A stretch of DNA of 64,000 nt from Chloracidobacterium thermophilum B (lineage in GTDB: Bacteria; Acidobacteriota; Blastocatellia; Chloracidobacteriales; Chloracidobacteriaceae): assembly GCF_000226295.1 (NCBI RefSeq), contig NC_016024.1, forward strand, positions 1,657,501 through 1,721,500, read 5' to 3'. The notes under the pieces were generated by a model, which ran no database searches, was not told the origin of the DNA, and saw only the letters and a list, made by a program, of their open reading frames with translations. Each line of letters opens with the position of its first letter. Positions within the stretch are counted from its first letter, which is position 1. The position numbers and the translations under genes were made by a program. This document shows, one piece after another, positions 1 through 64,000 of this stretch.

Positions 1-931
1 ACTTGCCGTTTTCATACAGTTCCTTGCGCATGGGCACGAGCAGGTTCTGTACCGGGCGAAAATCATAAAACGACTCCCGAAACCGCAGCGGCTTGTCGCC
101 CGGCGTGGGCTGCACTTCATATTCGAGGTGCAGGATACGGTAGGTCTGGCTGCTGATGAAGTATTTCGTCTTGGTGCCGTCGCGATGGGTCAGTTCCAGG
201 CCAATCGTATCAATGCCCATGATGCGCTCGCCGGGAACGCGCGTCACCGTCGTTCCGTCTTCCTTGTAGCGCAAAAGCGCAAAGTAATCGTGCTTGAGCG
301 AGGCCAGAAAGGTCGCCTGGGCTTCCGGGGTCAGGGTGATGGACTGGCGGTTTTGTGCCGCCCAGTTGGTGTAGCCGTTGAATCCAAACACCAGTTGCTG
401 CGGTTCATCGCCCTGTGGGCTGGGAAGTTCCACCTCGATACGGACACAGTTGCGGTCAGAAGTCTCACGGCGCAGGATGTGTTCCACGATTTTGCCTTCA
501 ATCGGCGGACGGTTGTCGTCGGTGGCAATTTTGATGACGCCTTCAAGCCGCGCATTCGTGAACACATAGTCTATGACCGGCCGGCTGCCGTAGGCATAGA
601 TGACAATTTCAGCAACAGTTTCGCCATCCCAGGTTTCAGGTTTGTTGAGCTTGACAGCTTTGGGTTTTTCGGGCTTGGGTGTCTTGTCGCGGGCAGCCTC
701 GTCCGGGTTGTCGCTGCGCTTCTTCCCACCGCTTTTGCCGTTCTCACCCGGTTTGCTGTTTTCCCGGGCTTTTTCTGCATCCGGCTTGGCCGGTGCTCCC
801 GGATTCGGCGTCTGCCCGGATGGAAGCCGCCCGGCAGCCGAGCGTACCGGTGGCGGGGTCAGGGCAACAACGAAAAAGTAACTCCACAGAGCACAGAAGC
901 AGACAAGCGTCCACCGCTGAAAACCAGGCAT
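1..931 (-). CDS. Partial exported protein, LolA-like tail (3' end outside window)
   Basis: The reading frame stays open on the minus strand from an ATG at 931 to the window edge, so about 310 residues are visible and the C-terminus is missing. The N-terminus has a hydrophobic segment (residues about 8-25) that looks like a signal peptide or anchor. A low-complexity stretch rich in Pro, Lys, Gly and Glu (about 35-95) follows, then a globular part. That part ends in beta-rich sequence containing LRFRESFYDF and LVPMRKELYENG, reminiscent of the outer-membrane-lipoprotein-sorting (LolA/LolB-like) folds found in acidobacterial secreted proteins. That resemblance is by eye only. Opposing plus-strand frames are shadows of this gene. 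Function unknown; probably envelope-located. Confidence 0.65.
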   Translation of the reverse strand, partial: MPGFQRWTLVCFCALWSYFFVVALTPPPVRSAAGRLPSGQTPNPGAPAKPDAEKARENSKPGENGKSGGKKRSDNPDEAARDKTPKPEKPKAVKLNKPETWDGETVAEIVIYAYGSRPVIDYVFTNARLEGVIKIATDDNRPPIEGKIVEHILRRETSDRNCVRIEVELPSPQGDEPQQLVFGFNGYTNWAAQNRQSITLTPEAQATFLASLKHDYFALLRYKEDGTTVTRVPGERIMGIDTIGLELTHRDGTKTKYFISSQTYRILHLEYEVQPTPGDKPLRFRESFYDFRPVQNLLVPMRKELYENGK

Positions 932-1256
932 GTTTTTCCTCCACAAACCGTCTTTTGGGATGCCGTCGGCACGAGTCATCCCTGTTTTGCCGTCACCGTC
1001 GCATCCCAATCTCATCCGCAAACCTTACACACAACCCGCACAGCTTACACGTGCGAACCTGTCCACGTTCCATAGAAAGCACACGCGGCTGGAATCAACT
1101 TTTTCGTCCGGCGCGCCGGCAGCGTGCTGACGACGATTTGGCTTCGGCGCAGGCTGTTTACAGCCCAAAAAGATGTTTGTTTCCAGTCCGGGGGTTGCGC
1201 TATATCTGCATCACACCAGACACGTTATCCCGCTGCTCAGTCTCATTCGTCCCCCA
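932..1256. other. Intergenic region between divergent genes
   Basis: About 325 bases separate the divergent starts at 931 (minus) and 1257 (plus). Both promoters should lie here, but I see no convincing -35/-10 pair, riboswitch or hairpin. The plus frame of the methyltransferase is open back to 1173, but that upstream part does not resemble the family. Confidence 0.5.
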
Positions 1257-1832
1257 ATGAAGAGTACGACGGCCATTTTCTGGAAGTCCTTTGTCAAGCA
1301 TCCGCGCTATACCGGTGCCCTTGCCCCCAGCTCAGAGAAACTGGCCCAGGGTATGCTTTCCAAAACTGACTTGCGAACCGCCCGCTTCGTCGTGGAGTTG
1401 GGCCCTGGGACAGGGGCGTTTACCGCATCCATTCTGGCAGCCCTGCCGCCCGGGGCCGAGCTGCTGGCTATTGAACGCAATCCCGAACTGGCCAGCTTTT
1501 TACGCTGCCGCTTACCCCGCGCCCGCGTCGTGTGTGACGATGCCGCGAACCTGGGACGGTATCTGGCAAACCGTCCCCACCCGCCGGCGGCGATTTTCTG
1601 TGGGCTGCCCCTGTCGTGGCTTCCAGCGCGCGAGCGAACGCGGATTCTCGATGTGGTCGCGGACGCGCTGCCGCCGGGAAGCACGTTCACGCTGTTTCAG
1701 TACGTCCACGCTGCGCCGACCCCACCGGGGCAACAGGTTCACCGGGCGCTCCGGGCACGTTTCCAACACATCGAACGCTTCCCGGTCTGGTGGAACTTGC
1801 CCCCGGCCTATGTTGTACACTGCGTCAAATGA
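1257..1832 (+). CDS. Phospholipid N-methyltransferase-like SAM enzyme
   Basis: A 191-residue class I SAM-dependent methyltransferase. The N-terminus has the motif FVKHPRYTGALAPSS, which matches the typical start of PmtA-type phospholipid N-methyltransferases (FxxxPxxxGAxAPSS). Motif I is VVELGPGTGAFT, and an acidic residue in AIERNPEL probably binds the SAM ribose. The late FCGLPLSW replaces the NLPY-type motif of the related KsgA rRNA dimethylases. Family knowledge suggests methylation of phosphatidylethanolamine or a related lipid at the membrane. The ATG at 1257 is chosen because the conserved family N-terminus begins there. The SAM-degrading enzyme gene follows after 54 bases in the same direction. 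Confidence 0.75.
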   Translation: MKSTTAIFWKSFVKHPRYTGALAPSSEKLAQGMLSKTDLRTARFVVELGPGTGAFTASILAALPPGAELLAIERNPELASFLRCRLPRARVVCDDAANLGRYLANRPHPPAAIFCGLPLSWLPARERTRILDVVADALPPGSTFTLFQYVHAAPTPPGQQVHRALRARFQHIERFPVWWNLPPAYVVHCVK

Positions 1833-1886
1833 CCCCATCGCCAGTCCTGCCGATGATCTGTATCTGATTTCTGGAGACTTTCCCGC

Positions 1887-2705
1887 ATGTCCAAGCGCCA
1901 TCTGGTGACGCTCCTGACCGACTTTGGCACGATGGACCACTTCGTCGCGGCCATGAAAGGCGTCATTCTTGACATCCACCGGGACGTGGACATCGTGGAC
2001 ATTTCCCACGACATTCCGCCACACGATGTCTTCGCGGCAGCGTTCGTCCTCAACAGCGCCATGTCGTACTTCCCACGGTTTACCACGCACGTTGCCGTTG
2101 TGGACCCGACGGTTGGCTCGGCGCGGCGGCCGATTCTGGTGATGACCGACAACTACAACTTCATCGGCCCCGACAACGGACTGTTCAGTTACGTTTACCA
2201 GACGGAAACGGTCAACCGGGTCATCCATATCACCGCTGACTATTACTTCCGCCAGCCGGTGTGTCCAACCTTTCACGGGCGGGATGTCTTTGCGCCCATT
2301 GCCGGCTATCTGGCCAAGGGCGTGGACCCCCGGAAAATGGGCGAGCCGATTACGGACTACGTGCGTTTTGACGTGCCGCGCCCGGATGTCTCCGACCCGA
2401 AACGTCTGCGCGGTGCCATTCTGCATATTGACCGCTTTGGAAACTGCTTTACCAACTTCACCAAAGAGCACATTCAGTTGGCCGCCCTGCGCGCTGGCGG
2501 CCGGTTTCTCGTCATCCACCCGCAGGACCCGGCCAAGAGCCGCGAGGTGACGAAGTTCGTCACCCACTACGCCGAGGCCCAGCCCAATGAGTTGTTCGCC
2601 CTTTTTTCGAGCACCGGCTACCTTGAAATCGCGGCCCTGAAGGTTCCGGCGGCGCGCGTCCTTGAAGCCCGCCGGGGGATGGAAGTGCAGTTTGTTGTGC
2701 CGTAG
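1887..2705 (+). CDS. SAM hydroxide adenosyltransferase (DUF62 family)
   Basis: A 272-residue member of the DUF62 / SAM hydrolase family, relatives of fluorinase and chlorinase. It begins LVTLLTDFGTMDHFVAAMKG, the family's nucleoside-binding start. The central FIGPDNGLFS and GRDVFAPIAGYLA are family signatures, and the C-terminal domain includes HIDRFGNCFTNF. Members split S-adenosylmethionine with hydroxide to adenosine and methionine. I see no reason to suspect halogenase activity. Length is normal. It lies downstream of a SAM-dependent methyltransferase and faces gatB, with a terminator-like hairpin at 2727-2751 between the convergent ends. Confidence 0.88.
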   Translation: MSKRHLVTLLTDFGTMDHFVAAMKGVILDIHRDVDIVDISHDIPPHDVFAAAFVLNSAMSYFPRFTTHVAVVDPTVGSARRPILVMTDNYNFIGPDNGLFSYVYQTETVNRVIHITADYYFRQPVCPTFHGRDVFAPIAGYLAKGVDPRKMGEPITDYVRFDVPRPDVSDPKRLRGAILHIDRFGNCFTNFTKEHIQLAALRAGGRFLVIHPQDPAKSREVTKFVTHYAEAQPNELFALFSSTGYLEIAALKVPAARVLEARRGMEVQFVVP

Positions 2706-2726
2706 GCAGCCAAGCCCGAAAGGCCG

Positions 2727-2751
2727 CCGGGGAGCCTGCTCCACCGGTTTT
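2727..2751 (+). terminator. Candidate Rho-independent terminator
   Basis: Left arm CCGGGGAG (2727-2734) pairs with CTCCACCGG (2739-2747) with one bulged base and a 4-base loop. A TTTT run follows directly. It sits 22 bases after the stop of the SAM hydroxide adenosyltransferase gene and before the end of convergent gatB. Confidence 0.5.
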
Positions 2752-2794
2752 CCCCGCTCCCTGGGTGAAGGGCAAAGCGCGCGGGCCAGCGTGG

Positions 2795-4312
2795 TCATGG
2801 AGTGTCGAGCAGGCGTTTGAGCACTTCGTTGACCACCTGGGGATTGGCTTTGCCCTTTGTGGCCTTCATCACCTGCCCCACGAAAAACGCCAGCAAGGGT
2901 GTTTTTCCGCCCCGGTATTCAGCCGCCTGCTTCGGGTTGGCGGCGATGACCTCGGCGGCAATGGCTTCAATCTGCCCGACATCCGACACCTGCCCGCCAC
3001 CCAGTTCCTGGACAATCTCCCGGGCCGCTTTGCCGGTGGTCAACATCCGCTCGAAGACTTCCTTGGCCAGCTTGGTGCTGAGTGTCCCGTCGGCAATCAG
3101 GCCGATGAGTTCCGCCAGCGCCGTCGGGGCAATCGGTGAAGTTTCCAGAGAAAGTTTTTCAGCCGGGATGCGTGCCAGCAATTCGTTGGCAATCCAGTTG
3201 AAAGCCGCGCGGGCGTTGCCGCTGGCTTCGACACAGGCTTCAAAGAAATCGGCCATTTCGCGGGTCGTCGTCATCAACGAGGAATCTTCAAACGACAACC
3301 CGTAGCTTTCTGCAAAGCGACGGCGGCGGGGTTCGGGAAGCTCCGGCATCCGACTGCGCAAAGCCGCAATGGTTTCGGCCGTGAGGACCAGCGGCGGCAA
3401 GTCAGGTTCGGGAAAGTAGCGGTAGTCGTGGGCCTCTTCCTTGCTCCGCATGGTGTAGGTGCGGGCTTCGCGCTCGCTCCACAGGCGCGTTTCCTGCACG
3501 ATGTGCCCACCTTCTTCGAGAATCCGTATCTGCCGGGCAATTTCGTAGTCAATCGCCCGCTGGATGAACCGGAACGAGTTGAGGTTTTTGGTCTCCGTAC
3601 GGGTGCCGAACGTCGTGCTGCCGCGCCGCCGGATGGAGACATTGGCGTCGCAGCGCAGGCTGCCTTCTTCCATGTTGCCGTCGCAGGCATCCACATACAG
3701 CAGGGCGCGCCGCAGGTACTGCACATAGTCGTAGGCTTCCCAACTGCTGCGGAAATCCGGCTCGCTGACAATCTCCACCAGTGGCACACCGCTCCGGTTG
3801 AGGTTCACATAAGATGAGGTATCCGAATCCGGCATCCCTTCGTGAAGGCTTTTGCCAGCGTCTTCCTCGATGTGCATCCGCTGGATGCGAAACGTCTTCA
3901 GGCGCCATTCCACTGGGCGGCCGGTTTCATCCCGTTCACTGGTCGGGATTTCCACGTACCCGGAAACTGAAAAGGGCTGGTCGTACTGGGAAATCTGATA
4001 GCCCTTGGGCAGGTCCGGGTAGAAGTAATTTTTTCGCGCAAAAACCGAAGTTTCGTTGATGTGTAAATTGAGGGCAAACGCAGCCAACGCAGCCTTTTCC
4101 ACCACCAACTGATTGAGCACCGGAAGTGCTCCGGGCAGCCCCAAACACACCGGACAGGTGTTGGCATTCGGTTCCGCCCCAAAGTCAGTCGGGCAGGGAC
4201 AAAAAATTTTTGTACGGGTCTTCAATTGCGCGTGAATTTCCAACCCGATGACCGGCTCATACTTTTCACGCAGAAGCTTGGTAAGGTCTGTCATGGAACG
4301 TGGTTCTGTCAC
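2795..4312 (-). CDS. gatB: Asp/Glu-tRNA(Asn/Gln) amidotransferase subunit B
   Basis: GatB binds misacylated Glu-tRNA(Gln) or Asp-tRNA(Asn) and, with GatA and GatC, converts it to Gln-tRNA(Gln) or Asn-tRNA(Asn). The 505 residues match the family length. The start of the catalytic cradle, YEPVIGLEIHAQLKT, is clear. Zinc-binding cysteines are present as FCPCP and TCPVCLGLPG, and GVPLVEIVSEPD and DANVSIR are signature blocks. The C-terminal GatB/YqeY helical tail ends in AANPKQAAEYRGGK and VNEVLKRLL. The start could also be the internal ATG at 4294. gatA and gatC are not in this window, so the complex is split across loci. A receiver-domain gene lies 18 bases upstream on the same strand. Confidence 0.96.
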   Translation of the reverse strand: MTEPRSMTDLTKLLREKYEPVIGLEIHAQLKTRTKIFCPCPTDFGAEPNANTCPVCLGLPGALPVLNQLVVEKAALAAFALNLHINETSVFARKNYFYPDLPKGYQISQYDQPFSVSGYVEIPTSERDETGRPVEWRLKTFRIQRMHIEEDAGKSLHEGMPDSDTSSYVNLNRSGVPLVEIVSEPDFRSSWEAYDYVQYLRRALLYVDACDGNMEEGSLRCDANVSIRRRGSTTFGTRTETKNLNSFRFIQRAIDYEIARQIRILEEGGHIVQETRLWSEREARTYTMRSKEEAHDYRYFPEPDLPPLVLTAETIAALRSRMPELPEPRRRRFAESYGLSFEDSSLMTTTREMADFFEACVEASGNARAAFNWIANELLARIPAEKLSLETSPIAPTALAELIGLIADGTLSTKLAKEVFERMLTTGKAAREIVQELGGGQVSDVGQIEAIAAEVIAANPKQAAEYRGGKTPLLAFFVGQVMKATKGKANPQVVNEVLKRLLDTP

Positions 4313-4330
4313 GTGGAGCGGAAACAGACG

Positions 4331-4702
4331 TTATGGACGATTGCGGGTCGCCGCCTTAACAATCGAAAGAAGCTGCGACGGCGAAAAGGGCTTGCGGAAG
4401 TAGGTGACGACGCCAGCCTGCAAAGCATCCACTTCAGTTTTCACGCTCGTGTTTCCGGTGAGAATAATGACTGGCAAATCAGACAGTGCCGGTATCTGCC
4501 GCAGCCGGCGATAGGTCTCACTGCCATCCATTTCAGGCATGTCGAGGTCAAGCAGAAGGCAGGCAAACTGGGGATCGCGCTCCAGCATTTCGAGCGCCAA
4601 CCGCCCGTTTTCCACCGTCACCACGTCGAATTCACGCCCCAGCGTGCTCTTGATGACGGCCCGAATCCCGATGTCGTCGTCGGCAGCCAAAACCCGTTTC
4701 AT
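4331..4702 (-). CDS. Single-domain response regulator (CheY-like)
   Basis: A 123-residue protein made only of a receiver domain. It shows the acidic pair AADDDIG near the N-terminus, the phospho-acceptor Asp in LLLDLDMPEMDG (about residue 53), Thr in VIILTGNT and Lys in YFRKPFSP. No output domain is present, so it would act by protein-protein contact as in CheY/Spo0F relays. The frame is open further upstream, but the ATG at 4702 is preceded by GAGGAGG at good spacing and matches the family start. It lies between gatB and a membrane protein gene on the same strand; the cognate kinase is not adjacent. Confidence 0.88.
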   Translation of the reverse strand: MKRVLAADDDIGIRAVIKSTLGREFDVVTVENGRLALEMLERDPQFACLLLDLDMPEMDGSETYRRLRQIPALSDLPVIILTGNTSVKTEVDALQAGVVTYFRKPFSPSQLLSIVKAATRNRP

Positions 4703-4793
4703 TCCAATCCGTTCCTCCTCACGGCTTTTTCTTTTCCACAGCGCTACCGGAAACTGTACCGGCTGCCGCAGAAAACCATTTGGTCCACTTGCC

Positions 4794-5570
4794 TCATGGG
4801 TGTCCCCCTGGACGCCGCGCCCCCCGGTCTTCACGGTTCATACGCTCTTCGAGTTCGTCCCACATGCGCTGCATTTCGGCCTCGACGACGCGGAAGTTCT
4901 TGTACTTGCGCCGGATACGCCAGCGCCGCCAGGGTCCCGTCACCCACTCCCAAGTCGCCCGCAGTGGCGCCACCTCACCGCCCCGGATGGTCAGAAAACC
5001 AATCCCCAGGGCCCACAGGGCTGAAACGGAATCCGGGTAGCCATACAGCAGAAAGACGATGTCTATCGCCGCTGAAACATAGAAAATCGTGCGCCCGCGC
5101 AACAACACGAAATTGAAAAACGTCGGGGTGTTCCACAGGCGCGCAGCAAAGACGCCCACCATCAGGGAAAACAGCGTGGCGGAACTCGCGGCAAAAACAA
5201 ACGAGGGAACCGGCGAAGGCAGGAACTGGCGTACCACCAGCGCCATCAGAAAGGTGCCCAGGTAGGCGGCCGCCCCGCCCAGGAAGCACAGCGCCAAAAA
5301 CCGCCCCGTGCCGAGCATGCGCTCCACAACGTTGCCGAAAAGGTAAAGCACAAGCAGCCCGATCAACCACCCGAACGGCGTCAGCGGGGTAATCGTCGCC
5401 GTGAAAAACTGCCAGACCGCACCCTGGAGAACTGCTTCCGGCAAAAAGAAAAACGGCACCGGCACGAGCGCCCGCACAATGACCACCACGGTCGTTGCTG
5501 CCATGAGGAACAGCGTACCAGGCAGTGGGCCACCGACATTCACCGGCAGATCATCGAAAACACGGCGCAT
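4794..5570 (-). CDS. Rhomboid-like membrane protein without catalytic motif
   Basis: About 258 residues with five to six membrane segments. It has the rhomboid-fold layout: a first segment, then WQFFTATITPL (like the family's WR..T..F.H loop), then GNVVERMLGTGRFLALCFLGG (like GxxLExxxGxxrfL). The serine-protease motif GxSG, expected in the fourth segment, is replaced by FAASSATLF, and no His is seen in the last segment. It is therefore more likely an inactive rhomboid-like (DUF1751/TMEM115-type) protein than an active intramembrane protease. The tail is charged and cytoplasmic, rich in Arg and Glu. The frame is open to 5606; the ATG at 5570 is preferred. Function unknown. Confidence 0.7.
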   Translation of the reverse strand: MRRVFDDLPVNVGGPLPGTLFLMAATTVVVIVRALVPVPFFFLPEAVLQGAVWQFFTATITPLTPFGWLIGLLVLYLFGNVVERMLGTGRFLALCFLGGAAAYLGTFLMALVVRQFLPSPVPSFVFAASSATLFSLMVGVFAARLWNTPTFFNFVLLRGRTIFYVSAAIDIVFLLYGYPDSVSALWALGIGFLTIRGGEVAPLRATWEWVTGPWRRWRIRRKYKNFRVVEAEMQRMWDELEERMNREDRGARRPGGHP

Positions 5571-5790
5571 AGAGCAGACTGGGAAGCCCCTGGCAAAGTG
5601 GAGCATCTGCCGGACGGCATCGCACGGGCCGGCAGAAACGACGTGACTATGGCACGGAAACGCAGTTCAAGGCAATGAAACCTGTTTCCTTCTGCCCACT
5701 TCATCCCAGGGTTTTCATGTCGCTCAGGAACGACATAGAATGCGGCGGCCTCAGTTTCGTGAACGAGCCCCCTTCCGTGGAGCGCACGTT

Positions 5791-6294
5791 ATGCTGACCA
5801 CAATCAATCTGCACCAATGGATTGCAGACCACCGGCATCTTCTCCGCCCACCGGTGGGGAATGCGCAGATATGGAAAGACCGGGAATTTATGGTGACAGT
5901 CGTGGGCGGCCCCAACCAGCGCAAGGACTACCACATTGATCCCGGTGAAGAGTTCTTCTACCAACTCGAAGGCGACATGACCCTGCGCCTGATTGAAAAC
6001 GGGGAGTTCCGGGATTTGCCCATCCGCGAAGGTGAAATCTTCTTGCTTCCGCCCCTGGTGCCGCATTCCCCCCAGCGCGGCCCGAACACCCTGGGGTTGG
6101 TCATCGAGCGAATCCGACGCCCCGACGAACAGGACCGGTTTGAATGGTACTGCGATCGCTGCGGGCATCGGTTGCACGAAGTCGCCCTTCACGTCACCGA
6201 TCTCACAACCCAACTCAAGCCGCTGTTCGATGCGTTCTGGGCTGATGAGCGTGCCCGCACCTGTACGGCTTGTGGCCACGTGCTTCAACCCTGA
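5791..6294 (+). CDS. nbaC: 3-hydroxyanthranilate 3,4-dioxygenase
   Basis: A 167-residue cupin that opens the ring of 3-hydroxyanthranilate to 2-amino-3-carboxymuconate semialdehyde, the precursor of quinolinate (kynurenine route to NAD) or of 2-aminomuconate in tryptophan degradation. Visible iron ligands are His48 and Glu54 in DYHIDPGEEFFYQLEGDM and His92 in LVPHSPQR; Arg44 precedes them. The C-terminus carries the two CxxC pairs of the bacterial enzyme (Cys121/124 and Cys158/161), a rubredoxin-like iron site. The ATG at 5791 is chosen because GGAG lies 9 bases upstream and the family begins there. No other kynurenine-pathway gene is in the window. Confidence 0.9.
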   Translation: MLTTINLHQWIADHRHLLRPPVGNAQIWKDREFMVTVVGGPNQRKDYHIDPGEEFFYQLEGDMTLRLIENGEFRDLPIREGEIFLLPPLVPHSPQRGPNTLGLVIERIRRPDEQDRFEWYCDRCGHRLHEVALHVTDLTTQLKPLFDAFWADERARTCTACGHVLQP

Positions 6295-6354
6295 CCGGCC
6301 TGGACTTGGCCAGCCCGGACAACAACGCCGCGCAGCTCCAACCTCACAACCCGT

Positions 6355-8403
6355 ATGAAAGCGAGCTACAACTGGCTTGAAACCTACGTCAAGCCCGATC
6401 TCCCGGCTCAGGAATTAGCCCAGCGGTTCACGGCTGTCGGGCTGGCCGTGGATGCCGTCACTCCTGCCGACGGCGACTTCATCTTTGATTTTGACCTCAC
6501 CACGAATCGCCCGGACGCGCTGTGCCACTTCGGTTTGGCGCGGGAGGCGGCCGTGCTGACGGGCACCCGGTTGTCTTTTCCTGACATCCACCTGACGGAG
6601 CAAGCCGTGTCCGGCGGACCAGCAGTGCACGTCCAGATAGCTGCGCCTGATCTGTGCCACCGCTATGCAGCGCGCCTTATCCAAGGCGTACGGGTTGGCC
6701 CGTCGCCGGACTGGCTGGTACGCCGTCTGGCCGCGGTCGGGCAGCGCAGCATCAACAACATCGTGGATGTCACCAACTTCGTGCTGCTCGAACTGGGACA
6801 CCCCCTGCACGCCTTCGACTTCGAGCGGCTGGCCGGACGGCGCATTGTGGTTCGCACGGCCCAACCCGGCGAAACACTTGTGACGCTCGACGGGGTGCAA
6901 CGGGCGCTCACGCCGGACATGCTGATGATTTGCGATGCCGAACGCCCGGTGGCCGTCGCCGGCATCATGGGGGGTGCGGAGAGCGAGATTTCCGCCGTAA
7001 CCACGCAGGTCCTGCTCGAAAGCGCCTGGTTTGCGCCGGCCACGGTACGCCGCACGGCACACCGACTCGGGCTGCACACTGAGGCATCACGCCGCTTTGA
7101 ACGCGGCGCGGATTTTGAAAACGTCCGGCGCGCTCTTGACCGCTGCGCTCAGCTTATTGTCGAGGTCGCCGGCGGGGTCGTGGTTGGGGGGCCGGTTGAC
7201 GTCATCGCCAGAACCCGGACGCCCATCACCGTCCGCCTTCGCCATGCGCGCATTGTGGCGCTGACCGGCGTTGAAGTCGCACCTTCCAGAGCCGCTGACA
7301 TCCTGACGGGACTGGGCTTCGAGCTGGTGACGGAAGATGAAGGCGAAAGTGAGTGGATTGTGCCGAGCTTTCGGGTGGATGTGAGCATCGAGGAAGACCT
7401 CATCGAAGAGGTTGTGCGGCACGTGGGCTATGACGCCATTCCGGCAACGCTCCCCGGCTGGAATGACGCCGGTGAGTATCTGCCCGGCGAAGAGCGGCGA
7501 CGGACACTGCGCCAGACGCTTCTGGCCCACGGCTTCCACGAAGCCATCTCGTTTAGCTGGTGCTCCGGCGAGATGTTGGCCGCCACCGGCGCGCCCGGCG
7601 GGCGGCGGATTGCCAATCCGCTCGACCAGCAGGAAAACGAACTGCGCACCTCCCTGCTTCCGGGGCTCCTGACGGCCGTGGCGCGCAACTTCCGCTTCGG
7701 CACCGAGGATGTCCGGCTGTTCGAGATGGGCAAAGTGTTCCATACCGTGGATGGTCAACTCACCGAGAAGGAATATCTGGCACTGGCTTTGTCTGGCCGC
7801 GCCCTGCCGGAGGACTGGCGCGGCCAACCGGCGGCTGAGAGTTTTCACAGCCTGAAGGGCATGCTGGAACTCCTGTGCGATGCCGTGCGCTGCCCTGCTG
7901 TCACCATCACTGCCCCGGCAGCGGACAGTGCGGTTACGGGATTTCTGCCCGGACAGGTCGCCCTGCTCCAGATTGCCGATCAGCCCGTGGGACGGCTTGG
8001 GCGCATCAGCCCGGCCTTGGCTGCGCACTTTGACTTCAAGCTGCCGGTCTATGTGGCCGAACTCGAACTGGCAGCGCTGCTGGCCGGCAGGACCACCTTT
8101 ACCGCTTACCGCCCACTCCCCCGCTACCCACGGGTCGAACGCGACATTTCGGCGTTGTTCGACGCCGCCCTTCCCTGGGCCAGTATTCAGGACTTCATCC
8201 ACAGCCTGGCCATTCCAGAACTGGAACAGGTCCGGCTGCGGGATATTTTCACCGGCGCGCAGATTCCAGCCGGACAGCGGGCTATAACGCTCAATTTGTG
8301 GTATCGTGCAGCCGATCGCACGCTCACAGACGAAGAAGTGTCCGAGCGTCATCGCCAGGTGGTGGAGGCGCTGTGCACGCACTTCGGCGCGACGATTCGC
8401 TGA
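6355..8403 (+). CDS. pheT: Phenylalanine-tRNA ligase beta subunit, short form
   Basis: The beta subunit of the alpha2-beta2 PheRS, which charges tRNA(Phe). It starts MKASYNWLETYVKP, then shows the B1 helices, the B3/B4 core (INNIVDVTNFVLLELGHPLH), the B5 domain, the catalytic-like module and the C-terminal anticodon-binding FDX-ACB domain (YPRVERDISALF). At 682 residues it is about 110 shorter than the roughly 790-residue E. coli protein. The gap is local: after FTAVGLAVDAV (residues 27-37) the sequence runs almost directly into FDLTTNRPDAL (about 47). The EMAP-II-like tRNA-binding B2 domain is therefore missing. pheS is not adjacent. An antisense frame of 452 codons is a codon-bias shadow. 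Confidence 0.95.
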   Translation: MKASYNWLETYVKPDLPAQELAQRFTAVGLAVDAVTPADGDFIFDFDLTTNRPDALCHFGLAREAAVLTGTRLSFPDIHLTEQAVSGGPAVHVQIAAPDLCHRYAARLIQGVRVGPSPDWLVRRLAAVGQRSINNIVDVTNFVLLELGHPLHAFDFERLAGRRIVVRTAQPGETLVTLDGVQRALTPDMLMICDAERPVAVAGIMGGAESEISAVTTQVLLESAWFAPATVRRTAHRLGLHTEASRRFERGADFENVRRALDRCAQLIVEVAGGVVVGGPVDVIARTRTPITVRLRHARIVALTGVEVAPSRAADILTGLGFELVTEDEGESEWIVPSFRVDVSIEEDLIEEVVRHVGYDAIPATLPGWNDAGEYLPGEERRRTLRQTLLAHGFHEAISFSWCSGEMLAATGAPGGRRIANPLDQQENELRTSLLPGLLTAVARNFRFGTEDVRLFEMGKVFHTVDGQLTEKEYLALALSGRALPEDWRGQPAAESFHSLKGMLELLCDAVRCPAVTITAPAADSAVTGFLPGQVALLQIADQPVGRLGRISPALAAHFDFKLPVYVAELELAALLAGRTTFTAYRPLPRYPRVERDISALFDAALPWASIQDFIHSLAIPELEQVRLRDIFTGAQIPAGQRAITLNLWYRAADRTLTDEEVSERHRQVVEALCTHFGATIR

Positions 8404-8514
8404 CTGTGTGACAACGATCATACCGGGCACATCGGGCCGGGACACATTGGGTCAAGCCGGACAGAAGAAATCATCGAACCAGAACCAGAAGACGACCGAG
8501 CCAGAGGGAAAGCC

Positions 8515-8799
8515 GTGACGACGCTCAACGGAATGGAGAAATTCAATCACCTGGAAGACAAACTGTACCGCATCGTCGAATACGCCAAGCACCTGCGCCA
8601 GGAAAAAGAATCGCTGGAACGTGAAGTCGCCGCACTCAAACGCGAGGCCGCGGCGCGCGCCGAAGAAAATGAACGGCTCAACCAGCGCCTGCACCAGATG
8701 CTCAATGAACGGGATGCCATCAAGAACAAGGTCGAGGCCATGCTGGATGCCATTGCCCTGGTGGAACCGGAGCTGACGGAAGCCGCACGACGTGGATGA
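8515..8799 (+). CDS. ZapB-like coiled-coil protein
   Basis: A 94-residue protein, almost wholly helical with heptad periodicity (HLEDKLYRIVEYAKHLRQEK, then Glu/Arg/Leu-rich repeats to about residue 75). It starts with GTG at 8515 after AGAGGGA. Length, coiled-coil character and position just upstream of zapA suggest a division-ring factor of the ZapB type. Sequence similarity to E. coli ZapB is not clear by eye, so the role is inferred from context. Confidence 0.65.
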   Translation: MTTLNGMEKFNHLEDKLYRIVEYAKHLRQEKESLEREVAALKREAAARAEENERLNQRLHQMLNERDAIKNKVEAMLDAIALVEPELTEAARRG

Positions 8800-8982
8800 A
8801 CCAATCCTTTCCGACCTGTGGGTGACCCAGGCACGGACATAGAACAGGTCAGCCACAGCAGGCCACACCTTCGGATGGAGGAGCCGGGAAACAAGCCGGA
8901 GCACAAACAACCACGGTATTCTGGGGCTGAATCGGCGGGGGTTTATCCTTGTAATCCAGTGCGAATGTAGAGGTTATGTCCA
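8800..8982 (+). other. Intergenic spacer with nested inverted repeats, possible ncRNA
   Basis: 183 bases between the zapB-like gene and zapA. GACCTGT (near 8814) and ACAGGTC (near 8844) form a perfect 7-bp inverted repeat. Outer segments CCGA and CCCAG pair with CTGGG and TCGG near 8924-8937, giving a bulged closing stem. In many bacteria the 6S RNA gene lies beside zapA, so a structured RNA is possible. I cannot confirm it, and the spacer could equally hold the zapA promoter and leader. Confidence 0.25.
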
Positions 8983-9321
8983 ATGGCAAATCCACGCGAC
9001 GCTGGCACACAACCGGTTGAAGTCCGTATCTACGGGCAGGTCTATAACATTCGCGGTGACGGCAACAGCGCCTACATTTCCGAGCTGGCAGCCTACGTTG
9101 ACCGCAAGATGCAGGAGGTGATGAGCAGCACCAACACGGTGGACAGCCTGCGGGTGGCCATCCTGTCGGCGCTCAACATTGCCGATGAGCTTTTCCAGGC
9201 CAACCGACGCATCGAGCAACTCGATGCCATGGTTGGGGAACGCAGCCATGACTACGCCAACCTTATTGACTCCGTGCTCCGCAAGGAAAAGTCCCCAACG
9301 CCCGAAACCAAGGCCCAGTAA
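8983..9321 (+). CDS. zapA: Cell division protein ZapA
   Basis: ZapA binds FtsZ and cross-links filaments at the division site. The 112 residues match the family. The N-terminal globular domain has PVEVRIYGQVYNIRGD, then YISELAAYVDRKMQEV, where beta strands are followed by the first helix. The second half, ALNIADELFQANRRIEQLD, is the long coiled-coil dimerisation helix. It follows a ZapB-like coiled-coil gene and a structured spacer. Confidence 0.9.
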   Translation: MANPRDAGTQPVEVRIYGQVYNIRGDGNSAYISELAAYVDRKMQEVMSSTNTVDSLRVAILSALNIADELFQANRRIEQLDAMVGERSHDYANLIDSVLRKEKSPTPETKAQ

Positions 9322-9371
9322 CTGCAATGCATTTCCGGCCGGTCAGCGACGACTCACACACGAGGCTGCCT

Positions 9372-9737
9372 ATGACACCCGAACAGTTTGACACCATCAA
9401 CCGCCTGTTTCAGTTGACGTTCCAGGTTGGAGACCGGCTTGGCAGCGAGTCAAGCGACCCCGCCCAACTGCTGCTTACGTCGCAGCCAGACCTGGAGGGT
9501 TGTCAGGCGTACTTTCCGCCCGACTACACCCTGGAGCCACTTGAAGCCGAACGCTGGCAGGAGCACCTGGCCGATGCCCCCGCCCTGGCCGAAATGGTCT
9601 GCGTACTGGCGTCGTCGCCTCTGACCTACGGGCTATACCGGCAGGATGAAGTGTCCTGGTGGGTCTGCGCCTTTTGGGCGGCCCGGGAGCAACTCGGCAC
9701 CAACCTCCTGTTTCGCGCCCACCGGGTCGAAACGTAA
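9372..9737 (+). CDS. Hypothetical protein
   Basis: A 121-residue acidic protein with no recognised domain. It begins MTPEQFDTINRLFQ and contains a Trp-rich stretch (VSWWVCAFWAARE) near the C-terminus. The ATG at 9372 is preferred to an upstream one at 9327 because AGG lies just before it. Codon use is like the neighbouring zapA, which ends 50 bases upstream in the same direction. The gene ends just before the insertion element at about 9785. Confidence 0.5.
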   Translation: MTPEQFDTINRLFQLTFQVGDRLGSESSDPAQLLLTSQPDLEGCQAYFPPDYTLEPLEAERWQEHLADAPALAEMVCVLASSPLTYGLYRQDEVSWWVCAFWAAREQLGTNLLFRAHRVET

Positions 9738-9796
9738 GCAGGTCACAATACGGGGCACTCTCCTGTCGCTTCGCGGGATTTGACATACTCCCCTGC

Positions 9797-11116
9797 CTAA
9801 AGGCAGGGGATTCTTGTTCTTGGTTCTGCGAGCGCACTTACTTCATCAGGTTGCCCCTCTAAAGCAGCGGTGCATCTCTCCCCAAGCGTTCCCTCTTTCG
9901 AGGCAGTTCCCTTTTGCCCAAAGGTACTGTAGTGGCAAGTAGCGAATAGCGAACAGGGAGCGAGTAGCGAGCAGCGAGTAGCGAGTAGCGAATTACCTTC
10001 CGAACCACTCGCCACTCGCCACTCACCACTCGCCTCTGAACCACTCGCCACTCGCCACTTGCTTCCTTATTGAGGACAACTATGGGTTCTGGTGGATAGG
10101 GTTTTTACTACCATAATGCCCACAGTTACTACAGTCCTGTGTGGTGTACTGCGGCGGTACGCTGACGACTGCCTTGTCCCACACCTTGCCGTAGTAGTCC
10201 AGCCACGCAGTGAATTGAGACCAGCCAGCATCATGAATGGATTTGGCAAGATGATGATTTTTGACCAGGTTCTTCACCTGCAAGTCTTCATACGCCACGA
10301 CATCGTGAGATGCCACCACGCACCGTGCCTGCTTAATCGCCCAGTCTTTACGCTGGCGTTGGACTTTCAGATGTACTTTGCCCAGTCGCTTTTCTTTTGC
10401 TTGTGGTAGTTCTTGGATTGAGGTTTCGCCCCTTTCTTGAACTTCATACTCAACCTGCGCTGGTGGTGCTTTAACCTCTTCTCTGCTTTCCGCAAAAACT
10501 TAGGACACTCTACAGGGTTGCCGTTCTGGTCGGTGTAGAAAGCCTTCAAGCCCAAGTCAATGCCAATCACATTGCCTGTGTATGCTCCCTGCTCTTTGCG
10601 CTCCACATCCAAGCAGAACTGGGCATAGTACCCATCTGCCCTGCGTATCACCCGCACCCGATTGATTTTGGAGTTTAGGATATGGTGTCTTGCCTCACCA
10701 TTGCAGTACAGAGCAAACGAGCCAGCATTGAAGCCATCGGTGAACGAGATAGTCATCCCATCCCCTGACAGCTTCCAGCCAGATACCTTGTATTCCACAG
10801 AACGGCAATGCTTCTTGAACTTGGGATACCCTTTCCTGACCGCCTTGTTTCTGCAGTTGGTATAGAACCGGGAAATGGAAGCCCAAGCTCGCTCTGCACT
10901 TGCCTGCCTTGCCGCTGAGTTTAACTTCCTGGCAAAGTCAAACTCTTTGGCCAGGTCTTTGCAGTGGGCATAGAGAACAGCTTTGTTGACGCTCTTGTTG
11001 TCCATCCAGTACCGCACACATTTGTTTCTGACAAACTGTGCGGTACGGATGGCTTCATCCAGAGCCTGATACTGCTCTGCTGTCCCGTTGAGTAGCTTGG
11101 CTTCCATTACTCTCAT
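9797..11116 (-). pseudogene. tnpB: tnpB, RNA-guided nuclease of IS605 family, broken
   Basis: The first piece (11116-10367) holds the N-terminal helical/zinc-ribbon-like part and the RuvC-I Asp in VIGIDLGLKAFYT. The frame is lost near 10395, where restoring one A in the run CAAAAGAAAAGC would rejoin KQKK to KRLGKVHLKVQRQRKDW. The next piece (to about 10110) has the RuvC-II Glu in VAYEDLQVKNL and CSNCGH, the first half of the zinc finger. A second frame change leads to KTLSTRTHSCPQ and a stop. After an inserted repeat array the gene's C-terminal tail resumes (YSTFGQKGTASKEG to TRIPCL, stop inside the right-end hairpin). The third catalytic Asp and second CxxC are missing, so the nuclease should be dead. 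Confidence 0.8.
9931..10060. repeat. Inverted pair of heptamer tandem arrays inside tnpB
   Basis: Arm 1 (about 9931-9993) is made of variants of GCGAGTA with a 7-base period. Arm 2 (about 10005-10060) is made of variants of CCACTCG/CGCCACT with the same period. Arm 2 is largely the reverse complement of arm 1, with one mismatch per unit where TA faces CA. The transcript could fold into a long bulged hairpin around the centre AATTACCTTCCGAA. The array sits between the zinc-finger part and the C-terminal tail of tnpB, so it arrived or expanded after the element did. Confidence 0.85.
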
Positions 11117-11338
11117 ACTGCTATTTTATCACAGGTTTGGCTTGATAAAACAGCGTGCGCCTTATATCCCTGCCCTAAAGTGCAGGGCTTTACGGCGTTT
11201 TTTCGGTAACGGCCCGAAGCAACAGCAGGGCTAACCGCGTGCCTGCCAAGCGCACCACTGGTGCCGGGCTTGTCTGCCCACAGTGCGTCGCACTGGACGG
11301 GGAAGCTTGAGAACAGTCAGGTTTGAGGCAACTCCCGC

Positions 11339-11662
11339 CTAGCTGATGGATTCTTCTGACCCAAAGCCCAGGTAGTCGGTCACGCTCATGCCGATGCGTT
11401 TGGCGAAGAGTTGTCCCATGGAGTGAATTTCGCCCAAAGACTCATCGAGCAGTATCCGCTCGACGCGCCACATGGGGAAAAAGCTGTGGGTCAGTCCGAT
11501 GTTGCTTTCCCCATTGGCAATGGCGCTGAGCCAGTCATCGAAAGCGTTGATGTCAAGCCCTCGCAGATGGACCCCGGACGGTTCCAGGCTGGTCAGAATT
11601 CCCCAGAGTTTTTCGCGCGGGCTATGCAGCCCAAGAACCACACAAGCACCTGGACGAATCAT
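11339..11662 (-). CDS. Conserved hypothetical small protein
   Basis: A 107-residue protein with the opening ACVVLGLHSPREKLWGILTS. The beta-rich first half could form a small barrel, and a helical tail ends in VTDYLGFGSEESIS. It has an excellent ribosome-binding site (CCAGGAGG, 8 bases before ATG). It is the last gene of a minus-strand block (HU, phosphatase, FHA protein), 31 bases after the FHA gene, so it may be co-expressed with it. I do not recognise the family. Confidence 0.65.
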   Translation of the reverse strand: MIRPGACVVLGLHSPREKLWGILTSLEPSGVHLRGLDINAFDDWLSAIANGESNIGLTHSFFPMWRVERILLDESLGEIHSMGQLFAKRIGMSVTDYLGFGSEESIS

Positions 11663-11693
11663 ATAAGCCTCCTGGAGATTCAGTTACGGCGTG

Positions 11694-12692
11694 TCATTCG
11701 GAGTCGAGGACTTTGCTCGTTTCAAAGAGAATTTCGCTGCGCATCACCCGCACGGTCAGATTGCCGGCTGTCAGGTTGGCTTCCTCGGGAACCGTCTCTC
11801 CTTCAGTTGCCACATCGGGCAGCTCAGTCACAGGAGGGTCAAGCTCAAAGCGGATCAGGGCGGTGCCCAGACGCAGGATGTCTCCATCCTCCAGCCGGAT
11901 GCCGGTCGCATCCCCAGGTGGCGTCTCGATGGATTGCCCGGCCCGCTCAACGGCCGTCCCATTGGCGCTTCCAGTGTCAAACAGGTAGAAGTCCCCACTG
12001 TCAAAAACAATTGAGGCATGTTGCCGGGAAACGCTTTTGTTGGGAGAACCACTCTGATCGTGGCGTGCATAGACAAAATCATTCCGCCGCAACACTTCGC
12101 CGGATTTCAGATCGAGTACCGTCCGCAGGCGGCCCAGAAACGTCGTGCGCTTGGTGATAATGAACGGTGAGCGATAGACCTCACCGTTGAGCGCCGTCAG
12201 ACGGGCCAGCCGTGGAATCTGTGGCTTGACGCCCTTGACCTCAAGAATGCGTCCTGCCTGCTCATCCACGGTAACGGCCAAGCCCTCGGCTGGCTCAGCC
12301 GGCGAAGCCCACTCAAAACTCACCGAACAATGGGTCGGCGCACCTGCCGCGGCCACCGTGGGACGAATCTCCACAACCAACGGTTCAAGCAGCCGGAAAC
12401 CGGAACCCGCAATGTAGTCATAGACCATCTTCGTAAACACGATGGAGTTGAACAGCACTTCGAGTTCTTCGAGCTTGGCCGGGCGCAGGTTGGGCACCGT
12501 AAAGACCATGCGATTGGGCACAAAGGTCTGGTTTCCAACCCAGATGAAACGTTTGAGCGAAAGCTCGTCCAGAATCTGCCGCACCAGAAGATGGGGCTTG
12601 ACATCGTCCGGCGTCAGCACCGGGTTGACACGGATGGCTTCGGTCAGGAAGCGTTCGAGTTCAAGCAAACTCCGGCGAGTGTCACTGTTCAT
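11694..12692 (-). CDS. FhaA-like protein with N-terminal DUF3662 and C-terminal FHA domain
   Basis: 332 residues. The N-terminal domain (about 1-110) contains FVPNRMVFTVP and resembles the FhaA N-terminal domain (DUF3662) of actinobacterial phosphosignalling proteins. The C-terminal FHA domain (about 205-285) has the phosphothreonine-binding pattern: a degenerate start at FLGRLRTV, then SVSRQHASI and GSANGTAV. It should bind a Thr-phosphorylated partner. It lies next to a PPP-family phosphatase gene on the same strand, which supports a Ser/Thr phosphorylation circuit, although no kinase gene is in the block. Confidence 0.85.
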   Translation of the reverse strand: MNSDTRRSLLELERFLTEAIRVNPVLTPDDVKPHLLVRQILDELSLKRFIWVGNQTFVPNRMVFTVPNLRPAKLEELEVLFNSIVFTKMVYDYIAGSGFRLLEPLVVEIRPTVAAAGAPTHCSVSFEWASPAEPAEGLAVTVDEQAGRILEVKGVKPQIPRLARLTALNGEVYRSPFIITKRTTFLGRLRTVLDLKSGEVLRRNDFVYARHDQSGSPNKSVSRQHASIVFDSGDFYLFDTGSANGTAVERAGQSIETPPGDATGIRLEDGDILRLGTALIRFELDPPVTELPDVATEGETVPEEANLTAGNLTVRVMRSEILFETSKVLDSE

Positions 12693-12796
12693 CGGAAGTC
12701 ACCCACATCACAAAAACATTACGCAAGCCAACCGGAACATAACCACCAGTCAGACAGGCAGCCACGCTCCTTGCACCATCCCCAAGCCGAAAAGCC

Positions 12797-13537
12797 CTAA
12801 GCCGAAAAGGCCGCAAGACACGGAATCTCGATTTCGTAGGCTGAAACCGGCAGCGTGGGATACTTCTGATAGACCACCTGGGCTTCGACATGGAGACAGC
12901 TCAAACAGTCTTCCTCCGTGCAGCCGGTATCCAGCCCGATGGCGCTGCCGAAGACATAGATTTCACCCGGATTCCGTACGCCCTCCGCCGGCAGCAGACG
13001 CGCCGGAGTGTGTCCAAAAAAGCAGGGCTTGCCATCATAGAGCGTGAAAAAATTCAAATCACGGGTCCACATCAGCACTTCCGGTTCACATTCCGCCGGG
13101 TGCTTGCCGGCGGCAATACCGGCGTGGACGTACAGAGCCCTTTCATCTTCGTAAAAAAACGGCAGACTCCGCAAAAATTCAATGTGTGATTCGGGAATGC
13201 CAATGGCCAGTGAAGCCGTATTCTCGTCTATGTCGAAGCCATACTGCTGAAGGGTCTGAATACCGCCGTTTTCGGGAATCAGCCACAGCGGATCGCCGTA
13301 ATCGAGCAGGTCCAGCAACATCTGCTCGTGATTGCCGCGCAGACACACCACGTTGGGATTGCGGCGGCGCAGTTGCAGGACGTACTCAACGACTTCCGGT
13401 GACTCCTCTCCCCGATCAATAAGGTCTCCCACAAAGATTACCCGGTCGTGACGCTCATCATAGTCCACAGCTTCGAGGATTTCCCGCAGTTGCCGGGCGC
13501 GCCCGTGAATGTCTCCAAAAACGTACGTGTTGCCCAT
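12797..13537 (-). CDS. PPP-family serine/threonine protein phosphatase
   Basis: A 246-residue metallophosphoesterase. All PPP signature motifs are visible: FGDIHGR near the start, GDLIDRGEES, CLRGNHEQ, a metal-binding His in LYVHAGI, and FFGHTPA. These coordinate two metals and remove phosphate from Ser/Thr residues, or from nucleotides in ApaH-type relatives. The frame is open to 13591, but the ATG at 13537 puts the first motif at the usual place. It lies between HU and the FHA-domain gene, consistent with a signalling role. Confidence 0.88.
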   Translation of the reverse strand: MGNTYVFGDIHGRARQLREILEAVDYDERHDRVIFVGDLIDRGEESPEVVEYVLQLRRRNPNVVCLRGNHEQMLLDLLDYGDPLWLIPENGGIQTLQQYGFDIDENTASLAIGIPESHIEFLRSLPFFYEDERALYVHAGIAAGKHPAECEPEVLMWTRDLNFFTLYDGKPCFFGHTPARLLPAEGVRNPGEIYVFGSAIGLDTGCTEEDCLSCLHVEAQVVYQKYPTLPVSAYEIEIPCLAAFSA

Positions 13538-13618
13538 ACCCTGAACCTTGCTCAAGCCATAAGAGGTGTTTCCTACCTGCCTGTTGCACATGCGCGACAG
13601 CGCACCAACCCAGTCAAC

Positions 13619-13882
13619 CTAGTGCGCCAGTTCTTTCCCCGGCTTGAAACGGATGGTCTTGCCAGGTGGGATGTCGGCAATTTCACCGGTGCGCGGGTTT
13701 CGCCCAACGCCACGTTTGCGGGGTTTGACCACAAACACCCCAAACCCGCGCAACTCAATCCGTTCGCCACGTTCAAGTGCCTGTTTGAGTCCCTCAAACA
13801 GGGCATCCACAGCGACCTCTGCCTTGGACTTGGCAATCCCGGTGACACTGGCAACGCGATTGACGATGTCAAGCTTGATCAC
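13619..13882 (-). CDS. HU/IHF-family DNA-binding protein
   Basis: An 87-residue nucleoid protein that bends DNA as a dimer. It shows the helix MIKLDIVNRVASVTG, the strand ERIELRGFGVFVVKPRKRGV, and the flexible DNA-embracing arm with GRNPRTGEIADIPPG, where the conserved RNPxTGE with Pro intercalates into DNA. The C-terminal helix is short, ending FKPGKELAH. A good -35 box lies about 128 bases upstream, so it probably has its own promoter. Confidence 0.93.
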   Translation of the reverse strand: MIKLDIVNRVASVTGIAKSKAEVAVDALFEGLKQALERGERIELRGFGVFVVKPRKRGVGRNPRTGEIADIPPGKTIRFKPGKELAH

Positions 13883-13986
13883 GGTTCACTCACACCCAAA
13901 ACGTCATGATGATGACCTGTCCCCGGCTTGGCGCAAGGCAGGTCAGTCCACTGCGTGGACAGCCCTGTGTACGGCGTGTGAAGGCA

Positions 13987-14015
13987 ACGTAAAGGGTCAT
14001 TTGAAATGCTGTCAA
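13987..14015 (-). promoter_or_regulatory. Candidate sigma-70 promoter for the HU gene
   Basis: On the minus strand a perfect TTGACA (14015-14010) is followed, after exactly 17 bases, by TTACGT (13992-13987), a weak -10. The leader to the HU start is about 100 bases and contains a 6-bp hairpin (GTCCAC, loop GCA, GTGGAC). The -35 box overlaps the stop codon of the upstream flippase-like gene. The -10 is poor, so this is tentative. Confidence 0.35.
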
Positions 14016-15052
14016 GCCGGAAGTGACTCATCCAGTGTTTCCCCTCCGCCAACTCCCGTTTCTTCCGTCAATTGCCCCCAGCTTAGGCGTTCGCGCAGAA
14101 AGAGCACCAGCCCCAGCAGGGTCAAAGGGACATACCACACAATATGGGAAACAAACGAAAATGCGAGGGCGGCTTCCTTCTCAACACCAAAGGCGCTGAG
14201 GCTGTGCGTACAAAACCACTGGTACGTCCCCACGTAACCCGGCGCGGAAGGCAACATCGCCCCCAGGTTGACATAGCACATGACGTAGAGGATTTGCGTC
14301 ACCCCTACGTCCAGATTGCAGGCCAGCGCCACGAACCATGTCATGTAGAGACTGGCGATCCAGATACCGAACGAATCCACCCAGACCCAGGCCAGCGTAC
14401 GCAGGGAGCCGCCGCAACTGACCCCGCGCAGAAAACGGTCAGTCATATCCGCAAGGCGCGCGGCATAGCGTCCCAGGCGGACAGCCGTCAGACCGCGCTC
14501 GACCAGGCGCACGACGGTCGGGCGCAGGACAATGGCCGACACAAGCCCGGCCGCACACCCAAAGCCCAGCCAGGCCACACCGGTCGCAATGACCTTGCTT
14601 TCCGGCGGAAGCTTCAGGGTCAGCAGTGTGAAGGAAATGAGCAACAGCAGCATGAGCACGTCAGCCAGCCGCTCGGTCACGATGGTGCCAAAGGCAAAGC
14701 TTTTGGTCGTCCGGGTTTTGCGCCCGACCAGGTAGGCACGCGCCACTTCCCCGATGCGTGCCGGCAGGATGTTGTTGGCCATATAACCAACGGTCATCAC
14801 CGAAAAGCAGTCGCCAAAATGAATGGCGTCATCCGCCGGGCGTCCGACATCGAGCAGCCGTTTCCAGCGCACGGTACGCCAGACAAAACCGACCCACATC
14901 AGAGCAAAGGCCACGGCCAGGTAGGGCCACTGAACCGCGCGCAGTGCCAGGCCCGTTTTTCGCCAGTCAATGCCGTAAAACGCAAGTCCGGCAAACACGA
15001 TGCTGAGCAGGATACCGAGCCAGATTGTGACCGTTTTGAGCTTGCCCTTCAT
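14012..15052 (-). CDS. Flippase-like integral membrane protein (UPF0104 / LPG synthase TM type)
   Basis: 346 residues with about eight membrane segments. The family pattern includes the N-terminal GILLSIVFAGLAFYGIDWR, WKRLLDVGRP and YMANNILPARIGEVARAYLVG, where the conserved NxxxPxRxGExxR marks the UPF0104/AglD2-MprF membrane domain. There is no C-terminal aminoacyl-transferase domain, so it is not a full MprF. Relatives are thought to move lipids or polyprenyl-linked sugars across the membrane. The substrate cannot be told from sequence. Confidence 0.85.
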   Translation of the reverse strand: MKGKLKTVTIWLGILLSIVFAGLAFYGIDWRKTGLALRAVQWPYLAVAFALMWVGFVWRTVRWKRLLDVGRPADDAIHFGDCFSVMTVGYMANNILPARIGEVARAYLVGRKTRTTKSFAFGTIVTERLADVLMLLLLISFTLLTLKLPPESKVIATGVAWLGFGCAAGLVSAIVLRPTVVRLVERGLTAVRLGRYAARLADMTDRFLRGVSCGGSLRTLAWVWVDSFGIWIASLYMTWFVALACNLDVGVTQILYVMCYVNLGAMLPSAPGYVGTYQWFCTHSLSAFGVEKEAALAFSFVSHIVWYVPLTLLGLVLFLRERLSWGQLTEETGVGGGETLDESLPA

Positions 15053-15159
15053 TTGGCTTTGGAAAGGACTGGAAGCTGGTCTCCCTGCGGTTCAGCTAAG
15101 TGGCTGGCTGACACTTTAGCCACCGGAGGCGCACGGCAGCCAAGCGTAGGGCGCACGGT

Positions 15160-17169
15160 TCAGCGGTCATAGTAGCCACGGCGCGTACGGATGATGACGC
15201 CGGGACGCCGGGACGTTACCTTGACCCGCCGCCACTGGTTGCTGTGTTCGACTTGAGTTGGGTAATAGGCCAAGCCGTACACCGTACGCAACTCGGCGAT
15301 GATTTTCTGGTACACACCGGCAAGGTCTTCGACCCGTGAGGCAACGTAGAGCATAGCACCCGATGCATCCGCCACCTGTTGGAGTTGCGTCCGTGCCAGC
15401 GCATAGACCTCGGCCGTCTCGCCCCAGTGATTCCGAAAGTTTTCCTCTTCGGTGTCCAGGTAAATGGGATAAACCAGCGTGCCGGATTCCAGAATCGCCT
15501 CCAGCATCTGACGAAAAGAAACCCGTGACGGTGCCGGGTAGGCGGCGCTGATGCTGTTGTCCACACCATCGGTCATGACGACGACGGCATTGCGTTCGTC
15601 CTGAAATGGAGCCAGCACTTCGGTGAGCGTAAACCACATGGCTTCATAGTAAGCCGTTCCCCCGTCGGTGGCACGCATTTCGGCAATCCGCTGCTTGAGC
15701 AGCGCGCGGTCATTCGTCGGACGGCAGAGCACGTGAACGCTCCGGGTAAAGGTCACAATGGCAATTCGGTCCTGCGGGCCGGCCAGCTCGACGAAGCGCC
15801 AGGCGCTCTTGCGGATGGCTTCGATCTTTTCGCGGGTGCTGCCGCTCAAATCCAGCAGCAGCACCAGATTGAAGGGGGTGTTGGTCGGCTTGAAGTGGGC
15901 AATTTCCTGCCTGGTTTCTTCGTCGAAGATGGTGAAATCCTCGGCGGTCAGGTTGGTGACGGCCCGCCCGTCCTGGGTGGTGGCAATGACATTGAGATTG
16001 ACCAGCCGGGCATTGAGGCGAATGGTATCGGCCTCAACGCCGGACTCATCCGTCTCATCCACAGGAATATCCAGAGCGCGCCGGCGAAGTGTCGGGCGAC
16101 CGTCCGGCGTCGTGTGCAGAGGGTCACGGCGCGGCAGGTTAGCCAGTGCCTCATCAGCAGCCGCGAACTGTCCGGCGTCACGGTTTGGCCTATCCCAGGC
16201 ACTTCCACGGTTGTCGCCGCCGGCCCGTGGCAGACCGCCAGTCCCGGAAGGTGTGCTGTGGCTCCCTGGTGGGGGGATGATCCGCACGCCGATGCTGCCC
16301 GACATGGTGGTGTCGTCCCCAAAGCGCCGCTGCGCCCGTCCGATACCACCTACCCCGCCATAAGTGGCGCTGGAGTCATCCTGCGACTGCATGCCGCCGC
16401 CGAAAATGGGCGTCAGCGGACGGTCGGCTGGACGATCATCGGGTGGTGGGAAGCGGGTCGGCTGCGAGGGGATGATGTCATCCGCTATGGCCACAGATGG
16501 CGTTGGATCAGGTTCAACGATGGCAACACTCGACCGCAGGGACTTGAGCGCAACGTGCCCACCGGCTGACCGGACGATGATTGCCCGCCCACCACGTCCC
16601 AGCCGCCCCTTGATGGCCCGACCGCTTTTCTCATCATACCTTGCCAGACTGAGGTGGCTGGTGGCCGTCCCATTGACCGAAGAAAGTTCGACATCGGCAT
16701 CGAACCAACGTGGGACTTCAACAGCAACATCACCGCTGTCGGTTTCCACCGTGGCGCTGGCCACCGGACCAATGAGTTCGATTGTCCCGGAATGGGACAG
16801 GAGACGGACGTGGGACTCAGCCGGAATGTACAGCTTCAGATTGGTCCCACCCATCTTTGGGATGCAGCGCACTGTGAACTGTGACGGGGTCGTGACGATC
16901 CTGATGTCCCGCTCGTCCACCCAGCGCCCATCCGGGCGGGCCGCCATGATGTGGATGAGGTCTTCGCCCCAGACCTCGACTTTGGTCGTCCCGGAAGTAT
17001 TTTCAACCTGAATGGTGCGTCCCTGACCGGACTCGAAACTGCGCTCAAAGACTTTGAGTTGTCCCGGCGTCTGGCGCTGGGCATCCACTGGCAGACCGAT
17101 CAGCGCCATCCAAAGCATCACGGAGAACAGGATGCACGTTGCCTGCCGCCCCCACGTCCATCTTGCCAT
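15160..17169 (-). CDS. Secreted VWFA-related acidobacterial protein
   Basis: About 669 residues. A signal peptide follows the ATG at 17169 (TCILFSVMLWMALIGLP, then VDA). An N-terminal region (about 50-180) looks like an adhesin-type beta domain (DUF4097-like, with IELIGPVASATVETDSG). A long low-complexity linker rich in Pro, Gly, Arg and Asp follows. The C-terminal part is the VWFA-related domain common in Acidobacteriota: LNARLVNLNVIATTQDGRAV, FTIFDEETRQEI, then the metal-binding DLSGST near residue 437 and VVVMTDGVDNS. The frame is open to 17238, but that start would lack a clean signal peptide. The partner gene upstream ends 56 bases before this start. Confidence 0.85.
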   Translation of the reverse strand: MARWTWGRQATCILFSVMLWMALIGLPVDAQRQTPGQLKVFERSFESGQGRTIQVENTSGTTKVEVWGEDLIHIMAARPDGRWVDERDIRIVTTPSQFTVRCIPKMGGTNLKLYIPAESHVRLLSHSGTIELIGPVASATVETDSGDVAVEVPRWFDADVELSSVNGTATSHLSLARYDEKSGRAIKGRLGRGGRAIIVRSAGGHVALKSLRSSVAIVEPDPTPSVAIADDIIPSQPTRFPPPDDRPADRPLTPIFGGGMQSQDDSSATYGGVGGIGRAQRRFGDDTTMSGSIGVRIIPPPGSHSTPSGTGGLPRAGGDNRGSAWDRPNRDAGQFAAADEALANLPRRDPLHTTPDGRPTLRRRALDIPVDETDESGVEADTIRLNARLVNLNVIATTQDGRAVTNLTAEDFTIFDEETRQEIAHFKPTNTPFNLVLLLDLSGSTREKIEAIRKSAWRFVELAGPQDRIAIVTFTRSVHVLCRPTNDRALLKQRIAEMRATDGGTAYYEAMWFTLTEVLAPFQDERNAVVVMTDGVDNSISAAYPAPSRVSFRQMLEAILESGTLVYPIYLDTEEENFRNHWGETAEVYALARTQLQQVADASGAMLYVASRVEDLAGVYQKIIAELRTVYGLAYYPTQVEHSNQWRRVKVTSRRPGVIIRTRRGYYDR

Positions 17170-17225
17170 AGCGACTGTCTCCCCTAACTCCAACCACGAC
17201 GTCAAAGCCCAAACGATGGACTCTC

Positions 17226-18065
17226 TCAACGCAACCAACCGGGGGGGACCCCCAAACGCCGGGCTTCTTCCTGCAAGACCGTGTATTGCACATACAACCC
17301 GGTCAGCCGCGCCTGGGCATCCCGGATGCGCTCATTGACGTTGATCAGTTCCCGTTTTTCAGCCGTCATGACTTCCTGTGGCACCAGCACCCGGTTGCCG
17401 AAAGCATCCCGCCCCAAAAGAAAGGTTGTTCCTTGTTGGTCAATCCGGCGTTGCAGCCCCTGAGCCTGGCTGGACAGCGAACGGATGATTTCCTGCTGGG
17501 TGTAGATTTCTATCAGAAGACTCCGCGCCCGCCCACGCCAGTAGGCTTCGTCATTCGCCCTCGCCAGGTTCGGGTCCGGGCTGGACGAAACCGAACCGGT
17601 CGTCCGTTCCGCCGTATTTGGCACCGGCGCACTCTGCCGGGGACGCGCCGCCGCATGGCGCAGCGTGCCGCCAAAATCGGCATTGGTCAGCGTGCGCACC
17701 GGCTTCTGCGCCGTCGTGGAAGCTGGTTTGGAAGTGGTTGGAGATGGTGGCGTCGCCGCAACTGGCGGTATTGGGTGCCCGTTGGCACCAATGGGGCGGG
17801 GTGGGCGAGCCTGCGCCCGAAAAGCACCATCCCTCTGCCCGTTGACCCGCTCAGTCGCCGCAATGTCAATGTTGGCCAGCGCAATTGAAATCCGCCGCCC
17901 GTCGGAGGTCGTAAAAATCGCCACTTCGTTGACAATGCGGTACTCGTCCCGCACTTCCAGCCGTTTCCCATCCCGGAGCACCAGCACGTAATCAGCGGCC
18001 AAGGCCACACCTGACCACAGTGCCATCCCCAGCCAGACGACCGTTGCGGCTACCCAGCGTGTCAT
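17226..18065 (-). CDS. Exported coiled-coil protein of unknown function
   Basis: A 279-residue exported protein. The start at 18065 is set by GAGGAGG 8 bases upstream; a signal peptide follows (VAATVVWLGMALWSGVALAA). A small beta domain (about 22-70, YVLVLRDGKRLEVRDEY and GRRISIALANIDI) is of a kind seen in many acidobacterial exported proteins. A Pro/Thr/Ser-rich linker (about 75-175) and a C-terminal coiled coil (about 190-275, with ARSLLIEIYTQQEIIRSLSS) follow. Periplasmic location is likely. It is probably co-transcribed with the VWA protein and is divergent from guaA. Confidence 0.75.
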   Translation of the reverse strand: MTRWVAATVVWLGMALWSGVALAADYVLVLRDGKRLEVRDEYRIVNEVAIFTTSDGRRISIALANIDIAATERVNGQRDGAFRAQARPPRPIGANGHPIPPVAATPPSPTTSKPASTTAQKPVRTLTNADFGGTLRHAAARPRQSAPVPNTAERTTGSVSSSPDPNLARANDEAYWRGRARSLLIEIYTQQEIIRSLSSQAQGLQRRIDQQGTTFLLGRDAFGNRVLVPQEVMTAEKRELINVNERIRDAQARLTGLYVQYTVLQEEARRLGVPPGWLR

Positions 18066-18187
18066 CGCGTTCCTCCTCATCGAAAGCCGGCTTTTTCCTG
18101 AAAACGCTTCCCTGGATGGGCCCTGAGACGTGTTACACAAACGATAGCACGTCATTTTGCCATTCGGCGATATAACGTGCTTAGATA

Positions 18188-19765
18188 GTGCCAGGTTTCA
18201 CCCCAACAACGGCGGCCACGCCCGTGATTCACTCGGAAATTGCCCTCATTCTTGACTTTGGCTCGCAGTACACCCAGCTCATCGCCCGCCGCACCCGTGA
18301 ACTGGGGATTTACTGCGAGATTGTTCCGTGTCACACGCCAGTGGATGAAATTCGCGCCAAAGCGCCCCGCGCCCTGGTGCTCTCTGGCGGGCCGGCTTCA
18401 GTCTATGCCGCCGATGCCCCGCACTGCGATCCCGGTGTGTTTGCGCTGGGCGTCCCCATCCTTGGCATCTGCTACGGCCTGCAAACCATCGCCGCCCGGT
18501 TTGGCGGAACGGTGGCCCCTTCAACCCGCCGCGAGTTTGGCGCGGCACGCCTGCGGCAGTACCAGACCAGCCGCCTGTTTGCAGGATTGCCGGAGGAATT
18601 TGATGTCTGGATGAGCCACGGCGACCACGTGGTGCAGCCACCGCCGGGATTTACCGTCACTGCGCAAACGGAGGACGCACTCGGCGCGCTCGAAGACCCG
18701 GCGCGGCAGCTTTACGGCTTGCAGTTTCACCCGGAAGTCGTCCACACCCCGCTTGGGCGGGACATCCTGCGCAACTTTTTCATCGGCATTGCCGGCATGC
18801 GGGCCGACTGGAACATGCAGAGTTTCGTCGAGGCCGCCATCGCCGACATCCGCGCCCGGATTGGACCCACTGGACGCGCCATCTGCGGACTTTCCGGCGG
18901 CGTTGACTCGGCGGTTGCAGCGGCGCTTGTGGCAGAAGCCATCGGCGACCGCCTGACCTGCCTGTTCGTGGATAACGGCCTGTTGCGGCTGGGCGAATTT
19001 GACGAGGTGCTGGCAACCTTCCGGGATACGATGCACCTGAACGTCCGGGGCATCGCCGCCGGCGAACGCTTCCTGACGGCCCTGGCCGGCGTGGATGATC
19101 CCGAAGCCAAGCGCAAAACCATTGGACGGGTGTTTGTTGAGGTCTTTCAGGAAGAGGCCGCCAGACTTGGGCAGGTAGAGTTTCTCGTCCAGGGCACACT
19201 CTACCCGGATGTCATTGAATCTGTGTCGGTCAAGGGGCCGTCGGCGGTCATCAAGAGCCACCACAACGTCGGTGGTCTGCCCGAAACGCTCCACCTGAAA
19301 CTGGTCGAGCCGCTCCGCGAGCTGTTCAAGGACGAAGTGCGCGCTGTCGGCCGGCAGCTTGGCCTGCCGGAAGCCCTGCTGCGGCGGCATCCTTTTCCCG
19401 GCCCGGGGCTGGCCGTACGCATCGTCGGAGAAGTCACCCCGGCGCGGGTGGCCCTGCTGCAACGCGCCGATGCCATTGTCACGGAAGAAATCCGCGCGGC
19501 CGGGCTGTATGACGACATCTGGCAGGCTTTCGCCGTGCTGCTGCCGGTACGCAGTGTGGGTGTGATGGGTGATGAGCGGACGTATGAGCACGTCTGCGCC
19601 ATCCGCGCCGTCACCAGCCAGGACGGGATGACCGCCGACTGGGTCCGCCTACCCTACGACGTACTGCATCGGATCAGCCGCCGCATCATTGCCGAAGTGC
19701 GGGGCATCAACCGCGTGACGTACGATATTTCCTCGAAGCCGCCGGCCACCATCGAGTGGGAATGA
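18188..19765 (+). CDS. guaA: GMP synthase (glutamine-hydrolysing)
   Basis: Converts XMP to GMP with ATP and glutamine. 525 residues. The class I glutaminase domain has the nucleophile Cys in ILGICYGLQ and the catalytic His/Glu in [10 protein letters not shown]. The ATP-pyrophosphatase domain begins [17 protein letters not shown] (PP-loop). The C-terminal dimerisation domain ends [14 protein letters not shown], the invariant GuaA ending. The start appears to be GTG at 18188. guaB is not in the window. Confidence 0.97.
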
Positions 19766-19862
19766 GCCGGCGCGGGGCCGGTTGGAACCTGTCCACGCCT
19801 GGAAAACCCGGTCAGGCTACCGTAACACCCAGTCTGTCGGGCGATATGGTGGAGAAGGGCGT

Positions 19863-20918
19863 ATGAGCACAAAGCCAGACCGTTTTCCCGATGACTATGC
19901 CAACTGGTTGGCTGGTATCAGGCAGCGCATCGTCGCCGCCCGCCAGCGCGCAGCCCTGGCGGCCAATGCCGAATTGATCGGGCTGTACTGGCAGATCGGC
20001 CACGAGATTCTGGATCGGCAGCGCTCCGCTCAGTGGGGCGACAAGGTGCTTGACCGGCTGGCGCGCGATTTGCGCGAAGCTTTCCCGGAAATAAAAGGTT
20101 TTTCGTCCAGAAACCTGAAATACATGCGGTATTTTGCCGAGCACTGCCCCCAGCAGGCATTTGGGCAGCAGTCTGCTGCCCAATTACCGTGGTTTCACAT
20201 CGTCACCCTGCTGACCAAGCTGGCTGCGCCAGAAACACGCGAATGGTATGCCCGTCGCGCCATTGCTGAGGGTTGGTCCCGTGCCACGCTGGAAGTCAGT
20301 ATCCGCAATCGCCTGCACGAACGGCAGGGCCGGGCCGTCACCAACTTTGACGCCCACCTGCCGGCGCCGCAGTCACAACTGGCGCACGAAACGCTGAAAG
20401 ACCCGTATCTTTTCGATTTTCTGGGTCTGGGCGATGACGCCCATGAGCGCGACATCGAAAATGCCCTGATGCGGCACATCACCCGCTTTCTACTCGAATT
20501 GGGCCATGGTTTTGCCTTTGTCGGGCAGCAGTACCGGCTGGAGGTCGGCGACCAGGAGTTTTTCATCGATCTTTTGTTCTATCACACGCGGCTCAAGTGC
20601 TACGTGGTGGTTGAACTCAAGGCGGGCGCGTTCAAGCCTGAGCATGCCGGGCAGTTGAACTTCTACCTCACCGCTGTGGATCGGCAGATCAAAGCGCCGG
20701 ATGACAAGCCCACCATCGGTCTGCTGCTGTGCAAAACAAAGAACCGGCTGGTGGCGGAATATGCCCTGTCAGGCATTGACAAGCCGATGGGCGTGGCGGA
20801 ATACCAGCTTGTGCGCGCTCTGCCTGAGCCGTTGCTGACCAATCTGCCCACGGTCGAGGAACTGGAAACCGAGCTGGGTGCTGTCGAGGCAGACACACCC
20901 GAAAGGAGCAAGGCGTGA
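19863..20918 (+). CDS. DUF1016/YhcG-type PD-(D/E)XK nuclease
   Basis: A 351-residue two-domain protein. The N-terminal DUF1016 helical domain has ANAELIGLYWQIGHEIL and GFSSRNLKYMRYFAE. The C-terminal restriction-like nuclease domain has FIDLLFYHTRLKCYVVVELK, in which the Asp and the ExK form the metal site. Relatives (YhcG/PDDEXK_9) occur in mobile and defence regions and beside restriction systems. The ATG at 19863 has GGAGAAGG just upstream. Its stop overlaps the GTG start of the following antitoxin gene, so the two are coupled. No restriction-modification gene is nearby. Confidence 0.9.
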   Translation: MSTKPDRFPDDYANWLAGIRQRIVAARQRAALAANAELIGLYWQIGHEILDRQRSAQWGDKVLDRLARDLREAFPEIKGFSSRNLKYMRYFAEHCPQQAFGQQSAAQLPWFHIVTLLTKLAAPETREWYARRAIAEGWSRATLEVSIRNRLHERQGRAVTNFDAHLPAPQSQLAHETLKDPYLFDFLGLGDDAHERDIENALMRHITRFLLELGHGFAFVGQQYRLEVGDQEFFIDLLFYHTRLKCYVVVELKAGAFKPEHAGQLNFYLTAVDRQIKAPDDKPTIGLLLCKTKNRLVAEYALSGIDKPMGVAEYQLVRALPEPLLTNLPTVEELETELGAVEADTPERSKA

Positions 20919-21206
20919 ACCGTGACACGGCAACCCAAATCCTGGCCGGGGCCAAGCCCGAGTTACAGCGGCGTTTTGGCGTGACGCGGCTGGCCCTGTT
21001 TGGCTCCACGGCGCGCAACGAGGCACACAGCGACAGCGATGTGGATGTGCTGGTTGCCTTCGACGGTCCAGCCAGCGCCGGGCGTTATTTTGGTGTGCAG
21101 TTCTATCTGGAAGACCTACTGGGCTTGCCCCGTCGATCTGGTAACGGAAAAGGCGCTGCGCGCAGAACTCAAACCCTTTATCGAACGTGAGGCAATCCAT
21201 GTCTGA
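20915..21206 (+). pseudogene. MNT-type nucleotidyltransferase antitoxin, frameshifted
   Basis: Begins GTG at 20915, overlapping the nuclease stop by 4 bases. It carries the minimal nucleotidyltransferase motif LFGSTARNEAHSDSDVDVLV (GSx10DxD), as in MntA antitoxins that AMPylate or neutralise HEPN toxins. After FYLEDLLGLP the frame is wrong. Reading from CCC in place of CCCC (21128-21131) restores VDLVTEKALRAELKPFIERE and a normal end at 21206. A one-base insertion, real or a sequencing error, truncates the protein to a different tail at 21190. The usual downstream HEPN partner is absent, so this is an orphan remnant. Confidence 0.8.
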
Positions 21207-21311
21207 GCGCACAAGGCATCACGGCGGCTCACCGAATTTCCCAAAGTTTGCGTGGCAATGATTTTATGTGCTTTCCGGGACGACTTACGATTGCGCAGGA
21301 GTAGATAAACG

Positions 21312-22127
21312 ATGTTCGTGGATTCACACTGTCACGTGGACTTTCACAGCTACGACGAAGACCGGGAGGAAGTCCTCAACCGGGCACGCGCTGCCGGCGT
21401 CGGGATGATGCTTGAAATCTGCGGCGGCGACATTGCCCGTGGCTCGCTTGACATCGGTATGCGCATCGTTGACCGTGAACCCGACATCTACGGCGCGGTC
21501 GGGGTACACCCCCACGATGCCGCCGCTTATGACCCCTCGCTCGAAGCCAAACTGCTCGATCTGATGACGCATCCGAAAGTCATTGCCTGGGGCGAAATCG
21601 GGCTGGATTACTACTATGACCGCTCACCACGTGACGTACAGCGGCGCGTCTTTGCCCGCCAGATGACCCTTGCCCGCGAACGCCAGCTTCCCATCATCCT
21701 GCACATCCGGGACGCTGACGAAGACATGATCGCCATGCTGCGCGACTACTGGACAGGCGTCGAACGGCCCGGCATCTTCCACTGCTTCAGCGGCTCGTGG
21801 AAGCTCATGGAAGCTGGCGTCGAGCTGGGCTTCCACATTTCCTTTTCCGGCAACGTCACCTTCAGGAAAAACCACGAGTTGCGCGAGATCGCCCGTGCCG
21901 TGCCGCGTGAACGTCTGCTGATTGAAACCGACTGCCCCTTCCTGTCGCCGGAACCCTACCGTGGCAAACGCAATGAGCCGGTGCGCGTCATTGAAGTCGC
22001 CCGCCAGTTGGCACAGCTTCACGAAATGGATGTCGCCGACCTCGGCCGGCTGACGACCATGAACTTCTGCCGCCTTTTCCGGCTTGAAGCCGCCGCGCCC
22101 TCGGCGGTAACCACTGCCAAGGCATGA
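21312..22127 (+). CDS. tatD: TatD-family metal-dependent hydrolase/DNase
   Basis: 271 residues with a TIM-barrel amidohydrolase fold. Metal ligands: the HxH in DSHCHVDFHS, Glu in IAWGEIGLDYYY, His in PIILHIRDADED, His in GIFHCFSGS, and Asp in LLIETDCPFLSPEPYRG. Family members are 3'-5' exonucleases on DNA or RNA and D-aminoacyl-tRNA deacylase-like hydrolases. Length is normal. The next gene starts directly after its stop, indicating an operon. Confidence 0.93.
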   Translation: MFVDSHCHVDFHSYDEDREEVLNRARAAGVGMMLEICGGDIARGSLDIGMRIVDREPDIYGAVGVHPHDAAAYDPSLEAKLLDLMTHPKVIAWGEIGLDYYYDRSPRDVQRRVFARQMTLARERQLPIILHIRDADEDMIAMLRDYWTGVERPGIFHCFSGSWKLMEAGVELGFHISFSGNVTFRKNHELREIARAVPRERLLIETDCPFLSPEPYRGKRNEPVRVIEVARQLAQLHEMDVADLGRLTTMNFCRLFRLEAAAPSAVTTAKA

Positions 22128-24047
22128 ATGACCCTGCTGCGTCAAGCCGCCCTTGATCTCGTCATTGTCGGGCTGCTGTTTTCCGGCCTTCGCTTTGGCG
22201 GCCGGGTGTGCCGGCGTCTGCTCCTGCCCGGCGCTGGTCATAGCACCCTTGACGACCTCGCCCTGGGGGGCATTGGTGCAGCCTGGCTGATCTTTGCAGC
22301 CCAGACGTTCGGCAGTTACGGGCGGCCGCTGGCGCTGCTGCTCCTTGGCCTTGGCGTGCTGGGGCTGCTTGACCGCGCGTGGTGGACAGCCCTTGCCGGG
22401 GGCTGGACGCACTGGCGACGGATGGTATGGGTGGAACGCGCCGCACTGGGTGTCCTTCTCATCAGCTTCGGCAGCGCCGGCCTTGCCGCTCTGGCTCCGC
22501 CTACGGCCAAGGACGCGCTCGTGTATCACCTCGCCGTCCAGAAGACCTATCTGGCGGCCGGGCGCTTCGTCGAACTTCCCAACAACATCTTTGCCTACTT
22601 CCCACAGTTGGTCGAAGGGCTGTACGCCTGCGGCATGAGCGTCGGGAGTGACCGGACGGCCGCGCTCATCCACACTGGCTTCGGACTGCTGCTGTGCCTT
22701 GGTACGTACCGGCTGGCCCGCGCCACGGGGCTGTCGTCCACCGGCGGATGGCTGGCGGCCGCCGTTCTCGCCAGCACCCCCATGGTCTGGCTCGAAGCCG
22801 GCTGGCCCTATGTGGATTTGGCGCTGGCGTTCTACGTCGTACAGGCGCTGCACCGCCTTCTGGACTGGCACGCCACAGGCCGCACTTCGGCGCTGGTGCT
22901 GGCCGGCGTGTTTTTTGGCGGCGCGGCCAGCATCAAATACCTGGCACTGCCGCTGGCGCTGGCGCTGACACCGGTACTGCTGGGATGGCTGGCGGCAACA
23001 TCCCGGAAATCTTCCCCGGAGCCGTCCATCGGGCGTGTCATTCAGACCCTGGCGCTGTTTTTCGGGCCGCTGCTGGTCGTCGCCGCGCCATGGTACGGGC
23101 GCAATCTGTGGCTGGTTCACAACCCGGTCTTCCCGCTGCTCTACACCCTGTTTCCGACGCAGAGCGCCGGTTGGGATGCTGACCGCGCCCGCCTGCATCT
23201 GCTGTTTCTGCAGGGCTACGGCAGCGCCACGAAAGACTGGCTCGACTATCTTGCCCTCCCCTGGCGGGTGTGCTGGCTGGCCCGCACTGACGACATCCGG
23301 CACTACGACGGCGAAGTTGGTGCGGTTTATTTCCTGTTCGTTCCGGCGCTGGCGCTGTGGCGGTGGATGGACAGCCGCCTGCGGGGACTGACCGCCTTTG
23401 CCGGCCTGTTCTTCGGGCTGTGGGCGCTGTCGTCGCAGCAGGTACGTTTTCTGCTTCCCGTCCTGCCAGCGGCAGCAGTGGTGAACGTCTGGTTTGCCGC
23501 CGACTGGCTTGGCGTCAACCGGGGTTTGCGCCGGATTGGTCTCATCTGCCTGGGACTGTTCATCACGGCCAATGCTCTGCGCACGGCTGATCTGGCCGTC
23601 GAAGGACAGGCTGTTGCAGCCGGGCTGGGTCTTGTTCCGTCCCAGGACTACCTTCGGTCGAAGCTGCCCGAATACGAACTTTTCCGCTTTCTTGCCGAGA
23701 ACACCGAACCACAGGCGCACATCTGGCTGGTCACGACCGGGGCGCGGACGTACTACCTCGAACGCCCGTTTCTGACCGATTACGCTTTTGAGGGCTACAC
23801 TCTGGCGCGTCTTGTCCGGGGCACCCGCACGGCAGATGAGCTGGCCACAGCCGTGGCCCGGCTCGATGTGGACTGGCTGCTCATCGCGCCCGGCATCGTA
23901 CTGGGTCCACAGACCACGCCGTTTGAAAACGAAGCTGAACGGGCACGATTTGTGGCGTACCTGCGGAGGTACGCCACGCTCGTCCGGCAGGATGGGCAAC
24001 TGGCCCTGTTTCGGTTGGAAGGGGTAGGCGCCGAACCTGCCCGTTAG
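22128..24047 (+). CDS. GT39-like polytopic membrane glycosyltransferase
   Basis: 639 residues with about ten to twelve membrane segments and a C-terminal soluble part. The first large loop has APPTAKDALVYHLAVQKTYL and NNIFAYFPQLVEGLY, a layout seen in family 39 / ArnT-like enzymes that use polyprenyl-phosphate sugars. The Asp in AKDALVYH may be the catalytic base. The acceptor is unknown. The start codon abuts the stop of tatD. An open frame of 791 codons runs antisense to this gene and tatD and is rejected as a shadow. Confidence 0.75.
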   Translation: MTLLRQAALDLVIVGLLFSGLRFGGRVCRRLLLPGAGHSTLDDLALGGIGAAWLIFAAQTFGSYGRPLALLLLGLGVLGLLDRAWWTALAGGWTHWRRMVWVERAALGVLLISFGSAGLAALAPPTAKDALVYHLAVQKTYLAAGRFVELPNNIFAYFPQLVEGLYACGMSVGSDRTAALIHTGFGLLLCLGTYRLARATGLSSTGGWLAAAVLASTPMVWLEAGWPYVDLALAFYVVQALHRLLDWHATGRTSALVLAGVFFGGAASIKYLALPLALALTPVLLGWLAATSRKSSPEPSIGRVIQTLALFFGPLLVVAAPWYGRNLWLVHNPVFPLLYTLFPTQSAGWDADRARLHLLFLQGYGSATKDWLDYLALPWRVCWLARTDDIRHYDGEVGAVYFLFVPALALWRWMDSRLRGLTAFAGLFFGLWALSSQQVRFLLPVLPAAAVVNVWFAADWLGVNRGLRRIGLICLGLFITANALRTADLAVEGQAVAAGLGLVPSQDYLRSKLPEYELFRFLAENTEPQAHIWLVTTGARTYYLERPFLTDYAFEGYTLARLVRGTRTADELATAVARLDVDWLLIAPGIVLGPQTTPFENEAERARFVAYLRRYATLVRQDGQLALFRLEGVGAEPAR

Positions 24048-24067
24048 CGGTTGGGTGGCCGTGACCT

Positions 24068-24811
24068 TCAGGCGGCTCTGGCCCCCGTGAGGATTTCCTG
24101 CATCCGGGCGCGGGCCTTGTGCAGTTGCGACTTCGATGTGCCGGCGCTGATGCCGAGCAGACCGCCGATTTCCTCGTGCTCATAACCGTTCAGGTCGTGC
24201 AGGATGAGCACGGTACGATACCCACGGGGCAGCTTTTTGACGGCGGACAGCAGCGCCAGCTTGTCCACAAGTGGCGTCTGCGATTGCCGGATCATGACCG
24301 GCGTGACTTCTTCCGGCATATCGCCTTCTTCAGTCACGCTCTCCATCCGGTTGGACTTTTTGCGGAAGTGCATCAGCACCTGATTGACGGCAATCCGGTG
24401 CAGCCAGGTGGTGAACGCCGCTTCGCCACGGAAGCTGTCCAGCTTGCGGAGCACCTGTACAAACACCTCCTGGGTCAGGTCTTCCGCATCATCCGGGTTG
24501 CCAGTCATGCGCAGGCAGATGGCATAGACCCGCCGGTAATGCTGGCGGTAAAGGGTTTCAAAAGTTTCGGCTGCCGCCGGCGAAGGCGGCTCCGGTTCCG
24601 TCGTGGACTCCGGGGTGACATCTTCTTCCAGTTCTGCAACTTCATCCAAACCGGGAACGCCCGGTTCGAGACCAAATTCGCGTCCCAGCAGATGGTTTTC
24701 AGATATATCGCCAAGTGAACTGTCGGCAAAGTCAGATGAGGGAGGAAACGTGGCAGGCGAGGGGGTAAAGGCGACTGAAAATAAGCTGTCTTCAGTTGTC
24801 AAACGGCACAT
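24068..24811 (-). CDS. ECF-type RNA polymerase sigma factor
   Basis: 247 residues. Region 2 is AETFETLYRQHYRRVYAICL, PDDAEDLTQEVFVQVL and AAFTTWLHRIAVNQ. Region 4 is LPRGYRTVLILHDLNGYEHE followed by EIGGLLGISAGTSKSQLHKA. The ATG at 24811 is set by AGGAGG upstream. Unusually for an ECF sigma, about 85 acidic residues (Glu/Asp/Pro/Ser-rich) precede region 2; these may be regulatory. No anti-sigma gene is adjacent, and the target promoters are unknown. The 211 bases upstream contain repeated CCGGCCGG patches but no clear promoter. Confidence 0.88.
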   Translation of the reverse strand: MCRLTTEDSLFSVAFTPSPATFPPSSDFADSSLGDISENHLLGREFGLEPGVPGLDEVAELEEDVTPESTTEPEPPSPAAAETFETLYRQHYRRVYAICLRMTGNPDDAEDLTQEVFVQVLRKLDSFRGEAAFTTWLHRIAVNQVLMHFRKKSNRMESVTEEGDMPEEVTPVMIRQSQTPLVDKLALLSAVKKLPRGYRTVLILHDLNGYEHEEIGGLLGISAGTSKSQLHKARARMQEILTGARAA

Positions 24812-25022
24812 GATGGAAAAGCCTCCTAATCGTGAACTGGCAATCACTGGCTTTATGCGTAGGCAAAGGGCGTGCCAAAGCCCCCGGAAGACCGGCTGGG
24901 AAAGGACAACCTGGTTGTTTTCCACTATTTGGTGAACAAAAAGCACAGCCGGCCGGGCGTGGTCGGAAACAACCACAGCCGGCCGGCTTCTCCAGGTGCA
25001 CGATTTGGTGCAGCGGCGGCCC

Positions 25023-27905
25023 CTAACGCAACCCGGTGCTGAACGTAATCGTCGGGCCGAAGATCAGCCCGTTGAGAAACAGGCGGCGTTGGGCGTGCCA
25101 GATGCCCCGGTAGTGTGGGTCGTCGGCAAACAGGACGACGTGCCCGGAACCAATCTGCTCTTCAATGACGGGCGCCGTCTGGCGGACAAACCGCTCTGTG
25201 TTTCCCTCCCAGACAAAGCCGGACAGCGGCTTGGGATTTTCGATGGTGAGCACATTGGTGCCGGTTTTTGAAGGACGAAAGAAACGTTGGGTCAGCAACA
25301 CCGGCAGCTCCGCCTGCTCGTGGCTGAAGGTCAGAAAATGCTCCCGATTGACCACCGCCCGAAAAATGGCTCCCGGCAGCGGCAACGGTTCCTTGCCCAA
25401 TCCGGCATCGGGGGAGGTCGCCGCATCAGCCGTTGGCTCAACGGTTTTCTGGCTCTCCCTGGCGGTTGTTTTTTTGCGCCCCGGCTCCCGATAGCGTGCT
25501 GGTGTGCTGCCGGTTTCCGGTGCTCCGGCAGCTTCATCCGACGCCGCGCCGGGCTTGTCAGAAGGCATCGGTGATTGACTGTCCTTTTCGTCTTTTTCGC
25601 CTTCTTCTCCAACGAGCCGCGCGCTTGTCAGATCAACGTCTTTATGGGCAGCAAAGGCGGCCGCCCCTCCAAAGCAAATCAGTGTCCCGCCTTCGCGGCA
25701 CCAGAGCTTGAGCCGCTCGATGCCTTCCTTGCCAAAAGCCCGCCGGTACGCTCCCGGTGAGCCATCCGGCAGAATGAGTACATTGAACTCACTGAGGCGC
25801 AAATCCAAGAAGGTCTCGACCGTGATGGGCGTAAACTCCAGCCCGATGTCTCTGGACAACATAAACCACAGCGCTCCGTATGAAGTCTGGCTGACGCCTT
25901 CCTGGGCAATGACGGCAATGCGCGGTGGGCGCAGCGTGTAAACACCTTCCGATCCAACACCCGTGATACCGGTGTCCGTGTAGGCCGAATTGATGGACTG
26001 CACTTCAACCCCACATTCGCTGGCCAGCAGGGGCAGGCGCGTGTGGAGGGTTTCAGGGTTGCGCTCGGTGCGCAGAATGAAGCTCCCACGCGGATAGGTG
26101 CGCTCTCCGGCCCGCAGGGGGCGAACCGCCGTCGCCAGCCGGTAGCCCTCCTGAAGCAGACGTAGCGCCAGTTTGGCCTCGGCGTCCGACGTGTAGCCAA
26201 AGACATACGCTGTTTTGGCCGGGGGCGGCGGCTGTGGCATCGGTGGCACGACCGAGGTGACCGGCGTGGTCTGAACCGTCGGCCGGCTTCCCGCCCAGTA
26301 TGCCGGCACGTCCAGCGCCAGCGGCAGTGACCAGGCCGTGATGTCGTAAAACTCGGTTTCTTCCTTGGGGGCGTTGGGTCCGCGTTTGGTATTGCGCCGC
26401 GCCTTTTCAAGCTGCCGCTCGATGAAGGCCTGGTCCTGCCGGGTGTCCGGTTCCAGCAGCGCCCGGGCCATGCGTCCCCGTGGCTGATCGAACGTGACCA
26501 TCAGTGTGCCGGCCGGAAACTCCCGCGTCGGCTGGACGCCGCCGAAGTAGTCGTGGACGGCTTTGAGGGTGAAGGGAGCTTTGGCCATCTGAATCTCCAC
26601 GCCCTGGTGGAGCAGGGCCTCCACGAGCCGCTGGCGACGCCCCGCGTCCCCTTCCGGTGGGAACACCACACACTGCAGGGGGCCCTGCCGCCCTTCGGCA
26701 ATGGAGCGGACGAAAAACGCCCGGTAATCCCGCAGCCGTTCCACGCGGTGCGTCGCGGCTGTTTGCAACGTCGCCAGCGAGGCCGTGAAGTGCCGGGCAA
26801 TGCCGTCCCGCAGGGTCAGGATGCTTTCATCGTCCCGCCGCCAGTTGAGTCCTTTCCAACCACCGCCGTCGGTCTCATACGTCATGCCGGTCGCGCCGTT
26901 GAGTGACGACCAGCTATCCCAGTAGCCCGGATAAAACAGATCGAACACATCCCGGACGTAATACTGCCACCCGTGACGATCAAAGGCGGCGGCATTGCCG
27001 CGCCCGAAAATCTCCAGCCACTTGTCCGACTGCCCACGGTCAAGATTCGGATTGATGGGCAAGGCTGCTGGCGGAAAGAAATAGTTGACCGTCTGCCCGT
27101 GGTGGTCGGCGCAGACCTGTGGATGCCACTCCAGAAAGGCCTGCATGGCGGACTGGGATTCGATCTGCGAGGCAATGACCAGGTCCCGGTTGAGGTCAAA
27201 CAGGTAGTGGTTCAGCCGCCCGTAGATGCTCCATGGCTCACGGTGCTCGATGGCAAAGGGTTCGGGACGCCCCATGCCGACGGCGTTGTACCAGGTGACA
27301 AACCGCTCGTGGCCGTCAGGATTTTGACACGGATTGATGACCACCACGGTCTGGTCGAGCAGTTCGGTAATCGTCGGATGCTGGCTGGCCACGAGCGTGT
27401 AGAGCACTTCGAGCATAGCCTCGAAAGCCGCCGACTCGTTGCCGTGAATGCTGTAGGCCAGCCAGACGATGATCGGCAGGTTTTGGATGAGCGGCTCGGC
27501 CGCCTCGTCTGAAAGCTGACGGGGGTCGGCCAACCGGGCCGCATCGGCCTTGATGGCTTCCAGCCGGGCCAGATTTTTCGGGGCGCTGATGACCAGCGTG
27601 TAGAGCGTCCGGTGCTCTTCGGTCCGGCCGCGCTCAAAGACGCGCAGGCGCTCGGACCTGGCTGCATAGTCACGCAGAACACGCTCAAAGCCGGCATAGT
27701 TGGTGTGAAAGCTGCCAATTTCGTAACCCAGCGTCGTCCAGGGAGAAACAAAGTCCGGGGCGTAAGGCGCAAACTGCCGAAAATCAAAGGCGATAGTGGC
27801 CGTCGCGGGCGGCGGCGGGAACTGGGCAAAAGAAGGAGGCAGCGGCATCAGCAGAAACAGGCAAAGCAGCGCAGTGAAGGAAGCTTTCAAAGGTTTCATG
27901 GACAT
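25023..27905 (-). CDS. Secreted M14-family zinc carboxypeptidase
   Basis: About 960 residues. A signal peptide (SFTALLCLFLLMPLPPSFAQ) is followed by the M14 catalytic domain (about 50-380). The zinc ligands His and Glu are in SIHGNESAAFEAM and a later His is in CADHHGQTVNYFFPP; the catalytic Glu is probably in MTYETDGGG. The remaining 500 residues include a domain resembling a class I glutamine-amidotransferase/DJ-1-like fold (FNVLILPDGSPGAY, REGGTLICFGG) with a low-complexity insert rich in Lys, Glu, Pro and Thr. It probably degrades peptides in the periplasm or outside the cell. It follows the BamD-like gene on the same strand. Confidence 0.85.
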   Translation of the reverse strand: MSMKPLKASFTALLCLFLLMPLPPSFAQFPPPPATATIAFDFRQFAPYAPDFVSPWTTLGYEIGSFHTNYAGFERVLRDYAARSERLRVFERGRTEEHRTLYTLVISAPKNLARLEAIKADAARLADPRQLSDEAAEPLIQNLPIIVWLAYSIHGNESAAFEAMLEVLYTLVASQHPTITELLDQTVVVINPCQNPDGHERFVTWYNAVGMGRPEPFAIEHREPWSIYGRLNHYLFDLNRDLVIASQIESQSAMQAFLEWHPQVCADHHGQTVNYFFPPAALPINPNLDRGQSDKWLEIFGRGNAAAFDRHGWQYYVRDVFDLFYPGYWDSWSSLNGATGMTYETDGGGWKGLNWRRDDESILTLRDGIARHFTASLATLQTAATHRVERLRDYRAFFVRSIAEGRQGPLQCVVFPPEGDAGRRQRLVEALLHQGVEIQMAKAPFTLKAVHDYFGGVQPTREFPAGTLMVTFDQPRGRMARALLEPDTRQDQAFIERQLEKARRNTKRGPNAPKEETEFYDITAWSLPLALDVPAYWAGSRPTVQTTPVTSVVPPMPQPPPPAKTAYVFGYTSDAEAKLALRLLQEGYRLATAVRPLRAGERTYPRGSFILRTERNPETLHTRLPLLASECGVEVQSINSAYTDTGITGVGSEGVYTLRPPRIAVIAQEGVSQTSYGALWFMLSRDIGLEFTPITVETFLDLRLSEFNVLILPDGSPGAYRRAFGKEGIERLKLWCREGGTLICFGGAAAFAAHKDVDLTSARLVGEEGEKDEKDSQSPMPSDKPGAASDEAAGAPETGSTPARYREPGRKKTTARESQKTVEPTADAATSPDAGLGKEPLPLPGAIFRAVVNREHFLTFSHEQAELPVLLTQRFFRPSKTGTNVLTIENPKPLSGFVWEGNTERFVRQTAPVIEEQIGSGHVVLFADDPHYRGIWHAQRRLFLNGLIFGPTITFSTGLR

Positions 27906-27992
27906 GGCGCAGGCAGGGCACGGGCCACGGCGGCGCAGAGGGAAGCGCCGGCCATGACACATGCCGGGAGAGAAGATGCAACAGGCGCAAAG

Positions 27993-29180
27993 CTAGCGGG
28001 GTGGCTGGGCTTTTGACTTCTTGTTTTTCTTTGGCTCGACGACTTTGGGGGTGGGTTCATCTGCCCGTCTGGACGTCGGAGCGGGTTCGGTAGCCGTTGG
28101 GCGTGCTGCCTCGGTTTGCCCGTTCAGGGCGCGCTGCCCGTAGGTCTGGATTTGCTTGCCCTGCCCGGTGATGGTGGATTCGGGGGTGATGACATCCGTC
28201 CGCACACCCAGGCTCACCAGCAACTCCTCGACTTCAGGATCAATGGTGTCGTCTTTCTTGAGGATGATGCCTTCCTTTGTCACGCTGGCGCTAGGGCCGA
28301 AAATTTCCTCGAACTTGCGTTTGATGAAGCTTTTGCGCACCACCTGCTTGACTTCGGCACCCTCGGCGGGAGCTGGCACTTCCACGCCAAAACGTTCGAG
28401 GTACTCCGCCGCCTTGTCGCGCCATTCACTGTTCGGATACTCGCGCACAATCCGGGCAAAGGACTTGGCCGCTTCCGGTGTATCCTCCAGGTGGGTCAAC
28501 GCCACGCCGTGCAGGAACAGCGTCTCGTCCATGTAGGTAAAGTCAGGATAGTTCCGAATGATGCTCTCGCAGCGTCCTTTGACGGCAACGTACTTCTGTT
28601 GCTTGAAGTACAGGCGCGCCACGCCCAGACTGTGCATGCCAAGCTGCTCACGGGTGAACTTCAGGTATTCCTGCACTTGGGGCTGGAGCTTTGACTGCGG
28701 ATACTCCCGGACCAGCCGCAGCAACTCCCGCTCCGCGCGTCGCGCTTCCGTGTTGTCGAGATTGGCCGGGCCAATCTGGCGGACGTGAATCTGGGCAATC
28801 TTGAGCAGGACATCATCCGCCAGCGGATGCTGCGGGAAAAACTGCAACCACTCGCGGTATTCCACATCGGCCTGCGCCAGGCTGGAAGCGCTGCCCTCGC
28901 GGTAAAACGAGTCGGCAATCAGAAGCTTGGCGAGCGGAAGCAGCGGGCTGCTGTCGTAGCTTCCAATCAGGGTGCTCAGCAGCAAACGCCCTTCTTCGTA
29001 GCGCCGCTTGCGCATGGCGCGCAACCCTTCGGCATACAGCTCCCGGTCGCGCCCCTCACGGATTTCCTCAGTCGTGACTTTTTTCTTGGGGCTTCCACAG
29101 GCCAGGGAAGCCGCCAGACAGGCCGCCAGGGCCAACAACGCCCAACTCCGCTTCAGCATCGGCTCAAACCTTTTTGACAT
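27993..29180 (-). CDS. BamD/YfiO-like TPR lipoprotein
   Basis: About 395 residues. The signal peptide ends in a lipobox (LAASLAC), so the mature protein is a lipoprotein. Tetratricopeptide-type helical pairs run from about residue 40 to 250 (YEEGRLLLSTLIGSYDSSPL, ADVEYREWLQFFPQHPLADD, AAKSFARIVREYPNSEWRDK). This is the arrangement of BamD, the outer-membrane beta-barrel assembly lipoprotein. The C-terminal 150 residues are Lys/Pro/Thr-rich and extra to the family. The ATG at 29180 is chosen; 29159 is also possible. Upstream is rpe on the same strand. Confidence 0.82.
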   Translation of the reverse strand: MSKRFEPMLKRSWALLALAACLAASLACGSPKKKVTTEEIREGRDRELYAEGLRAMRKRRYEEGRLLLSTLIGSYDSSPLLPLAKLLIADSFYREGSASSLAQADVEYREWLQFFPQHPLADDVLLKIAQIHVRQIGPANLDNTEARRAERELLRLVREYPQSKLQPQVQEYLKFTREQLGMHSLGVARLYFKQQKYVAVKGRCESIIRNYPDFTYMDETLFLHGVALTHLEDTPEAAKSFARIVREYPNSEWRDKAAEYLERFGVEVPAPAEGAEVKQVVRKSFIKRKFEEIFGPSASVTKEGIILKKDDTIDPEVEELLVSLGVRTDVITPESTITGQGKQIQTYGQRALNGQTEAARPTATEPAPTSRRADEPTPKVVEPKKNKKSKAQPPR

Positions 29181-29241
29181 CAGCAAATTTCCAAGCCCTC
29201 CACCAGAAAAGCACGGGAGACAGCCCCCGGCTTTGATGACT

Positions 29242-29961
29242 TCACACCGCAGCAGACACGGCCTCGCCGGACTCACCATCAGGCAGCGCAACACCCAGGG
29301 CCGCCGCCCGGAGCTGCCTGACGGCCAGCCCCGGATCAGGCGTCCCGAACACGGCCGAGCCGGCAACGATCCACTGGGCACCGCGCTCCACAAGTGCGCG
29401 TACGTTGTGCCGACCGATGCCGCCATCCACTTCAATAGCTACGTCCAGACCACGTTCGTCAATCATCCGCCGCAGGCGGGCCACCTTGGGCAGGCAGGCT
29501 TCGATGAAACGTTGCCCGCCAAAGCCCGGATTGACCGTCATGACCAGTACGAAATCCACAAAGGGCAGCACCTCTTCCAGCAGAACCAGCGACGTTCCGG
29601 GATTGAGCACCACTCCGGGCCGCGCCCCCAGTGACCGGATGGCTTCGAGCGTGCGATGGAGATGGTGAACGACTTCCACATGGACGGAAATGCTGTCGGC
29701 GCCAGCATCCCGAAAGTCCTTCAGAAAGGCATCCGGGTTGGTCATCATCAGGTGCACGTCGAGCGGCAGGCGCGTCACCCGGCGCAGCGCCGCCACTACC
29801 GGCGGGCCAATCGTCAGGTTGGGGACATAGTGCCCATCCATGACATCCACGTGCAGCAGGTCCGCGCCGGCCGCTTCCACCCGCTGGATTTCTTCCGCAA
29901 GGCGCGCAAAGTCGGCCGATAGAATCGAAGGCGCTATTTTGACTTCAGTCTGACCTGTCAT
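29242..29961 (-). CDS. rpe: Ribulose-phosphate 3-epimerase
   Basis: Interconverts ribulose 5-phosphate and xylulose 5-phosphate in the pentose phosphate or Calvin pathway. 239 residues, TIM barrel. Motifs: KIAPSILSADFARLAEEI; the catalytic Asp and His in LLHVDVMDGHYVPNLTIGP and LDVHLMM; MTVNPGFGGQRFIE; and IEVDGGIGRHN with the second catalytic Asp. The phosphate site is in IVAGSAVFG. It lies between the PASTA protein and the BamD-like gene. Confidence 0.96.
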   Translation of the reverse strand: MTGQTEVKIAPSILSADFARLAEEIQRVEAAGADLLHVDVMDGHYVPNLTIGPPVVAALRRVTRLPLDVHLMMTNPDAFLKDFRDAGADSISVHVEVVHHLHRTLEAIRSLGARPGVVLNPGTSLVLLEEVLPFVDFVLVMTVNPGFGGQRFIEACLPKVARLRRMIDERGLDVAIEVDGGIGRHNVRALVERGAQWIVAGSAVFGTPDPGLAVRQLRAAALGVALPDGESGEAVSAAV

Positions 29962-30017
29962 TTCCCACCAAACCGTTCATCTTATGGCCGCACGGGCGAA
30001 AAACGCGCCGAGGTCAC

Positions 30018-30365
30018 TCACTGGGGGCGACTGACATTGATCTTCACCGGAAAGGGACGGCGGACGACACTGCCCGCCTTCGGGTTTTGGCGCACGACCG
30101 TGCCCACCGGCTCCGGCGCGTTCGGCACTTCGATAACCACAACGCGCAACCCCTGCTTTTCCAGTAGGTCACGGGCTTCAGGTTCGGTTTTCCCGACCAC
30201 GTTCGGAACTGTTACCCGCTCCCCCCGTGTCAGGTAGCACGTGGCCATGCTGCCGGCAATGAAAGCCAGGACGAGCAGAGACACAAACGTCACCCGCCAC
30301 AAAAGGCGCTTCAGCCAGGACCCAATCGTGCGCTGCGGCTGGCTACCGCTGACTACGCTCGCCAT
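30018..30365 (-). CDS. Single-pass membrane protein with one PASTA domain
   Basis: 115 residues. A short cytoplasmic N-terminus with basic residues (WLKRLLWR) precedes one membrane segment (about 27-48). One PASTA domain follows: VTVPNVVGKTEPEARDLLEK, then GTVVRQNPKAGSVVRR. PASTA domains bind muropeptides or cross-linked peptidoglycan and are usually on Ser/Thr kinases or penicillin-binding proteins. Here there is no enzyme domain, so it may be a sensor subunit or scaffold. The ATG at 30365 is chosen because the upstream frame is not protein-like. It appears to begin the rpe-bamD-M14 run. Confidence 0.8.
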   Translation of the reverse strand: MASVVSGSQPQRTIGSWLKRLLWRVTFVSLLVLAFIAGSMATCYLTRGERVTVPNVVGKTEPEARDLLEKQGLRVVVIEVPNAPEPVGTVVRQNPKAGSVVRRPFPVKINVSRPQ

Positions 30366-30547
30366 GGGGCGCGACTCTATCACCCACGCCAGAACAGCGG
30401 CAACCGATTCGTTGGCCCCACCTTGCCAGGTTGAAACGCCGGTGTGACCCGGAGGTGACTCACCACGCTTCGGGTTGCCTGGCAGGTACCGCTTCCGGCT
30501 TGCACAGGCAGTGGACAGGGCGGCAATTTGCTCTAAAGTTGTCCGCC

Positions 30548-32341
30548 ATGAAAGACCTGCTGCGCCTGCTGGGCTACGCACGCCCCCATGCCGGACGGAT
30601 TGTCATTGCCGTCCTGGCCGCTGCCGGTGTTGGTCTCTTCGAGGCTGGCCGCACGGCGCTCATCCAGCCCATTTTCGACGGTCTGGGTCTTGGCAGCGAT
30701 ACCCTCCCGACCACCATCGGGAATATCACCGTGCCCCGGTTGCAGACCTGGCTCCCGGCCGGCAGCGCCTACTGGATGGTCGTCCTGGGGCTGCTCATCG
30801 GCTTCAGTCTCCTGCGCGGACTGGCAGAATTTACCGCCAACTTCCTGCTGACCTCCGTGGGGCAGTCGGTCATCGTCACCCTGCGCATGGCGCTCTTTAC
30901 CCATGCACTCGACCAATCAGCCGCCTTTTTCGACCGCCACCGCACGGCCGAACTGACCAATGCGCTCATCACCGATGTGGAAAAGGTGCAGTCTGGGGTG
31001 GCGCAATACCTGGCGGATGCCCTGCGGGAAGGCTTCACGCTGGTCTGCCTGCTGGCGTTGGCGCTGATGCTGTCGTGGAAGCTGACGCTGCTCACCCTGT
31101 CCGTCGTGCCGCTGCTGGCGCTGCTGACAGCAACATTCGGACGCCGCCTCCGGCAGTCCAGCCGCGCCACCCAGCAGGCGATTGAAGACGTGCTGGCGCT
31201 GGCGACGGAAGTGCTGTCCGGCTACCGCATCGTCCAGGCGTACAGCGCACAGACGGCAGAGCAGGTGCGTTTTCAGGCAGCCGTTCAGCGTCTGCGGCGC
31301 TTCAACCTCCGTACGGCCCGCGCCCTGTTTCTGCCCTCCCCGCTGCTGGATGTGCTGGGCGTCGTAGTAGGTGCGGGCGTCATCTTCTACACCCACCACC
31401 TCATTGCCAGCGGCGAACTGACGCCCGGCGCTTTTACTGCCACACTGCTGGCGCTCGTGCGCCTGTATGACCCGCTGCGCAAGCTGACCCAGACCTACCA
31501 GGCCTACCAGCAGGTGATTGTATCTGCCGGTCGGCTGTTTGCCCTGCTCGATGAGTCTTCGCCGGTTACGGAGGCTCCAACGGCGCTGACGACGGCCACC
31601 TTCCAGCAGACTTTGGCGCTGACCGACGTGGCGTTCACGTATCCCGGAACGGCGCGGCCGGCACTTGACGGCGTCACCTTCACCATCCGCCGGGGGGAAA
31701 CCGTCGCGCTGGTCGGGCCGAGCGGCGGCGGGAAAAGCACGGTCTTTGCCCTGCTCCTGCGCTTCTATGACCCCACCCGTGGACACATCACCCTGGACGG
31801 TGTGGACATCCGCCACGTCACCCGTGCGGCCCTGCGGCAGCTTGTGGCCTATGTTCCCCAGGAAACGGTGCTTTTCGATGGCACTTTTGCCGAAAACATC
31901 GCCTATGGACGGCCCGGCACCACCCGCGCCGAAATCGAGCAGGCCGCACGCGCAGCCTACGCCCACGAGTTCATTCTCGAACGGGGCGGCTATGACGCGC
32001 GGATTGGCGAAGCCGGACGGGCACTTTCCGGCGGACAGCGCCAGCGGATTGCCATTGCCCGCGCCCTGCTGCGCAACGCCCCCATTCTGCTGCTCGATGA
32101 GGCGACCTCGGCGCTGGATGCGGAATCCGAACACCTCGTCCAGGCGGCGCTGACGACCCTGATGCAGGGACGCACCACACTGGTCATCGCCCATCGGCTG
32201 GCGACGGTTCAGCGCGCCGACCGGATTCTGGTCTTTGAGCGCGGGCGCATCGTCGAAGCTGGCGACCACGCCACCCTGACGGCCGCCCAAGGAACCTACC
32301 GCCGGCTCTACGAGCTTCAATTCACGTCCCAGAGCAGCTAA
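30548..32341 (+). CDS. ABC exporter, fused permease-ATPase (MsbA-like)
   Basis: 597 residues. The N-terminal six-helix exporter domain runs from about 10 to 310. The ATPase domain has Walker A GPSGGGKSTVFA, Q-loop YVPQETVLF, signature ALSGGQRQRIAIARALL, Walker B ILLLDEATSALDAES and H-loop VIAHRLAT. This is a homodimeric exporter of the lipid A/lipid or drug class. The frame is open to 30431, but the ATG at 30548 matches the family. The neighbouring UbiA-type prenyltransferase gene suggests a polyprenyl or lipid-linked substrate, which is only inference. Confidence 0.92.
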   Translation: MKDLLRLLGYARPHAGRIVIAVLAAAGVGLFEAGRTALIQPIFDGLGLGSDTLPTTIGNITVPRLQTWLPAGSAYWMVVLGLLIGFSLLRGLAEFTANFLLTSVGQSVIVTLRMALFTHALDQSAAFFDRHRTAELTNALITDVEKVQSGVAQYLADALREGFTLVCLLALALMLSWKLTLLTLSVVPLLALLTATFGRRLRQSSRATQQAIEDVLALATEVLSGYRIVQAYSAQTAEQVRFQAAVQRLRRFNLRTARALFLPSPLLDVLGVVVGAGVIFYTHHLIASGELTPGAFTATLLALVRLYDPLRKLTQTYQAYQQVIVSAGRLFALLDESSPVTEAPTALTTATFQQTLALTDVAFTYPGTARPALDGVTFTIRRGETVALVGPSGGGKSTVFALLLRFYDPTRGHITLDGVDIRHVTRAALRQLVAYVPQETVLFDGTFAENIAYGRPGTTRAEIEQAARAAYAHEFILERGGYDARIGEAGRALSGGQRQRIAIARALLRNAPILLLDEATSALDAESEHLVQAALTTLMQGRTTLVIAHRLATVQRADRILVFERGRIVEAGDHATLTAAQGTYRRLYELQFTSQSS

Positions 32342-32415
32342 CCGGCCAGAGCAGCTAACCGGACCGGCCAGACACCCTACTCCCCGGCCGGGCCGGTCGG
32401 TTATAGTCACCGCCT

Positions 32416-33324
32416 ATGCCAACTGCCGTCGTCTCCTTCGGTCTCACCTTGCCCCTGGCCCTGCTCAAGGCGATGCGTCCGCAGCAGTGGACAAAAAACG
32501 TGCTGCTGTTTCCGGCGCTGCTCTTTTCGCAAAACCTCTTTCACTGGCGGGAGACGGTGCTGGTGTGTGCCGCCTGCGCCGTATTCTGCCTGCTCAGCAG
32601 CGGCGTCTATCTGCTCAACGACCTGCTCGACATCGAAAGCGACCGCGCCCATCCGCTCAAGCGGCACCGGCCGCTGGCCTCCGGGGCGCTGCCAGTCCCG
32701 GTTGGCATTGCGGCCTGTGCCTTCCTGTCAGCGGGCGCGCTGGCGGCGGCCTTCTGGCTTTCAACGCCCTTTGCCTGGACGGCCGTGGCGTACTTCCTGC
32801 TGCAAGTCGCCTACACGGTACGCCTCAAGCACGTCGTCATTCTCGACGTGGGGTGCATTGCAGCCGGATTCGTGCTGCGGGCCGTTGCCGGCGGACAGGT
32901 CATCGCCGTGACGATTTCTGCCTGGCTGCTCATCTGCGCCATGCTGCTGTCGCTGTTTCTGGCGCTTGGCAAGCGGCGGCACGAGCTGCTGCTGCTCGAA
33001 GACGGCGCCACGGCCCACCGGCGGATTCTGGGTGAATACACGCCCGATCTGCTTGACCAGATGATTTCGGTTGTCACGGCCGCGACCGTCGTCTGCTATA
33101 CCTTCTATACCGTCGCCCCTGAAACAGTCGCCAAGTTTGGCACGACGCGGCTGGTGTTCACCGTGCCGTTTGTGCTCTACGGCATCTTTCGCTACCTGTA
33201 CCTCATCCACCGGCGGCAGATGGGCGGCAGCCCGGAAAAGGCGCTGCTCAACGACGGCGCATCGCTGGTCAACCTCGTGCTGTATGGGCTGGCGGTTGTC
33301 GCCATTCTCTACTGGTTGCGCTGA
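32416..33324 (+). CDS. UbiA-family prenyltransferase, DPPR-synthase type
   Basis: 302 residues with about nine membrane segments. The opening MRPQQWTKNVLLFPALLFSQ and the first Asp-rich motif LLNDLLDIESDRAHPLKRHR (NDxxDxxxD) match decaprenyl-phosphate phosphoribosyltransferases, which transfer phosphoribose from PRPP to a polyprenyl phosphate. The second motif includes YTPDLLDQM. Products of this subgroup feed D-arabinose glycans or related polyprenyl sugars. The gene ends 16 bases inside the end of the convergent redoxin gene. Confidence 0.85.
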   Translation: MPTAVVSFGLTLPLALLKAMRPQQWTKNVLLFPALLFSQNLFHWRETVLVCAACAVFCLLSSGVYLLNDLLDIESDRAHPLKRHRPLASGALPVPVGIAACAFLSAGALAAAFWLSTPFAWTAVAYFLLQVAYTVRLKHVVILDVGCIAAGFVLRAVAGGQVIAVTISAWLLICAMLLSLFLALGKRRHELLLLEDGATAHRRILGEYTPDLLDQMISVVTAATVVCYTFYTVAPETVAKFGTTRLVFTVPFVLYGIFRYLYLIHRRQMGGSPEKALLNDGASLVNLVLYGLAVVAILYWLR

Positions 33325-34496
33325 GCCTCGCCGGGCTTCTGGCGCACGATGGCGCATCCAATGGCGGGCCGGCACAGGACATTGACCGGACGCCCGGACA
33401 GGACGGCTTCCAGAGCTTCCTGCAGAAGATGTGTTGTTACCCGCTCCGGGTGATAGGTGTTGTCGTCAATGCGCCCGTGGTACTGGAGCCGCCCGGCGGC
33501 ATCCACCAGAAAGCATTCTGTCATGCACGTAGCACCCAGCAGGTCAGTGGCCTGACGGCCTTCATCCACGACGACCGGAAAAACGAACGGCTTGGCCTTC
33601 TGCCGCTCGCGGATTTCCGTCAGGGACTCATTGGCATTCGGGTTGAAACCGATGAAGACCACCTGGCGCGGAGCATAAGCCTGGGCCAGCGCGTTGAGGC
33701 GGGCGCGGTAGGCTTCAACGCACGGGCAGCGCGTTCCAATCGCCACCAGAACGACGACGCGGCCGCGGTAGTGGCTCAGGCGGACGGTCTGCCCGTCGAG
33801 GCTTTTGAAGGCGACATCCGGGACCGGTGCGCCAATGGCGATCAGGCTGTCGTCACCGGAGATGACGTGCCCAAGGTGATCGAGATCATCGCCCAGCGCG
33901 CGTCCGGTGAACACGTCGTAGCCCAATCCGGCCGCAGTCAGCACCAAAGCGGCCACGGTCAGCCCTCCGGCTGCGCCGGAAGCAGCCAGCGGCTGGAGCC
34001 GTTCCCACCACCGGCTGTTGGAAAACAGCGACCGCGCCACATCTCCGGGCAACGCGCCAAAGCCAAAGCACAGCATCGCCACGGCTGCCTGCCGGATTTC
34101 CCAGGTCGTCAGGGCAAGCAGCAGGGCTGCCAGCAGCAGCGAAGAAACCCGGATGACCACAGCGAATGGATGCACCAGCCGGGATGCCGCCCAGGGGCGG
34201 CGGCCCAGCCGCCAACGCCAGCCCATCCACCCCAGCGCCAACAGCAATAGCCCCACAGCCGGGACAAAGAACACCTGCCGCCCAAAACCCATCAGGAAAG
34301 CGGCTTCGGCCACCCAGACACCAAGCTGTCCGGCGAGAATCCCCAGCGCCCCACACCACAGCAGGCGGGCCAAGGATTGCCCCAGGAGGACCCGAACCGG
34401 CCAGACCCGTTCGCGGGGCGGCGACCACAAACCATCCAGAATTCCCAGGACAAAGGCGCAGGCAAGGAGAAACATAGGTTTTGTATTGTTGATCAC
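33309..34496 (-). CDS. Membrane protein with C-terminal redoxin domain
   Basis: 395 residues. The first 200 form four to six membrane segments. Residues about 235-380 are an AhpC/TSA-TlpA-like thioredoxin fold: VPDVAFKSLDGQTVRLSHYR, then the redox site GTRCPCVEAYRARL, where CPC replaces the usual CxxC. FNPNANESLTEI and FLVDAAGRLQYHGRIDD follow. It resembles redoxin-domain proteins of Acidobacteriota in which the Cys site serves peroxide reduction or copper-protein maturation. Convergent with the prenyltransferase gene. Confidence 0.8.
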   Translation of the reverse strand: MINNTKPMFLLACAFVLGILDGLWSPPRERVWPVRVLLGQSLARLLWCGALGILAGQLGVWVAEAAFLMGFGRQVFFVPAVGLLLLALGWMGWRWRLGRRPWAASRLVHPFAVVIRVSSLLLAALLLALTTWEIRQAAVAMLCFGFGALPGDVARSLFSNSRWWERLQPLAASGAAGGLTVAALVLTAAGLGYDVFTGRALGDDLDHLGHVISGDDSLIAIGAPVPDVAFKSLDGQTVRLSHYRGRVVVLVAIGTRCPCVEAYRARLNALAQAYAPRQVVFIGFNPNANESLTEIRERQKAKPFVFPVVVDEGRQATDLLGATCMTECFLVDAAGRLQYHGRIDDNTYHPERVTTHLLQEALEAVLSGRPVNVLCRPAIGCAIVRQKPGEAQRNQ

Positions 34497-34667
34497 TGTC
34501 GGCCGCAGAACAACCCGGTCTCCCTACGCCGGCTTTCCCGGCCGCCCTTGCGCAGCCAGCATCTATGGCACCGCGCTGAAGTTCGGCCGTAGCGCCGGGC
34601 ACACTTTTCGACTATTTTTTGCCGCCATGTGCTGACTTCCAGTCAACAGACGCCCGACCCAGACGCA

Positions 34668-36443
34668 ATGTATTCCCTCGTCATTCATCTGCCCAACACA
34701 CCACCACACCGGATATTGCTGGTCAAACCCCGTTACACCATTGGGCGCAGCGTGCGCGCCGACATCATGGTGCCGGACTCCTTTGCCTCGCGCATCCACG
34801 CTGCACTTCAGCAGGATGGACAGACCTACATTCTGGAAGACCTCCACAGCGCCAATGGCACCTACTATCAGGGGCAGCGCCTTGCGCAGCCCATCCGCCT
34901 CCACCCAGGGGAACGCTTCCGCATTGGCGAAACCGAACTCGAACTCGTCCCCGAAACGCACTTTACCCAGACTGCCGCGCCGTCGGTGACGTACTCCCGG
35001 ACATCTTTGGCTACAGTCCCGGAAGCGCAGATTGGGATGGGAACGGTCAACACAGCAGAAGAAATTCTGCATCGTGCCTTTGAGCGCAGTTCCGGGGGAC
35101 TCCCCAGAGGTTCCCAGTCTGTGCCGGAGGAAACCATCCTTCTGACCGCAACACCAGGTGCAGCCCCGGCGGAGACTTTCCCGAAAACAAAGCTGGAGCC
35201 GCAGCGCCCTGACCTGCTGGCGCTCGTGAGCAAGGTCGGCGTCACGCTGCTTTCCAATGTCAGTTTCAGCGAAACGCTGGAAGAAGTCATGAGCCTGGTT
35301 TTCGAGTCGCTGCCAGCCGAGCGGGGATTCCTGCTGACCTGCGACCACGCCCAGCAGCTTGAGTGCCGTGTGGCGCGTACCCGCACCACTCGCCTGCTTT
35401 GTGAGGAAGCTGTCGTCTGCCAGAGCATCACCGAACGGGTGTTGACAACCAAAGCGGCAGTGCTGACCTCCGACGCCCGGCAGGACCCGCGCTTTGCCGG
35501 CAGCCAGTCCATTCTGCTCGGCGACATTCGCTCCGTGATGTGTGTTCCGCTGTTGTTTCGGGAGCAGCTCCACGGGCTGATTTACGTCGAAAACCCCTAC
35601 CAGCGCCGTTTTACGCCGGACGACCTGGAGGTGCTGACCACGATTGCCAGTGTTGCGGCCGTCAAAATTGAAAACATCCGTCTCCTCGAAGAAGAAATGA
35701 AACGCCAGCGGCTCCAGGCCGAAGTGGCCCTGGCCGCCCGCATTCAGGCTTCAATGCTGCCCCAGGGTGAGCCGCCGCTGGAGGGCCTCGAGGTGGCGGG
35801 GCTGTCACGTCCGGCAGAAGACATCGGGGGCGACTATTACGACTACATCCACGTCGGCGAGAAACGGTTGGCCGTGGTCATCGGAGACGCCTCCGGCCAT
35901 GGCATCTCTTCGGGACTGCTGATGGCGCTGGCCAAAGGCGCGCTGTTCAACCAGCTTGGCATTTCACCAGACCCGGTGCACGTCATGCAGACCCTGAACA
36001 AACTCATCCATGAAAATGGCACGCGCCGCGACCTGATGACGTTTTGCTATACGCTGCTCGACGTGCCCACCGGACATGTCACCATTGCCAATGCCGGACA
36101 CCCTTACCCCATAGTGTACTGCGCTGCCACGAAAACCGCCCATAGCCTGGAAGGAGGAGCCTACCCGCTGGGAGTACGGCCGACACTGGGCAGGCTTCCC
36201 ATCCTGACCCACGCACTCAACCCACAGGATGTTCTCGTGCTGTACAGCGACGGACTCCCGGAACTCAAAAACCGCACTGGAAGCTACTTCGGCTATGATG
36301 GGTTGGAAGCCGTCCTTCACCACCATGCCCACCTGCCGGCGCGCGAGCTATGTGAAACCATTGTCGAAAAAGCTCTGACCTTTGCCTCCGGGGCCGTCCC
36401 GGAGGACGACATCACGGTGGTCGTCGTCAAACGCACCTGCTGA
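34668..36443 (+). CDS. FHA-GAF-SpoIIE (PP2C) signalling phosphatase
   Basis: About 591 residues in three parts. An FHA domain (about 1-95) has YTIGRSVRADIMV, ASRIHAALQ and HSANGTYYQG for phosphothreonine binding. A GAF domain (about 190-340) has SVMCVPLLFREQLHGLIYVE. A SpoIIE/RsbU-type PP2C domain (about 370-590) has GGDYYDYIHVGEKRLAVVIG, DASGHGISSGLLMALAK, NAGHPYPIVYC and a final EDDITVVVVKR; the Asp residues in GGDYYD and GDASGHG bind metal. It probably dephosphorylates an anti-sigma-factor antagonist. The start is uncertain: GTG at 34629 or ATG at 34668. There is no ribosome-binding site at either. No RsbV/RsbW genes are adjacent. Confidence 0.88.
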   Translation: MYSLVIHLPNTPPHRILLVKPRYTIGRSVRADIMVPDSFASRIHAALQQDGQTYILEDLHSANGTYYQGQRLAQPIRLHPGERFRIGETELELVPETHFTQTAAPSVTYSRTSLATVPEAQIGMGTVNTAEEILHRAFERSSGGLPRGSQSVPEETILLTATPGAAPAETFPKTKLEPQRPDLLALVSKVGVTLLSNVSFSETLEEVMSLVFESLPAERGFLLTCDHAQQLECRVARTRTTRLLCEEAVVCQSITERVLTTKAAVLTSDARQDPRFAGSQSILLGDIRSVMCVPLLFREQLHGLIYVENPYQRRFTPDDLEVLTTIASVAAVKIENIRLLEEEMKRQRLQAEVALAARIQASMLPQGEPPLEGLEVAGLSRPAEDIGGDYYDYIHVGEKRLAVVIGDASGHGISSGLLMALAKGALFNQLGISPDPVHVMQTLNKLIHENGTRRDLMTFCYTLLDVPTGHVTIANAGHPYPIVYCAATKTAHSLEGGAYPLGVRPTLGRLPILTHALNPQDVLVLYSDGLPELKNRTGSYFGYDGLEAVLHHHAHLPARELCETIVEKALTFASGAVPEDDITVVVVKRTC

Positions 36444-36524
36444 CCGGGAAGGCAGGGCTGGTTATCCTCTGGTAAGGTTCAGAGCCGTCATAACATTCTT
36501 GAAATGATAGGAAAGGAACTCTCC

Positions 36525-37286
36525 ATGCTGCACAGGAGTCGGGCGCTGTGCGCCAAACTGGCACTCGTCATTGCATGTTTACTCGTGGGAGCCGGGCTTC
36601 CCGCCCCGATGTTTCCCGACGCCCACGCGGAAGAAGTCATCCGCCCCCAGAAGCGGCGTGCCGCCGGCCAGCGGCGCGCCCAGAGCCGACGGGCCCGGAG
36701 CGGCCGCAGTCGTGGCGCAGCGGCACGAAGCCGCCGGGGACCGTCCGCCCGTGGTCGGGCTGCCCGCAGCCGGGGACGGGTCAGCCGGATGCGCGGACGG
36801 AGCGCACGGATGCGCAGCACGCGGGGACGCAGTTACCGCAGTCGCAGTTACCGCAGCCGCCGGGGGCGTATCGTGCGGGGACGGAGCGGACGCGCCTACC
36901 GCGTCCGGGGCAGACGCTACGGCCGCCGGGGACGTTACGCCCGCCGGAGCCGGGTGACAGCCGCCTATGGCACACGGGCGGCGGCACCAGCGATGCCCTA
37001 CCGCCCGCCCCGCAGTCTGGTTATCCCGGAAGCCCGTACCCGCGAAATTCAGGAAAAGCTCAAGGAAGCCGGTTTCTACCAGGGCGAGATCACGGGGCAG
37101 TATGATGAAAGCACCCGCGAAGCCATGCGGAACTTCCAGCGCGCCAATGGCTTGAAAGAAACCGGCACGCCGACGGCGCCGGCCCTGCTGCGGCTCGGAC
37201 TCACCCGACACACGTCGGAAGCCGGCGACACCTCGGCCCCGCCCGTCCAGCTTCCGCCGCCGACCGATCAGCCACCGCCGCAGTGA
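36525..37286 (+). CDS. Exported Arg-rich protein with C-terminal peptidoglycan-binding domain
   Basis: 253 residues. The ATG at 36525 has AGGAA just upstream; a signal peptide follows (LALVIACLLVGAGL to DAHA). Residues about 45-145 are extraordinarily rich in Arg, with Ser, Gly and Ala and almost no acidic residues (for example RGRSYRSRSYRSRRGR). Residues about 165-225 form a PG_binding_1 domain (TREIQEKLKEAGFYQGEITG, ESTREAMRNFQRANGL). A Pro-rich tail ends the protein. The basic part could bind anionic polymers, LPS or nucleic acid while the domain anchors to peptidoglycan. Function unknown. Confidence 0.8.
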   Translation: MLHRSRALCAKLALVIACLLVGAGLPAPMFPDAHAEEVIRPQKRRAAGQRRAQSRRARSGRSRGAAARSRRGPSARGRAARSRGRVSRMRGRSARMRSTRGRSYRSRSYRSRRGRIVRGRSGRAYRVRGRRYGRRGRYARRSRVTAAYGTRAAAPAMPYRPPRSLVIPEARTREIQEKLKEAGFYQGEITGQYDESTREAMRNFQRANGLKETGTPTAPALLRLGLTRHTSEAGDTSAPPVQLPPPTDQPPPQ

Positions 37287-37329
37287 ACGGTTGTCCGGCT
37301 TCCGGCGGCCCGCCTTCGGCAGTTACGTT

Positions 37330-38265
37330 TCAGGGAAGGTGGGCCGCCTCCGCTTTGTCGGTTTCTTCCGTGACACTGGTGAGCAGGACCGACGCAGCCT
37401 CTGCTGTGGAGAGCTTTTCCAGCCGGTGTTCGAGTTCCAGAATGGCCAGCCGACGGTTGAAGACCGCCCCGACCAGGAACACGAAGGTGATGACGTACAT
37501 CCAGACGAGCAGCACGATGACCGTGCCGATACTGCCATAAATGCGGCCGTAGGCGCTGAAATTGGCCACGTAAATGCCGAAACCCAGCGTGGCCAATCCC
37601 CACAGCGTCGTGGCAAAGACGGCTCCCGGCAGAATGTGCCGCCAGCGCGGCGGGCGGCTCGGCGCGAGACGATACAGAAGCATCTGAATCAAAAACACAC
37701 TCAGCACGACCAGAAACCACCGCCCGGCGGCCCACAGGTAGCCAAAGGTGACCTGCCCGCCGCTCCAACGGGCGATGAGCTGTTCAAGATGCGACCCGAC
37801 CACGCCGGCAATGGACGCCAGCACCAACGGCAGCCCGACGACAAACACCAGCTCCAGGCATAACAACTGCTCCCGCCAGAAGGAGCGCCGGGGGGAAATT
37901 CCATAGATACGGTCCAGCGCCCGCGACAGCGTGGCAATCAGCCCAATCGCTGGCAGGAGCGTGGCGACAAACGACAGCAGCGCCACCCGTCCGGGCCGTC
38001 CCTGCATGAGTTGCTGCAAGTAGCTTTCCACCACGCTGAACGTTCCCGGCGGCATGATGCGCCGCAGGGCGTCCAGAATCCCCCCCGTCTGCTCGCTGCC
38101 CAAGGCCGCAAACGCAGCCACAAAAAAAAGCAGGAGTGGGAAAAAGGTCAACACAAAGGAATAGGCCGCTTCCTTGGCAAAACCGATGCAGTCGTACTCA
38201 AGCGTATCCAGCGTCGTCTTCCAAAGCAGGTCCCGCAGTTGCCGAAGTCGGCCCATGGCAGCCAC
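37330..38265 (-). CDS. YihY/BrkB-family inner membrane protein
   Basis: 311 residues with six membrane segments. The family start is present: FAKEAAYSFVLTFFPLLLFF, where a polar helix is followed by AxSxxxxxxP. The middle has IYGISPRRSFWREQ, and PRWRHILPGAVFATTLWG followed by YGSIGTVIVLLVWMYV is the classic BrkB ending. Despite the old name ribonuclease BN, these are membrane proteins of unknown transport function. The C-terminal 35 residues form a cytoplasmic helix. Convergent with the Arg-rich protein gene. Confidence 0.9.
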   Translation of the reverse strand: MAAMGRLRQLRDLLWKTTLDTLEYDCIGFAKEAAYSFVLTFFPLLLFFVAAFAALGSEQTGGILDALRRIMPPGTFSVVESYLQQLMQGRPGRVALLSFVATLLPAIGLIATLSRALDRIYGISPRRSFWREQLLCLELVFVVGLPLVLASIAGVVGSHLEQLIARWSGGQVTFGYLWAAGRWFLVVLSVFLIQMLLYRLAPSRPPRWRHILPGAVFATTLWGLATLGFGIYVANFSAYGRIYGSIGTVIVLLVWMYVITFVFLVGAVFNRRLAILELEHRLEKLSTAEAASVLLTSVTEETDKAEAAHLP

Positions 38266-38285
38266 CCCCTCCGTTCCTGCTGCGT

Positions 38286-39563
38286 TTAGATGGTGGTGTT
38301 GTCTGGGATAACGGCTTCCTTGGGGATAATGATGATGCCGTCACGGATGAAGTAGTTCGGACCATCGGCCTCCTTGACCCCGCTTTCATTCAGCAGACGG
38401 ACGTTGTTGCCAATCCGCACCCCTTTGTCGAGGATGGCGTTCCGAATCGTGCAGAACTTCCCGACGCCAATATCCGGCCGCCCGGCCGCCCGATTCTGCT
38501 GAAGTTCATCCACGGTTTCATATTCGTCAGCCCCCATCATCAGTACGTGGTCAAAATGTGTGCCGCCTTCAATCCGGCTGCGGATGCCAACAATCGAACG
38601 CCGAATCGTGGCTTCGTTGATGATGCACCCTTCGTTGATGATTGAGTTGATGATCTGGGCGTTGCGCACCTTTGTACCGGGCAGAAACCGGGGCCGGGTG
38701 TAGATGGGCGCAGACATGTCGAAGAAGTTGAAGCGGGGCAGGACATCCGTCAGCTCGATGTTGGCGCGGAAGAAGGCACTGATCGTCCCGATGTCTTCCC
38801 AGTAGCCGTTGAAAAGATACGCTCCCACCCGGTGGGTTTCGAGGGCGTGCGGAATGACCTCCTTGCCGAAATCCACCCGGCTGGTGTCGCGCAGCAGCGA
38901 CTCCAGCACATCCATTTTGAAGACATAGATTCCCATGGAAGCGAGATACGGGCGCTTGGCCGCTTCCTCCGGCGCAAGGCCAAACCGGGTCGTGTCCACG
39001 CGCATCTCCTCAAGCGCCGCACCCGTGGGCTTTTCCCGAAACTCAATCACCCGCCCGTCTTCATCCACCTTGAGCAGCCCGAATTCCGAAGCCTCGTCGG
39101 GAGGGATGGCCGTGACGGAAACCGTGATGTCATTGCCGAACGATTCGTGGTAGGCAATGAACTTGGCGTAGTCCATGCGGTAGAGATGGTCGCCCGACAG
39201 GATGAGAATCGTCGTTGCGTGCGTGCTTTTCAGATGGCGGAAGTTCTGACGGACAGCATCGGCCGTGCCCTGGAACCAGTCGGGATTTTCCGGCGTCTGC
39301 TCGGCCGCTAAGATTTCAACAAAACCATTGGTGAACTGGCTGAACCGATAGGTACGGGCAATGTGGCGGTTCAGGGATGCCGAGTTGAACTGTGTCAACA
39401 CCAGTATCCGTGAGATACCGGAGTTGATGCAGTTGCTGATGGGAATATCCACCAGACGATACTTGCCGCCGAGCGGGACAGCCGGCTTTGAGCGTTCCCG
39501 CGTGAGCGGATACAGGCGGGTGCCTTTGCCGCCGCCCAGAATGACAGCCAGAACTTTTTCCAT
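38286..39563 (-). CDS. glgC: Glucose-1-phosphate adenylyltransferase
   Basis: Makes ADP-glucose from ATP and glucose 1-phosphate for glycogen synthesis. 425 residues. The nucleotidyltransferase signature is [20 protein letters not shown], followed by [20 protein letters not shown]. The substrate-binding motifs are [16 protein letters not shown] and [10 protein letters not shown]. The C-terminal left-handed beta-helix carries allosteric sites ([26 protein letters not shown]). A start codon at 39575 is also possible. No glgA or glgB is in the window. Confidence 0.95.
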
Positions 39564-39662
39564 CGCGCCAATCATCGGACTGCTCCCACAACGTAGTCGT
39601 TGTCTTTGGTCTGAGATGCCGGCCGGGTCAGGTGGCTTTGGTGAAGGCTGGGGCGGGTTCTC

Positions 39663-40073
39663 TCAGTCCTTTGGCAGACGTGGACGCGACGCGACGAAAA
39701 GCCGCCGGTGGCGATGTGTCCACGCGCGACGCCCACGTGGCACCGGGGGGGTCATACTGCCCCGGCGCAGCAGGGCTATGTCGGCCGACAGACGTTCAAT
39801 CTGCGCCCGCATGTACCGCTGCTCAGCCTCCAGCTTTTCCAGCACGTCAATCGAGCGGGACTGCACATTCACCAGGCGTCCGAGCGTTTGCTGAAGCGAG
39901 TTCGAGAGGCGCGTCCCGATTTCCGTAAACAGGCGCTCGACACACTCCACCAGGTACGCTTCAAACCGCTGCTTGGCCGCACCATCCGACCGCTCTGCCG
40001 CACCACCGGACAGCGCGCCTGGCGCATCCGGCCCGGCATCAGAACCGGCATCAGAAAACGATTCCTTGGACAT
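39663..40073 (-). CDS. Small coiled-coil protein, unknown function
   Basis: 136 residues with an acidic, disordered N-terminus (repeated SDAG/PDAPG). A strong coiled coil runs from about 40 to 105 (QRFEAYLVECVERLFTEIGT, VLEKLEAEQRYMRAQIERLS). The tail is Arg/Pro-rich and basic. No enzyme motif is visible. The frame is open to 40217, but the extra part is not protein-like. It lies between glgC and cvpA on the same strand, with no good ribosome-binding site, so the start is uncertain. Confidence 0.5.
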   Translation of the reverse strand: MSKESFSDAGSDAGPDAPGALSGGAAERSDGAAKQRFEAYLVECVERLFTEIGTRLSNSLQQTLGRLVNVQSRSIDVLEKLEAEQRYMRAQIERLSADIALLRRGSMTPPVPRGRRAWTHRHRRLFVASRPRLPKD

Positions 40074-40277
40074 TGGATATGGATGAGAACTCTTCCACAG
40101 AATTTTTGCGTCCGAGGTGTCGCCCCCGGCACGCCTCATGCTAACACTGCCTGACCAGCCGTGACCAAGCCCTGACGCATTACCTGCATAACATCCGGCG
40201 CTGCGCGCGCCTGTCATTCAGCAGCTCACCAATCAAACGGGCGACGTATCGCCGTCGTCACCAGCAGTAGCAGCGTC

Positions 40278-40934
40278 TTACCGTGGCCAGGTCGGTGGCG
40301 TCGTTGTCGTACGGCGGGATGAAGGCGGCGTGGCAGGCGCGCCCGGGCTTCCTGCACGGCCCCCGTCGCGCGCCACATCCGGCGCTGCACCCGGCTTTTT
40401 CGGGTGCAGTGTGGTTTCCTTCATCCGGCGCAGTTCAGCAATCCCCTGCTCGAAACGGGTTTTCAGATCGGCTTTCCCAAGTTCGGTCAGAAGCCGCGCG
40501 CCGGGTTTGACCAGCGGCGTGACCCGCGCATGGAGCACAAATGCCGGTTGCGCCGGAAAAGCTGTCAGCACCAGATAGATGACCGACAGCACGAGCCAGG
40601 CGCGTCCGATGCCCAGCGCGCCGCCGCCCAGTCGGTCAAACGTGGCCAGTGGCGTTTTGCGAAAGCGGCGGCGCAGATGACGCACCAGCCACCACCCGCC
40701 CAGCCCTGCCAAGGCCACCGGCAGAAGAAACCCCAGCCCGTAAGCCACCGGCGCGGTGACACCCAGGTGCTTCAGTCCAGCAGCGAGGTCATCGTAAAAC
40801 ACCAGCGCCAGCGCCAATCCCGCGAGAAAAGCCACGCTGGAAATGACCGTTTTCGCCAGCCCCCGGACGGCACCGCTCACGGCCGAAAACGCCACAACCA
40901 CCAGCGCCAGCCAATCAAATGCTGTCACGCGCAA
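40278..40934 (-). CDS. CvpA-family membrane protein
   Basis: 218 residues. Four membrane segments are in the first 150 residues, with the CvpA pattern FDWLALVVVAFSAVSGAVRG near the start and RLGGGALGIGRAWLVLSVIY (GxxxGxxxG in the third helix). The C-terminal 60 residues are Pro/Thr/Arg-rich and presumably disordered. CvpA proteins are linked to colicin V secretion, biofilm formation and bile or envelope stress; the exact role is unknown. Confidence 0.82.
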   Translation of the reverse strand: MRVTAFDWLALVVVAFSAVSGAVRGLAKTVISSVAFLAGLALALVFYDDLAAGLKHLGVTAPVAYGLGFLLPVALAGLGGWWLVRHLRRRFRKTPLATFDRLGGGALGIGRAWLVLSVIYLVLTAFPAQPAFVLHARVTPLVKPGARLLTELGKADLKTRFEQGIAELRRMKETTLHPKKPGAAPDVARDGGRAGSPGAPATPPSSRRTTTTPPTWPR

Positions 40935-41012
40935 CCTCCACGTGGAAACGCTCGCTGCTCAAACACACCACACCTCTGCTTCCGCCCGCCGGGGCCCATC
41001 AGAAGGGGCACA

Positions 41013-42401
41013 TCAGAACAGGACATCGAGCGCCTCCAGAACCGACCGGACGCCAATGACCTCCAATCCGTCCGGCCATTCCAGACCTGGCACATTTCCC
41101 GCCGGCATCACCACCCGCGCAAAGCCCATGGCGGCGACTTCCCGGAGCCGCATAGCCGGCTGGCTGGTGGCACGCACCTCACCCGCCAGGCCGACTTCCC
41201 CAAAGACGACCGTCGTCGGATCAACCGCCGTGTTCCGAAAGCTGGACGCCAGGGCCGCCACGATGCCCAGGTCCGCCGCCGGCTCGGCCAGCGTCAATCC
41301 GCCAGCCACGTTGACAAACACATCATCACCCAGCATGTGCAGCCCGGCCCGTTTTTCGAGCATGGCAATGAGCAACGCCACGCGGTTGGGTTCGACGCCT
41401 TCGACCGTCCGCCGCCCTGTCCCGTATTTGCTGCTGCTGACCAGCGCCTGCAACTCCACCAGCATCGGGCGCGTGCCTTCCATGCAGGCCACGACGACCG
41501 ACCCGGCCACGCCAACCGGACGCTGCTCCAGAAACAGCGCCGACGGATTGCTCACCGGCACAAGTCCCGCGCCGGTCATCTCAAACAGACCGAGTTCGTT
41601 GGTGGCACCAAAACGGTTTTTGGTCGCACGAATGAGGCGGTGGTTATGGTGGCGCTCCCCCTCGAAGTAGATGACGGTATCCACAATGTGTTCGAGCGTC
41701 TTCGGCCCGGCCAGAACGCCATCCTTGGTGACGTGCCCGATGAGAAAAATGGGAATGCCCTGCTGCTTGGCAATCAGCAGGCACTGCCCGGCGGTTTCGC
41801 GCACCTGGGAAACACTGCCCGGTGCACTGTCCAGCCGTTCGGAGTAGGCCGTTTGTACGGAATCCACCACGATGAGCGTCGGTTTGAGGTCCGTGACCAC
41901 CTCCCACACGCGCTCCAGACAGGTTTCCGGCAACAGGTGCAGGTCGCCCGGACGCAGGCCCAGCCGGTCGCCCCGCAGCTTGATCTGCCGCTCGGATTCT
42001 TCCCCGCTGACGTAGAGCACCCGTTCCCCGGCGGCGCTCAAACCGGCGGCCATCTGAAGCAGCAGCGTGGATTTGCCAATGCCCGGGTCGCCGCCGATGA
42101 GGAGCAGGCTCCCCGGCACAATGCCACCGCCCAAAACACGGTCCAGCTCGGCGATGCCGGAGGAAAGGCGCGCGTCATCCTGGCTCGGAACCTGCTCGTA
42201 GCGCGTCGGCGCAATTTTTGCCTTTGCGCCTTTGCCGGACGCCCCGCCCAGCCCACGCGCCAGCGCCGCCGCCGAAAGCGTGCTGTCTTCGCGTTCCTCG
42301 ACCAGCGAGTTCCACGCACCACAGTCCGGGCAGCGCCCCAGCCACTTTCGGCTCTGGTAGCCACACTGCTGGCAGGTGTAAACGGTTTTTTCTTTCGGCA
42401 T
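41013..42401 (-). CDS. radA: DNA repair protein RadA/Sms
   Basis: 462 residues. RadA is a RecA-like branch-migration helicase for recombination intermediates. The N-terminal zinc finger has CxxC pairs in YTCQQCGY and GRCPDCGAW. The ATPase core has Walker A IGGDPGIGKSTLLLQ (about residue 100), Walker B TLIVVDSVQT, and the RadA-specific RATKNRFGATNELGLFEM. The C-terminal Lon-like domain includes VFGEVGLAGEVR. The ATG at 42401 begins with the expected MPKEKTVYTC. It is divergent from queA. Confidence 0.96.
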   Translation of the reverse strand: MPKEKTVYTCQQCGYQSRKWLGRCPDCGAWNSLVEEREDSTLSAAALARGLGGASGKGAKAKIAPTRYEQVPSQDDARLSSGIAELDRVLGGGIVPGSLLLIGGDPGIGKSTLLLQMAAGLSAAGERVLYVSGEESERQIKLRGDRLGLRPGDLHLLPETCLERVWEVVTDLKPTLIVVDSVQTAYSERLDSAPGSVSQVRETAGQCLLIAKQQGIPIFLIGHVTKDGVLAGPKTLEHIVDTVIYFEGERHHNHRLIRATKNRFGATNELGLFEMTGAGLVPVSNPSALFLEQRPVGVAGSVVVACMEGTRPMLVELQALVSSSKYGTGRRTVEGVEPNRVALLIAMLEKRAGLHMLGDDVFVNVAGGLTLAEPAADLGIVAALASSFRNTAVDPTTVVFGEVGLAGEVRATSQPAMRLREVAAMGFARVVMPAGNVPGLEWPDGLEVIGVRSVLEALDVLF

Positions 42402-42498
42402 GGCGGCTTGCTTCCGGCGCCTGATTTCAGCGATGAACCACTGGCCCGATTCCAAAGCTTTTCACGAACCCGTGCTTTCCGACAACGCCCCGTAACCG

Positions 42499-43542
42499 AT
42501 GCGCCTTTCCGACCTGCACTACGACCTTCCCCCGGAACGCATCGCCCAGCACCCCTGCGAACCACGTGACCAGGCGCGCCTGCTCGTGCTGGACCGACGC
42601 ACCGGCGCACTTGAAGATGCACACGTCAAGGACCTTCCCCGCTGGCTGTGCGCTGGCGATGTTCTCGTACTCAATGATACGCGCGTCTTCCCGGCGCGAC
42701 TCATCGGCCGGCGCGAACCGACCGGCGGACTCGTCGAGGTGTTCCTGGTACGTGAAACCGCCCCGCAAACCTGGACGGCGCTCGTCAAACCCGGACGCCG
42801 GGTGCGCGTCGGCGACCGTCTCACCTTCGGTCAGGACGAGCTGCGGGGTGTTGTCACGGGCCGGCTGGAAGACGGACGCCGTACGATTGCTTTTACCTGT
42901 GAGGGTGATTTTTTTGCACTGCTCGACCGGATCGGGCGCACGCCGCTACCGCCCTACATTGCCCGTGAAGCCGACACCCCGTCCGACCGGGAACGATACC
43001 AGACGGTCTATGCCGCCACGCCCGGCTCGATTGCGGCCCCGACGGCCGGCCTGCACTTCACGCCGGAGCTGCTCTCCACTCTGGCTGCCCAGGGCGTGGA
43101 GATTGTCAAGCTGACCCTGCACGTGGGTTACGGAACGTTTCAGCCCGTCCGCACGGAAAACCTGGCGGCGCACCGCGTCGAACCGGAAGTCTATGTCGTG
43201 CCGGAAGCCACAGCGCAGCGCGTCAATGCGGCCAAGCGCGAAGGCCGCCGGGTCATCGCCGTCGGAACGACCTCGACGCGCACACTTGAAACCGTTGCCC
43301 AGGACGGCGTGGACGGCAACGTTGTCCGTGCCGGTCAGGGCATGACGGATTTGACGATTGTGCCGGGCTTCCGCTTCCGGGTTCTCGACGGACTGCTCAC
43401 CAACTTTCACCTGCCGCAGTCGTCCCTGCTGGCGCTGGTCGTCGCCTTCGGCGGCTATGAACCTGTCATGTGCGCCTACCGTCATGCTGTGGCTGCCGGC
43501 TACCGGTTTTACAGCTATGGCGACGCCATGCTGCTGATATGA
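42499..43542 (+). CDS. queA: S-adenosylmethionine:tRNA ribosyltransferase-isomerase
   Basis: Transfers and rearranges the ribosyl part of SAM onto 7-aminomethyl-7-deazaguanine in tRNA to give epoxyqueuosine. 347 residues. Motifs: MRLSDLHYDLPPERIAQHP, VLVLNDTRVFPARLIGRR, PLPPYIAREADTPSDRERYQ, SIAAPTAGLHFTPELL, and GTTSTRTLETVA near the C-terminus. The next step enzyme, queG, is also in the window (57912-58886), but unlinked to it. Confidence 0.96.
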   Translation: MRLSDLHYDLPPERIAQHPCEPRDQARLLVLDRRTGALEDAHVKDLPRWLCAGDVLVLNDTRVFPARLIGRREPTGGLVEVFLVRETAPQTWTALVKPGRRVRVGDRLTFGQDELRGVVTGRLEDGRRTIAFTCEGDFFALLDRIGRTPLPPYIAREADTPSDRERYQTVYAATPGSIAAPTAGLHFTPELLSTLAAQGVEIVKLTLHVGYGTFQPVRTENLAAHRVEPEVYVVPEATAQRVNAAKREGRRVIAVGTTSTRTLETVAQDGVDGNVVRAGQGMTDLTIVPGFRFRVLDGLLTNFHLPQSSLLALVVAFGGYEPVMCAYRHAVAAGYRFYSYGDAMLLI

Positions 43543-43641
43543 TTCGGCGTTGCCACAATCTCTCTGAAACCCTTACAGTCTGCCCACGTTTGTAGCGTTG
43601 GCAATACTCAATCATCCTTTCTGTCCGAGGTTTCCCGCCTT

Positions 43642-46437
43642 ATGAAGTTCGCCTTTTTGCGTGGGCTGGCCAGTGTTTGTCTGGCAACCGCCCTGTGCCT
43701 GCCAAGTCCCCTGCTGCTTGTGGTCGTCAAGGCCGACACGCCGGCCAAAACCATCGCCCTGCCGCCTGGCGTCACGCGCGTCACGAGTGTGGAAGGCATC
43801 ACCGAGTACCGTCTGGAAAACGGGCTGCGGGTGCTGCTCTTCCCCGACGAATCCAAGCAGACCATCACCGTCAACATCACCTATCTGGTCGGTTCGCGTC
43901 ATGAAAACTACGGCGAAACCGGCATGGCGCACCTGCTGGAACACCTTGTGTTCAAGGGCACCCCACGCCACCCGGACATTCCCAAGGAACTGACCGAGCG
44001 TGGCGCACGCCCGAACGGGACCACCTGGCTTGACCGCACCAACTACTTCGAGACCTTCCAGGCAACCGAAGACAACCTCCGGTGGGCGCTCGATCTGGAA
44101 GCCGACCGCATGGTGAACAGCTTCATTGCCAAGAAAGACCTCGATTCGGAAATGACCGTCGTGCGCAACGAGTTTGAGGCCGGGGAAAACAGTCCCTACC
44201 GGGTGCTGCTGCAACGCACGCATGCGGTGGCCTACGACTGGCACAACTACGGCAAAGCGACGATTGGCGCGCGGGCGGACATTGAAAACGTCCCCATCGA
44301 GCGGTTGCAGGCGTTCTACCGGAAGTATTACCAGCCGGACAACGCCGTGCTGCTCGTGGCCGGGAAGTTCGACGAAGAAAAGACCCTGAAGATGATTCAC
44401 GAGTATTTCGGCCCCATCCCGAAACCCACCCGCGTGCTGGAGCCGACCTACACGCTCGAACCAACCCAGGATGGCGAACGTACCGTGACCATCCGGCGCG
44501 TGGGCGATACCAAGGTCATCCTCGTCTGCTACCACGTGCCGGCGGCGGCACATCCCGACAAACCGGCCGTACAACTGCTCGCCGGCGTCATTGGCGATAC
44601 CCCAAGCGGACGGCTCCACAAGGCGCTGGTCGAAACCAAAAAAGCCGCCTTTGTGCAGGGCTTCAGCTTCGATACCAAAGAGCCGGGGCTGGTCAATTTT
44701 GCGGCCATTTTACCGACCAGTGCTGACATCGAAGCCGTCCGTCAGACCCTGCTGGCGACCATTGAAGAAACTGCCGGCAGCAAGCCGCCGACGGCTGAAG
44801 AAGTGGAACGCATCCGGCGGCAGTACCTGGTCAGCATCGAACAGACCCTCAACAACTCCGAGCGGCTGGGGCTGGAACTCAGCGAGTGGATTGCTGCTGG
44901 CGACTGGCGGCTCTTTTTCCTCAATCGGGACCGGCTCAAGGCCGTCACGGTTGAAGACGTACAACGGGTGGCCAGAACCTACCTCAAGCCCGACAACCGG
45001 ACGGTCGGCATGTTCATTCCGACTGACAAGCCCGACCGGGCCGAAATCCCGCCGACGCCGGACATCACGGCGCTTCTGGCTGATTACAAAGGAAGTGCGG
45101 CTGTTGCTGCCGGTGAAGCCTTTGACCCCACCCCGGAAAACATCGAAGCGCGATCCATCCTGCCCAAAGCCCAGGGTGGTTTACAGATGGTGCTGCTGCC
45201 GAAAAAGACCCGTGGCAATACGGTAACGTTGACGATGTCCATCCGGTTGGGCAATGAGCAGGCCCTGCGCAACCAGCGGGAAGTCGGATTCTTTGCCGGA
45301 GCCATGCTCGACCGTGGCACGAAGAAGAAAACCCGGCAGCAGATCAGCGATGAATTCGACCGCCTCAAGGCACAGGGGGGCGTTTTCGGCAGCGCCAGGC
45401 AAGCTAATTTCAGTGTCACGACAACCCGCGAGCATCTCGCGGACGTCATGCGGCTGGGCGCGGAAATTCTGCGGGAGCCATCGTTCCCGGAAAGCGAGTT
45501 TGAGCAGCTCAAACAGGAGAGCATTACCAGCACCGAGCAAAACCGACGTGAACCAACCAGCGTGGCCGCCCGCGCCTTTTCACGCCACATCAACCCTTAT
45601 CCCAAAGAAGATGTACGCTATACCCCTCTGCCAGACGAGGAGATCGAACGCATCAAGGCCGTGACGCTGGACGATGTCAAACGCTTCTATGAAACGTTTT
45701 ATGGCATCTCCAACGCCCAGATGGCCGTCGTCGGGGACTTCGATCCGGCTGAAGTTGAAAAACTGGCGACGGAACTCTTCGGCGGCTGGACGGCCAAAAC
45801 CCCCTTTGTACGTCTGGAAAGCCGGTTTCGTCCCATTCCGGCTGCCGATGAGACCTTTGAGACGCCAGACAAAGCCAATGCCTTCTTCATTGCCGGCATG
45901 CCGCTTGAAATGCGCGATGATGACCCGGACTACCCGGCGCTGGCGCTCGCCGTGTACATTTTCGGCGGTGGTTTCCTGAACTCCCGCCTGGCCGTCCGCA
46001 TCCGGCAGAAAGAGGGCATCAGCTACGGCATCGGCGCCGGGTTGCAGGTTGGTTCACTGGACCGCCTGGGCACATTCACCGTCTCGGCCATTTACGCGCC
46101 ACAAAATCTGGCCCGTCTGGAAGCGGCCTTCAAAGAGGAAGTCGAGCGTGCCGTGCGTGAGGGCTTCACAGCCGAGGAGGTCGAAACCGCCAAGACGGGC
46201 TACCTGCAGGGTCAGCAGGTGTCGCGGGCGCAGGACCGGGAACTGGCGTCAAGACTGGAGAGCTATCTCTATCTCGGACGACGTCCCACTTGGGACGCTG
46301 AATTCGAGGCCAAAATCAAGGCCCTGACGCCGGAACAGGTCTCGGCGGCCTTTGCCAGGTACATCAGCTATGAGCGGATGAGCCGCTTCAAGGCCGGCGA
46401 CTTTGCCAAGGCCAAGGAAAAAGCGGCACAGCCGTAA
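43642..46437 (+). CDS. Secreted M16-family zinc peptidase (two-domain)
   Basis: 931 residues with an N-terminal signal peptide (RGLASVCLATALCLPSPLLL). The first M16 domain (about 50-470) has the inverted zinc motif HLLEH at about 97-101 within GETGMAHLLEHLVFKGTPRH, with the third ligand Glu about 75 residues later in SEMTVVRNEFEAGE. The second M16 domain (about 500-910) lacks HxxEH, as usual for the non-catalytic partner, and carries the substrate-binding Arg/Tyr region (RQKEGISYGIGAGLQ). It probably degrades peptides in the periplasm. The PDZ protein gene follows on the same strand after a strong hairpin. Confidence 0.93.
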   Translation: MKFAFLRGLASVCLATALCLPSPLLLVVVKADTPAKTIALPPGVTRVTSVEGITEYRLENGLRVLLFPDESKQTITVNITYLVGSRHENYGETGMAHLLEHLVFKGTPRHPDIPKELTERGARPNGTTWLDRTNYFETFQATEDNLRWALDLEADRMVNSFIAKKDLDSEMTVVRNEFEAGENSPYRVLLQRTHAVAYDWHNYGKATIGARADIENVPIERLQAFYRKYYQPDNAVLLVAGKFDEEKTLKMIHEYFGPIPKPTRVLEPTYTLEPTQDGERTVTIRRVGDTKVILVCYHVPAAAHPDKPAVQLLAGVIGDTPSGRLHKALVETKKAAFVQGFSFDTKEPGLVNFAAILPTSADIEAVRQTLLATIEETAGSKPPTAEEVERIRRQYLVSIEQTLNNSERLGLELSEWIAAGDWRLFFLNRDRLKAVTVEDVQRVARTYLKPDNRTVGMFIPTDKPDRAEIPPTPDITALLADYKGSAAVAAGEAFDPTPENIEARSILPKAQGGLQMVLLPKKTRGNTVTLTMSIRLGNEQALRNQREVGFFAGAMLDRGTKKKTRQQISDEFDRLKAQGGVFGSARQANFSVTTTREHLADVMRLGAEILREPSFPESEFEQLKQESITSTEQNRREPTSVAARAFSRHINPYPKEDVRYTPLPDEEIERIKAVTLDDVKRFYETFYGISNAQMAVVGDFDPAEVEKLATELFGGWTAKTPFVRLESRFRPIPAADETFETPDKANAFFIAGMPLEMRDDDPDYPALALAVYIFGGGFLNSRLAVRIRQKEGISYGIGAGLQVGSLDRLGTFTVSAIYAPQNLARLEAAFKEEVERAVREGFTAEEVETAKTGYLQGQQVSRAQDRELASRLESYLYLGRRPTWDAEFEAKIKALTPEQVSAAFARYISYERMSRFKAGDFAKAKEKAAQP

Positions 46438-46478
46438 GGCCCTGGCCAGCAGCCTGCCCAACCGTCCCGCAACCATCC

Positions 46479-46512
46479 CCTGCCAGGGTTTGGTTTGCCA
46501 AACCCTGGCAGG
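46479..46512 (+). terminator. Perfect 15-bp hairpin after the M16 peptidase gene
   Basis: CCTGCCAGGGTTTGG (46479-46493) and its exact reverse complement (46498-46512) flank a 4-base TTTG loop. It lies 42 bases beyond the stop codon. There is no T-tract, so it may be an mRNA-stabilising hairpin or a dispersed palindrome rather than a classical terminator. Confidence 0.5.
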
Positions 46513-46651
46513 GCACACCACCGGGCAGGAATTCCCTGGAACTCGCTTTGATGGTCGTCGTGTGTGAAGGCAGATGACTTCACGCTGTGGGCAGCCCTGG
46601 TGCCCGCACGGTCAGGCTGCCACAAGTTTTTCCATGTTGAGGCTCAACACC

Positions 46652-47713
46652 ATGTCGTCCACCTTGTTGTCGTTCACTCCCGTTTCCCACAGTCCGGCGC
46701 GGCTGATTCGGCGTTTCTGCCAGACTCTGTTGACGCTGGCGCTTCCACTGTCGCTCGCAACGGCCGCACTGGCGGCCGATACCCGGCCGGTGGAGGACGC
46801 ACCGGCCGGACAGGGGCCGCAAACGCCCAGCGCGTCACCGGCTGAACCCCGGACGCCCGGCATCTACCTGGGTGTCTTTCCACAAACGCTTTCCGAGCAG
46901 CAGGCAGCAGACCTTGGCGTATCACCGGCCCAGGGGGTACATCTGATGAAGGTCATTCCCAACAGTCCGGCGGACAAAGCCGGGCTTCAGCGTGGCGATG
47001 TGATCGTTTCCATCAACGGTCAGCCGGTCGTCAACGTCGAGCACTTCCGGGACCTGCTGCGCAAACAGACGCCGGGACAGGCCATGACGCTGGGCATCGT
47101 CCGCAACAAACAGCTCAACACGGTCACAGTCGTGCCGGAAAAGCCGCAGGTCAGCGTCATGACGCTGCCGGACGGACCATTTTCCATCACCGTCCACCCG
47201 CCACTTGACGCCGCACAGCTCCAGGAAATTAAGGAGATGGCTGAGCAGATGCGCAGGCAGGGTGAACAATTACGGGAAAAACTCAAGCCGCAACCGGAAT
47301 TTTTCACCTTCTCAGTGAGCGACCGGGGACGGCTCGGTATTCGGACGCAGCCGCTGTCCGAACAGCTTGCGCGCTACTTCGGCGCACCTGGCGGTCTGTT
47401 GATTACAGAAGTGAGACCCGGCTCGCCGGCGGACAAAGCCGGTCTGCGCGCGGGAGATTGCATCCTCAAAATCGGCGACCGGGAAGTGCGCAGCAGCCGC
47501 GACCTGCTCCAAGAGTTGCGCCAGGTTGAAACCGGTGACGTCAAGTTGACGCTCATCCGTGACAAACAACCGCTGGTTGTCACCCTGAAACCGGAGCCGT
47601 GCGCTCCGCAGGGCGCTTACCGGTACGATTTCCGTGTACCGTTGAACGGAACCATCACGCTGTCCCCTTACGTGCAAGTCTGGTGGGGAACGCTCACTCC
47701 GGGTCTGATGTGA
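46652..47713 (+). CDS. Exported protein with two PDZ domains
   Basis: 353 residues. The ATG at 46652 follows GAGG, and a signal peptide ends near LATAALAAD. The first PDZ domain (about 60-150) has IYLGVFPQTLSEQQAADLGV and NSPADKAGLQRGDVIVSING. The second (about 210-310) has GRLGIRTQPLSEQLARYFG and GSPADKAGLRAGDCILKIGD. A helical linker of about 60 residues separates them. There is no protease domain, so it is not a DegP/HtrA protease; it may be a scaffold or an adaptor for a periplasmic protease such as the M16 enzyme upstream. Confidence 0.85.
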   Translation: MSSTLLSFTPVSHSPARLIRRFCQTLLTLALPLSLATAALAADTRPVEDAPAGQGPQTPSASPAEPRTPGIYLGVFPQTLSEQQAADLGVSPAQGVHLMKVIPNSPADKAGLQRGDVIVSINGQPVVNVEHFRDLLRKQTPGQAMTLGIVRNKQLNTVTVVPEKPQVSVMTLPDGPFSITVHPPLDAAQLQEIKEMAEQMRRQGEQLREKLKPQPEFFTFSVSDRGRLGIRTQPLSEQLARYFGAPGGLLITEVRPGSPADKAGLRAGDCILKIGDREVRSSRDLLQELRQVETGDVKLTLIRDKQPLVVTLKPEPCAPQGAYRYDFRVPLNGTITLSPYVQVWWGTLTPGLM

Positions 47714-47737
47714 GCACGGGCACAGGGCACTATGATG

Positions 47738-47766
47738 CCGGGTCGGGGGAAATTCCTCCGGCCCGG
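47738..47766 (+). terminator. Terminator-like hairpin between convergent genes
   Basis: CCGGGTCGGGGG (47738-47749) pairs with CCTCCGGCCCGG (47755-47766) with only G-T wobbles as irregularities. The loop is AAATT and CAGTTTTG follows. It is placed 25 bases after the PDZ gene stop and 32 before the end of the convergent glutathione peroxidase gene, so it could serve both. Confidence 0.55.
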
Positions 47767-47797
47767 CAGTTTTGTGTCCGGCGGTTTTTGTCAGGCT

Positions 47798-48460
47798 TTA
47801 CGCCGCCGGTTCGGCCAACGCGGCTTCAATGGCCTTTGTCAGCTCATCCGACATCGGATCAACGCTTGATGGAAACACCGCCCGCAGCTTGCCATCCCGT
47901 CCGATGAGATACTTCTGAAAGTTCCAGCGGACTTCGCCGGCCAGCTTTTCATTGCCCCCGCCAGAGGTGAGGTACTGGTAAAGCGGGTGCTTGTTCGGTC
48001 CCTTGACGGTGATTTTCGAGAACATATCGAACTGCACACCATAGTTTGAGGTGCAGAATTCCTTGATTTCCGCATCCGTGCCCGGCTCCTGGGCGCCAAA
48101 GTCATTCGATGGGAAACCCAGCACACGCAGCCCCCTGGCACGGTACTTCTGGTTGAGGGCTTCGAGTCCCTTGTACTGCGGCGTGTACCCACAGCGGGAG
48201 GCGACATTGACGATGAGCAGGACGTTGCCCTTGTACGTACACAGGTTGATGTCCTTGCCATCAATGCTCTTCATCGTGAAGTCGAGCGCCGGTGGGCAGC
48301 CGGGCGTAGGATTGGGATTCGTGTCAGCAGGGCTGGTCACAGGTGAGGTACCTCCTTCGGGTTGGGACGTTGCGGATGACCGCGCCGGGTCGGCCGCGGC
48401 CATGCAGCCAGCGCCGAGCAACGCCGTCAGCGCCAGTGAAAACAACATATTTCGGTTCAT
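47798..48460 (-). CDS. Glutathione peroxidase-family lipoprotein
   Basis: 220 residues. The ATG at 48460 is preceded by GAGGAAG; a signal peptide ends in the lipobox LLGAGC, so the protein is anchored in an envelope membrane. After a Pro/Thr/Ser linker comes the GPx fold: LLIVNVASRCGYTPQYKGLE with the peroxidatic Cys (not Sec), LGFPSNDFGAQEPG with the conserved Gln, and EVRWNFQKYLIGRDG with the Trp-Asn of the catalytic tetrad. It reduces peroxides, probably with thioredoxin-like donors. Envelope location is less common for this family. Confidence 0.9.
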   Translation of the reverse strand: MNRNMLFSLALTALLGAGCMAAADPARSSATSQPEGGTSPVTSPADTNPNPTPGCPPALDFTMKSIDGKDINLCTYKGNVLLIVNVASRCGYTPQYKGLEALNQKYRARGLRVLGFPSNDFGAQEPGTDAEIKEFCTSNYGVQFDMFSKITVKGPNKHPLYQYLTSGGGNEKLAGEVRWNFQKYLIGRDGKLRAVFPSSVDPMSDELTKAIEAALAEPAA

Positions 48461-48860
48461 GACGAACTTCCTCAGCAACCGAATCCGGCATCGTCGGGGG
48501 GATTCGGCAGGTTTGACGCCGGTGGGCCGGCCGCAATGTGCTTCGGTGGACGCAAACCTGACCGTACGTTTGCCCCCAGTTGGCTTTCTAAAGCCTCTGA
48601 CTTGAGCAAGACGTACGTGCCGTGCCGGCTTATGCTTTGGGCAATAGAGAGTAGGGCTTGTTGGTCTTTGAGTGGAAGGGAAGCAGAGCGATGCAGGTGG
48701 ACTCTCGCGCCAATTTGCAGCCAGGAGACCACTTTTGAAGCAAATGCTTGCTGGCTGTGGCGTAGTTATGGTTCGGGTGGATTTGCCAAAGTAGCCTTGG
48801 GTGAAAACGCGGGATGAGACCAGCATCCCGCGTTTGGCATCCCGTGTTTTGTCCCGGCAT
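48461..48860. other. Gene-free stretch with a perfect 12-bp hairpin
   Basis: No convincing gene. AAACGCGGGATG (48806-48817) and its exact reverse complement (48825-48836) enclose AGACCAG. A very similar stem (AAAACGCGGGAGG) ends the signalling operon at 50488-50520, so the two hairpins bracket the accessory patch. Open frames on either strand here have no family character. Confidence 0.5.
48806..48836. terminator. 12-bp hairpin at the left border of the accessory patch
   Basis: Perfect stem of 12 bp with a 7-base loop and a flanking T-run (GTTT). It has terminator form on either strand. No intact gene ends here, so it probably belongs to a lost gene or to the decayed transposase. Confidence 0.45.
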
Positions 48861-48869
48861 CCTTGGGTG

Positions 48870-49110
48870 TGGTTGCGCTTCAGGTGCTGACAGATGGCCC
48901 CCTTGGGGCACGTTCTTGCTGTGACTCTTGCGCTTGTGTTTGAGGATTCTGAGGCGGCCGGTCGTCATCGTCCGGGCCGTTTTCGGGCGGGGTGAGTGGT
49001 GTGGTACACGCGCTTGATCTCGGCGCCGCAGGCTTCGATCTGGCGGGTGTAAAAGTCGTACATCTCCAGCGATTGCTTGAGTTGGTCGAATAGCTTCCTG
49101 AACGAGGTTG
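48870..49110 (-). pseudogene. IS110-type transposase remnant
   Basis: On the minus strand, SFRKLFDQLKQSLEMYDFYT followed by RQIEACGAEIKRVYH resembles the coiled central linker of IS110/IS1111 transposases, where LKQALELYDFYxxxIxxCDxxI is common. A change of frame near 48980 leads to LKHKRKSHSKNVPQG, like the KxRKSHSKN segment before the transposase's C-terminal Ser-containing domain. Neither the DEDD catalytic domain nor the C-terminal serine is present. It is a fragment of at most 80 codons with two frame breaks. The identification is by eye. Confidence 0.5.
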
Positions 49111-49243
49111 CCTGGAGAGTGCCACCAACGGAAAAACATCGCAGCCGGAAACCATGTTGCAGCACGGGAGGCTTACGCCTGTGCGAGTTGTACGGCTTGC
49201 CTGCCGGCCGATTCTGAGTATGCTGTGGGTCAGATGACCGCAT

Positions 49244-49328
49244 GGTATGCGCCGCAAATCTGTAAAGGTGTTAGCAGGCTAAGATGTCTTGCCTGCCCCG
49301 CCGCTGCCGCTAAAACCAACCGTTGGGC
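49244..49328 (+). repeat. attC-like site A, right half only
   Basis: From 49244 the sequence is closely similar to the right half of site B, ending GCCGCTGCCGCTAA, AACCAACC, then GTTGGGC (49322-49328), which fits the attC R' consensus GTTRRRY. The matching left half with AAC is not found, so the site is truncated, perhaps by the IS110-type insertion next to it. It marks the left edge of a cassette that carries the PIN/partner genes. Confidence 0.5.
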
Positions 49329-49365
49329 GGGCAACTTCCGAGCCAAAAAGTGTTAAAAGTGCAGT

Positions 49366-49827
49366 GTGAAAATCTATCTTGACCTTTGCGCCATTCAAAG
49401 ACCGCTGGATACACCAAATCAGGTTCGGATAGTTTTGGAATCGGAAGCCATTTTAGGGCTGATAACCTATTGCGATAACGGTCAAGCAGAACTTCTTTCA
49501 TCTGAAGCGCTGATTTATGAAAGCGAGCAAAGCAGTTTATCTGTCCGCAAGGAGCATACATTCGCAGTACTGGCAAAAGCCAGTCAAGTGACTGAAGTCA
49601 CCGAAAACGAGAAAAAGCGGGCAGCGGAGTTTTTAGAACACGGGATTAAGCCACTTGATGCACCTCACTTGGCGTTAGCGGAAGCAGGAAAGGCAGATTA
49701 TTTTTGCACATGTGATGACCGTCTGTTGCGGAATGCCCAAAAAATCGCCAACTTATCGGTAAAGGTCATTAATCCTGTGGATTTGGTTCAGGAGATCGAA
49801 AAATGCTTACAGAAGCAAGACCATTAG
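49366..49827 (+). CDS. PIN-domain protein, putative toxin
   Basis: 153 residues starting with GTG at 49366. The N-terminus MKIYLDLCAIQRPLD has the first metal-binding Asp of PIN ribonucleases. The middle AAEFLEHGIKPLDAPHLALA and the later YFCTCDDRLLRNA, with the paired Asp residues, complete the PIN pattern. Such proteins act as VapC-like RNases. Codon use and composition are clearly more A+T-rich than the flanks, which suggests transfer, perhaps from a cyanobacterium, where similar pairs are common (from memory, unverified). The next gene overlaps its end by 25 bases. Confidence 0.78.
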   Translation: MKIYLDLCAIQRPLDTPNQVRIVLESEAILGLITYCDNGQAELLSSEALIYESEQSSLSVRKEHTFAVLAKASQVTEVTENEKKRAAEFLEHGIKPLDAPHLALAEAGKADYFCTCDDRLLRNAQKIANLSVKVINPVDLVQEIEKCLQKQDH

Positions 49828-50012
49828 TAGAAATCAATCAGCAAGCCATTCGCTTACTCTATAAAGAGTTGGGCGTAGTAGATGCTGTCCGGTTTTTGAG
49901 ACAATTTACGCAAGGGTATGGAAACTATGCCCAAGAGCGGGATAGTTTATTTGCGAATAAATCTTTAAATGATATTGCGCGCGAAATTGAGAAGCGGAGA
50001 AAAATGAATTAG
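49803..50012 (+). CDS. Small partner protein, putative antitoxin
   Basis: 69 residues starting ATG at 49803, within the end of the PIN gene in another frame. It begins MLTEARPLVEINQQAIRLLY and ends NDIAREIEKRRKMN, a mostly helical, charged protein. Size, overlap and order after a PIN gene fit an antitoxin, but the order is the reverse of most vapBC pairs and no DNA-binding domain is evident. Composition is A+T-rich like its partner. Confidence 0.65.
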   Translation: MLTEARPLVEINQQAIRLLYKELGVVDAVRFLRQFTQGYGNYAQERDSLFANKSLNDIAREIEKRRKMN

Positions 50013-50076
50013 AAATAAAGTGCAGGTCCCATGTAGGCAGGTTTGCGCTTTTTTCTAGCATAAGTTCTGTGTGGCC

Positions 50077-50203
50077 CCCTAACGCCGTTTGCAGCGGACA
50101 GTGGCTTCGCCGCTTCCTGGCATATGCCGCGAGCCAGCCGGGCAGTTTTTAGGCGAAGGTGTCTTGTCCGCCCCACCGCTGCCGCTAAGACCAACCGTTA
50201 GCC
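50077..50203 (+). repeat. attC-like site B (integron cassette recombination site)
   Basis: The left core CCCCTAAC (CTAAC at 50079-50083) and the right core GTTAGCC (50197-50203) form the complementary R''/R' ends. Inside, AGCGGACAGTGG pairs with CCACCGCTGCCGCT as the L''/L' arms with unpaired extra bases. A central imperfect palindrome (GGCATATGCC) fills the loop. Total length is about 127 bases, inside the known attC range. The right half is nearly the same as site A. Confidence 0.65.
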
Positions 50204-50220
50204 CGCTACGGTGAAGCGCA

Positions 50221-50292
50221 ATGAGCAAATACATCCTTTTCGGAATCACATTAACAGCACTACTCTTGAGCAGATGTGCTTCCAATCCATAA
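50221..50292 (+). CDS. Tiny possible lipopeptide in a 176-bp cassette
   Basis: A 23-codon frame: ATG at 50221, stop TAA at 50290. It encodes a hydrophobic signal-like peptide (MSKYILFGITLTALLLSRC then ASNP) with a Cys after LLSR, close to but not matching a standard lipobox because Arg precedes the Cys. GTGAAG stands just upstream of the start codon. It is the only possible gene between attC-like sites B and C. Tiny exported or lipo-peptides are often reported in integron cassettes; expression is unproven. Confidence 0.4.
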   Translation: MSKYILFGITLTALLLSRCASNP

Positions 50293-50302
50293 AACAAAAG
50301 TG

Positions 50303-50379
50303 GGCTAACAAGCGCTTCCAGCCGACCACTTCGCTTACTTGCGCTCGCTTCGCGGCGGCTGAAGCGCGTGCCGTTGGGC
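50303..50379 (+). repeat. attC-like site C
   Basis: Left core GGCTAAC (50303-50309) and right core GTTGGGC (50373-50379, fits GTTRRRY). Inner arms GCGCTTCCAGCCG (50312-50324) and CGGCTGAAGCGC (50356-50367) are complementary except for one extra base on the left arm, exactly the extrahelical-base asymmetry that directs IntI to one strand. Length 77 bases. The loop carries a short palindromic TTCGC/GCGCTCGC region. Confidence 0.7.
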
Positions 50380-50487
50380 GGCGTGTTGCAGCCGAGGGTC
50401 CGCTCGGTTCCGGTAGCAGCGTTCTGTTCTCCCTTGTATCTTGTGGACAAGATAACCAATCGTTCAGGCTGCGGCAGCCGACGAGTG
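50380..50487. other. Spacer between cassettes and signalling operon
   Basis: No gene. It contains a short inverted repeat (CCGAG, GGTCCG, CTCGG near 50393) and no other recognisable feature. Confidence 0.4.
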
Positions 50488-50520
50488 AAAACGCGGGAGG
50501 TATTCAGCCTCCCGCGTTTT
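50488..50520 (-). terminator. Rho-independent terminator of the signalling operon
   Basis: AAAACGCGGGAGG (50488-50500) and its exact reverse complement (50508-50520) enclose TATTCAG. On the minus strand the stem ends in a run of T, 24 bases after the stop of the REC-roadblock gene. Confidence 0.7.
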
Positions 50521-50543
50521 GCACCAATGCCTGGGGTGCCCGT

Positions 50544-50909
50544 TCAGACCTCCAGCTTGGCTTCGATCTGGGCCAGCTTGTGCCGGGCCAGCGCAAGGTT
50601 GCCGGTGTCTTTCTTGATGGCCACGTAGAGAAAAAGATTCGGCGCGCTTTTGAGCAGGCGGATGAGGTGATACTGGGTGTCGAGGGTGATGAGAATGTCC
50701 TCGATGGTTTCCTTGAGGTTGAGATTGGCCACGGCTTTCATTTTTGCCCGGACAACCTCGGTATTTGATGCCGCGGCAATTTCGAGATTGAAGGTGGGTG
50801 TGCCGCCAATCGTGCCAAGGCACATGCCGCTTTTCCAGTCGGCCAATGCCGCACCAATGGTGCCTTCAATTTCCATAACAGCGACGAGGGATTCCTTGAT
50901 GTTGCCCAT
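50544..50909 (-). other. Possible internal start: free roadblock protein
   Basis: Within the preceding gene, ATG at 50909 follows the sequence CAGGAGAACATCACT, a strong ribosome-binding site. It would give a 122-residue stand-alone roadblock/LC7 protein starting MGNIKESLVAVMEIEG. A second, shorter product from the same mRNA is plausible, since roadblock domains usually act as free dimers. Confidence 0.35.
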
Positions 50910-51683
50910 AGTGATGTTCTCCTGTGAAAGGTGTTCGGCCCGGGGGCCGGTGGGTTGAAAGGGTTCGACCGGAGGGCCGGATGTTTGGCCTTCCGGCGAA
51001 AGAAACTGTTCCCGAACCTGCTCATCCAGCATCTGGTGTGCATTCAGCAGCAGGTGGTCGAGGGGGATATGCACGTTTACCGGCTGCTTTTTGACAACGC
51101 CGGACATCTCGATTTCAGGCCGTGACCAACCGATGACCTCATAGACCGCCGCTTCACCTTCCCGGTGCTCAGTCCGGGCATTCACCAGCTCGCCTTCCTG
51201 GAAAATAAGTGTCGCAAGCTGTTGCCCCTGGCGGATGTTGAGCGTGCAGGTTTTGCGTTCGATATTGAGCAGTTGCAGGAAACTTGACAGGTTGATGCCC
51301 CGCAAAAAACCCGCGCTGCGCTTGGCCAGCGTGTTCTCGACGAGGCTGGCCAGCGCATGCAGATCAATAGGCTTTTCGATGTAACCAATGGCCCCGATTT
51401 CCCGGACGCGCTTCTCGATTTCGCTCGTTCCAAAGGCGGTCATCACAATCGCCGAAACCTGTGGCTGCTCCGACGCCACACAGGCCAGCAGTTGAAAGCC
51501 ATCCATCACGGGCATCTTCAGGTCGGTCACAAGCAGGTCCACTCCCCCCTGACGGATGATCTCCAGCGCCTCTGCACCCTGGCTCGCCGTCAGAATCGTG
51601 ATGCCGTCCAGAAGATTGGCAATCCCTTCGGAAACGCTGCTGAGGAACAGCTTTTCATCATCCACGATGAGCACGGTCGGCAT
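50544..51683 (-). CDS. Response regulator: REC, DUF4388 (PATAN-like) and roadblock/LC7
   Basis: 379 residues. The receiver domain (1-120) has VLIVDDEKLFL, the phospho-Asp in LLVTDLKMPVMDG, AIVMTAFGT and Lys in GYIEKPID. A DUF4388/PATAN-like domain (about 125-235) has FLQLLNIERKTCTLNIRQG and FQEGELVNARTEHREGEAA. After a Pro-rich linker, residues 259-379 resemble a roadblock/LC7 domain (MGNIKESLVAVMEIEGTIGA, ALADWKSGMCLG). The third domain has its own ATG at 50909 with AGGAGA 8 bases upstream. Roadblock proteins regulate small Ras-like GTPases such as MglA. It is the last gene of a three-gene signalling operon. Confidence 0.85.
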   Translation of the reverse strand: MPTVLIVDDEKLFLSSVSEGIANLLDGITILTASQGAEALEIIRQGGVDLLVTDLKMPVMDGFQLLACVASEQPQVSAIVMTAFGTSEIEKRVREIGAIGYIEKPIDLHALASLVENTLAKRSAGFLRGINLSSFLQLLNIERKTCTLNIRQGQQLATLIFQEGELVNARTEHREGEAAVYEVIGWSRPEIEMSGVVKKQPVNVHIPLDHLLLNAHQMLDEQVREQFLSPEGQTSGPPVEPFQPTGPRAEHLSQENITMGNIKESLVAVMEIEGTIGAALADWKSGMCLGTIGGTPTFNLEIAAASNTEVVRAKMKAVANLNLKETIEDILITLDTQYHLIRLLKSAPNLFLYVAIKKDTGNLALARHKLAQIEAKLEV

Positions 51684-51828
51684 TGGCTTTACCTGCACCA
51701 CAGAACGGTCTGCCCAGTTGCAGTGCAAGCTCTGTGCCAGCACCGGAAAAACCCGTAAACCACTGAAAATCAGAGGTGTATCGGAAAAGCACCGGCTGAC
51801 TTCGTGGCGCAGATGCCAGCCTGACGTG

Positions 51829-53208
51829 TCATTTTGAAAGGGGGGCTTCCAAATTGGCAGGGGATGCGGCAGCCGTGGGGCGCACCCCATATTCGGTCAA
51901 CTTGCGCCGGAGCGTGGACAGGGAGATGTCCAGTGCCTGGGCCGTCGCCGTCAGGTTGCGGCCGCAGCGTTCAAACACGGCGAGGATGTGCTGCCGTTCG
52001 ACATCAGCCAGACGCCGGAGGGGTTCCGCCGGGTGCGGCTGGGACGCCGCCGCCGGGTTGAAAATCAACCGGCACGGGAAAATGTACTGCCCGTCGTGGA
52101 GGATCAGGCTGCGTTCAATGAGGTTGCGCAGCTCGCGGACGTTTCCGGGAAACGTATATTCAGCCAGGCGCGCAATTTCGTCCTCCGGGATGTCCACGGC
52201 CCGTCCCGGCGCCAGGGTGGCGATGAAGTGCCGGCACAGGGCGGGTAAATCGTCGAGCCGTTCCCGCAGCGGCGGCAGGTGGATGTGGATGACATTCAGC
52301 CGGTAGTAGAGATCACGCCGGAACGTGCCCGCCGCAATGGCCTTTTCCGGGTCAACGTTGGTGGCGGCCAGAACGCGGACGGACACCGTGCGCTGCACTT
52401 CACTGCCCAGTCGGCGAATGGTTTGTTCTTCGAGCACGCCGAGCAGTTTGGATTGCAGCGCCAGCGGCATTTCGGTGATTTCGTCGAGAAACAGCGTCCC
52501 GCCATCGGCCAGCTCGAACAATCCCTTGCGGGTGGCTGTGGCCCCGGTAAAGGCCCCCTTTTCGACGCCAAACAGCTCGGCTTCGATGAGCGATTCCGGC
52601 AGGGCCGCGCAGTTGACGCTGATGAACGGTTTTTCGGCCAGACGCGAAGCATAGTGAATCGCCTTGGCGACGAGGCTTTTTCCCGTGCCCGTTTCACCGG
52701 TGATGAGCACCCGCGCTTCGGTTGCCGCCGCCCGTTCGATGAGGCGGTGGATGTCAGCAAAACGCGCCCCGGCGCCAACCAGCAGGGCCGTCCGGCTCTC
52801 CTGATGCGCCTGAAAACGGTGAACTTCCTCAACCTTTTCCAGCGCCGTCGTATGCAGCAGCCGCTCGACGGCCAGGATGACTTCCTCAATCTCAACGGGC
52901 TTGGAGAGATAGTCGTGAATGCCGGACTTGAGCGCCTGGACGGCATTTTCATAACTCGGAAACGCCGTCAGCAGCAGGATTTTCACGGCGTCATTTGACC
53001 GCAGAAGTTCCGGGACCAGCGCCAGTCCGCCGCCATCCGGCAGCTTGTTGTCGAGCAGTACGATGTCAAAGGGCATCCGGTGCAACAGTTGCCGCGCCGC
53101 CGCCAGGCTCGACGCCAGGGAAACCAAAAAACCCCGTCCGCTGAACACATCGGCCAGGGTTTCCCGAAACAAAGGCTCGTCATCAAGGATGAGCATCCGC
53201 CTGGACAT
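51829..53208 (-). CDS. NtrC-family sigma-54-dependent response regulator
   Basis: 459 residues. Receiver domain (1-120): MLILDDEPLFRETLADVFSG, phospho-Asp in IVLLDNKLPDGGG, Lys in YLSKPVEIE. AAA+ domain (about 145-375): Walker A ITGETGTGKSLVAKA, the sigma-54-contacting GAFTGA in FGVEKGAFTGATATRKG, Walker B LFLDEITEMP, and arginine-finger region. C-terminal Fis-type HTH (about 410-450): ILAVFERCGRNLTATAQALD. It opens sigma-54 promoters when phosphorylated. The kinase gene is 5 bases upstream. Confidence 0.95.
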   Translation of the reverse strand: MSRRMLILDDEPLFRETLADVFSGRGFLVSLASSLAAARQLLHRMPFDIVLLDNKLPDGGGLALVPELLRSNDAVKILLLTAFPSYENAVQALKSGIHDYLSKPVEIEEVILAVERLLHTTALEKVEEVHRFQAHQESRTALLVGAGARFADIHRLIERAAATEARVLITGETGTGKSLVAKAIHYASRLAEKPFISVNCAALPESLIEAELFGVEKGAFTGATATRKGLFELADGGTLFLDEITEMPLALQSKLLGVLEEQTIRRLGSEVQRTVSVRVLAATNVDPEKAIAAGTFRRDLYYRLNVIHIHLPPLRERLDDLPALCRHFIATLAPGRAVDIPEDEIARLAEYTFPGNVRELRNLIERSLILHDGQYIFPCRLIFNPAAASQPHPAEPLRRLADVERQHILAVFERCGRNLTATAQALDISLSTLRRKLTEYGVRPTAAASPANLEAPLSK

Positions 53209-53213
53209 CCGGC

Positions 53214-56180
53214 CTATTCCTTCGGAGCAACGGCTTCGAGCGTCACGATGGCTTCACATCCGCCGGTCGGCACGGGGCGGAGTTCAACCGTGCCGTTCAT
53301 CTTGGTGATGAGCTTCCGGGTGATGACGAGTCCCAGCCCGGTGCCGTGCGGCTTCGAGGTGTAAAACGGCTTGAAGAGCTGGTCAAGCTGCTGGGGCGTC
53401 AACCCAACGCCGTTATCCGCAATGACAATACTCACCAGATGCTCGCGCCGAAAAACGCGCAGCGTAATGGTCGGATCATCGCAGCCCTCAAGGGCATCCG
53501 CTGCATTGGTGACGAGGTTGAGCAGGGCCTGATGCAGCGCCCGCTGGTCGGCGCGGACCGTACCGGCATCCTTTTCAAACCGGTATTCCAGCCGGATGCC
53601 GCGCTTGGCAAAGTCCTCTTCGATGAGTGAGCAGAAACGCTCCAGAAACGGCACAATCGGCAACGGCTCCAGCACCGGCGTTTCATACAGGCTGAAGGAA
53701 CGCAGGGTTTTGAGCAGGTATTCCACCCGGCTGATTTCCGCCAGTGAACGGTCGAGATACTTTGCGATGGTGGCGCGCGAAGGATTCTCCATCTGTTTCA
53801 GTACCGTCAGCGCCGTTTTGACGGAGTTGATGGGATTGCCCATTTCGTGCCGGATGCCGGAGAAGATATATCCGGTCGTCTCCATGACATTGACGGCCTC
53901 GGCAATGGATTCGTAGCGGAGCTGTTCGGTGACATCCCGGCACACGGCGACAATGTTCTGGAGACGGCCGGCTTCGTCCCACACGGGAGACACTGAGGCT
54001 TCTTCCTGGTAGGTCGTGCCGTCTTTGCGGCGGGCCGTGTAGATACCGTGCCACTCGCGCCCGGATTGCAGCGCCCGGAAGATTTCGTCGCGGAGGCTGG
54101 CCTGAACGGGGCCCACCGGCAGCTCAAAGAACTGGCAGCCATAGGCAGACTCACGCACCAGCCCCGTGGTCTTTTCAAACGCCGGATTGACGTACTGGAC
54201 ATAGCCGGAGCCGTCCAGCATGACGACGGCCTCGGCAATCTGCTCAATGGCCGCCGTCAGCCGCCGCATCGCACTGTCTGCCTGACGGCGTGCAGTGATG
54301 TCCTTGATGACGTGCACCCATCCCGTCCCTATCCCGCGTTCCTGTGGAATCCAGTAACTGCTCATTTCAAACCACCGGTCATGACCGGGAAGTTGAAATT
54401 CCGGCGGGTCGCCGACAGCTTCACGCAGGTTTCTGGCCGTGTCCGCCAGGTGCGGGAAGAAATGACGAACGGTCGGCTGGCCGATGATGTCCCGGTAGGT
54501 TGTGCCGAGAAACGTCACCACGGCCTGATTGCACCGACGAAGCCGCCCTTGGGGGTCTTCCAGCAGAATGAGGTCTGAAATGGCATCCACCGTGGCCGAC
54601 CATTCCTCATCGCGGCGGCGGAGCACCTCCACCATGGCCTTCTGTGGCGTCAGGTCTTCGACAATGACCACGAGAGTCTGGTCGGACATCACCGGCACCA
54701 GGGACAGCCGAACCGGCACAAAACATCCATCTTTTCGGCGTACACTGGTTTCGATGTCTTCGACGCCGCCTCCCCGGTGCAGCAGCCGGCGGACGGCTTC
54801 CCGCAAGGTGAGGCGACGGTGACGGCTCAGGAAGCCGCTCACGCGCTGACGGAGAAGTTCTGACGCCGGAACGCCCAGGATGTGGCTCAGCGCCCGATTG
54901 GCAAGCTTCAGGCGTCCGTGGGCATCCAGCACCCCGATGCCGTCGGGAATGGCCTCGATGACCCGGCGCATAAACTGGTTCGCCTGCTGGAGTTGCTCCC
55001 GCGCCAGGTGTTGTTCAGTAGATTCCTCGTGGGCCACGACGATCGGCGCTTCCGGCAAATCCGCCGACCGGGCAACGCGCGCTATGAACCACCGTCTGGC
55101 CCATGGGCTGTGACAGGGATACTCCAGGGTGTAAGCCGCCTTTCCAGCCAGGACCTGCCGGATGCCACGGGCCAGGGCGTGAGCAACCTCGCTTTCAGGG
55201 CCTGTCGCCTGCTCACACAGGGCCAGATAGTTCATCCCGATGCCGAAGTTGCCAGTCTGAAGCCCGTTTTCCCGCGCAAAGCGTTTCCACGCTTCATTGA
55301 CCTCCAGAATGACGCCGTTCTGATCCAGAACGGCAATGTGGGCGGACAGGGTATCGAGCGTGGACTGGAGCATCACCTGCCACTTCCGAAGCTGGTTCTC
55401 GGCCTTCTTGCGCTCGGTGATGTCCCGGACAATGAGGGTATAAAACCGCCTGCCGCCGGAATGAAACTCCCCGGCCGTGACTTCAACCATCCGCCCCGGC
55501 GCGCCCGGAAAACAACTCTCCGTCTCCACCGGAAGCGCGCCCAGGTTTTCCGGTGCGATGGCGAGCAGTTCACCAATCGGCCGTCCCAGAAGGTTTTCGG
55601 CAGCCGCAGCGAACAGGTTTGCCGCCGACGGATTGGCGGAAACGACGGTCAGTGTCTGGTCAAGTGTCAGGATGGCATCCGACGCATGGCGAATGACGGA
55701 TTGCAGCCGGGTTTCTGTTTCGCGCAGTTGACGGTTGCGGCGGTGGGCATTGATCAGTCCAGCAGCCCGGAACCGCAGCGCCAGTGGGCTGGGGGGTTTG
55801 GCCATATAGTCAGTGGCGCCGGCCGCAAAGGCTTGCCCAATGCTCTCCTCATCCACGTCTGCGGTCAGCATGAGAATGGGGATGTCGGCCGTTTCCGGAC
55901 GCATGCGCAGCGCAGCACAGGTCTGGATGCCATCCAGGCGCGGCATGCGGATGTCAAGCAGAACCAGGTCGGGCGTAGTGGTTTCCACCAGCCGGAGGGC
56001 TTCCTCTCCATCCCAGGCTCTCAGGACTTCGAGGCCATCACTTTCGAGCAGGTCACCGAGCAACTCACAAAGCTGGAAGTCATCGTCAACCACCAGAACA
56101 ACCGGTGTTCCGTCTGTTGCCGAGGTCGTCTCCACAACGGGATGCACCGTCGGGTTTGAAGGCGCGCAAGCTGAAACCAT
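53214..56180 (-). CDS. Hybrid sensor kinase: N-terminal receiver, multiple PAS, HisKA-type core
   Basis: 988 residues, no obvious membrane segments, so probably cytoplasmic. The receiver domain (about 27-145) has VVLVVDDDFQLCELLGDLLE and LVLLDIRMPRLDG. Five PAS-type segments follow, for example LQSVIRHASDAILTLDQTLT, AHIAVLDQNGVILEVNEAWK and QIAEAVVMLDGSGYVQYVNP. The kinase core has the H-box GIRHEMGNPINSVK with phospho-His near 778, then the ATPase N-box LVTNAADALEG, IADNGVGLT and GTGLGLVITRKLI. A leading receiver feeding a kinase is typical of multi-step relays. Signal unknown. Confidence 0.93.
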   Translation of the reverse strand: MVSACAPSNPTVHPVVETTSATDGTPVVLVVDDDFQLCELLGDLLESDGLEVLRAWDGEEALRLVETTTPDLVLLDIRMPRLDGIQTCAALRMRPETADIPILMLTADVDEESIGQAFAAGATDYMAKPPSPLALRFRAAGLINAHRRNRQLRETETRLQSVIRHASDAILTLDQTLTVVSANPSAANLFAAAAENLLGRPIGELLAIAPENLGALPVETESCFPGAPGRMVEVTAGEFHSGGRRFYTLIVRDITERKKAENQLRKWQVMLQSTLDTLSAHIAVLDQNGVILEVNEAWKRFARENGLQTGNFGIGMNYLALCEQATGPESEVAHALARGIRQVLAGKAAYTLEYPCHSPWARRWFIARVARSADLPEAPIVVAHEESTEQHLAREQLQQANQFMRRVIEAIPDGIGVLDAHGRLKLANRALSHILGVPASELLRQRVSGFLSRHRRLTLREAVRRLLHRGGGVEDIETSVRRKDGCFVPVRLSLVPVMSDQTLVVIVEDLTPQKAMVEVLRRRDEEWSATVDAISDLILLEDPQGRLRRCNQAVVTFLGTTYRDIIGQPTVRHFFPHLADTARNLREAVGDPPEFQLPGHDRWFEMSSYWIPQERGIGTGWVHVIKDITARRQADSAMRRLTAAIEQIAEAVVMLDGSGYVQYVNPAFEKTTGLVRESAYGCQFFELPVGPVQASLRDEIFRALQSGREWHGIYTARRKDGTTYQEEASVSPVWDEAGRLQNIVAVCRDVTEQLRYESIAEAVNVMETTGYIFSGIRHEMGNPINSVKTALTVLKQMENPSRATIAKYLDRSLAEISRVEYLLKTLRSFSLYETPVLEPLPIVPFLERFCSLIEEDFAKRGIRLEYRFEKDAGTVRADQRALHQALLNLVTNAADALEGCDDPTITLRVFRREHLVSIVIADNGVGLTPQQLDQLFKPFYTSKPHGTGLGLVITRKLITKMNGTVELRPVPTGGCEAIVTLEAVAPKE

Positions 56181-56448
56181 GGGTCAACGCGGCATCTTTC
56201 GATGAGATACGGCATCCCGGAACAGGGCCAAGGCCAGCGGGGGCGCTTCCCGGAGTGTATTCCACTTGCTGACACGTCTGCACGCTTTTTTGTGATGAAA
56301 AACACACTTGACCTGAACGGGCGAGGTATATCTGGAAAACACTACGACGCAGCGCATCCGGCAACGTGTATCATCTGCCTTTGCAACTGCGCCACGGCGG
56401 GAACGTCCTCCCCTGGCGACGCCTCCTGTCCCCTGACCCAAACCAACG

Positions 56449-57888
56449 ATGCCGCACCCAACTCCACCACTTCCGCCTGAAAGCTCCACGCCCGACGACG
56501 GGATTCCCATCGAGCAGCTTTCTGACCTCGTGGATGAACTGCCTCCCGCGCTGCAACCGCCCCAACCGTTACCCAGTGTGGTCATCCTGGGGCGGCCGAA
56601 CGTCGGCAAATCCACGCTGTTCAACAAGCTGGTCGGCCGTCGGCAGGCCATTGTCGGTGACGAGCCGGGCATTACCCGTGACCGTCACTACGGCGTTGTC
56701 GAATGGCTGGGGCGCAGTTTTGAACTTGTCGATACCGGCGGCATCGTGCCCGATGAGGAAGCCATCATCCCGGCCAATATCTTCAAGCAAGCTTCACGCG
56801 CCATCGAAGAGGCCGATTTACTGCTGTGGGTGGTAGATGCGCGCGAAGGCATTACGCCACTTGATGAAGAAATCGCACGGCATATCCACACCACGGGCAA
56901 GCCGGTGTTTGTCGTGGCCAACAAGGTGGAGTCAGCCCAGGTCCGTACGGCTGCCGGTGAGTTTTACCGGTTTGGCTTTGACCGCCTCTTTCCCGTCTCG
57001 GCCGAGCATGGCACGGGTACAGCCGAACTTCTGGACGAAATTCTGGCTGTAACAAATGCTCCAGCCACTGCCGTGCGCCCGTCAGAACGCATCCGGGTGG
57101 CTGTCATTGGTCGCCCCAACGTCGGCAAGTCTTCGCTGGTCAATGCCATCCTTGGTGAAGAACGGGTCATCGTCAGCCCCATTCCCGGCACGACCCGCGA
57201 CGCCATAGATACCGACCTCATCCACAACGGACGGCCCTTCACGCTCATTGACACCGCCGGCATCCGTCGCAAAGGACGGACCACCGCCATGGCCGAGAAA
57301 CTTTCGGTCATCATGGCGCGCAAAGCCCTGGCGCGAACCGATGTGGCCATTCTGCTGCTCGATGCCGTGGAAGGCCCCACCCATCTGGATGAAGTCATTG
57401 CTGGCTATGCCCTCGAAAGCGGCACGTCCATCCTGATCGCCCTCAACAAATGGGACCTCATCAAAAAAGACGCCCATACCGCCAGCCTCTACGAACGGCA
57501 ACTGCGCGAGCGGGTGAAGTTTCTGGACTATGCTCCGGCGGTCTTCGTCTCGGCCCTGACCGGGCAACGGGTGACGCGCCTGCTTGACCTTGCCGCCCGT
57601 GCTTATGACGCGCGTTACCGACGGATACCCACCGGCGAACTCAATCGTTTCTTTGCGGAATACCTCGAAACGCCGCGCGCCACCCTGCCAACCAACAAGC
57701 CAGTCAAAGTGCACTATGTGACGCAGGCGCGCAGTGTGCCGCCGACGTTCGTCCTGTTTACGAATACAACCGAAAAGCTCCACTTTTCTTATGTCCGCTA
57801 TGTGGAAAACCGGCTGCGCGAAAACTTCGACTTTTTTGCGACGCCGCTGCGCATTGTGTCGCGCCCGCGGACGGCCAAAAAACGCTAA
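56449..57888 (+). CDS. der: GTPase Der (EngA), ribosome assembly
   Basis: 479 residues. Two G domains in tandem: VVILGRPNVGKSTLFNKLVG with DTGGIV and NKVES, then VAVIGRPNVGKSSLVNAILG with DTAGIRRKGRT and NKWDL. The C-terminal KH-like domain contains KVHYVTQARSVPPTFVLFTN, its family signature. It matures the 50S ribosomal subunit. The N-terminal 40 residues are an extra Pro/Ser-rich extension. The divergent kinase operon starts at 56180, leaving about 270 bases for two promoters; none stands out. Confidence 0.97.
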   Translation: MPHPTPPLPPESSTPDDGIPIEQLSDLVDELPPALQPPQPLPSVVILGRPNVGKSTLFNKLVGRRQAIVGDEPGITRDRHYGVVEWLGRSFELVDTGGIVPDEEAIIPANIFKQASRAIEEADLLLWVVDAREGITPLDEEIARHIHTTGKPVFVVANKVESAQVRTAAGEFYRFGFDRLFPVSAEHGTGTAELLDEILAVTNAPATAVRPSERIRVAVIGRPNVGKSSLVNAILGEERVIVSPIPGTTRDAIDTDLIHNGRPFTLIDTAGIRRKGRTTAMAEKLSVIMARKALARTDVAILLLDAVEGPTHLDEVIAGYALESGTSILIALNKWDLIKKDAHTASLYERQLRERVKFLDYAPAVFVSALTGQRVTRLLDLAARAYDARYRRIPTGELNRFFAEYLETPRATLPTNKPVKVHYVTQARSVPPTFVLFTNTTEKLHFSYVRYVENRLRENFDFFATPLRIVSRPRTAKKR

Positions 57889-57911
57889 TCCCCCATCGTT
57901 TGCATCTGCCC

Positions 57912-58886
57912 ATGCCGCCTCCCGCCGATGACCAGCCAGCAGCGGTAGCCGCGTTTACAGCCCGTCTCAAAGCGCAGGCACTGGCGCTGGGGTTCTCCAA
58001 AGTGGGCATTGCGCGCGCCGAACCGCTGGCGGACGAAGGCATGCGGCTCCACGAATGGCTTGCCCGTGGCTATCACGCCACCATGCACTGGATGGCACGC
58101 ACAGCGGACAAGCGTACAGACCCGGCCCAACTGCTCCCCAACGTCAAATCGGTGGTGGCCGTGGCACTCAACTACGATACGCCGCCGCGCCACGTCGAAG
58201 CCCCGGACATCGGCAAAATTTCGCGCTACGCCTGGGGCGACGACTACCACGATGTCATGGGCGAAAAGCTGAAGGCGCTGCTGGCATGGGTGACAGCCGA
58301 ACGCCCGGAAGCCCACGGCTACATCGCCGTGGATGCCCAACCCGCTATGGACAAAGCCTGGGCCGTGCGCGCCGGACTCGGCTGGCTCGGCAAGCACAGC
58401 AACGTCATCACCCGTGAGTTTGGCTCGTGGGTCTTTCTTGGCGAACTGTTCCTCGACATTGACCTCGAACCCGAAACGGAACTCGTCCCGGATCACTGCG
58501 GCACGTGTACGGCCTGCCTGGAAGCCTGCCCGACTCAGGCGATTGTCGCACCGTACGTCGTGGACGCCCGGCAGTGTATTGCCTTTGCCACCATCGAGTC
58601 GAAAAGCGAAACCCCGGAGCTGCCCACACACGGGTGGGTCTTCGGGTGCGATGTGTGCCAGGACGTGTGCCCATGGTCACGGTTTCGCCAGCCGACGACC
58701 GAAGCACGCTTTCTGCCCCACCCTGACCTGATTGCCCCACGTCTGGACGAACTCGCCGCGCTGACGCCGGAAGGCTTCCGGGAGCGTTTTGCCGGCACGC
58801 CTGTTCTGCGCGCCAAGCATCGCGGACTGCTCCGCAACGTCGAAGCGGCACGCGCCCAGACCACCGCGCCGGAGCAACCGGATTGA
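57912..58886 (+). CDS. queG: Epoxyqueuosine reductase
   Basis: Last step of queuosine synthesis: cobalamin-dependent reduction of epoxyqueuosine in tRNA. 324 residues. The N-terminal cobalamin-binding part has HYGxxWMA-like HATMHWMARTADKRTDPAQL and YAWGDDYHDVMGEKLKAL. The ferredoxin-like domain has two 4Fe-4S motifs, CGTCTACLEACPTQAI and CDVCQDVCPW. A TTG at 57900 is an alternative start. It follows der after 23 bases and is probably in its operon. queA is at 42499. Confidence 0.95.
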   Translation: MPPPADDQPAAVAAFTARLKAQALALGFSKVGIARAEPLADEGMRLHEWLARGYHATMHWMARTADKRTDPAQLLPNVKSVVAVALNYDTPPRHVEAPDIGKISRYAWGDDYHDVMGEKLKALLAWVTAERPEAHGYIAVDAQPAMDKAWAVRAGLGWLGKHSNVITREFGSWVFLGELFLDIDLEPETELVPDHCGTCTACLEACPTQAIVAPYVVDARQCIAFATIESKSETPELPTHGWVFGCDVCQDVCPWSRFRQPTTEARFLPHPDLIAPRLDELAALTPEGFRERFAGTPVLRAKHRGLLRNVEAARAQTTAPEQPD

Positions 58887-58907
58887 AAATACCGTGGAAA
58901 GACCGGC

Positions 58908-60926
58908 TCAGGGAGCCAGCGCCGCCTCGAAGCCTTCGAGCGAACCGTGCAGCCGTTTGTACACGGCTTCCAGTTTGGCGCGGCGCTCGGCAGCCGTCGG
59001 GGCCTGGGCGTCGTAGCCGAGCCGGTACGCCTCGAAGGCTTCCGCGTCCTGCTTCATTGCTTCAAGAACCGTCCCCAACCGCCAGGCGGCTTCACGGCGT
59101 GACGGCGCATTCGGATAGGCTTTCACCGCCTCACGCAGCCGGACGGTGGCGGCCGCCGTCTCGCCCTGCCTGTAAAGTATCCAGCCCAGTGTCATCTGCG
59201 CGCGCACGTAAAACTCCGCCAGGCGGTCTTCGGCCCGTGGGCTGTCCACGCCTCCCCCGGCCACCCGCGCGGCATCCGACGCAGCATCAATAGCCTGTCG
59301 GGCAAAACGTTCGGCAATACCGAGTTCCCCCACTTCAGCGAGCATCCCGGCAGCGCGCAACAAACGCCATCCCCGTCCGGGGTCTTTACCGGCGACAAAC
59401 TCCTTGGCTGCGAGTTCAAGTGGCGAATCAGTCAGTCCGCTCTTTGGCAGGCTGCCGGCGCGGGCCTGCTTGGCCAGCAGGGCAAAGCGTACGTAACGCT
59501 CGATAAATGCCATTTCCTCGTCGGTAAGCAGCGGGGAAGCCACCAGCAATGAGGCGCGGCGTTCGAGGTCGAGCAACCGCGAGAGACGTGCGCTGCGCAC
59601 CGGCAGCGTCCCGCCCAGAACGGCCTCAAATTCGCCGTCGGGTGTGACCTTGAGGAAGGCTTCAAAGGGTTCCAGCGCCTGTTCGTAGGCGTTGGCCAGA
59701 ATCAGTGTCGCCCCCAGTTCAAACTGGAGCGTGGCAAACTGGGCGGTTTGCAGGGCTTCCCCCAGAATGTTCTCCGCCTCAGCCAAATCACCAGCCCGCC
59801 GCATCAGATGGGCTTCGACGATGCGCAGCCAGGGATAGTTCGGCTGAAGGCGCTTGGCCTGCATGCCAGCGGCGATGGCGGCGGACACATTCCCGTTGGC
59901 GGCATGCGTGTAGGCCAGTTGGGTCAGAAAACGCACATCCCGGGGATTGATGGTGAGCATACGCGCCATGGGGGCAATGGCTTCACTTTCCTGTCCCCGG
60001 GCCAGATAGCACATCGCCAGCCCGCCCCACGCCGTCGGGTGCTCCGGCTCGATGTCAAGCTGTCGGCGGTAGTTGGCTTCAGCTTTTTCGTAATCCCCGG
60101 CTGCGCGCTGGAGATCAGCCAGCGCCGCCCAGGCCACCCGGCTTTTTGGATCGAGTTCAAGCGCCCGCTGAAAGGCGGCAGCCGCATCGTCCAGACGGAG
60201 GCCCATCTGATAGGCCACGCCCAGACTGTGCCACAGCGTTGCAGATGTGGCATCAAGTTCGAGAGCGCGCTTGAACACTTGCTGAGCGTCGGCCGGGACT
60301 TCCAGACTCAGGTAAAACAGCCCGACCTGTTCGAGCGCCTTGACTTCGTTCCAGGCCCGGGACTGAAACTCGCGCATCAGCAGGACAGCTTCCGTACGCC
60401 GCCCCTGCGTTGCCAGCAGCAATGGCATCGGCAGGATGAGCGATTGAAAGACAGGGGCGGCTTCCGCTTCGGGCAACATGTTGAACGCCTGGCGAAACGT
60501 GCGCTGCGCCGCTTCGACATCCCCGGCGCGCAACTGCTGCTCACCAAGCTGGCCCTGTACGCGCACGAGCGCCTTCCGGGCCGCACGCTGAAGCGGCGAG
60601 ACCGGGTGGGTCCGCAAAAACGTCTCAAGCTGGTGGGCCTGTTCGTCAAGCGTCGCGGCGGCAAGGGCTGCGTCGAGGTCCATCTGCTCACGCAGCAGGT
60701 CGCTGGTGGTCGTGGGGGGTGTCAACACCACCATGGACACTGGCGGTTCGTCACGGGTCGGTTCCGTCGCGGCCGGCGGCTTGGGGCGGGAAGTGCCAGC
60801 CGCCGCGCCGGATTGGGCTGGAACGAACTGGGCCACGGCCACGGAAGCCGGCCAGCCCAGAAGACAACACAGGGAAACACAGCGGACAGCACGGCGCAGC
60901 ACAGCAGCAGGTATGGAAGGCAGCAT
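58908..60926 (-). CDS. Exported tetratricopeptide-repeat protein
   Basis: About 672 residues. The ATG at 60926 precedes a signal peptide (VRCVSLCCLLGWPASVAVAQ). From about residue 80 the protein is a chain of TPR-like helical pairs: AQRTFRQAFNMLPEAEAAPV, AQQVFKRALELDATSATLWH, AAAFQRALELDPKSRVAWAA, YEKAEANYRRQLDIEPEHPT and more, through ATVRLREAVKAYPNAPSRRE. No enzyme domain. Probably a periplasmic scaffold. Its start is 4 bases after the stop of the ABC permease gene, so translation is likely coupled. It is convergent with queG. Confidence 0.85.
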   Translation of the reverse strand: MLPSIPAAVLRRAVRCVSLCCLLGWPASVAVAQFVPAQSGAAAGTSRPKPPAATEPTRDEPPVSMVVLTPPTTTSDLLREQMDLDAALAAATLDEQAHQLETFLRTHPVSPLQRAARKALVRVQGQLGEQQLRAGDVEAAQRTFRQAFNMLPEAEAAPVFQSLILPMPLLLATQGRRTEAVLLMREFQSRAWNEVKALEQVGLFYLSLEVPADAQQVFKRALELDATSATLWHSLGVAYQMGLRLDDAAAAFQRALELDPKSRVAWAALADLQRAAGDYEKAEANYRRQLDIEPEHPTAWGGLAMCYLARGQESEAIAPMARMLTINPRDVRFLTQLAYTHAANGNVSAAIAAGMQAKRLQPNYPWLRIVEAHLMRRAGDLAEAENILGEALQTAQFATLQFELGATLILANAYEQALEPFEAFLKVTPDGEFEAVLGGTLPVRSARLSRLLDLERRASLLVASPLLTDEEMAFIERYVRFALLAKQARAGSLPKSGLTDSPLELAAKEFVAGKDPGRGWRLLRAAGMLAEVGELGIAERFARQAIDAASDAARVAGGGVDSPRAEDRLAEFYVRAQMTLGWILYRQGETAAATVRLREAVKAYPNAPSRREAAWRLGTVLEAMKQDAEAFEAYRLGYDAQAPTAAERRAKLEAVYKRLHGSLEGFEAALAP

Positions 60927-60930
60927 AGGT

Positions 60931-61992
60931 TCAGACTTCAGACTTGGTGAGCCGGGCAAAGGCCGCGCGCACCGGATATTCACAAGCCACGCACAGGATG
61001 ATGACCGCCTGTAAAACAATCGTCAGGTCCTTGGAAACGCGGTCGGTAAAAATCCCGATGAAAAGCTGGGAGCGAATCAACGCGCCGAACAGAATCGCCG
61101 CCAGCACGATGCCCACCGGATGGTTGCGCCCCAGCAAAGCGACGGCAATGCCGGTGAAGCCGTAGCCCGGCGAAAAACCATCGTAGTACCGATGCCGGTA
61201 GCCCAGCACCTCGCTGGTGGCCACCAGCCCGGCCAGCGCCCCGCTGAGCGCCATGGCCAGCACCATGTTGCGTGGCACACTGATGCCGCCATACTCGGCC
61301 GCCGTCGGACTGCTTCCGACGGCACGCAGTTCATAGCCCCATTTCGTTTTCCAGAGAAAGACATAGACAGCGGCACAGGCCAGCAGGGCGATGAAAAAGC
61401 CCAGGCTCAGCGGGATGCGTTCGGGAATGGCCGGAATCAACCGGTGCATGCGCGCCAGCCAGGCCCCCGGCACAATTTCGTGCGTCTGGAGAATCGGATC
61501 GCCCGCCTCGCGGTAGTGATACTGCACCAGGTAACTGACCAGACCAGCGGCGATGAAGTTCATCATGATGGTGTTGATGACTTCATGCGCGCCAAAGCGC
61601 GCTTTGAGCAGTCCCGGCACAGCCGCCCACAGGGCACCGGCCAGCATTGCCGCCAGAATGCAGGCCGGCAGCAGCAGCGGTGACGGGAGACTCGTCAGCG
61701 TGAAGCCCACCCAGGCGGCCGCAAAGGCCCCGACCGTGAGTTGCCCCTCTGCGCCGATGTTGAGCAAACCGCACTTGAAGGCCACCGCCACGGCCAACCC
61801 TGTAAAGATGAGCGGTGTCGCGTAAAAGAGCGTGTAACTGATGCCATCCAGAGAGCCAAAGGCGCTCGAAAAGAACAGCTCATACACCGCCAGGGGACTG
61901 TCGCCCATAACCAGAACAATGCCGCCCCCCAGAACGAACGCAAACACGACAGCCAGCGCCGGAAACAACAGATCGAGAACAAACTTTTTCAT
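60931..61992 (-). CDS. ABC transporter permease, BmpB/NupP nucleoside type
   Basis: 353 residues with about nine membrane segments, of the branched-chain-amino-acid-type permease family (BPD_transp_2). The line GLLNIGAEGQLTVGAFAAAW and the cytoplasmic loop GAHEVINTIMMNFIA, with WGYELRAVGSSPTAAEYGGI, match simple-sugar/nucleoside permeases such as NupP/YufP. The ATP-binding subunit, second permease and BmpA-like binding lipoprotein are not next to it, which is unusual. The ATG at 61992 has AGGG upstream. Confidence 0.88.
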   Translation of the reverse strand: MKKFVLDLLFPALAVVFAFVLGGGIVLVMGDSPLAVYELFFSSAFGSLDGISYTLFYATPLIFTGLAVAVAFKCGLLNIGAEGQLTVGAFAAAWVGFTLTSLPSPLLLPACILAAMLAGALWAAVPGLLKARFGAHEVINTIMMNFIAAGLVSYLVQYHYREAGDPILQTHEIVPGAWLARMHRLIPAIPERIPLSLGFFIALLACAAVYVFLWKTKWGYELRAVGSSPTAAEYGGISVPRNMVLAMALSGALAGLVATSEVLGYRHRYYDGFSPGYGFTGIAVALLGRNHPVGIVLAAILFGALIRSQLFIGIFTDRVSKDLTIVLQAVIILCVACEYPVRAAFARLTKSEV

Positions 61993-62176
61993 CAGTGCCC
62001 TACCAGACATCACCACCGGGATGCCCTACGATACCACCAAATCCCGCGCCTGATTTCCAGATGCAAAGCATCCCGGCGGCGGGTTACACTGCCGGACGCA
62101 GCCACCGGCGCGCGGCAGCCACGGTTTCACCCGGCCGCGTGCAACCTTGTCCCGGCATCCTACACGGCGCACGGTC

Positions 62177-63031
62177 ATGAACTTCCTGCGCTTGCTTTTC
62201 GATTGCAGCCCCCTGCTCATCGCTACGGCACACGGTTACGGCGCGGCCTGGCTGGCGGTCAGGATGCTCTTTCGCCCGCTCAAGCCGGTTTATGTCTTTG
62301 GCTGGAAACTGCCGTTTACGCCGGGACTGCTTCCGGCCGAACGGGAGCGTTTCGTGGATGCCCTGGCCGGCGTCATTGCGGAAAAGCTTCTGACGGCGGA
62401 CATCCTGGCGGCTGCCTTCCATGAACTCCGGCTGGACACCGACGTGGAACGGCTCGCCCGCTCGCGCTATGCCGAACGGTCGCAGCCCGACGCCCTGCTT
62501 CCGGCCGTCGCCGGGCGCATCACGGAGATGCTGACCACACTCAAAAACTCCTCCGAGGCCAAGTGGCGTATTGCCCACGAACTGCGCGCCGTGGTCATCC
62601 GGCGGCTCGAACGCGATTACCACCCGGCCGTCCGCCAGACGGCGACCTTTCTGGTGGGCGATGCCCTGGTGTACCGCATTGTGGACCGCGCTATCAACAA
62701 CCTGGCTGACCAGCTCTCCGAAAGTATGGCCATCCGGGAAGTCATGGACGAAGCCCTGCGCCGCCTGCCGGAAGCCATCTTCACCAGCGAGCGCCCCCTG
62801 CAACAGCGCATTGCCCAGGACATCGTCCGTCACCTCAGCGAACGCCTCGACATCAAGGGCATCATCAAGCGGCGTTTTGAGACCTTCTCGAATGACATCT
62901 TTGAGAGTCTCGTCTATGAAACAGCCGGACGGGAACTGCGGGGCATCATGGTGTTTGGAACGTATGTCGGTTTTGCGGTCGGCGTCCTCCAAACCGGCGT
63001 CAACCTCTGGCGCACTCTGGCCGGTCATTAG
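62177..63031 (+). CDS. DUF445-family membrane-associated protein
   Basis: 284 residues. The family start is present: a short hydrophobic helix then GYGAAWLAVRMLFRPLKPVY and GWKLPFTPGLLPAERERF, matching the G-x-x-TN(A/W)xAxxMLFrP and PGxIPkxR motifs of DUF445/YheB proteins. A long helical domain with repeated amphipathic segments follows, and a C-terminal membrane segment (MVFGTYVGFAVGVLQTG) ends it. These proteins may have coiled structures at the membrane; the function is unknown. A longer frame opens at a TTG at 62147. Confidence 0.88.
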   Translation: MNFLRLLFDCSPLLIATAHGYGAAWLAVRMLFRPLKPVYVFGWKLPFTPGLLPAERERFVDALAGVIAEKLLTADILAAAFHELRLDTDVERLARSRYAERSQPDALLPAVAGRITEMLTTLKNSSEAKWRIAHELRAVVIRRLERDYHPAVRQTATFLVGDALVYRIVDRAINNLADQLSESMAIREVMDEALRRLPEAIFTSERPLQQRIAQDIVRHLSERLDIKGIIKRRFETFSNDIFESLVYETAGRELRGIMVFGTYVGFAVGVLQTGVNLWRTLAGH

Positions 63032-63081
63032 CTGCCAGCAGCCACTCCCACGGCACGGCCTCGGCCATACCCGCCGGTGGA

Positions 63082-63155
63082 TGCGCCCGGAGAGACTCGA
63101 ACTCCCAACCCTCAGATCCGAAGTCTGATGCTCTATCCAATTGAGCTACGGGCGC
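63082..63155 (-). tRNA. tRNA-Arg (anticodon TCG)
   Basis: The minus-strand copy runs from GCGCCCG at 63155 to CGGGCGC then discriminator A at 63082, 74 bases. A 7-bp acceptor stem, a D-arm with AGCTCAATTGGATAGAGC, an anticodon stem TCAGA/TCTGA with loop CTTCGGA (anticodon TCG, reads CGA), and a T-arm GGGAGTTCGAGTCTCTC are visible. CCA is not encoded. It lies between the DUF445 gene and the DUF2499/DUF3593-like gene. Confidence 0.95.
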
Positions 63156-63227
63156 AGACGCGGCCGGCGTTCTGCCGTATAGCGCGCCGCGGCCGGGCTT
63201 TTCAAGCGTCTGCCAAGGGAACGGTTT

Positions 63228-63941
63228 TCAGGCTGGGACAGTCGTCGCCAGCGCTGGCGCAGTTTCCAGCGACCGCAATGACCGCCGCAACCCAAGCACC
63301 AGCACCAAATTGGCCACCGTCATCGTGCCCTCGGCAATGCCGTGCAGCCAATCCACATGGGTCAATGACGGCGCGCGATAGACCGTCCGTGCCACAATGC
63401 TTAGGGCAATGGTGACGACGACAAACAGGATGAGCAGCCCGTACCCGACAATCGTCTGGACGTTGAAGGCCGCGCGGTCCCACCGCCGGTTGACCGCCAG
63501 AAAGACCACGAACAGCAGGTAGGCCAATCCGGCCGACTGAATCATTGCGCCCCGCGTCCCGCCATAGGGCAGCCAGGCCCGCGCCAGCAGAAAGCCGCCG
63601 ACAGTCAGCGTCGCCACGGCCGTGGCGGCCAGAACGAACCGTGGGTAGCGCCGCGGCCATTCGCGCAGATGCAGCGCGGCCGTCGCCAGCCCAACACTTC
63701 CGATGAGTGTCAGCAGTTCGTGCGTACGTGGAATCCACATCAGGCTGGTGTTGTCATTGGTGGCATGCCAGGCCAGGACGCACATCCCGGCGCCCCAGTG
63801 CGGCAGCATCGCCACGGCCAGCCGCCGGATGTCTGTCCGGCCCAGCACTGTTCCCAACCGCCACACCAGGGCGATGGCCAGCGTCCACTCGGTCACGCTG
63901 GCAATGTGAATGCCCCATACCGGGGGTGACAGCAAACTCAT
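63228..63941 (-). CDS. DUF2499/DUF3593-like fused membrane protein
   Basis: 237 residues with about six membrane segments. The N-terminal half (1-115) has VWGIHIASVTEWTLAIALVW, RRLAVAMLPHWGAGMCVLAW and HELLTLIGSVGLATAA, close to DUF2499 of cyanobacteria and plants. The C-terminal half has VDWLHGIAEGTMTVANLVLV followed by LGLRRSLR, close to DUF3593. The two domains seem fused in one chain, whereas I recall them as separate genes in cyanobacteria. Function is unknown; a link to photosynthetic membranes is suggested only by family distribution. Family assignment is by eye. Confidence 0.7.
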   Translation of the reverse strand: MSLLSPPVWGIHIASVTEWTLAIALVWRLGTVLGRTDIRRLAVAMLPHWGAGMCVLAWHATNDNTSLMWIPRTHELLTLIGSVGLATAALHLREWPRRYPRFVLAATAVATLTVGGFLLARAWLPYGGTRGAMIQSAGLAYLLFVVFLAVNRRWDRAAFNVQTIVGYGLLILFVVVTIALSIVARTVYRAPSLTHVDWLHGIAEGTMTVANLVLVLGLRRSLRSLETAPALATTVPA

Positions 63942-64000
63942 GGCGGCACCTCCCCACGAACGAAGTGGCCCACAAACGAAGTGGCGGTTGAATCAACCTC

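What the first reader, a model, noticed from the sequence alone, without database searches (positions are those of the whole stretch)
63228..63941. Cyanobacterial/plastid-type DUF2499 and DUF3593 domains fused in one acidobacterial protein
Both halves carry the key motifs of families otherwise typical of oxygenic phototrophs. A fusion suggests they work together, perhaps in membranes that hold pigments. If this organism is a phototrophic acidobacterium, the gene could be a shared phototrophy factor.
Basis: partly seen in the sequence, partly recalled or inferred. Interest (0 to 1): 0.55.

Follow-up and report, generated by a model that had tools for sequence, protein, structure and literature searches.

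The report
Fused membrane factor of chlorophyll phototrophy
A small membrane protein in a light-harvesting acidobacterium joins in one chain two uncharacterised proteins that photosynthetic cyanobacteria make separately, and its pattern of keeping and loss suggests a dedicated helper of the photosynthetic apparatus, most likely of the photosystem-I type.

Summary
The 237-aa ORF at 63228-63941(-) matches Pfam DUF2499 (E 1.4e-27, aa 4-90) and DUF3593 (E 2.9e-21, aa 133-222) in one frame. Among 396 sampled Acidobacteriota genomes both occur in the same 3, all one genus, the same 3 that hold the phototrophy marker FMO. In 194 Cyanobacteriota, 86 of 87 genomes with full PsaA/PsaB matches have both families; none of the other 107 has an intact pair. 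Cyanobacteria encode them separately, often adjacent (61 of 86; none fused). Two genomes that fit UCYN-A (PSII lost, PSI kept) keep both; in four genomes with PSI lost or broken, DUF3593 is broken (3) or not found (1), in one of them although a paper reports most chlorophyll genes intact. Sequence and a moderate-confidence model give a 3+1+3 helix design in which invariant His, Asp and Glu of both halves fall at one membrane face. Best reading: an accessory factor for making or maintaining type-I reaction centres. Its chemistry is unproven. A diatom protein with both domains is already listed (PMC3478156), so this is a variant of a known, uncharacterised kind.

The parts
63228..63941 (-). DUF2499-DUF3593 fusion gene, 237 aa, seven predicted TM helices, N-out/C-in by charge
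63672..63932 (-). DUF2499 half (aa 4-90), TM1-3; invariant W9, H12, E18, W58, H59
   Evidence: Pfam PF10693; conservation over 47 cyanobacterial rows
63573..63644 (-). extra helix TM4 (aa 100-123) between the two halves, outside both Pfam domains
   Evidence: predicted helix, (block means of pLDDT 53-62 there); Pfam limits
63276..63545 (-). DUF3593 half (aa 133-222), TM5-7; invariant D197, H200, G201, A203, E204
   Evidence: Pfam PF12159; conservation
63078..63156 (-). tRNA-Arg(tcg), neighbour, not part of the system
62147..63031 (+). DUF445 protein, neighbour on the opposite strand, not part of the system

Best explanation
The gene encodes a dedicated factor of chlorophyll phototrophy: a seven-helix membrane protein made by joining two three-helix proteins that cyanobacteria make separately. 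Because both halves have the same orientation (N-terminus on the periplasmic/lumenal side), the fusion needs, and has, one extra linking helix (3+1+3). Invariant His/Glu of the DUF2499 half (H12, E18, H59) and Asp/His/Glu of the DUF3593 half (D197, H200, E204) map to helix ends on the same membrane face, so I infer one composite metal- or pigment-binding site that needs both halves. Most likely it assists the making or maintenance of type-I reaction centres (PSI in cyanobacteria, the PscA complex in Chloracidobacterium), for example by handling a pigment or cofactor at the lumenal/periplasmic side, without being a stable subunit. Shown: domains, fusion, adjacency, co-occurrence, loss pattern. 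Inferred: topology, shared site, link to the type-I centre. Unknown: the chemistry.
For: Co-occurrence with FMO in 3 of 396 Acidobacteriota and with full PsaA/PsaB matches in 86 of 87 Cyanobacteriota, against 0 intact pairs in the other 107. Natural experiments: G600 and G601 (1.49 and 1.44 Mb, fitting UCYN-A) lack full-length CP43/CP47 matches but keep full-length PsaA/PsaB and intact DUF2499 and DUF3593 (Pfam check of both in G600). G552 and G588 equal the EtSB and RgSB spheroid bodies to the base in genome size; with G634 and G635 they have absent or stop-ridden PsaA/PsaB, and DUF3593 carries stops in three and is not found in G635 (DUF2499 was not searched in G635). In RgSB 9 of 10 chlorophyll genes are reported intact while no functional photosystem genes were found (PMC5638926, passages), and there DUF3593 has five stops and DUF2499 is reduced to a 63-nt remnant. 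The pair therefore decayed with the photosystems, ahead of most of the chlorophyll genes. Plastid ycf49 (DUF2499) lies in the block petL-ycf49-ycf4 of cyanidiophytes and eustigmatophytes (PMC4603697, passage). The protein is not among the named subunits of the solved C. thermophilum reaction centre (PMC9751088, PMC10968294, passages), and PDB sequence searches gave nothing but one chance-level hit.
Against: Four draft genomes with PsaA/PsaB have no DUF3593 hit: G492 (also no DUF2499), G604, G612, G621. Assembly gaps are likely but not shown. The control Synechococcus elongatus rings for DUF2499 but not for DUF3593. Green sulfur bacteria and heliobacteria, which also have type-I centres, could not be searched; absence there would weaken a general type-I role. 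The extra copies next to bchE point rather to chlorophyll synthesis or low-oxygen growth. RgSB also lost bciB, so early loss of one pathway member is possible there too. In C. thermophilum none of six neighbouring proteins scanned is photosynthetic. The model is only moderate (mean pLDDT 70.3, pTM 0.65), so the shared site rests on topology, not on measured distances. The Acidobacteriota result is one genus, and the cyanobacterial contrast probably reflects few deep splits.
Confidence: 0.45

Rival explanations
1. A membrane factor of chlorophyll biosynthesis, acting near the Mg-protoporphyrin monomethyl ester cyclase step or delivering intermediates, with a separate low-oxygen copy paired with the anaerobic cyclase BchE.
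For: Second DUF2499-DUF3593 pairs lie directly upstream of bchE in two Pseudanabaena genomes, one Oculatella genome and a Pseudanabaena plasmid; these copies form one clade (98/96). G000, G096 and G396 among the fusion carriers have BchE.
Against: In RgSB 9 of 10 chlorophyll genes, chlE among them, are reported intact while the pair is broken. Only 3 of 14 bchE-bearing cyanobacteria have the pair within 1.5 kb of bchE, and these three genomes entered through the scan; among the other 72 genomes it is 0 of 11. G157 has the fusion but no BchE hit. 61 of 75 cyanobacteria searched, all with the pair, have no BchE match at E <= 1e-80.
Confidence: 0.25
2. A carotenoid enzyme, working like the two-part 3-TM + 3-TM lycopene cyclases (CrtYc/CrtYd, also known fused; recalled), acting on carotenoids of PSI-type centres.
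For: Same design logic: two three-helix proteins, also found fused; conserved acidic and His residues.
Against: No Pfam or NCBIfam hit to a carotenoid enzyme. Cyanobacteria and plants have other, known lycopene cyclases (recalled).
Confidence: 0.08
3. A general membrane protein of phototrophs (redox, ion or stress function) that is only statistically tied to photosynthesis.
For: In the few cyanobacterial neighbourhoods scanned, adjacent genes were mixed: glutathione synthase or a sugar kinase upstream, WD40-repeat kinases or others downstream.
Against: Decay together with PSI in reduced endosymbionts and absence from the 393 sampled Acidobacteriota outside the genus.
Confidence: 0.15

Closest known systems
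Ycf49 / DUF2499 (PF10693) of cyanobacteria and plastids
   Same: Full-domain match, same invariant W-IH-S-EW and WH motifs
   Different: Separate ~100-aa protein in cyanobacteria; here fused and joined to them by a very long branch (4.35 + 1.52 changes per column across the midpoint root); the DN that follows WH reads ND or DD in the five fusions aligned
DUF3593 (PF12159)
   Same: Full-domain match, invariant D-x-LHG-x-AE motif
   Different: Separate gene in cyanobacteria, just downstream of DUF2499 in 61 of 86 genomes
Thalassiosira pseudonana protein 38514 (both DUF3593 and DUF2499, multiple TM domains; PMC3478156, passage)
   Same: Both domains in one membrane protein
   Different: Eukaryotic alga; domain order and linker not seen by me; probably an independent fusion (inference)
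7-TM folds (rhodopsins, GPCRs, adiponectin receptor)
   Same: Seven-helix arrangement; best row Z 11.8 (a designed GPCR-like protein, rmsd 4.0, 195 aligned), adiponectin receptor Z 10.1, rmsd 6.1, 225 aligned
   Different: No Foldseek match with E <= 0.001; Z in the range common for helical bundles; no sequence kinship found

Membership tests
DUF2499 / Ycf49 (PF10693) | Pfam profile above the curated cut-off over nearly the full length | tested here: met
   96.2 bits against 22.1, positions 2-88 of 89
DUF2499 / Ycf49 (PF10693) | Residues invariant in cyanobacterial members | tested here: met
   20 of 33 columns conserved at 93% or more in 47 rows are the same in all five fusions, including W9, H12, E18, W58, H59; 13 differ, among them the D-N pair
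DUF3593 (PF12159) | Pfam profile above the curated cut-off over nearly the full length | tested here: met
   75.8 bits against 25, positions 4-87 of 88
DUF3593 (PF12159) | Residues invariant in cyanobacterial members | tested here: met
   18 of 39 conserved columns are shared, including D197, H200, G201, A203, E204; 21 differ, mostly in TM5 and TM6
Subunit of the Chloracidobacterium type-I reaction centre | Present in the solved complex | tested here: inconclusive
   Named subunits are PscA, B, U, V, W, X, Y, Z plus an unassigned 19-residue chain (passages); the one PDB sequence hit at E <= 1 is an acetylcholine receptor, E 0.3; loosely bound proteins may be lost in purification
7-TM metal hydrolases of the adiponectin-receptor kind | Zn site of three His and one Asp in the 7-TM core (recalled) | tested here: inconclusive
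   Structural alignment Z 10.1, not above unrelated rows; His and acidic residues conserved but geometry not measured

The most novel reading that the evidence does not exclude
DUF2499-DUF3593 is the enzyme or holdase that makes or delivers the 13(2)-epimer ('prime') chlorophylls of type-I special pairs: Chl a' of P700 in PSI (recalled) and Zn-BChl a' in Chloracidobacterium (PMC9751088, passage); that enzyme is unidentified as far as I recall. The composite His/Asp/Glu site would act on ring E, the ring that BchE or AcsF creates. This would account for retention with PSI when PSII is lost, absence from the solved reaction-centre complex, and low-oxygen copies beside bchE. A two-part membrane enzyme would have become one chain in the only acidobacterial genus found here with FMO.
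Probability: 0.05. Interest if true: 0.95.

Novelty: new variant of a known kind. Interest (0 to 1): 0.52.

Why it matters
Both families are nearly universal in the PSI-bearing cyanobacteria sampled, and DUF2499 is also encoded in some plastid genomes, yet I found no function for them: in the open-licence PMC library 3 papers hold DUF2499 or DUF3593 and 8 match ycf49 (in one, PMC6015050, the match is Ycf4 with a reference number), and none of the titles, abstract starts or passages I saw gave one. The fusion suggests that the two act as one unit, and its presence in an anoxygenic phototroph argues against a role specific to water splitting. Together with the UCYN-A-like and spheroid-body patterns this narrows the role to the PSI side, which gene knockouts can test.

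Tried and rejected
PSII or oxygen evolution as the role: rejected, since the pair is kept in G600 and G601, which lack full-length CP43/CP47 matches, and in an anoxygenic phototroph. Internal duplication (DUF2499 kin to DUF3593): no support (hhalign probability 0.1%). Viral or phage carriage: none found. Solved relatives: none by sequence (one search gave one chance-level hit, E 0.3) and no significant Foldseek match. Recent transfer from a sampled cyanobacterium: not supported; the five fusions form one clade (100/100) on a very long branch, and where they attach is unsure. A second structure job was not run: alignment A3 came out worse than A2. Occurrence in green sulfur bacteria and heliobacteria could not be tested: the single genome-contig scan used two exact peptide patterns and returned only 7 cyanobacterial loci, so its silence elsewhere means nothing. 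A search for a prime-chlorophyll epimerase in the paper library gave one irrelevant paper. A search for the recalled locus tag sll0608 found 0 papers.

Full report
What is there. The ORF at 63228-63941(-) encodes 237 aa. It matches Pfam DUF2499 (aa 4-90, E 1.4e-27) and DUF3593 (aa 133-222, E 2.9e-21), both well over their cut-offs; NCBIfam gives no family. The genome has 3,695,372 bases in two contigs, which fits Chloracidobacterium thermophilum B as I recall it. The named relatives are records titled Chloracidobacterium (two) and uncultured Blastocatellia (one), 85-89% identical in the best segment. The gene is under purifying selection (dN/dS 0.065-0.12 against three relatives; the near-twin G157 differs only at synonymous sites).

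Surroundings. Six neighbouring proteins were scanned with Pfam: a DUF445 protein and a transport permease on one side, and an ABC ATPase, a mechanosensitive channel, an FAD oxidoreductase and a UvrD/PD-(D/E)XK protein on the other; a tRNA-Arg lies next to the gene. None is a photosynthesis gene.

Distribution in Acidobacteriota. DUF2499, DUF3593 and the phototrophy marker FMO each occur in 3 of 396 sampled genomes, the same three, all of one genus. This is perfect co-occurrence but one evolutionary event. FMO was the only marker searched across the phylum.

Distribution in Cyanobacteriota. In one draw of 194 genomes (centre G401, itself a carrier) PsaA/PsaB is found in 88, DUF3593 in 88 and DUF2499 in 86. 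In G588 the PsaA/PsaB match is weak and full of stops. Of the 87 others with PsaA/PsaB (best E 0), 86 have both families; G492, a draft, has neither. In one of the 86, G516, DUF3593 is split by a group II intron. Of the 107 remaining genomes none has an intact pair; two have broken DUF3593 (G552, G588). In 61 of 86 the two genes lie on one strand in the order DUF2499-DUF3593, with 34-560 nt between the domain matches, and none looks fused.

Natural experiments. In the family of G588 (50 genomes, 11 of them also in the draw above) DUF3593 is found in 46, three of them with stop codons. Eleven chosen genomes were then searched for PSII and PSI. G600 and G601 (1,491,611 and 1,443,806 bases) have only a broken fragment (G600) or a partial match in a 347-aa frame (G601) to CP43/CP47, but full-length PsaA and PsaB; both keep intact DUF2499 and DUF3593 (Pfam check of G600). 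By size and PSII loss they fit UCYN-A; that UCYN-A lacks PSII and transcribes PSI is from PMC4804200 (passages). G552 (2,794,318) and G588 (3,020,309) equal the published sizes of EtSB and RgSB (PMC5638926, table passage). In them and in G634 PsaA/PsaB is absent or full of stops, DUF3593 carries stops, and DUF2499 is not found (G552), a 63-nt remnant (G588) or spread over two frames (G634). G635 has neither PsaA/PsaB nor DUF3593; DUF2499 was not searched there. In RgSB 9 of 10 chlorophyll genes are reported intact, bciB being broken, so the pair decayed earlier than most of that pathway. Against the pattern: the drafts G604, G612 and G621 have PsaA/PsaB but no DUF3593 hit, and the control Synechococcus elongatus gives DUF2499 but not DUF3593.

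Link to bchE. Second pairs in Pseudanabaena (two genomes and a plasmid) and Oculatella lie directly upstream of bchE and form one clade (98/96). BchE is found in 14 of 75 cyanobacteria searched; the pair lies within 1.5 kb in 3, and these three genomes were brought in by the scan, so among the other 72 genomes it is 0 of 11. A further second pair, in G465, is not near bchE. Of five Chloracidobacterium-type genomes three have BchE. G398, a metagenome assembly, and G157 have none, although PMC12816986 states that all strains have bchE (passage).

Anatomy. AlphaFold2 on 14 sequences gives seven long helices, counting 36-60 with its kink as one (mean pLDDT 70.3, pTM 0.65). Lys/Arg are 7 in the loops that would be inside and 1 in those outside, which puts the N-terminus outside and the C-terminus inside. 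Each half is a three-helix unit in the same orientation, and the fusion has an extra helix (aa 100-123) outside both Pfam domains, as such a join requires. Among 47 cyanobacterial rows H12, E18, H59, D197, H200 and E204 are invariant and shared by all five fusions. By topology all lie at or near the outer ends of TM1, TM2 and TM7. The two halves show no kinship to each other. Structure searches give only generic seven-helix matches.

Function. The common ground of PSI-bearing cyanobacteria, UCYN-A-like genomes and Chloracidobacterium is a type-I reaction centre with chlorophyll a; the Chloracidobacterium centre also holds Zn-BChl a' (PMC9751088, passage). The protein is not among the named subunits of that centre. 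I therefore favour an accessory factor for type-I centre biogenesis or upkeep (0.45) over a chlorophyll-synthesis factor (0.25). The broader claim that it is dedicated to chlorophyll phototrophy I hold at about 0.9.

Known or new. Both families are known but without function in anything I saw. ycf49 sits in a plastid block petL-ycf49-ycf4 (PMC4603697, passage), and a diatom protein with both domains is listed in PMC3478156 (passage). New here, as far as the searches show, are the acidobacterial fusion and the loss pattern that points to the PSI side.

Noticed in passing
L111 (G516), 5381-8533: DUF3593 gene split by a group II intron: reverse transcriptase/maturase ORF 5583-7370(-) and Rfam Intron_gpII at 5471-5549(-) between the two parts.
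   Followed up: yes
L004 (Pseudanabaena sp. ABRG5-3 plasmid), 5001-10266: Plasmid stretch with DUF2499, DUF3593, bchE and a psbA gene close together, possibly a low-oxygen photosynthesis island.
   Followed up: partly
G552 (L103), G588 (L104), G634 (L105): Broken remnants of DUF3593, and of DUF2499 in two of them, in spheroid-body-type genomes.
   Followed up: yes
G157: No BchE hit in this two-contig Chloracidobacterium genome, although a 2026 species paper says all strains have bchE (passages). That paper also says most C. aggregatum strains lack acsF, while a 2021 paper says all strains can use both (passage).
   Followed up: no
Synechococcus elongatus control: Rings for DUF2499 but not for DUF3593, unlike the 86 sampled carriers of both families; loss, divergence or a miss of the first look.
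   Followed up: no
L093, L095, L097: bchE here carries a C-terminal response-regulator-like domain.
   Followed up: no
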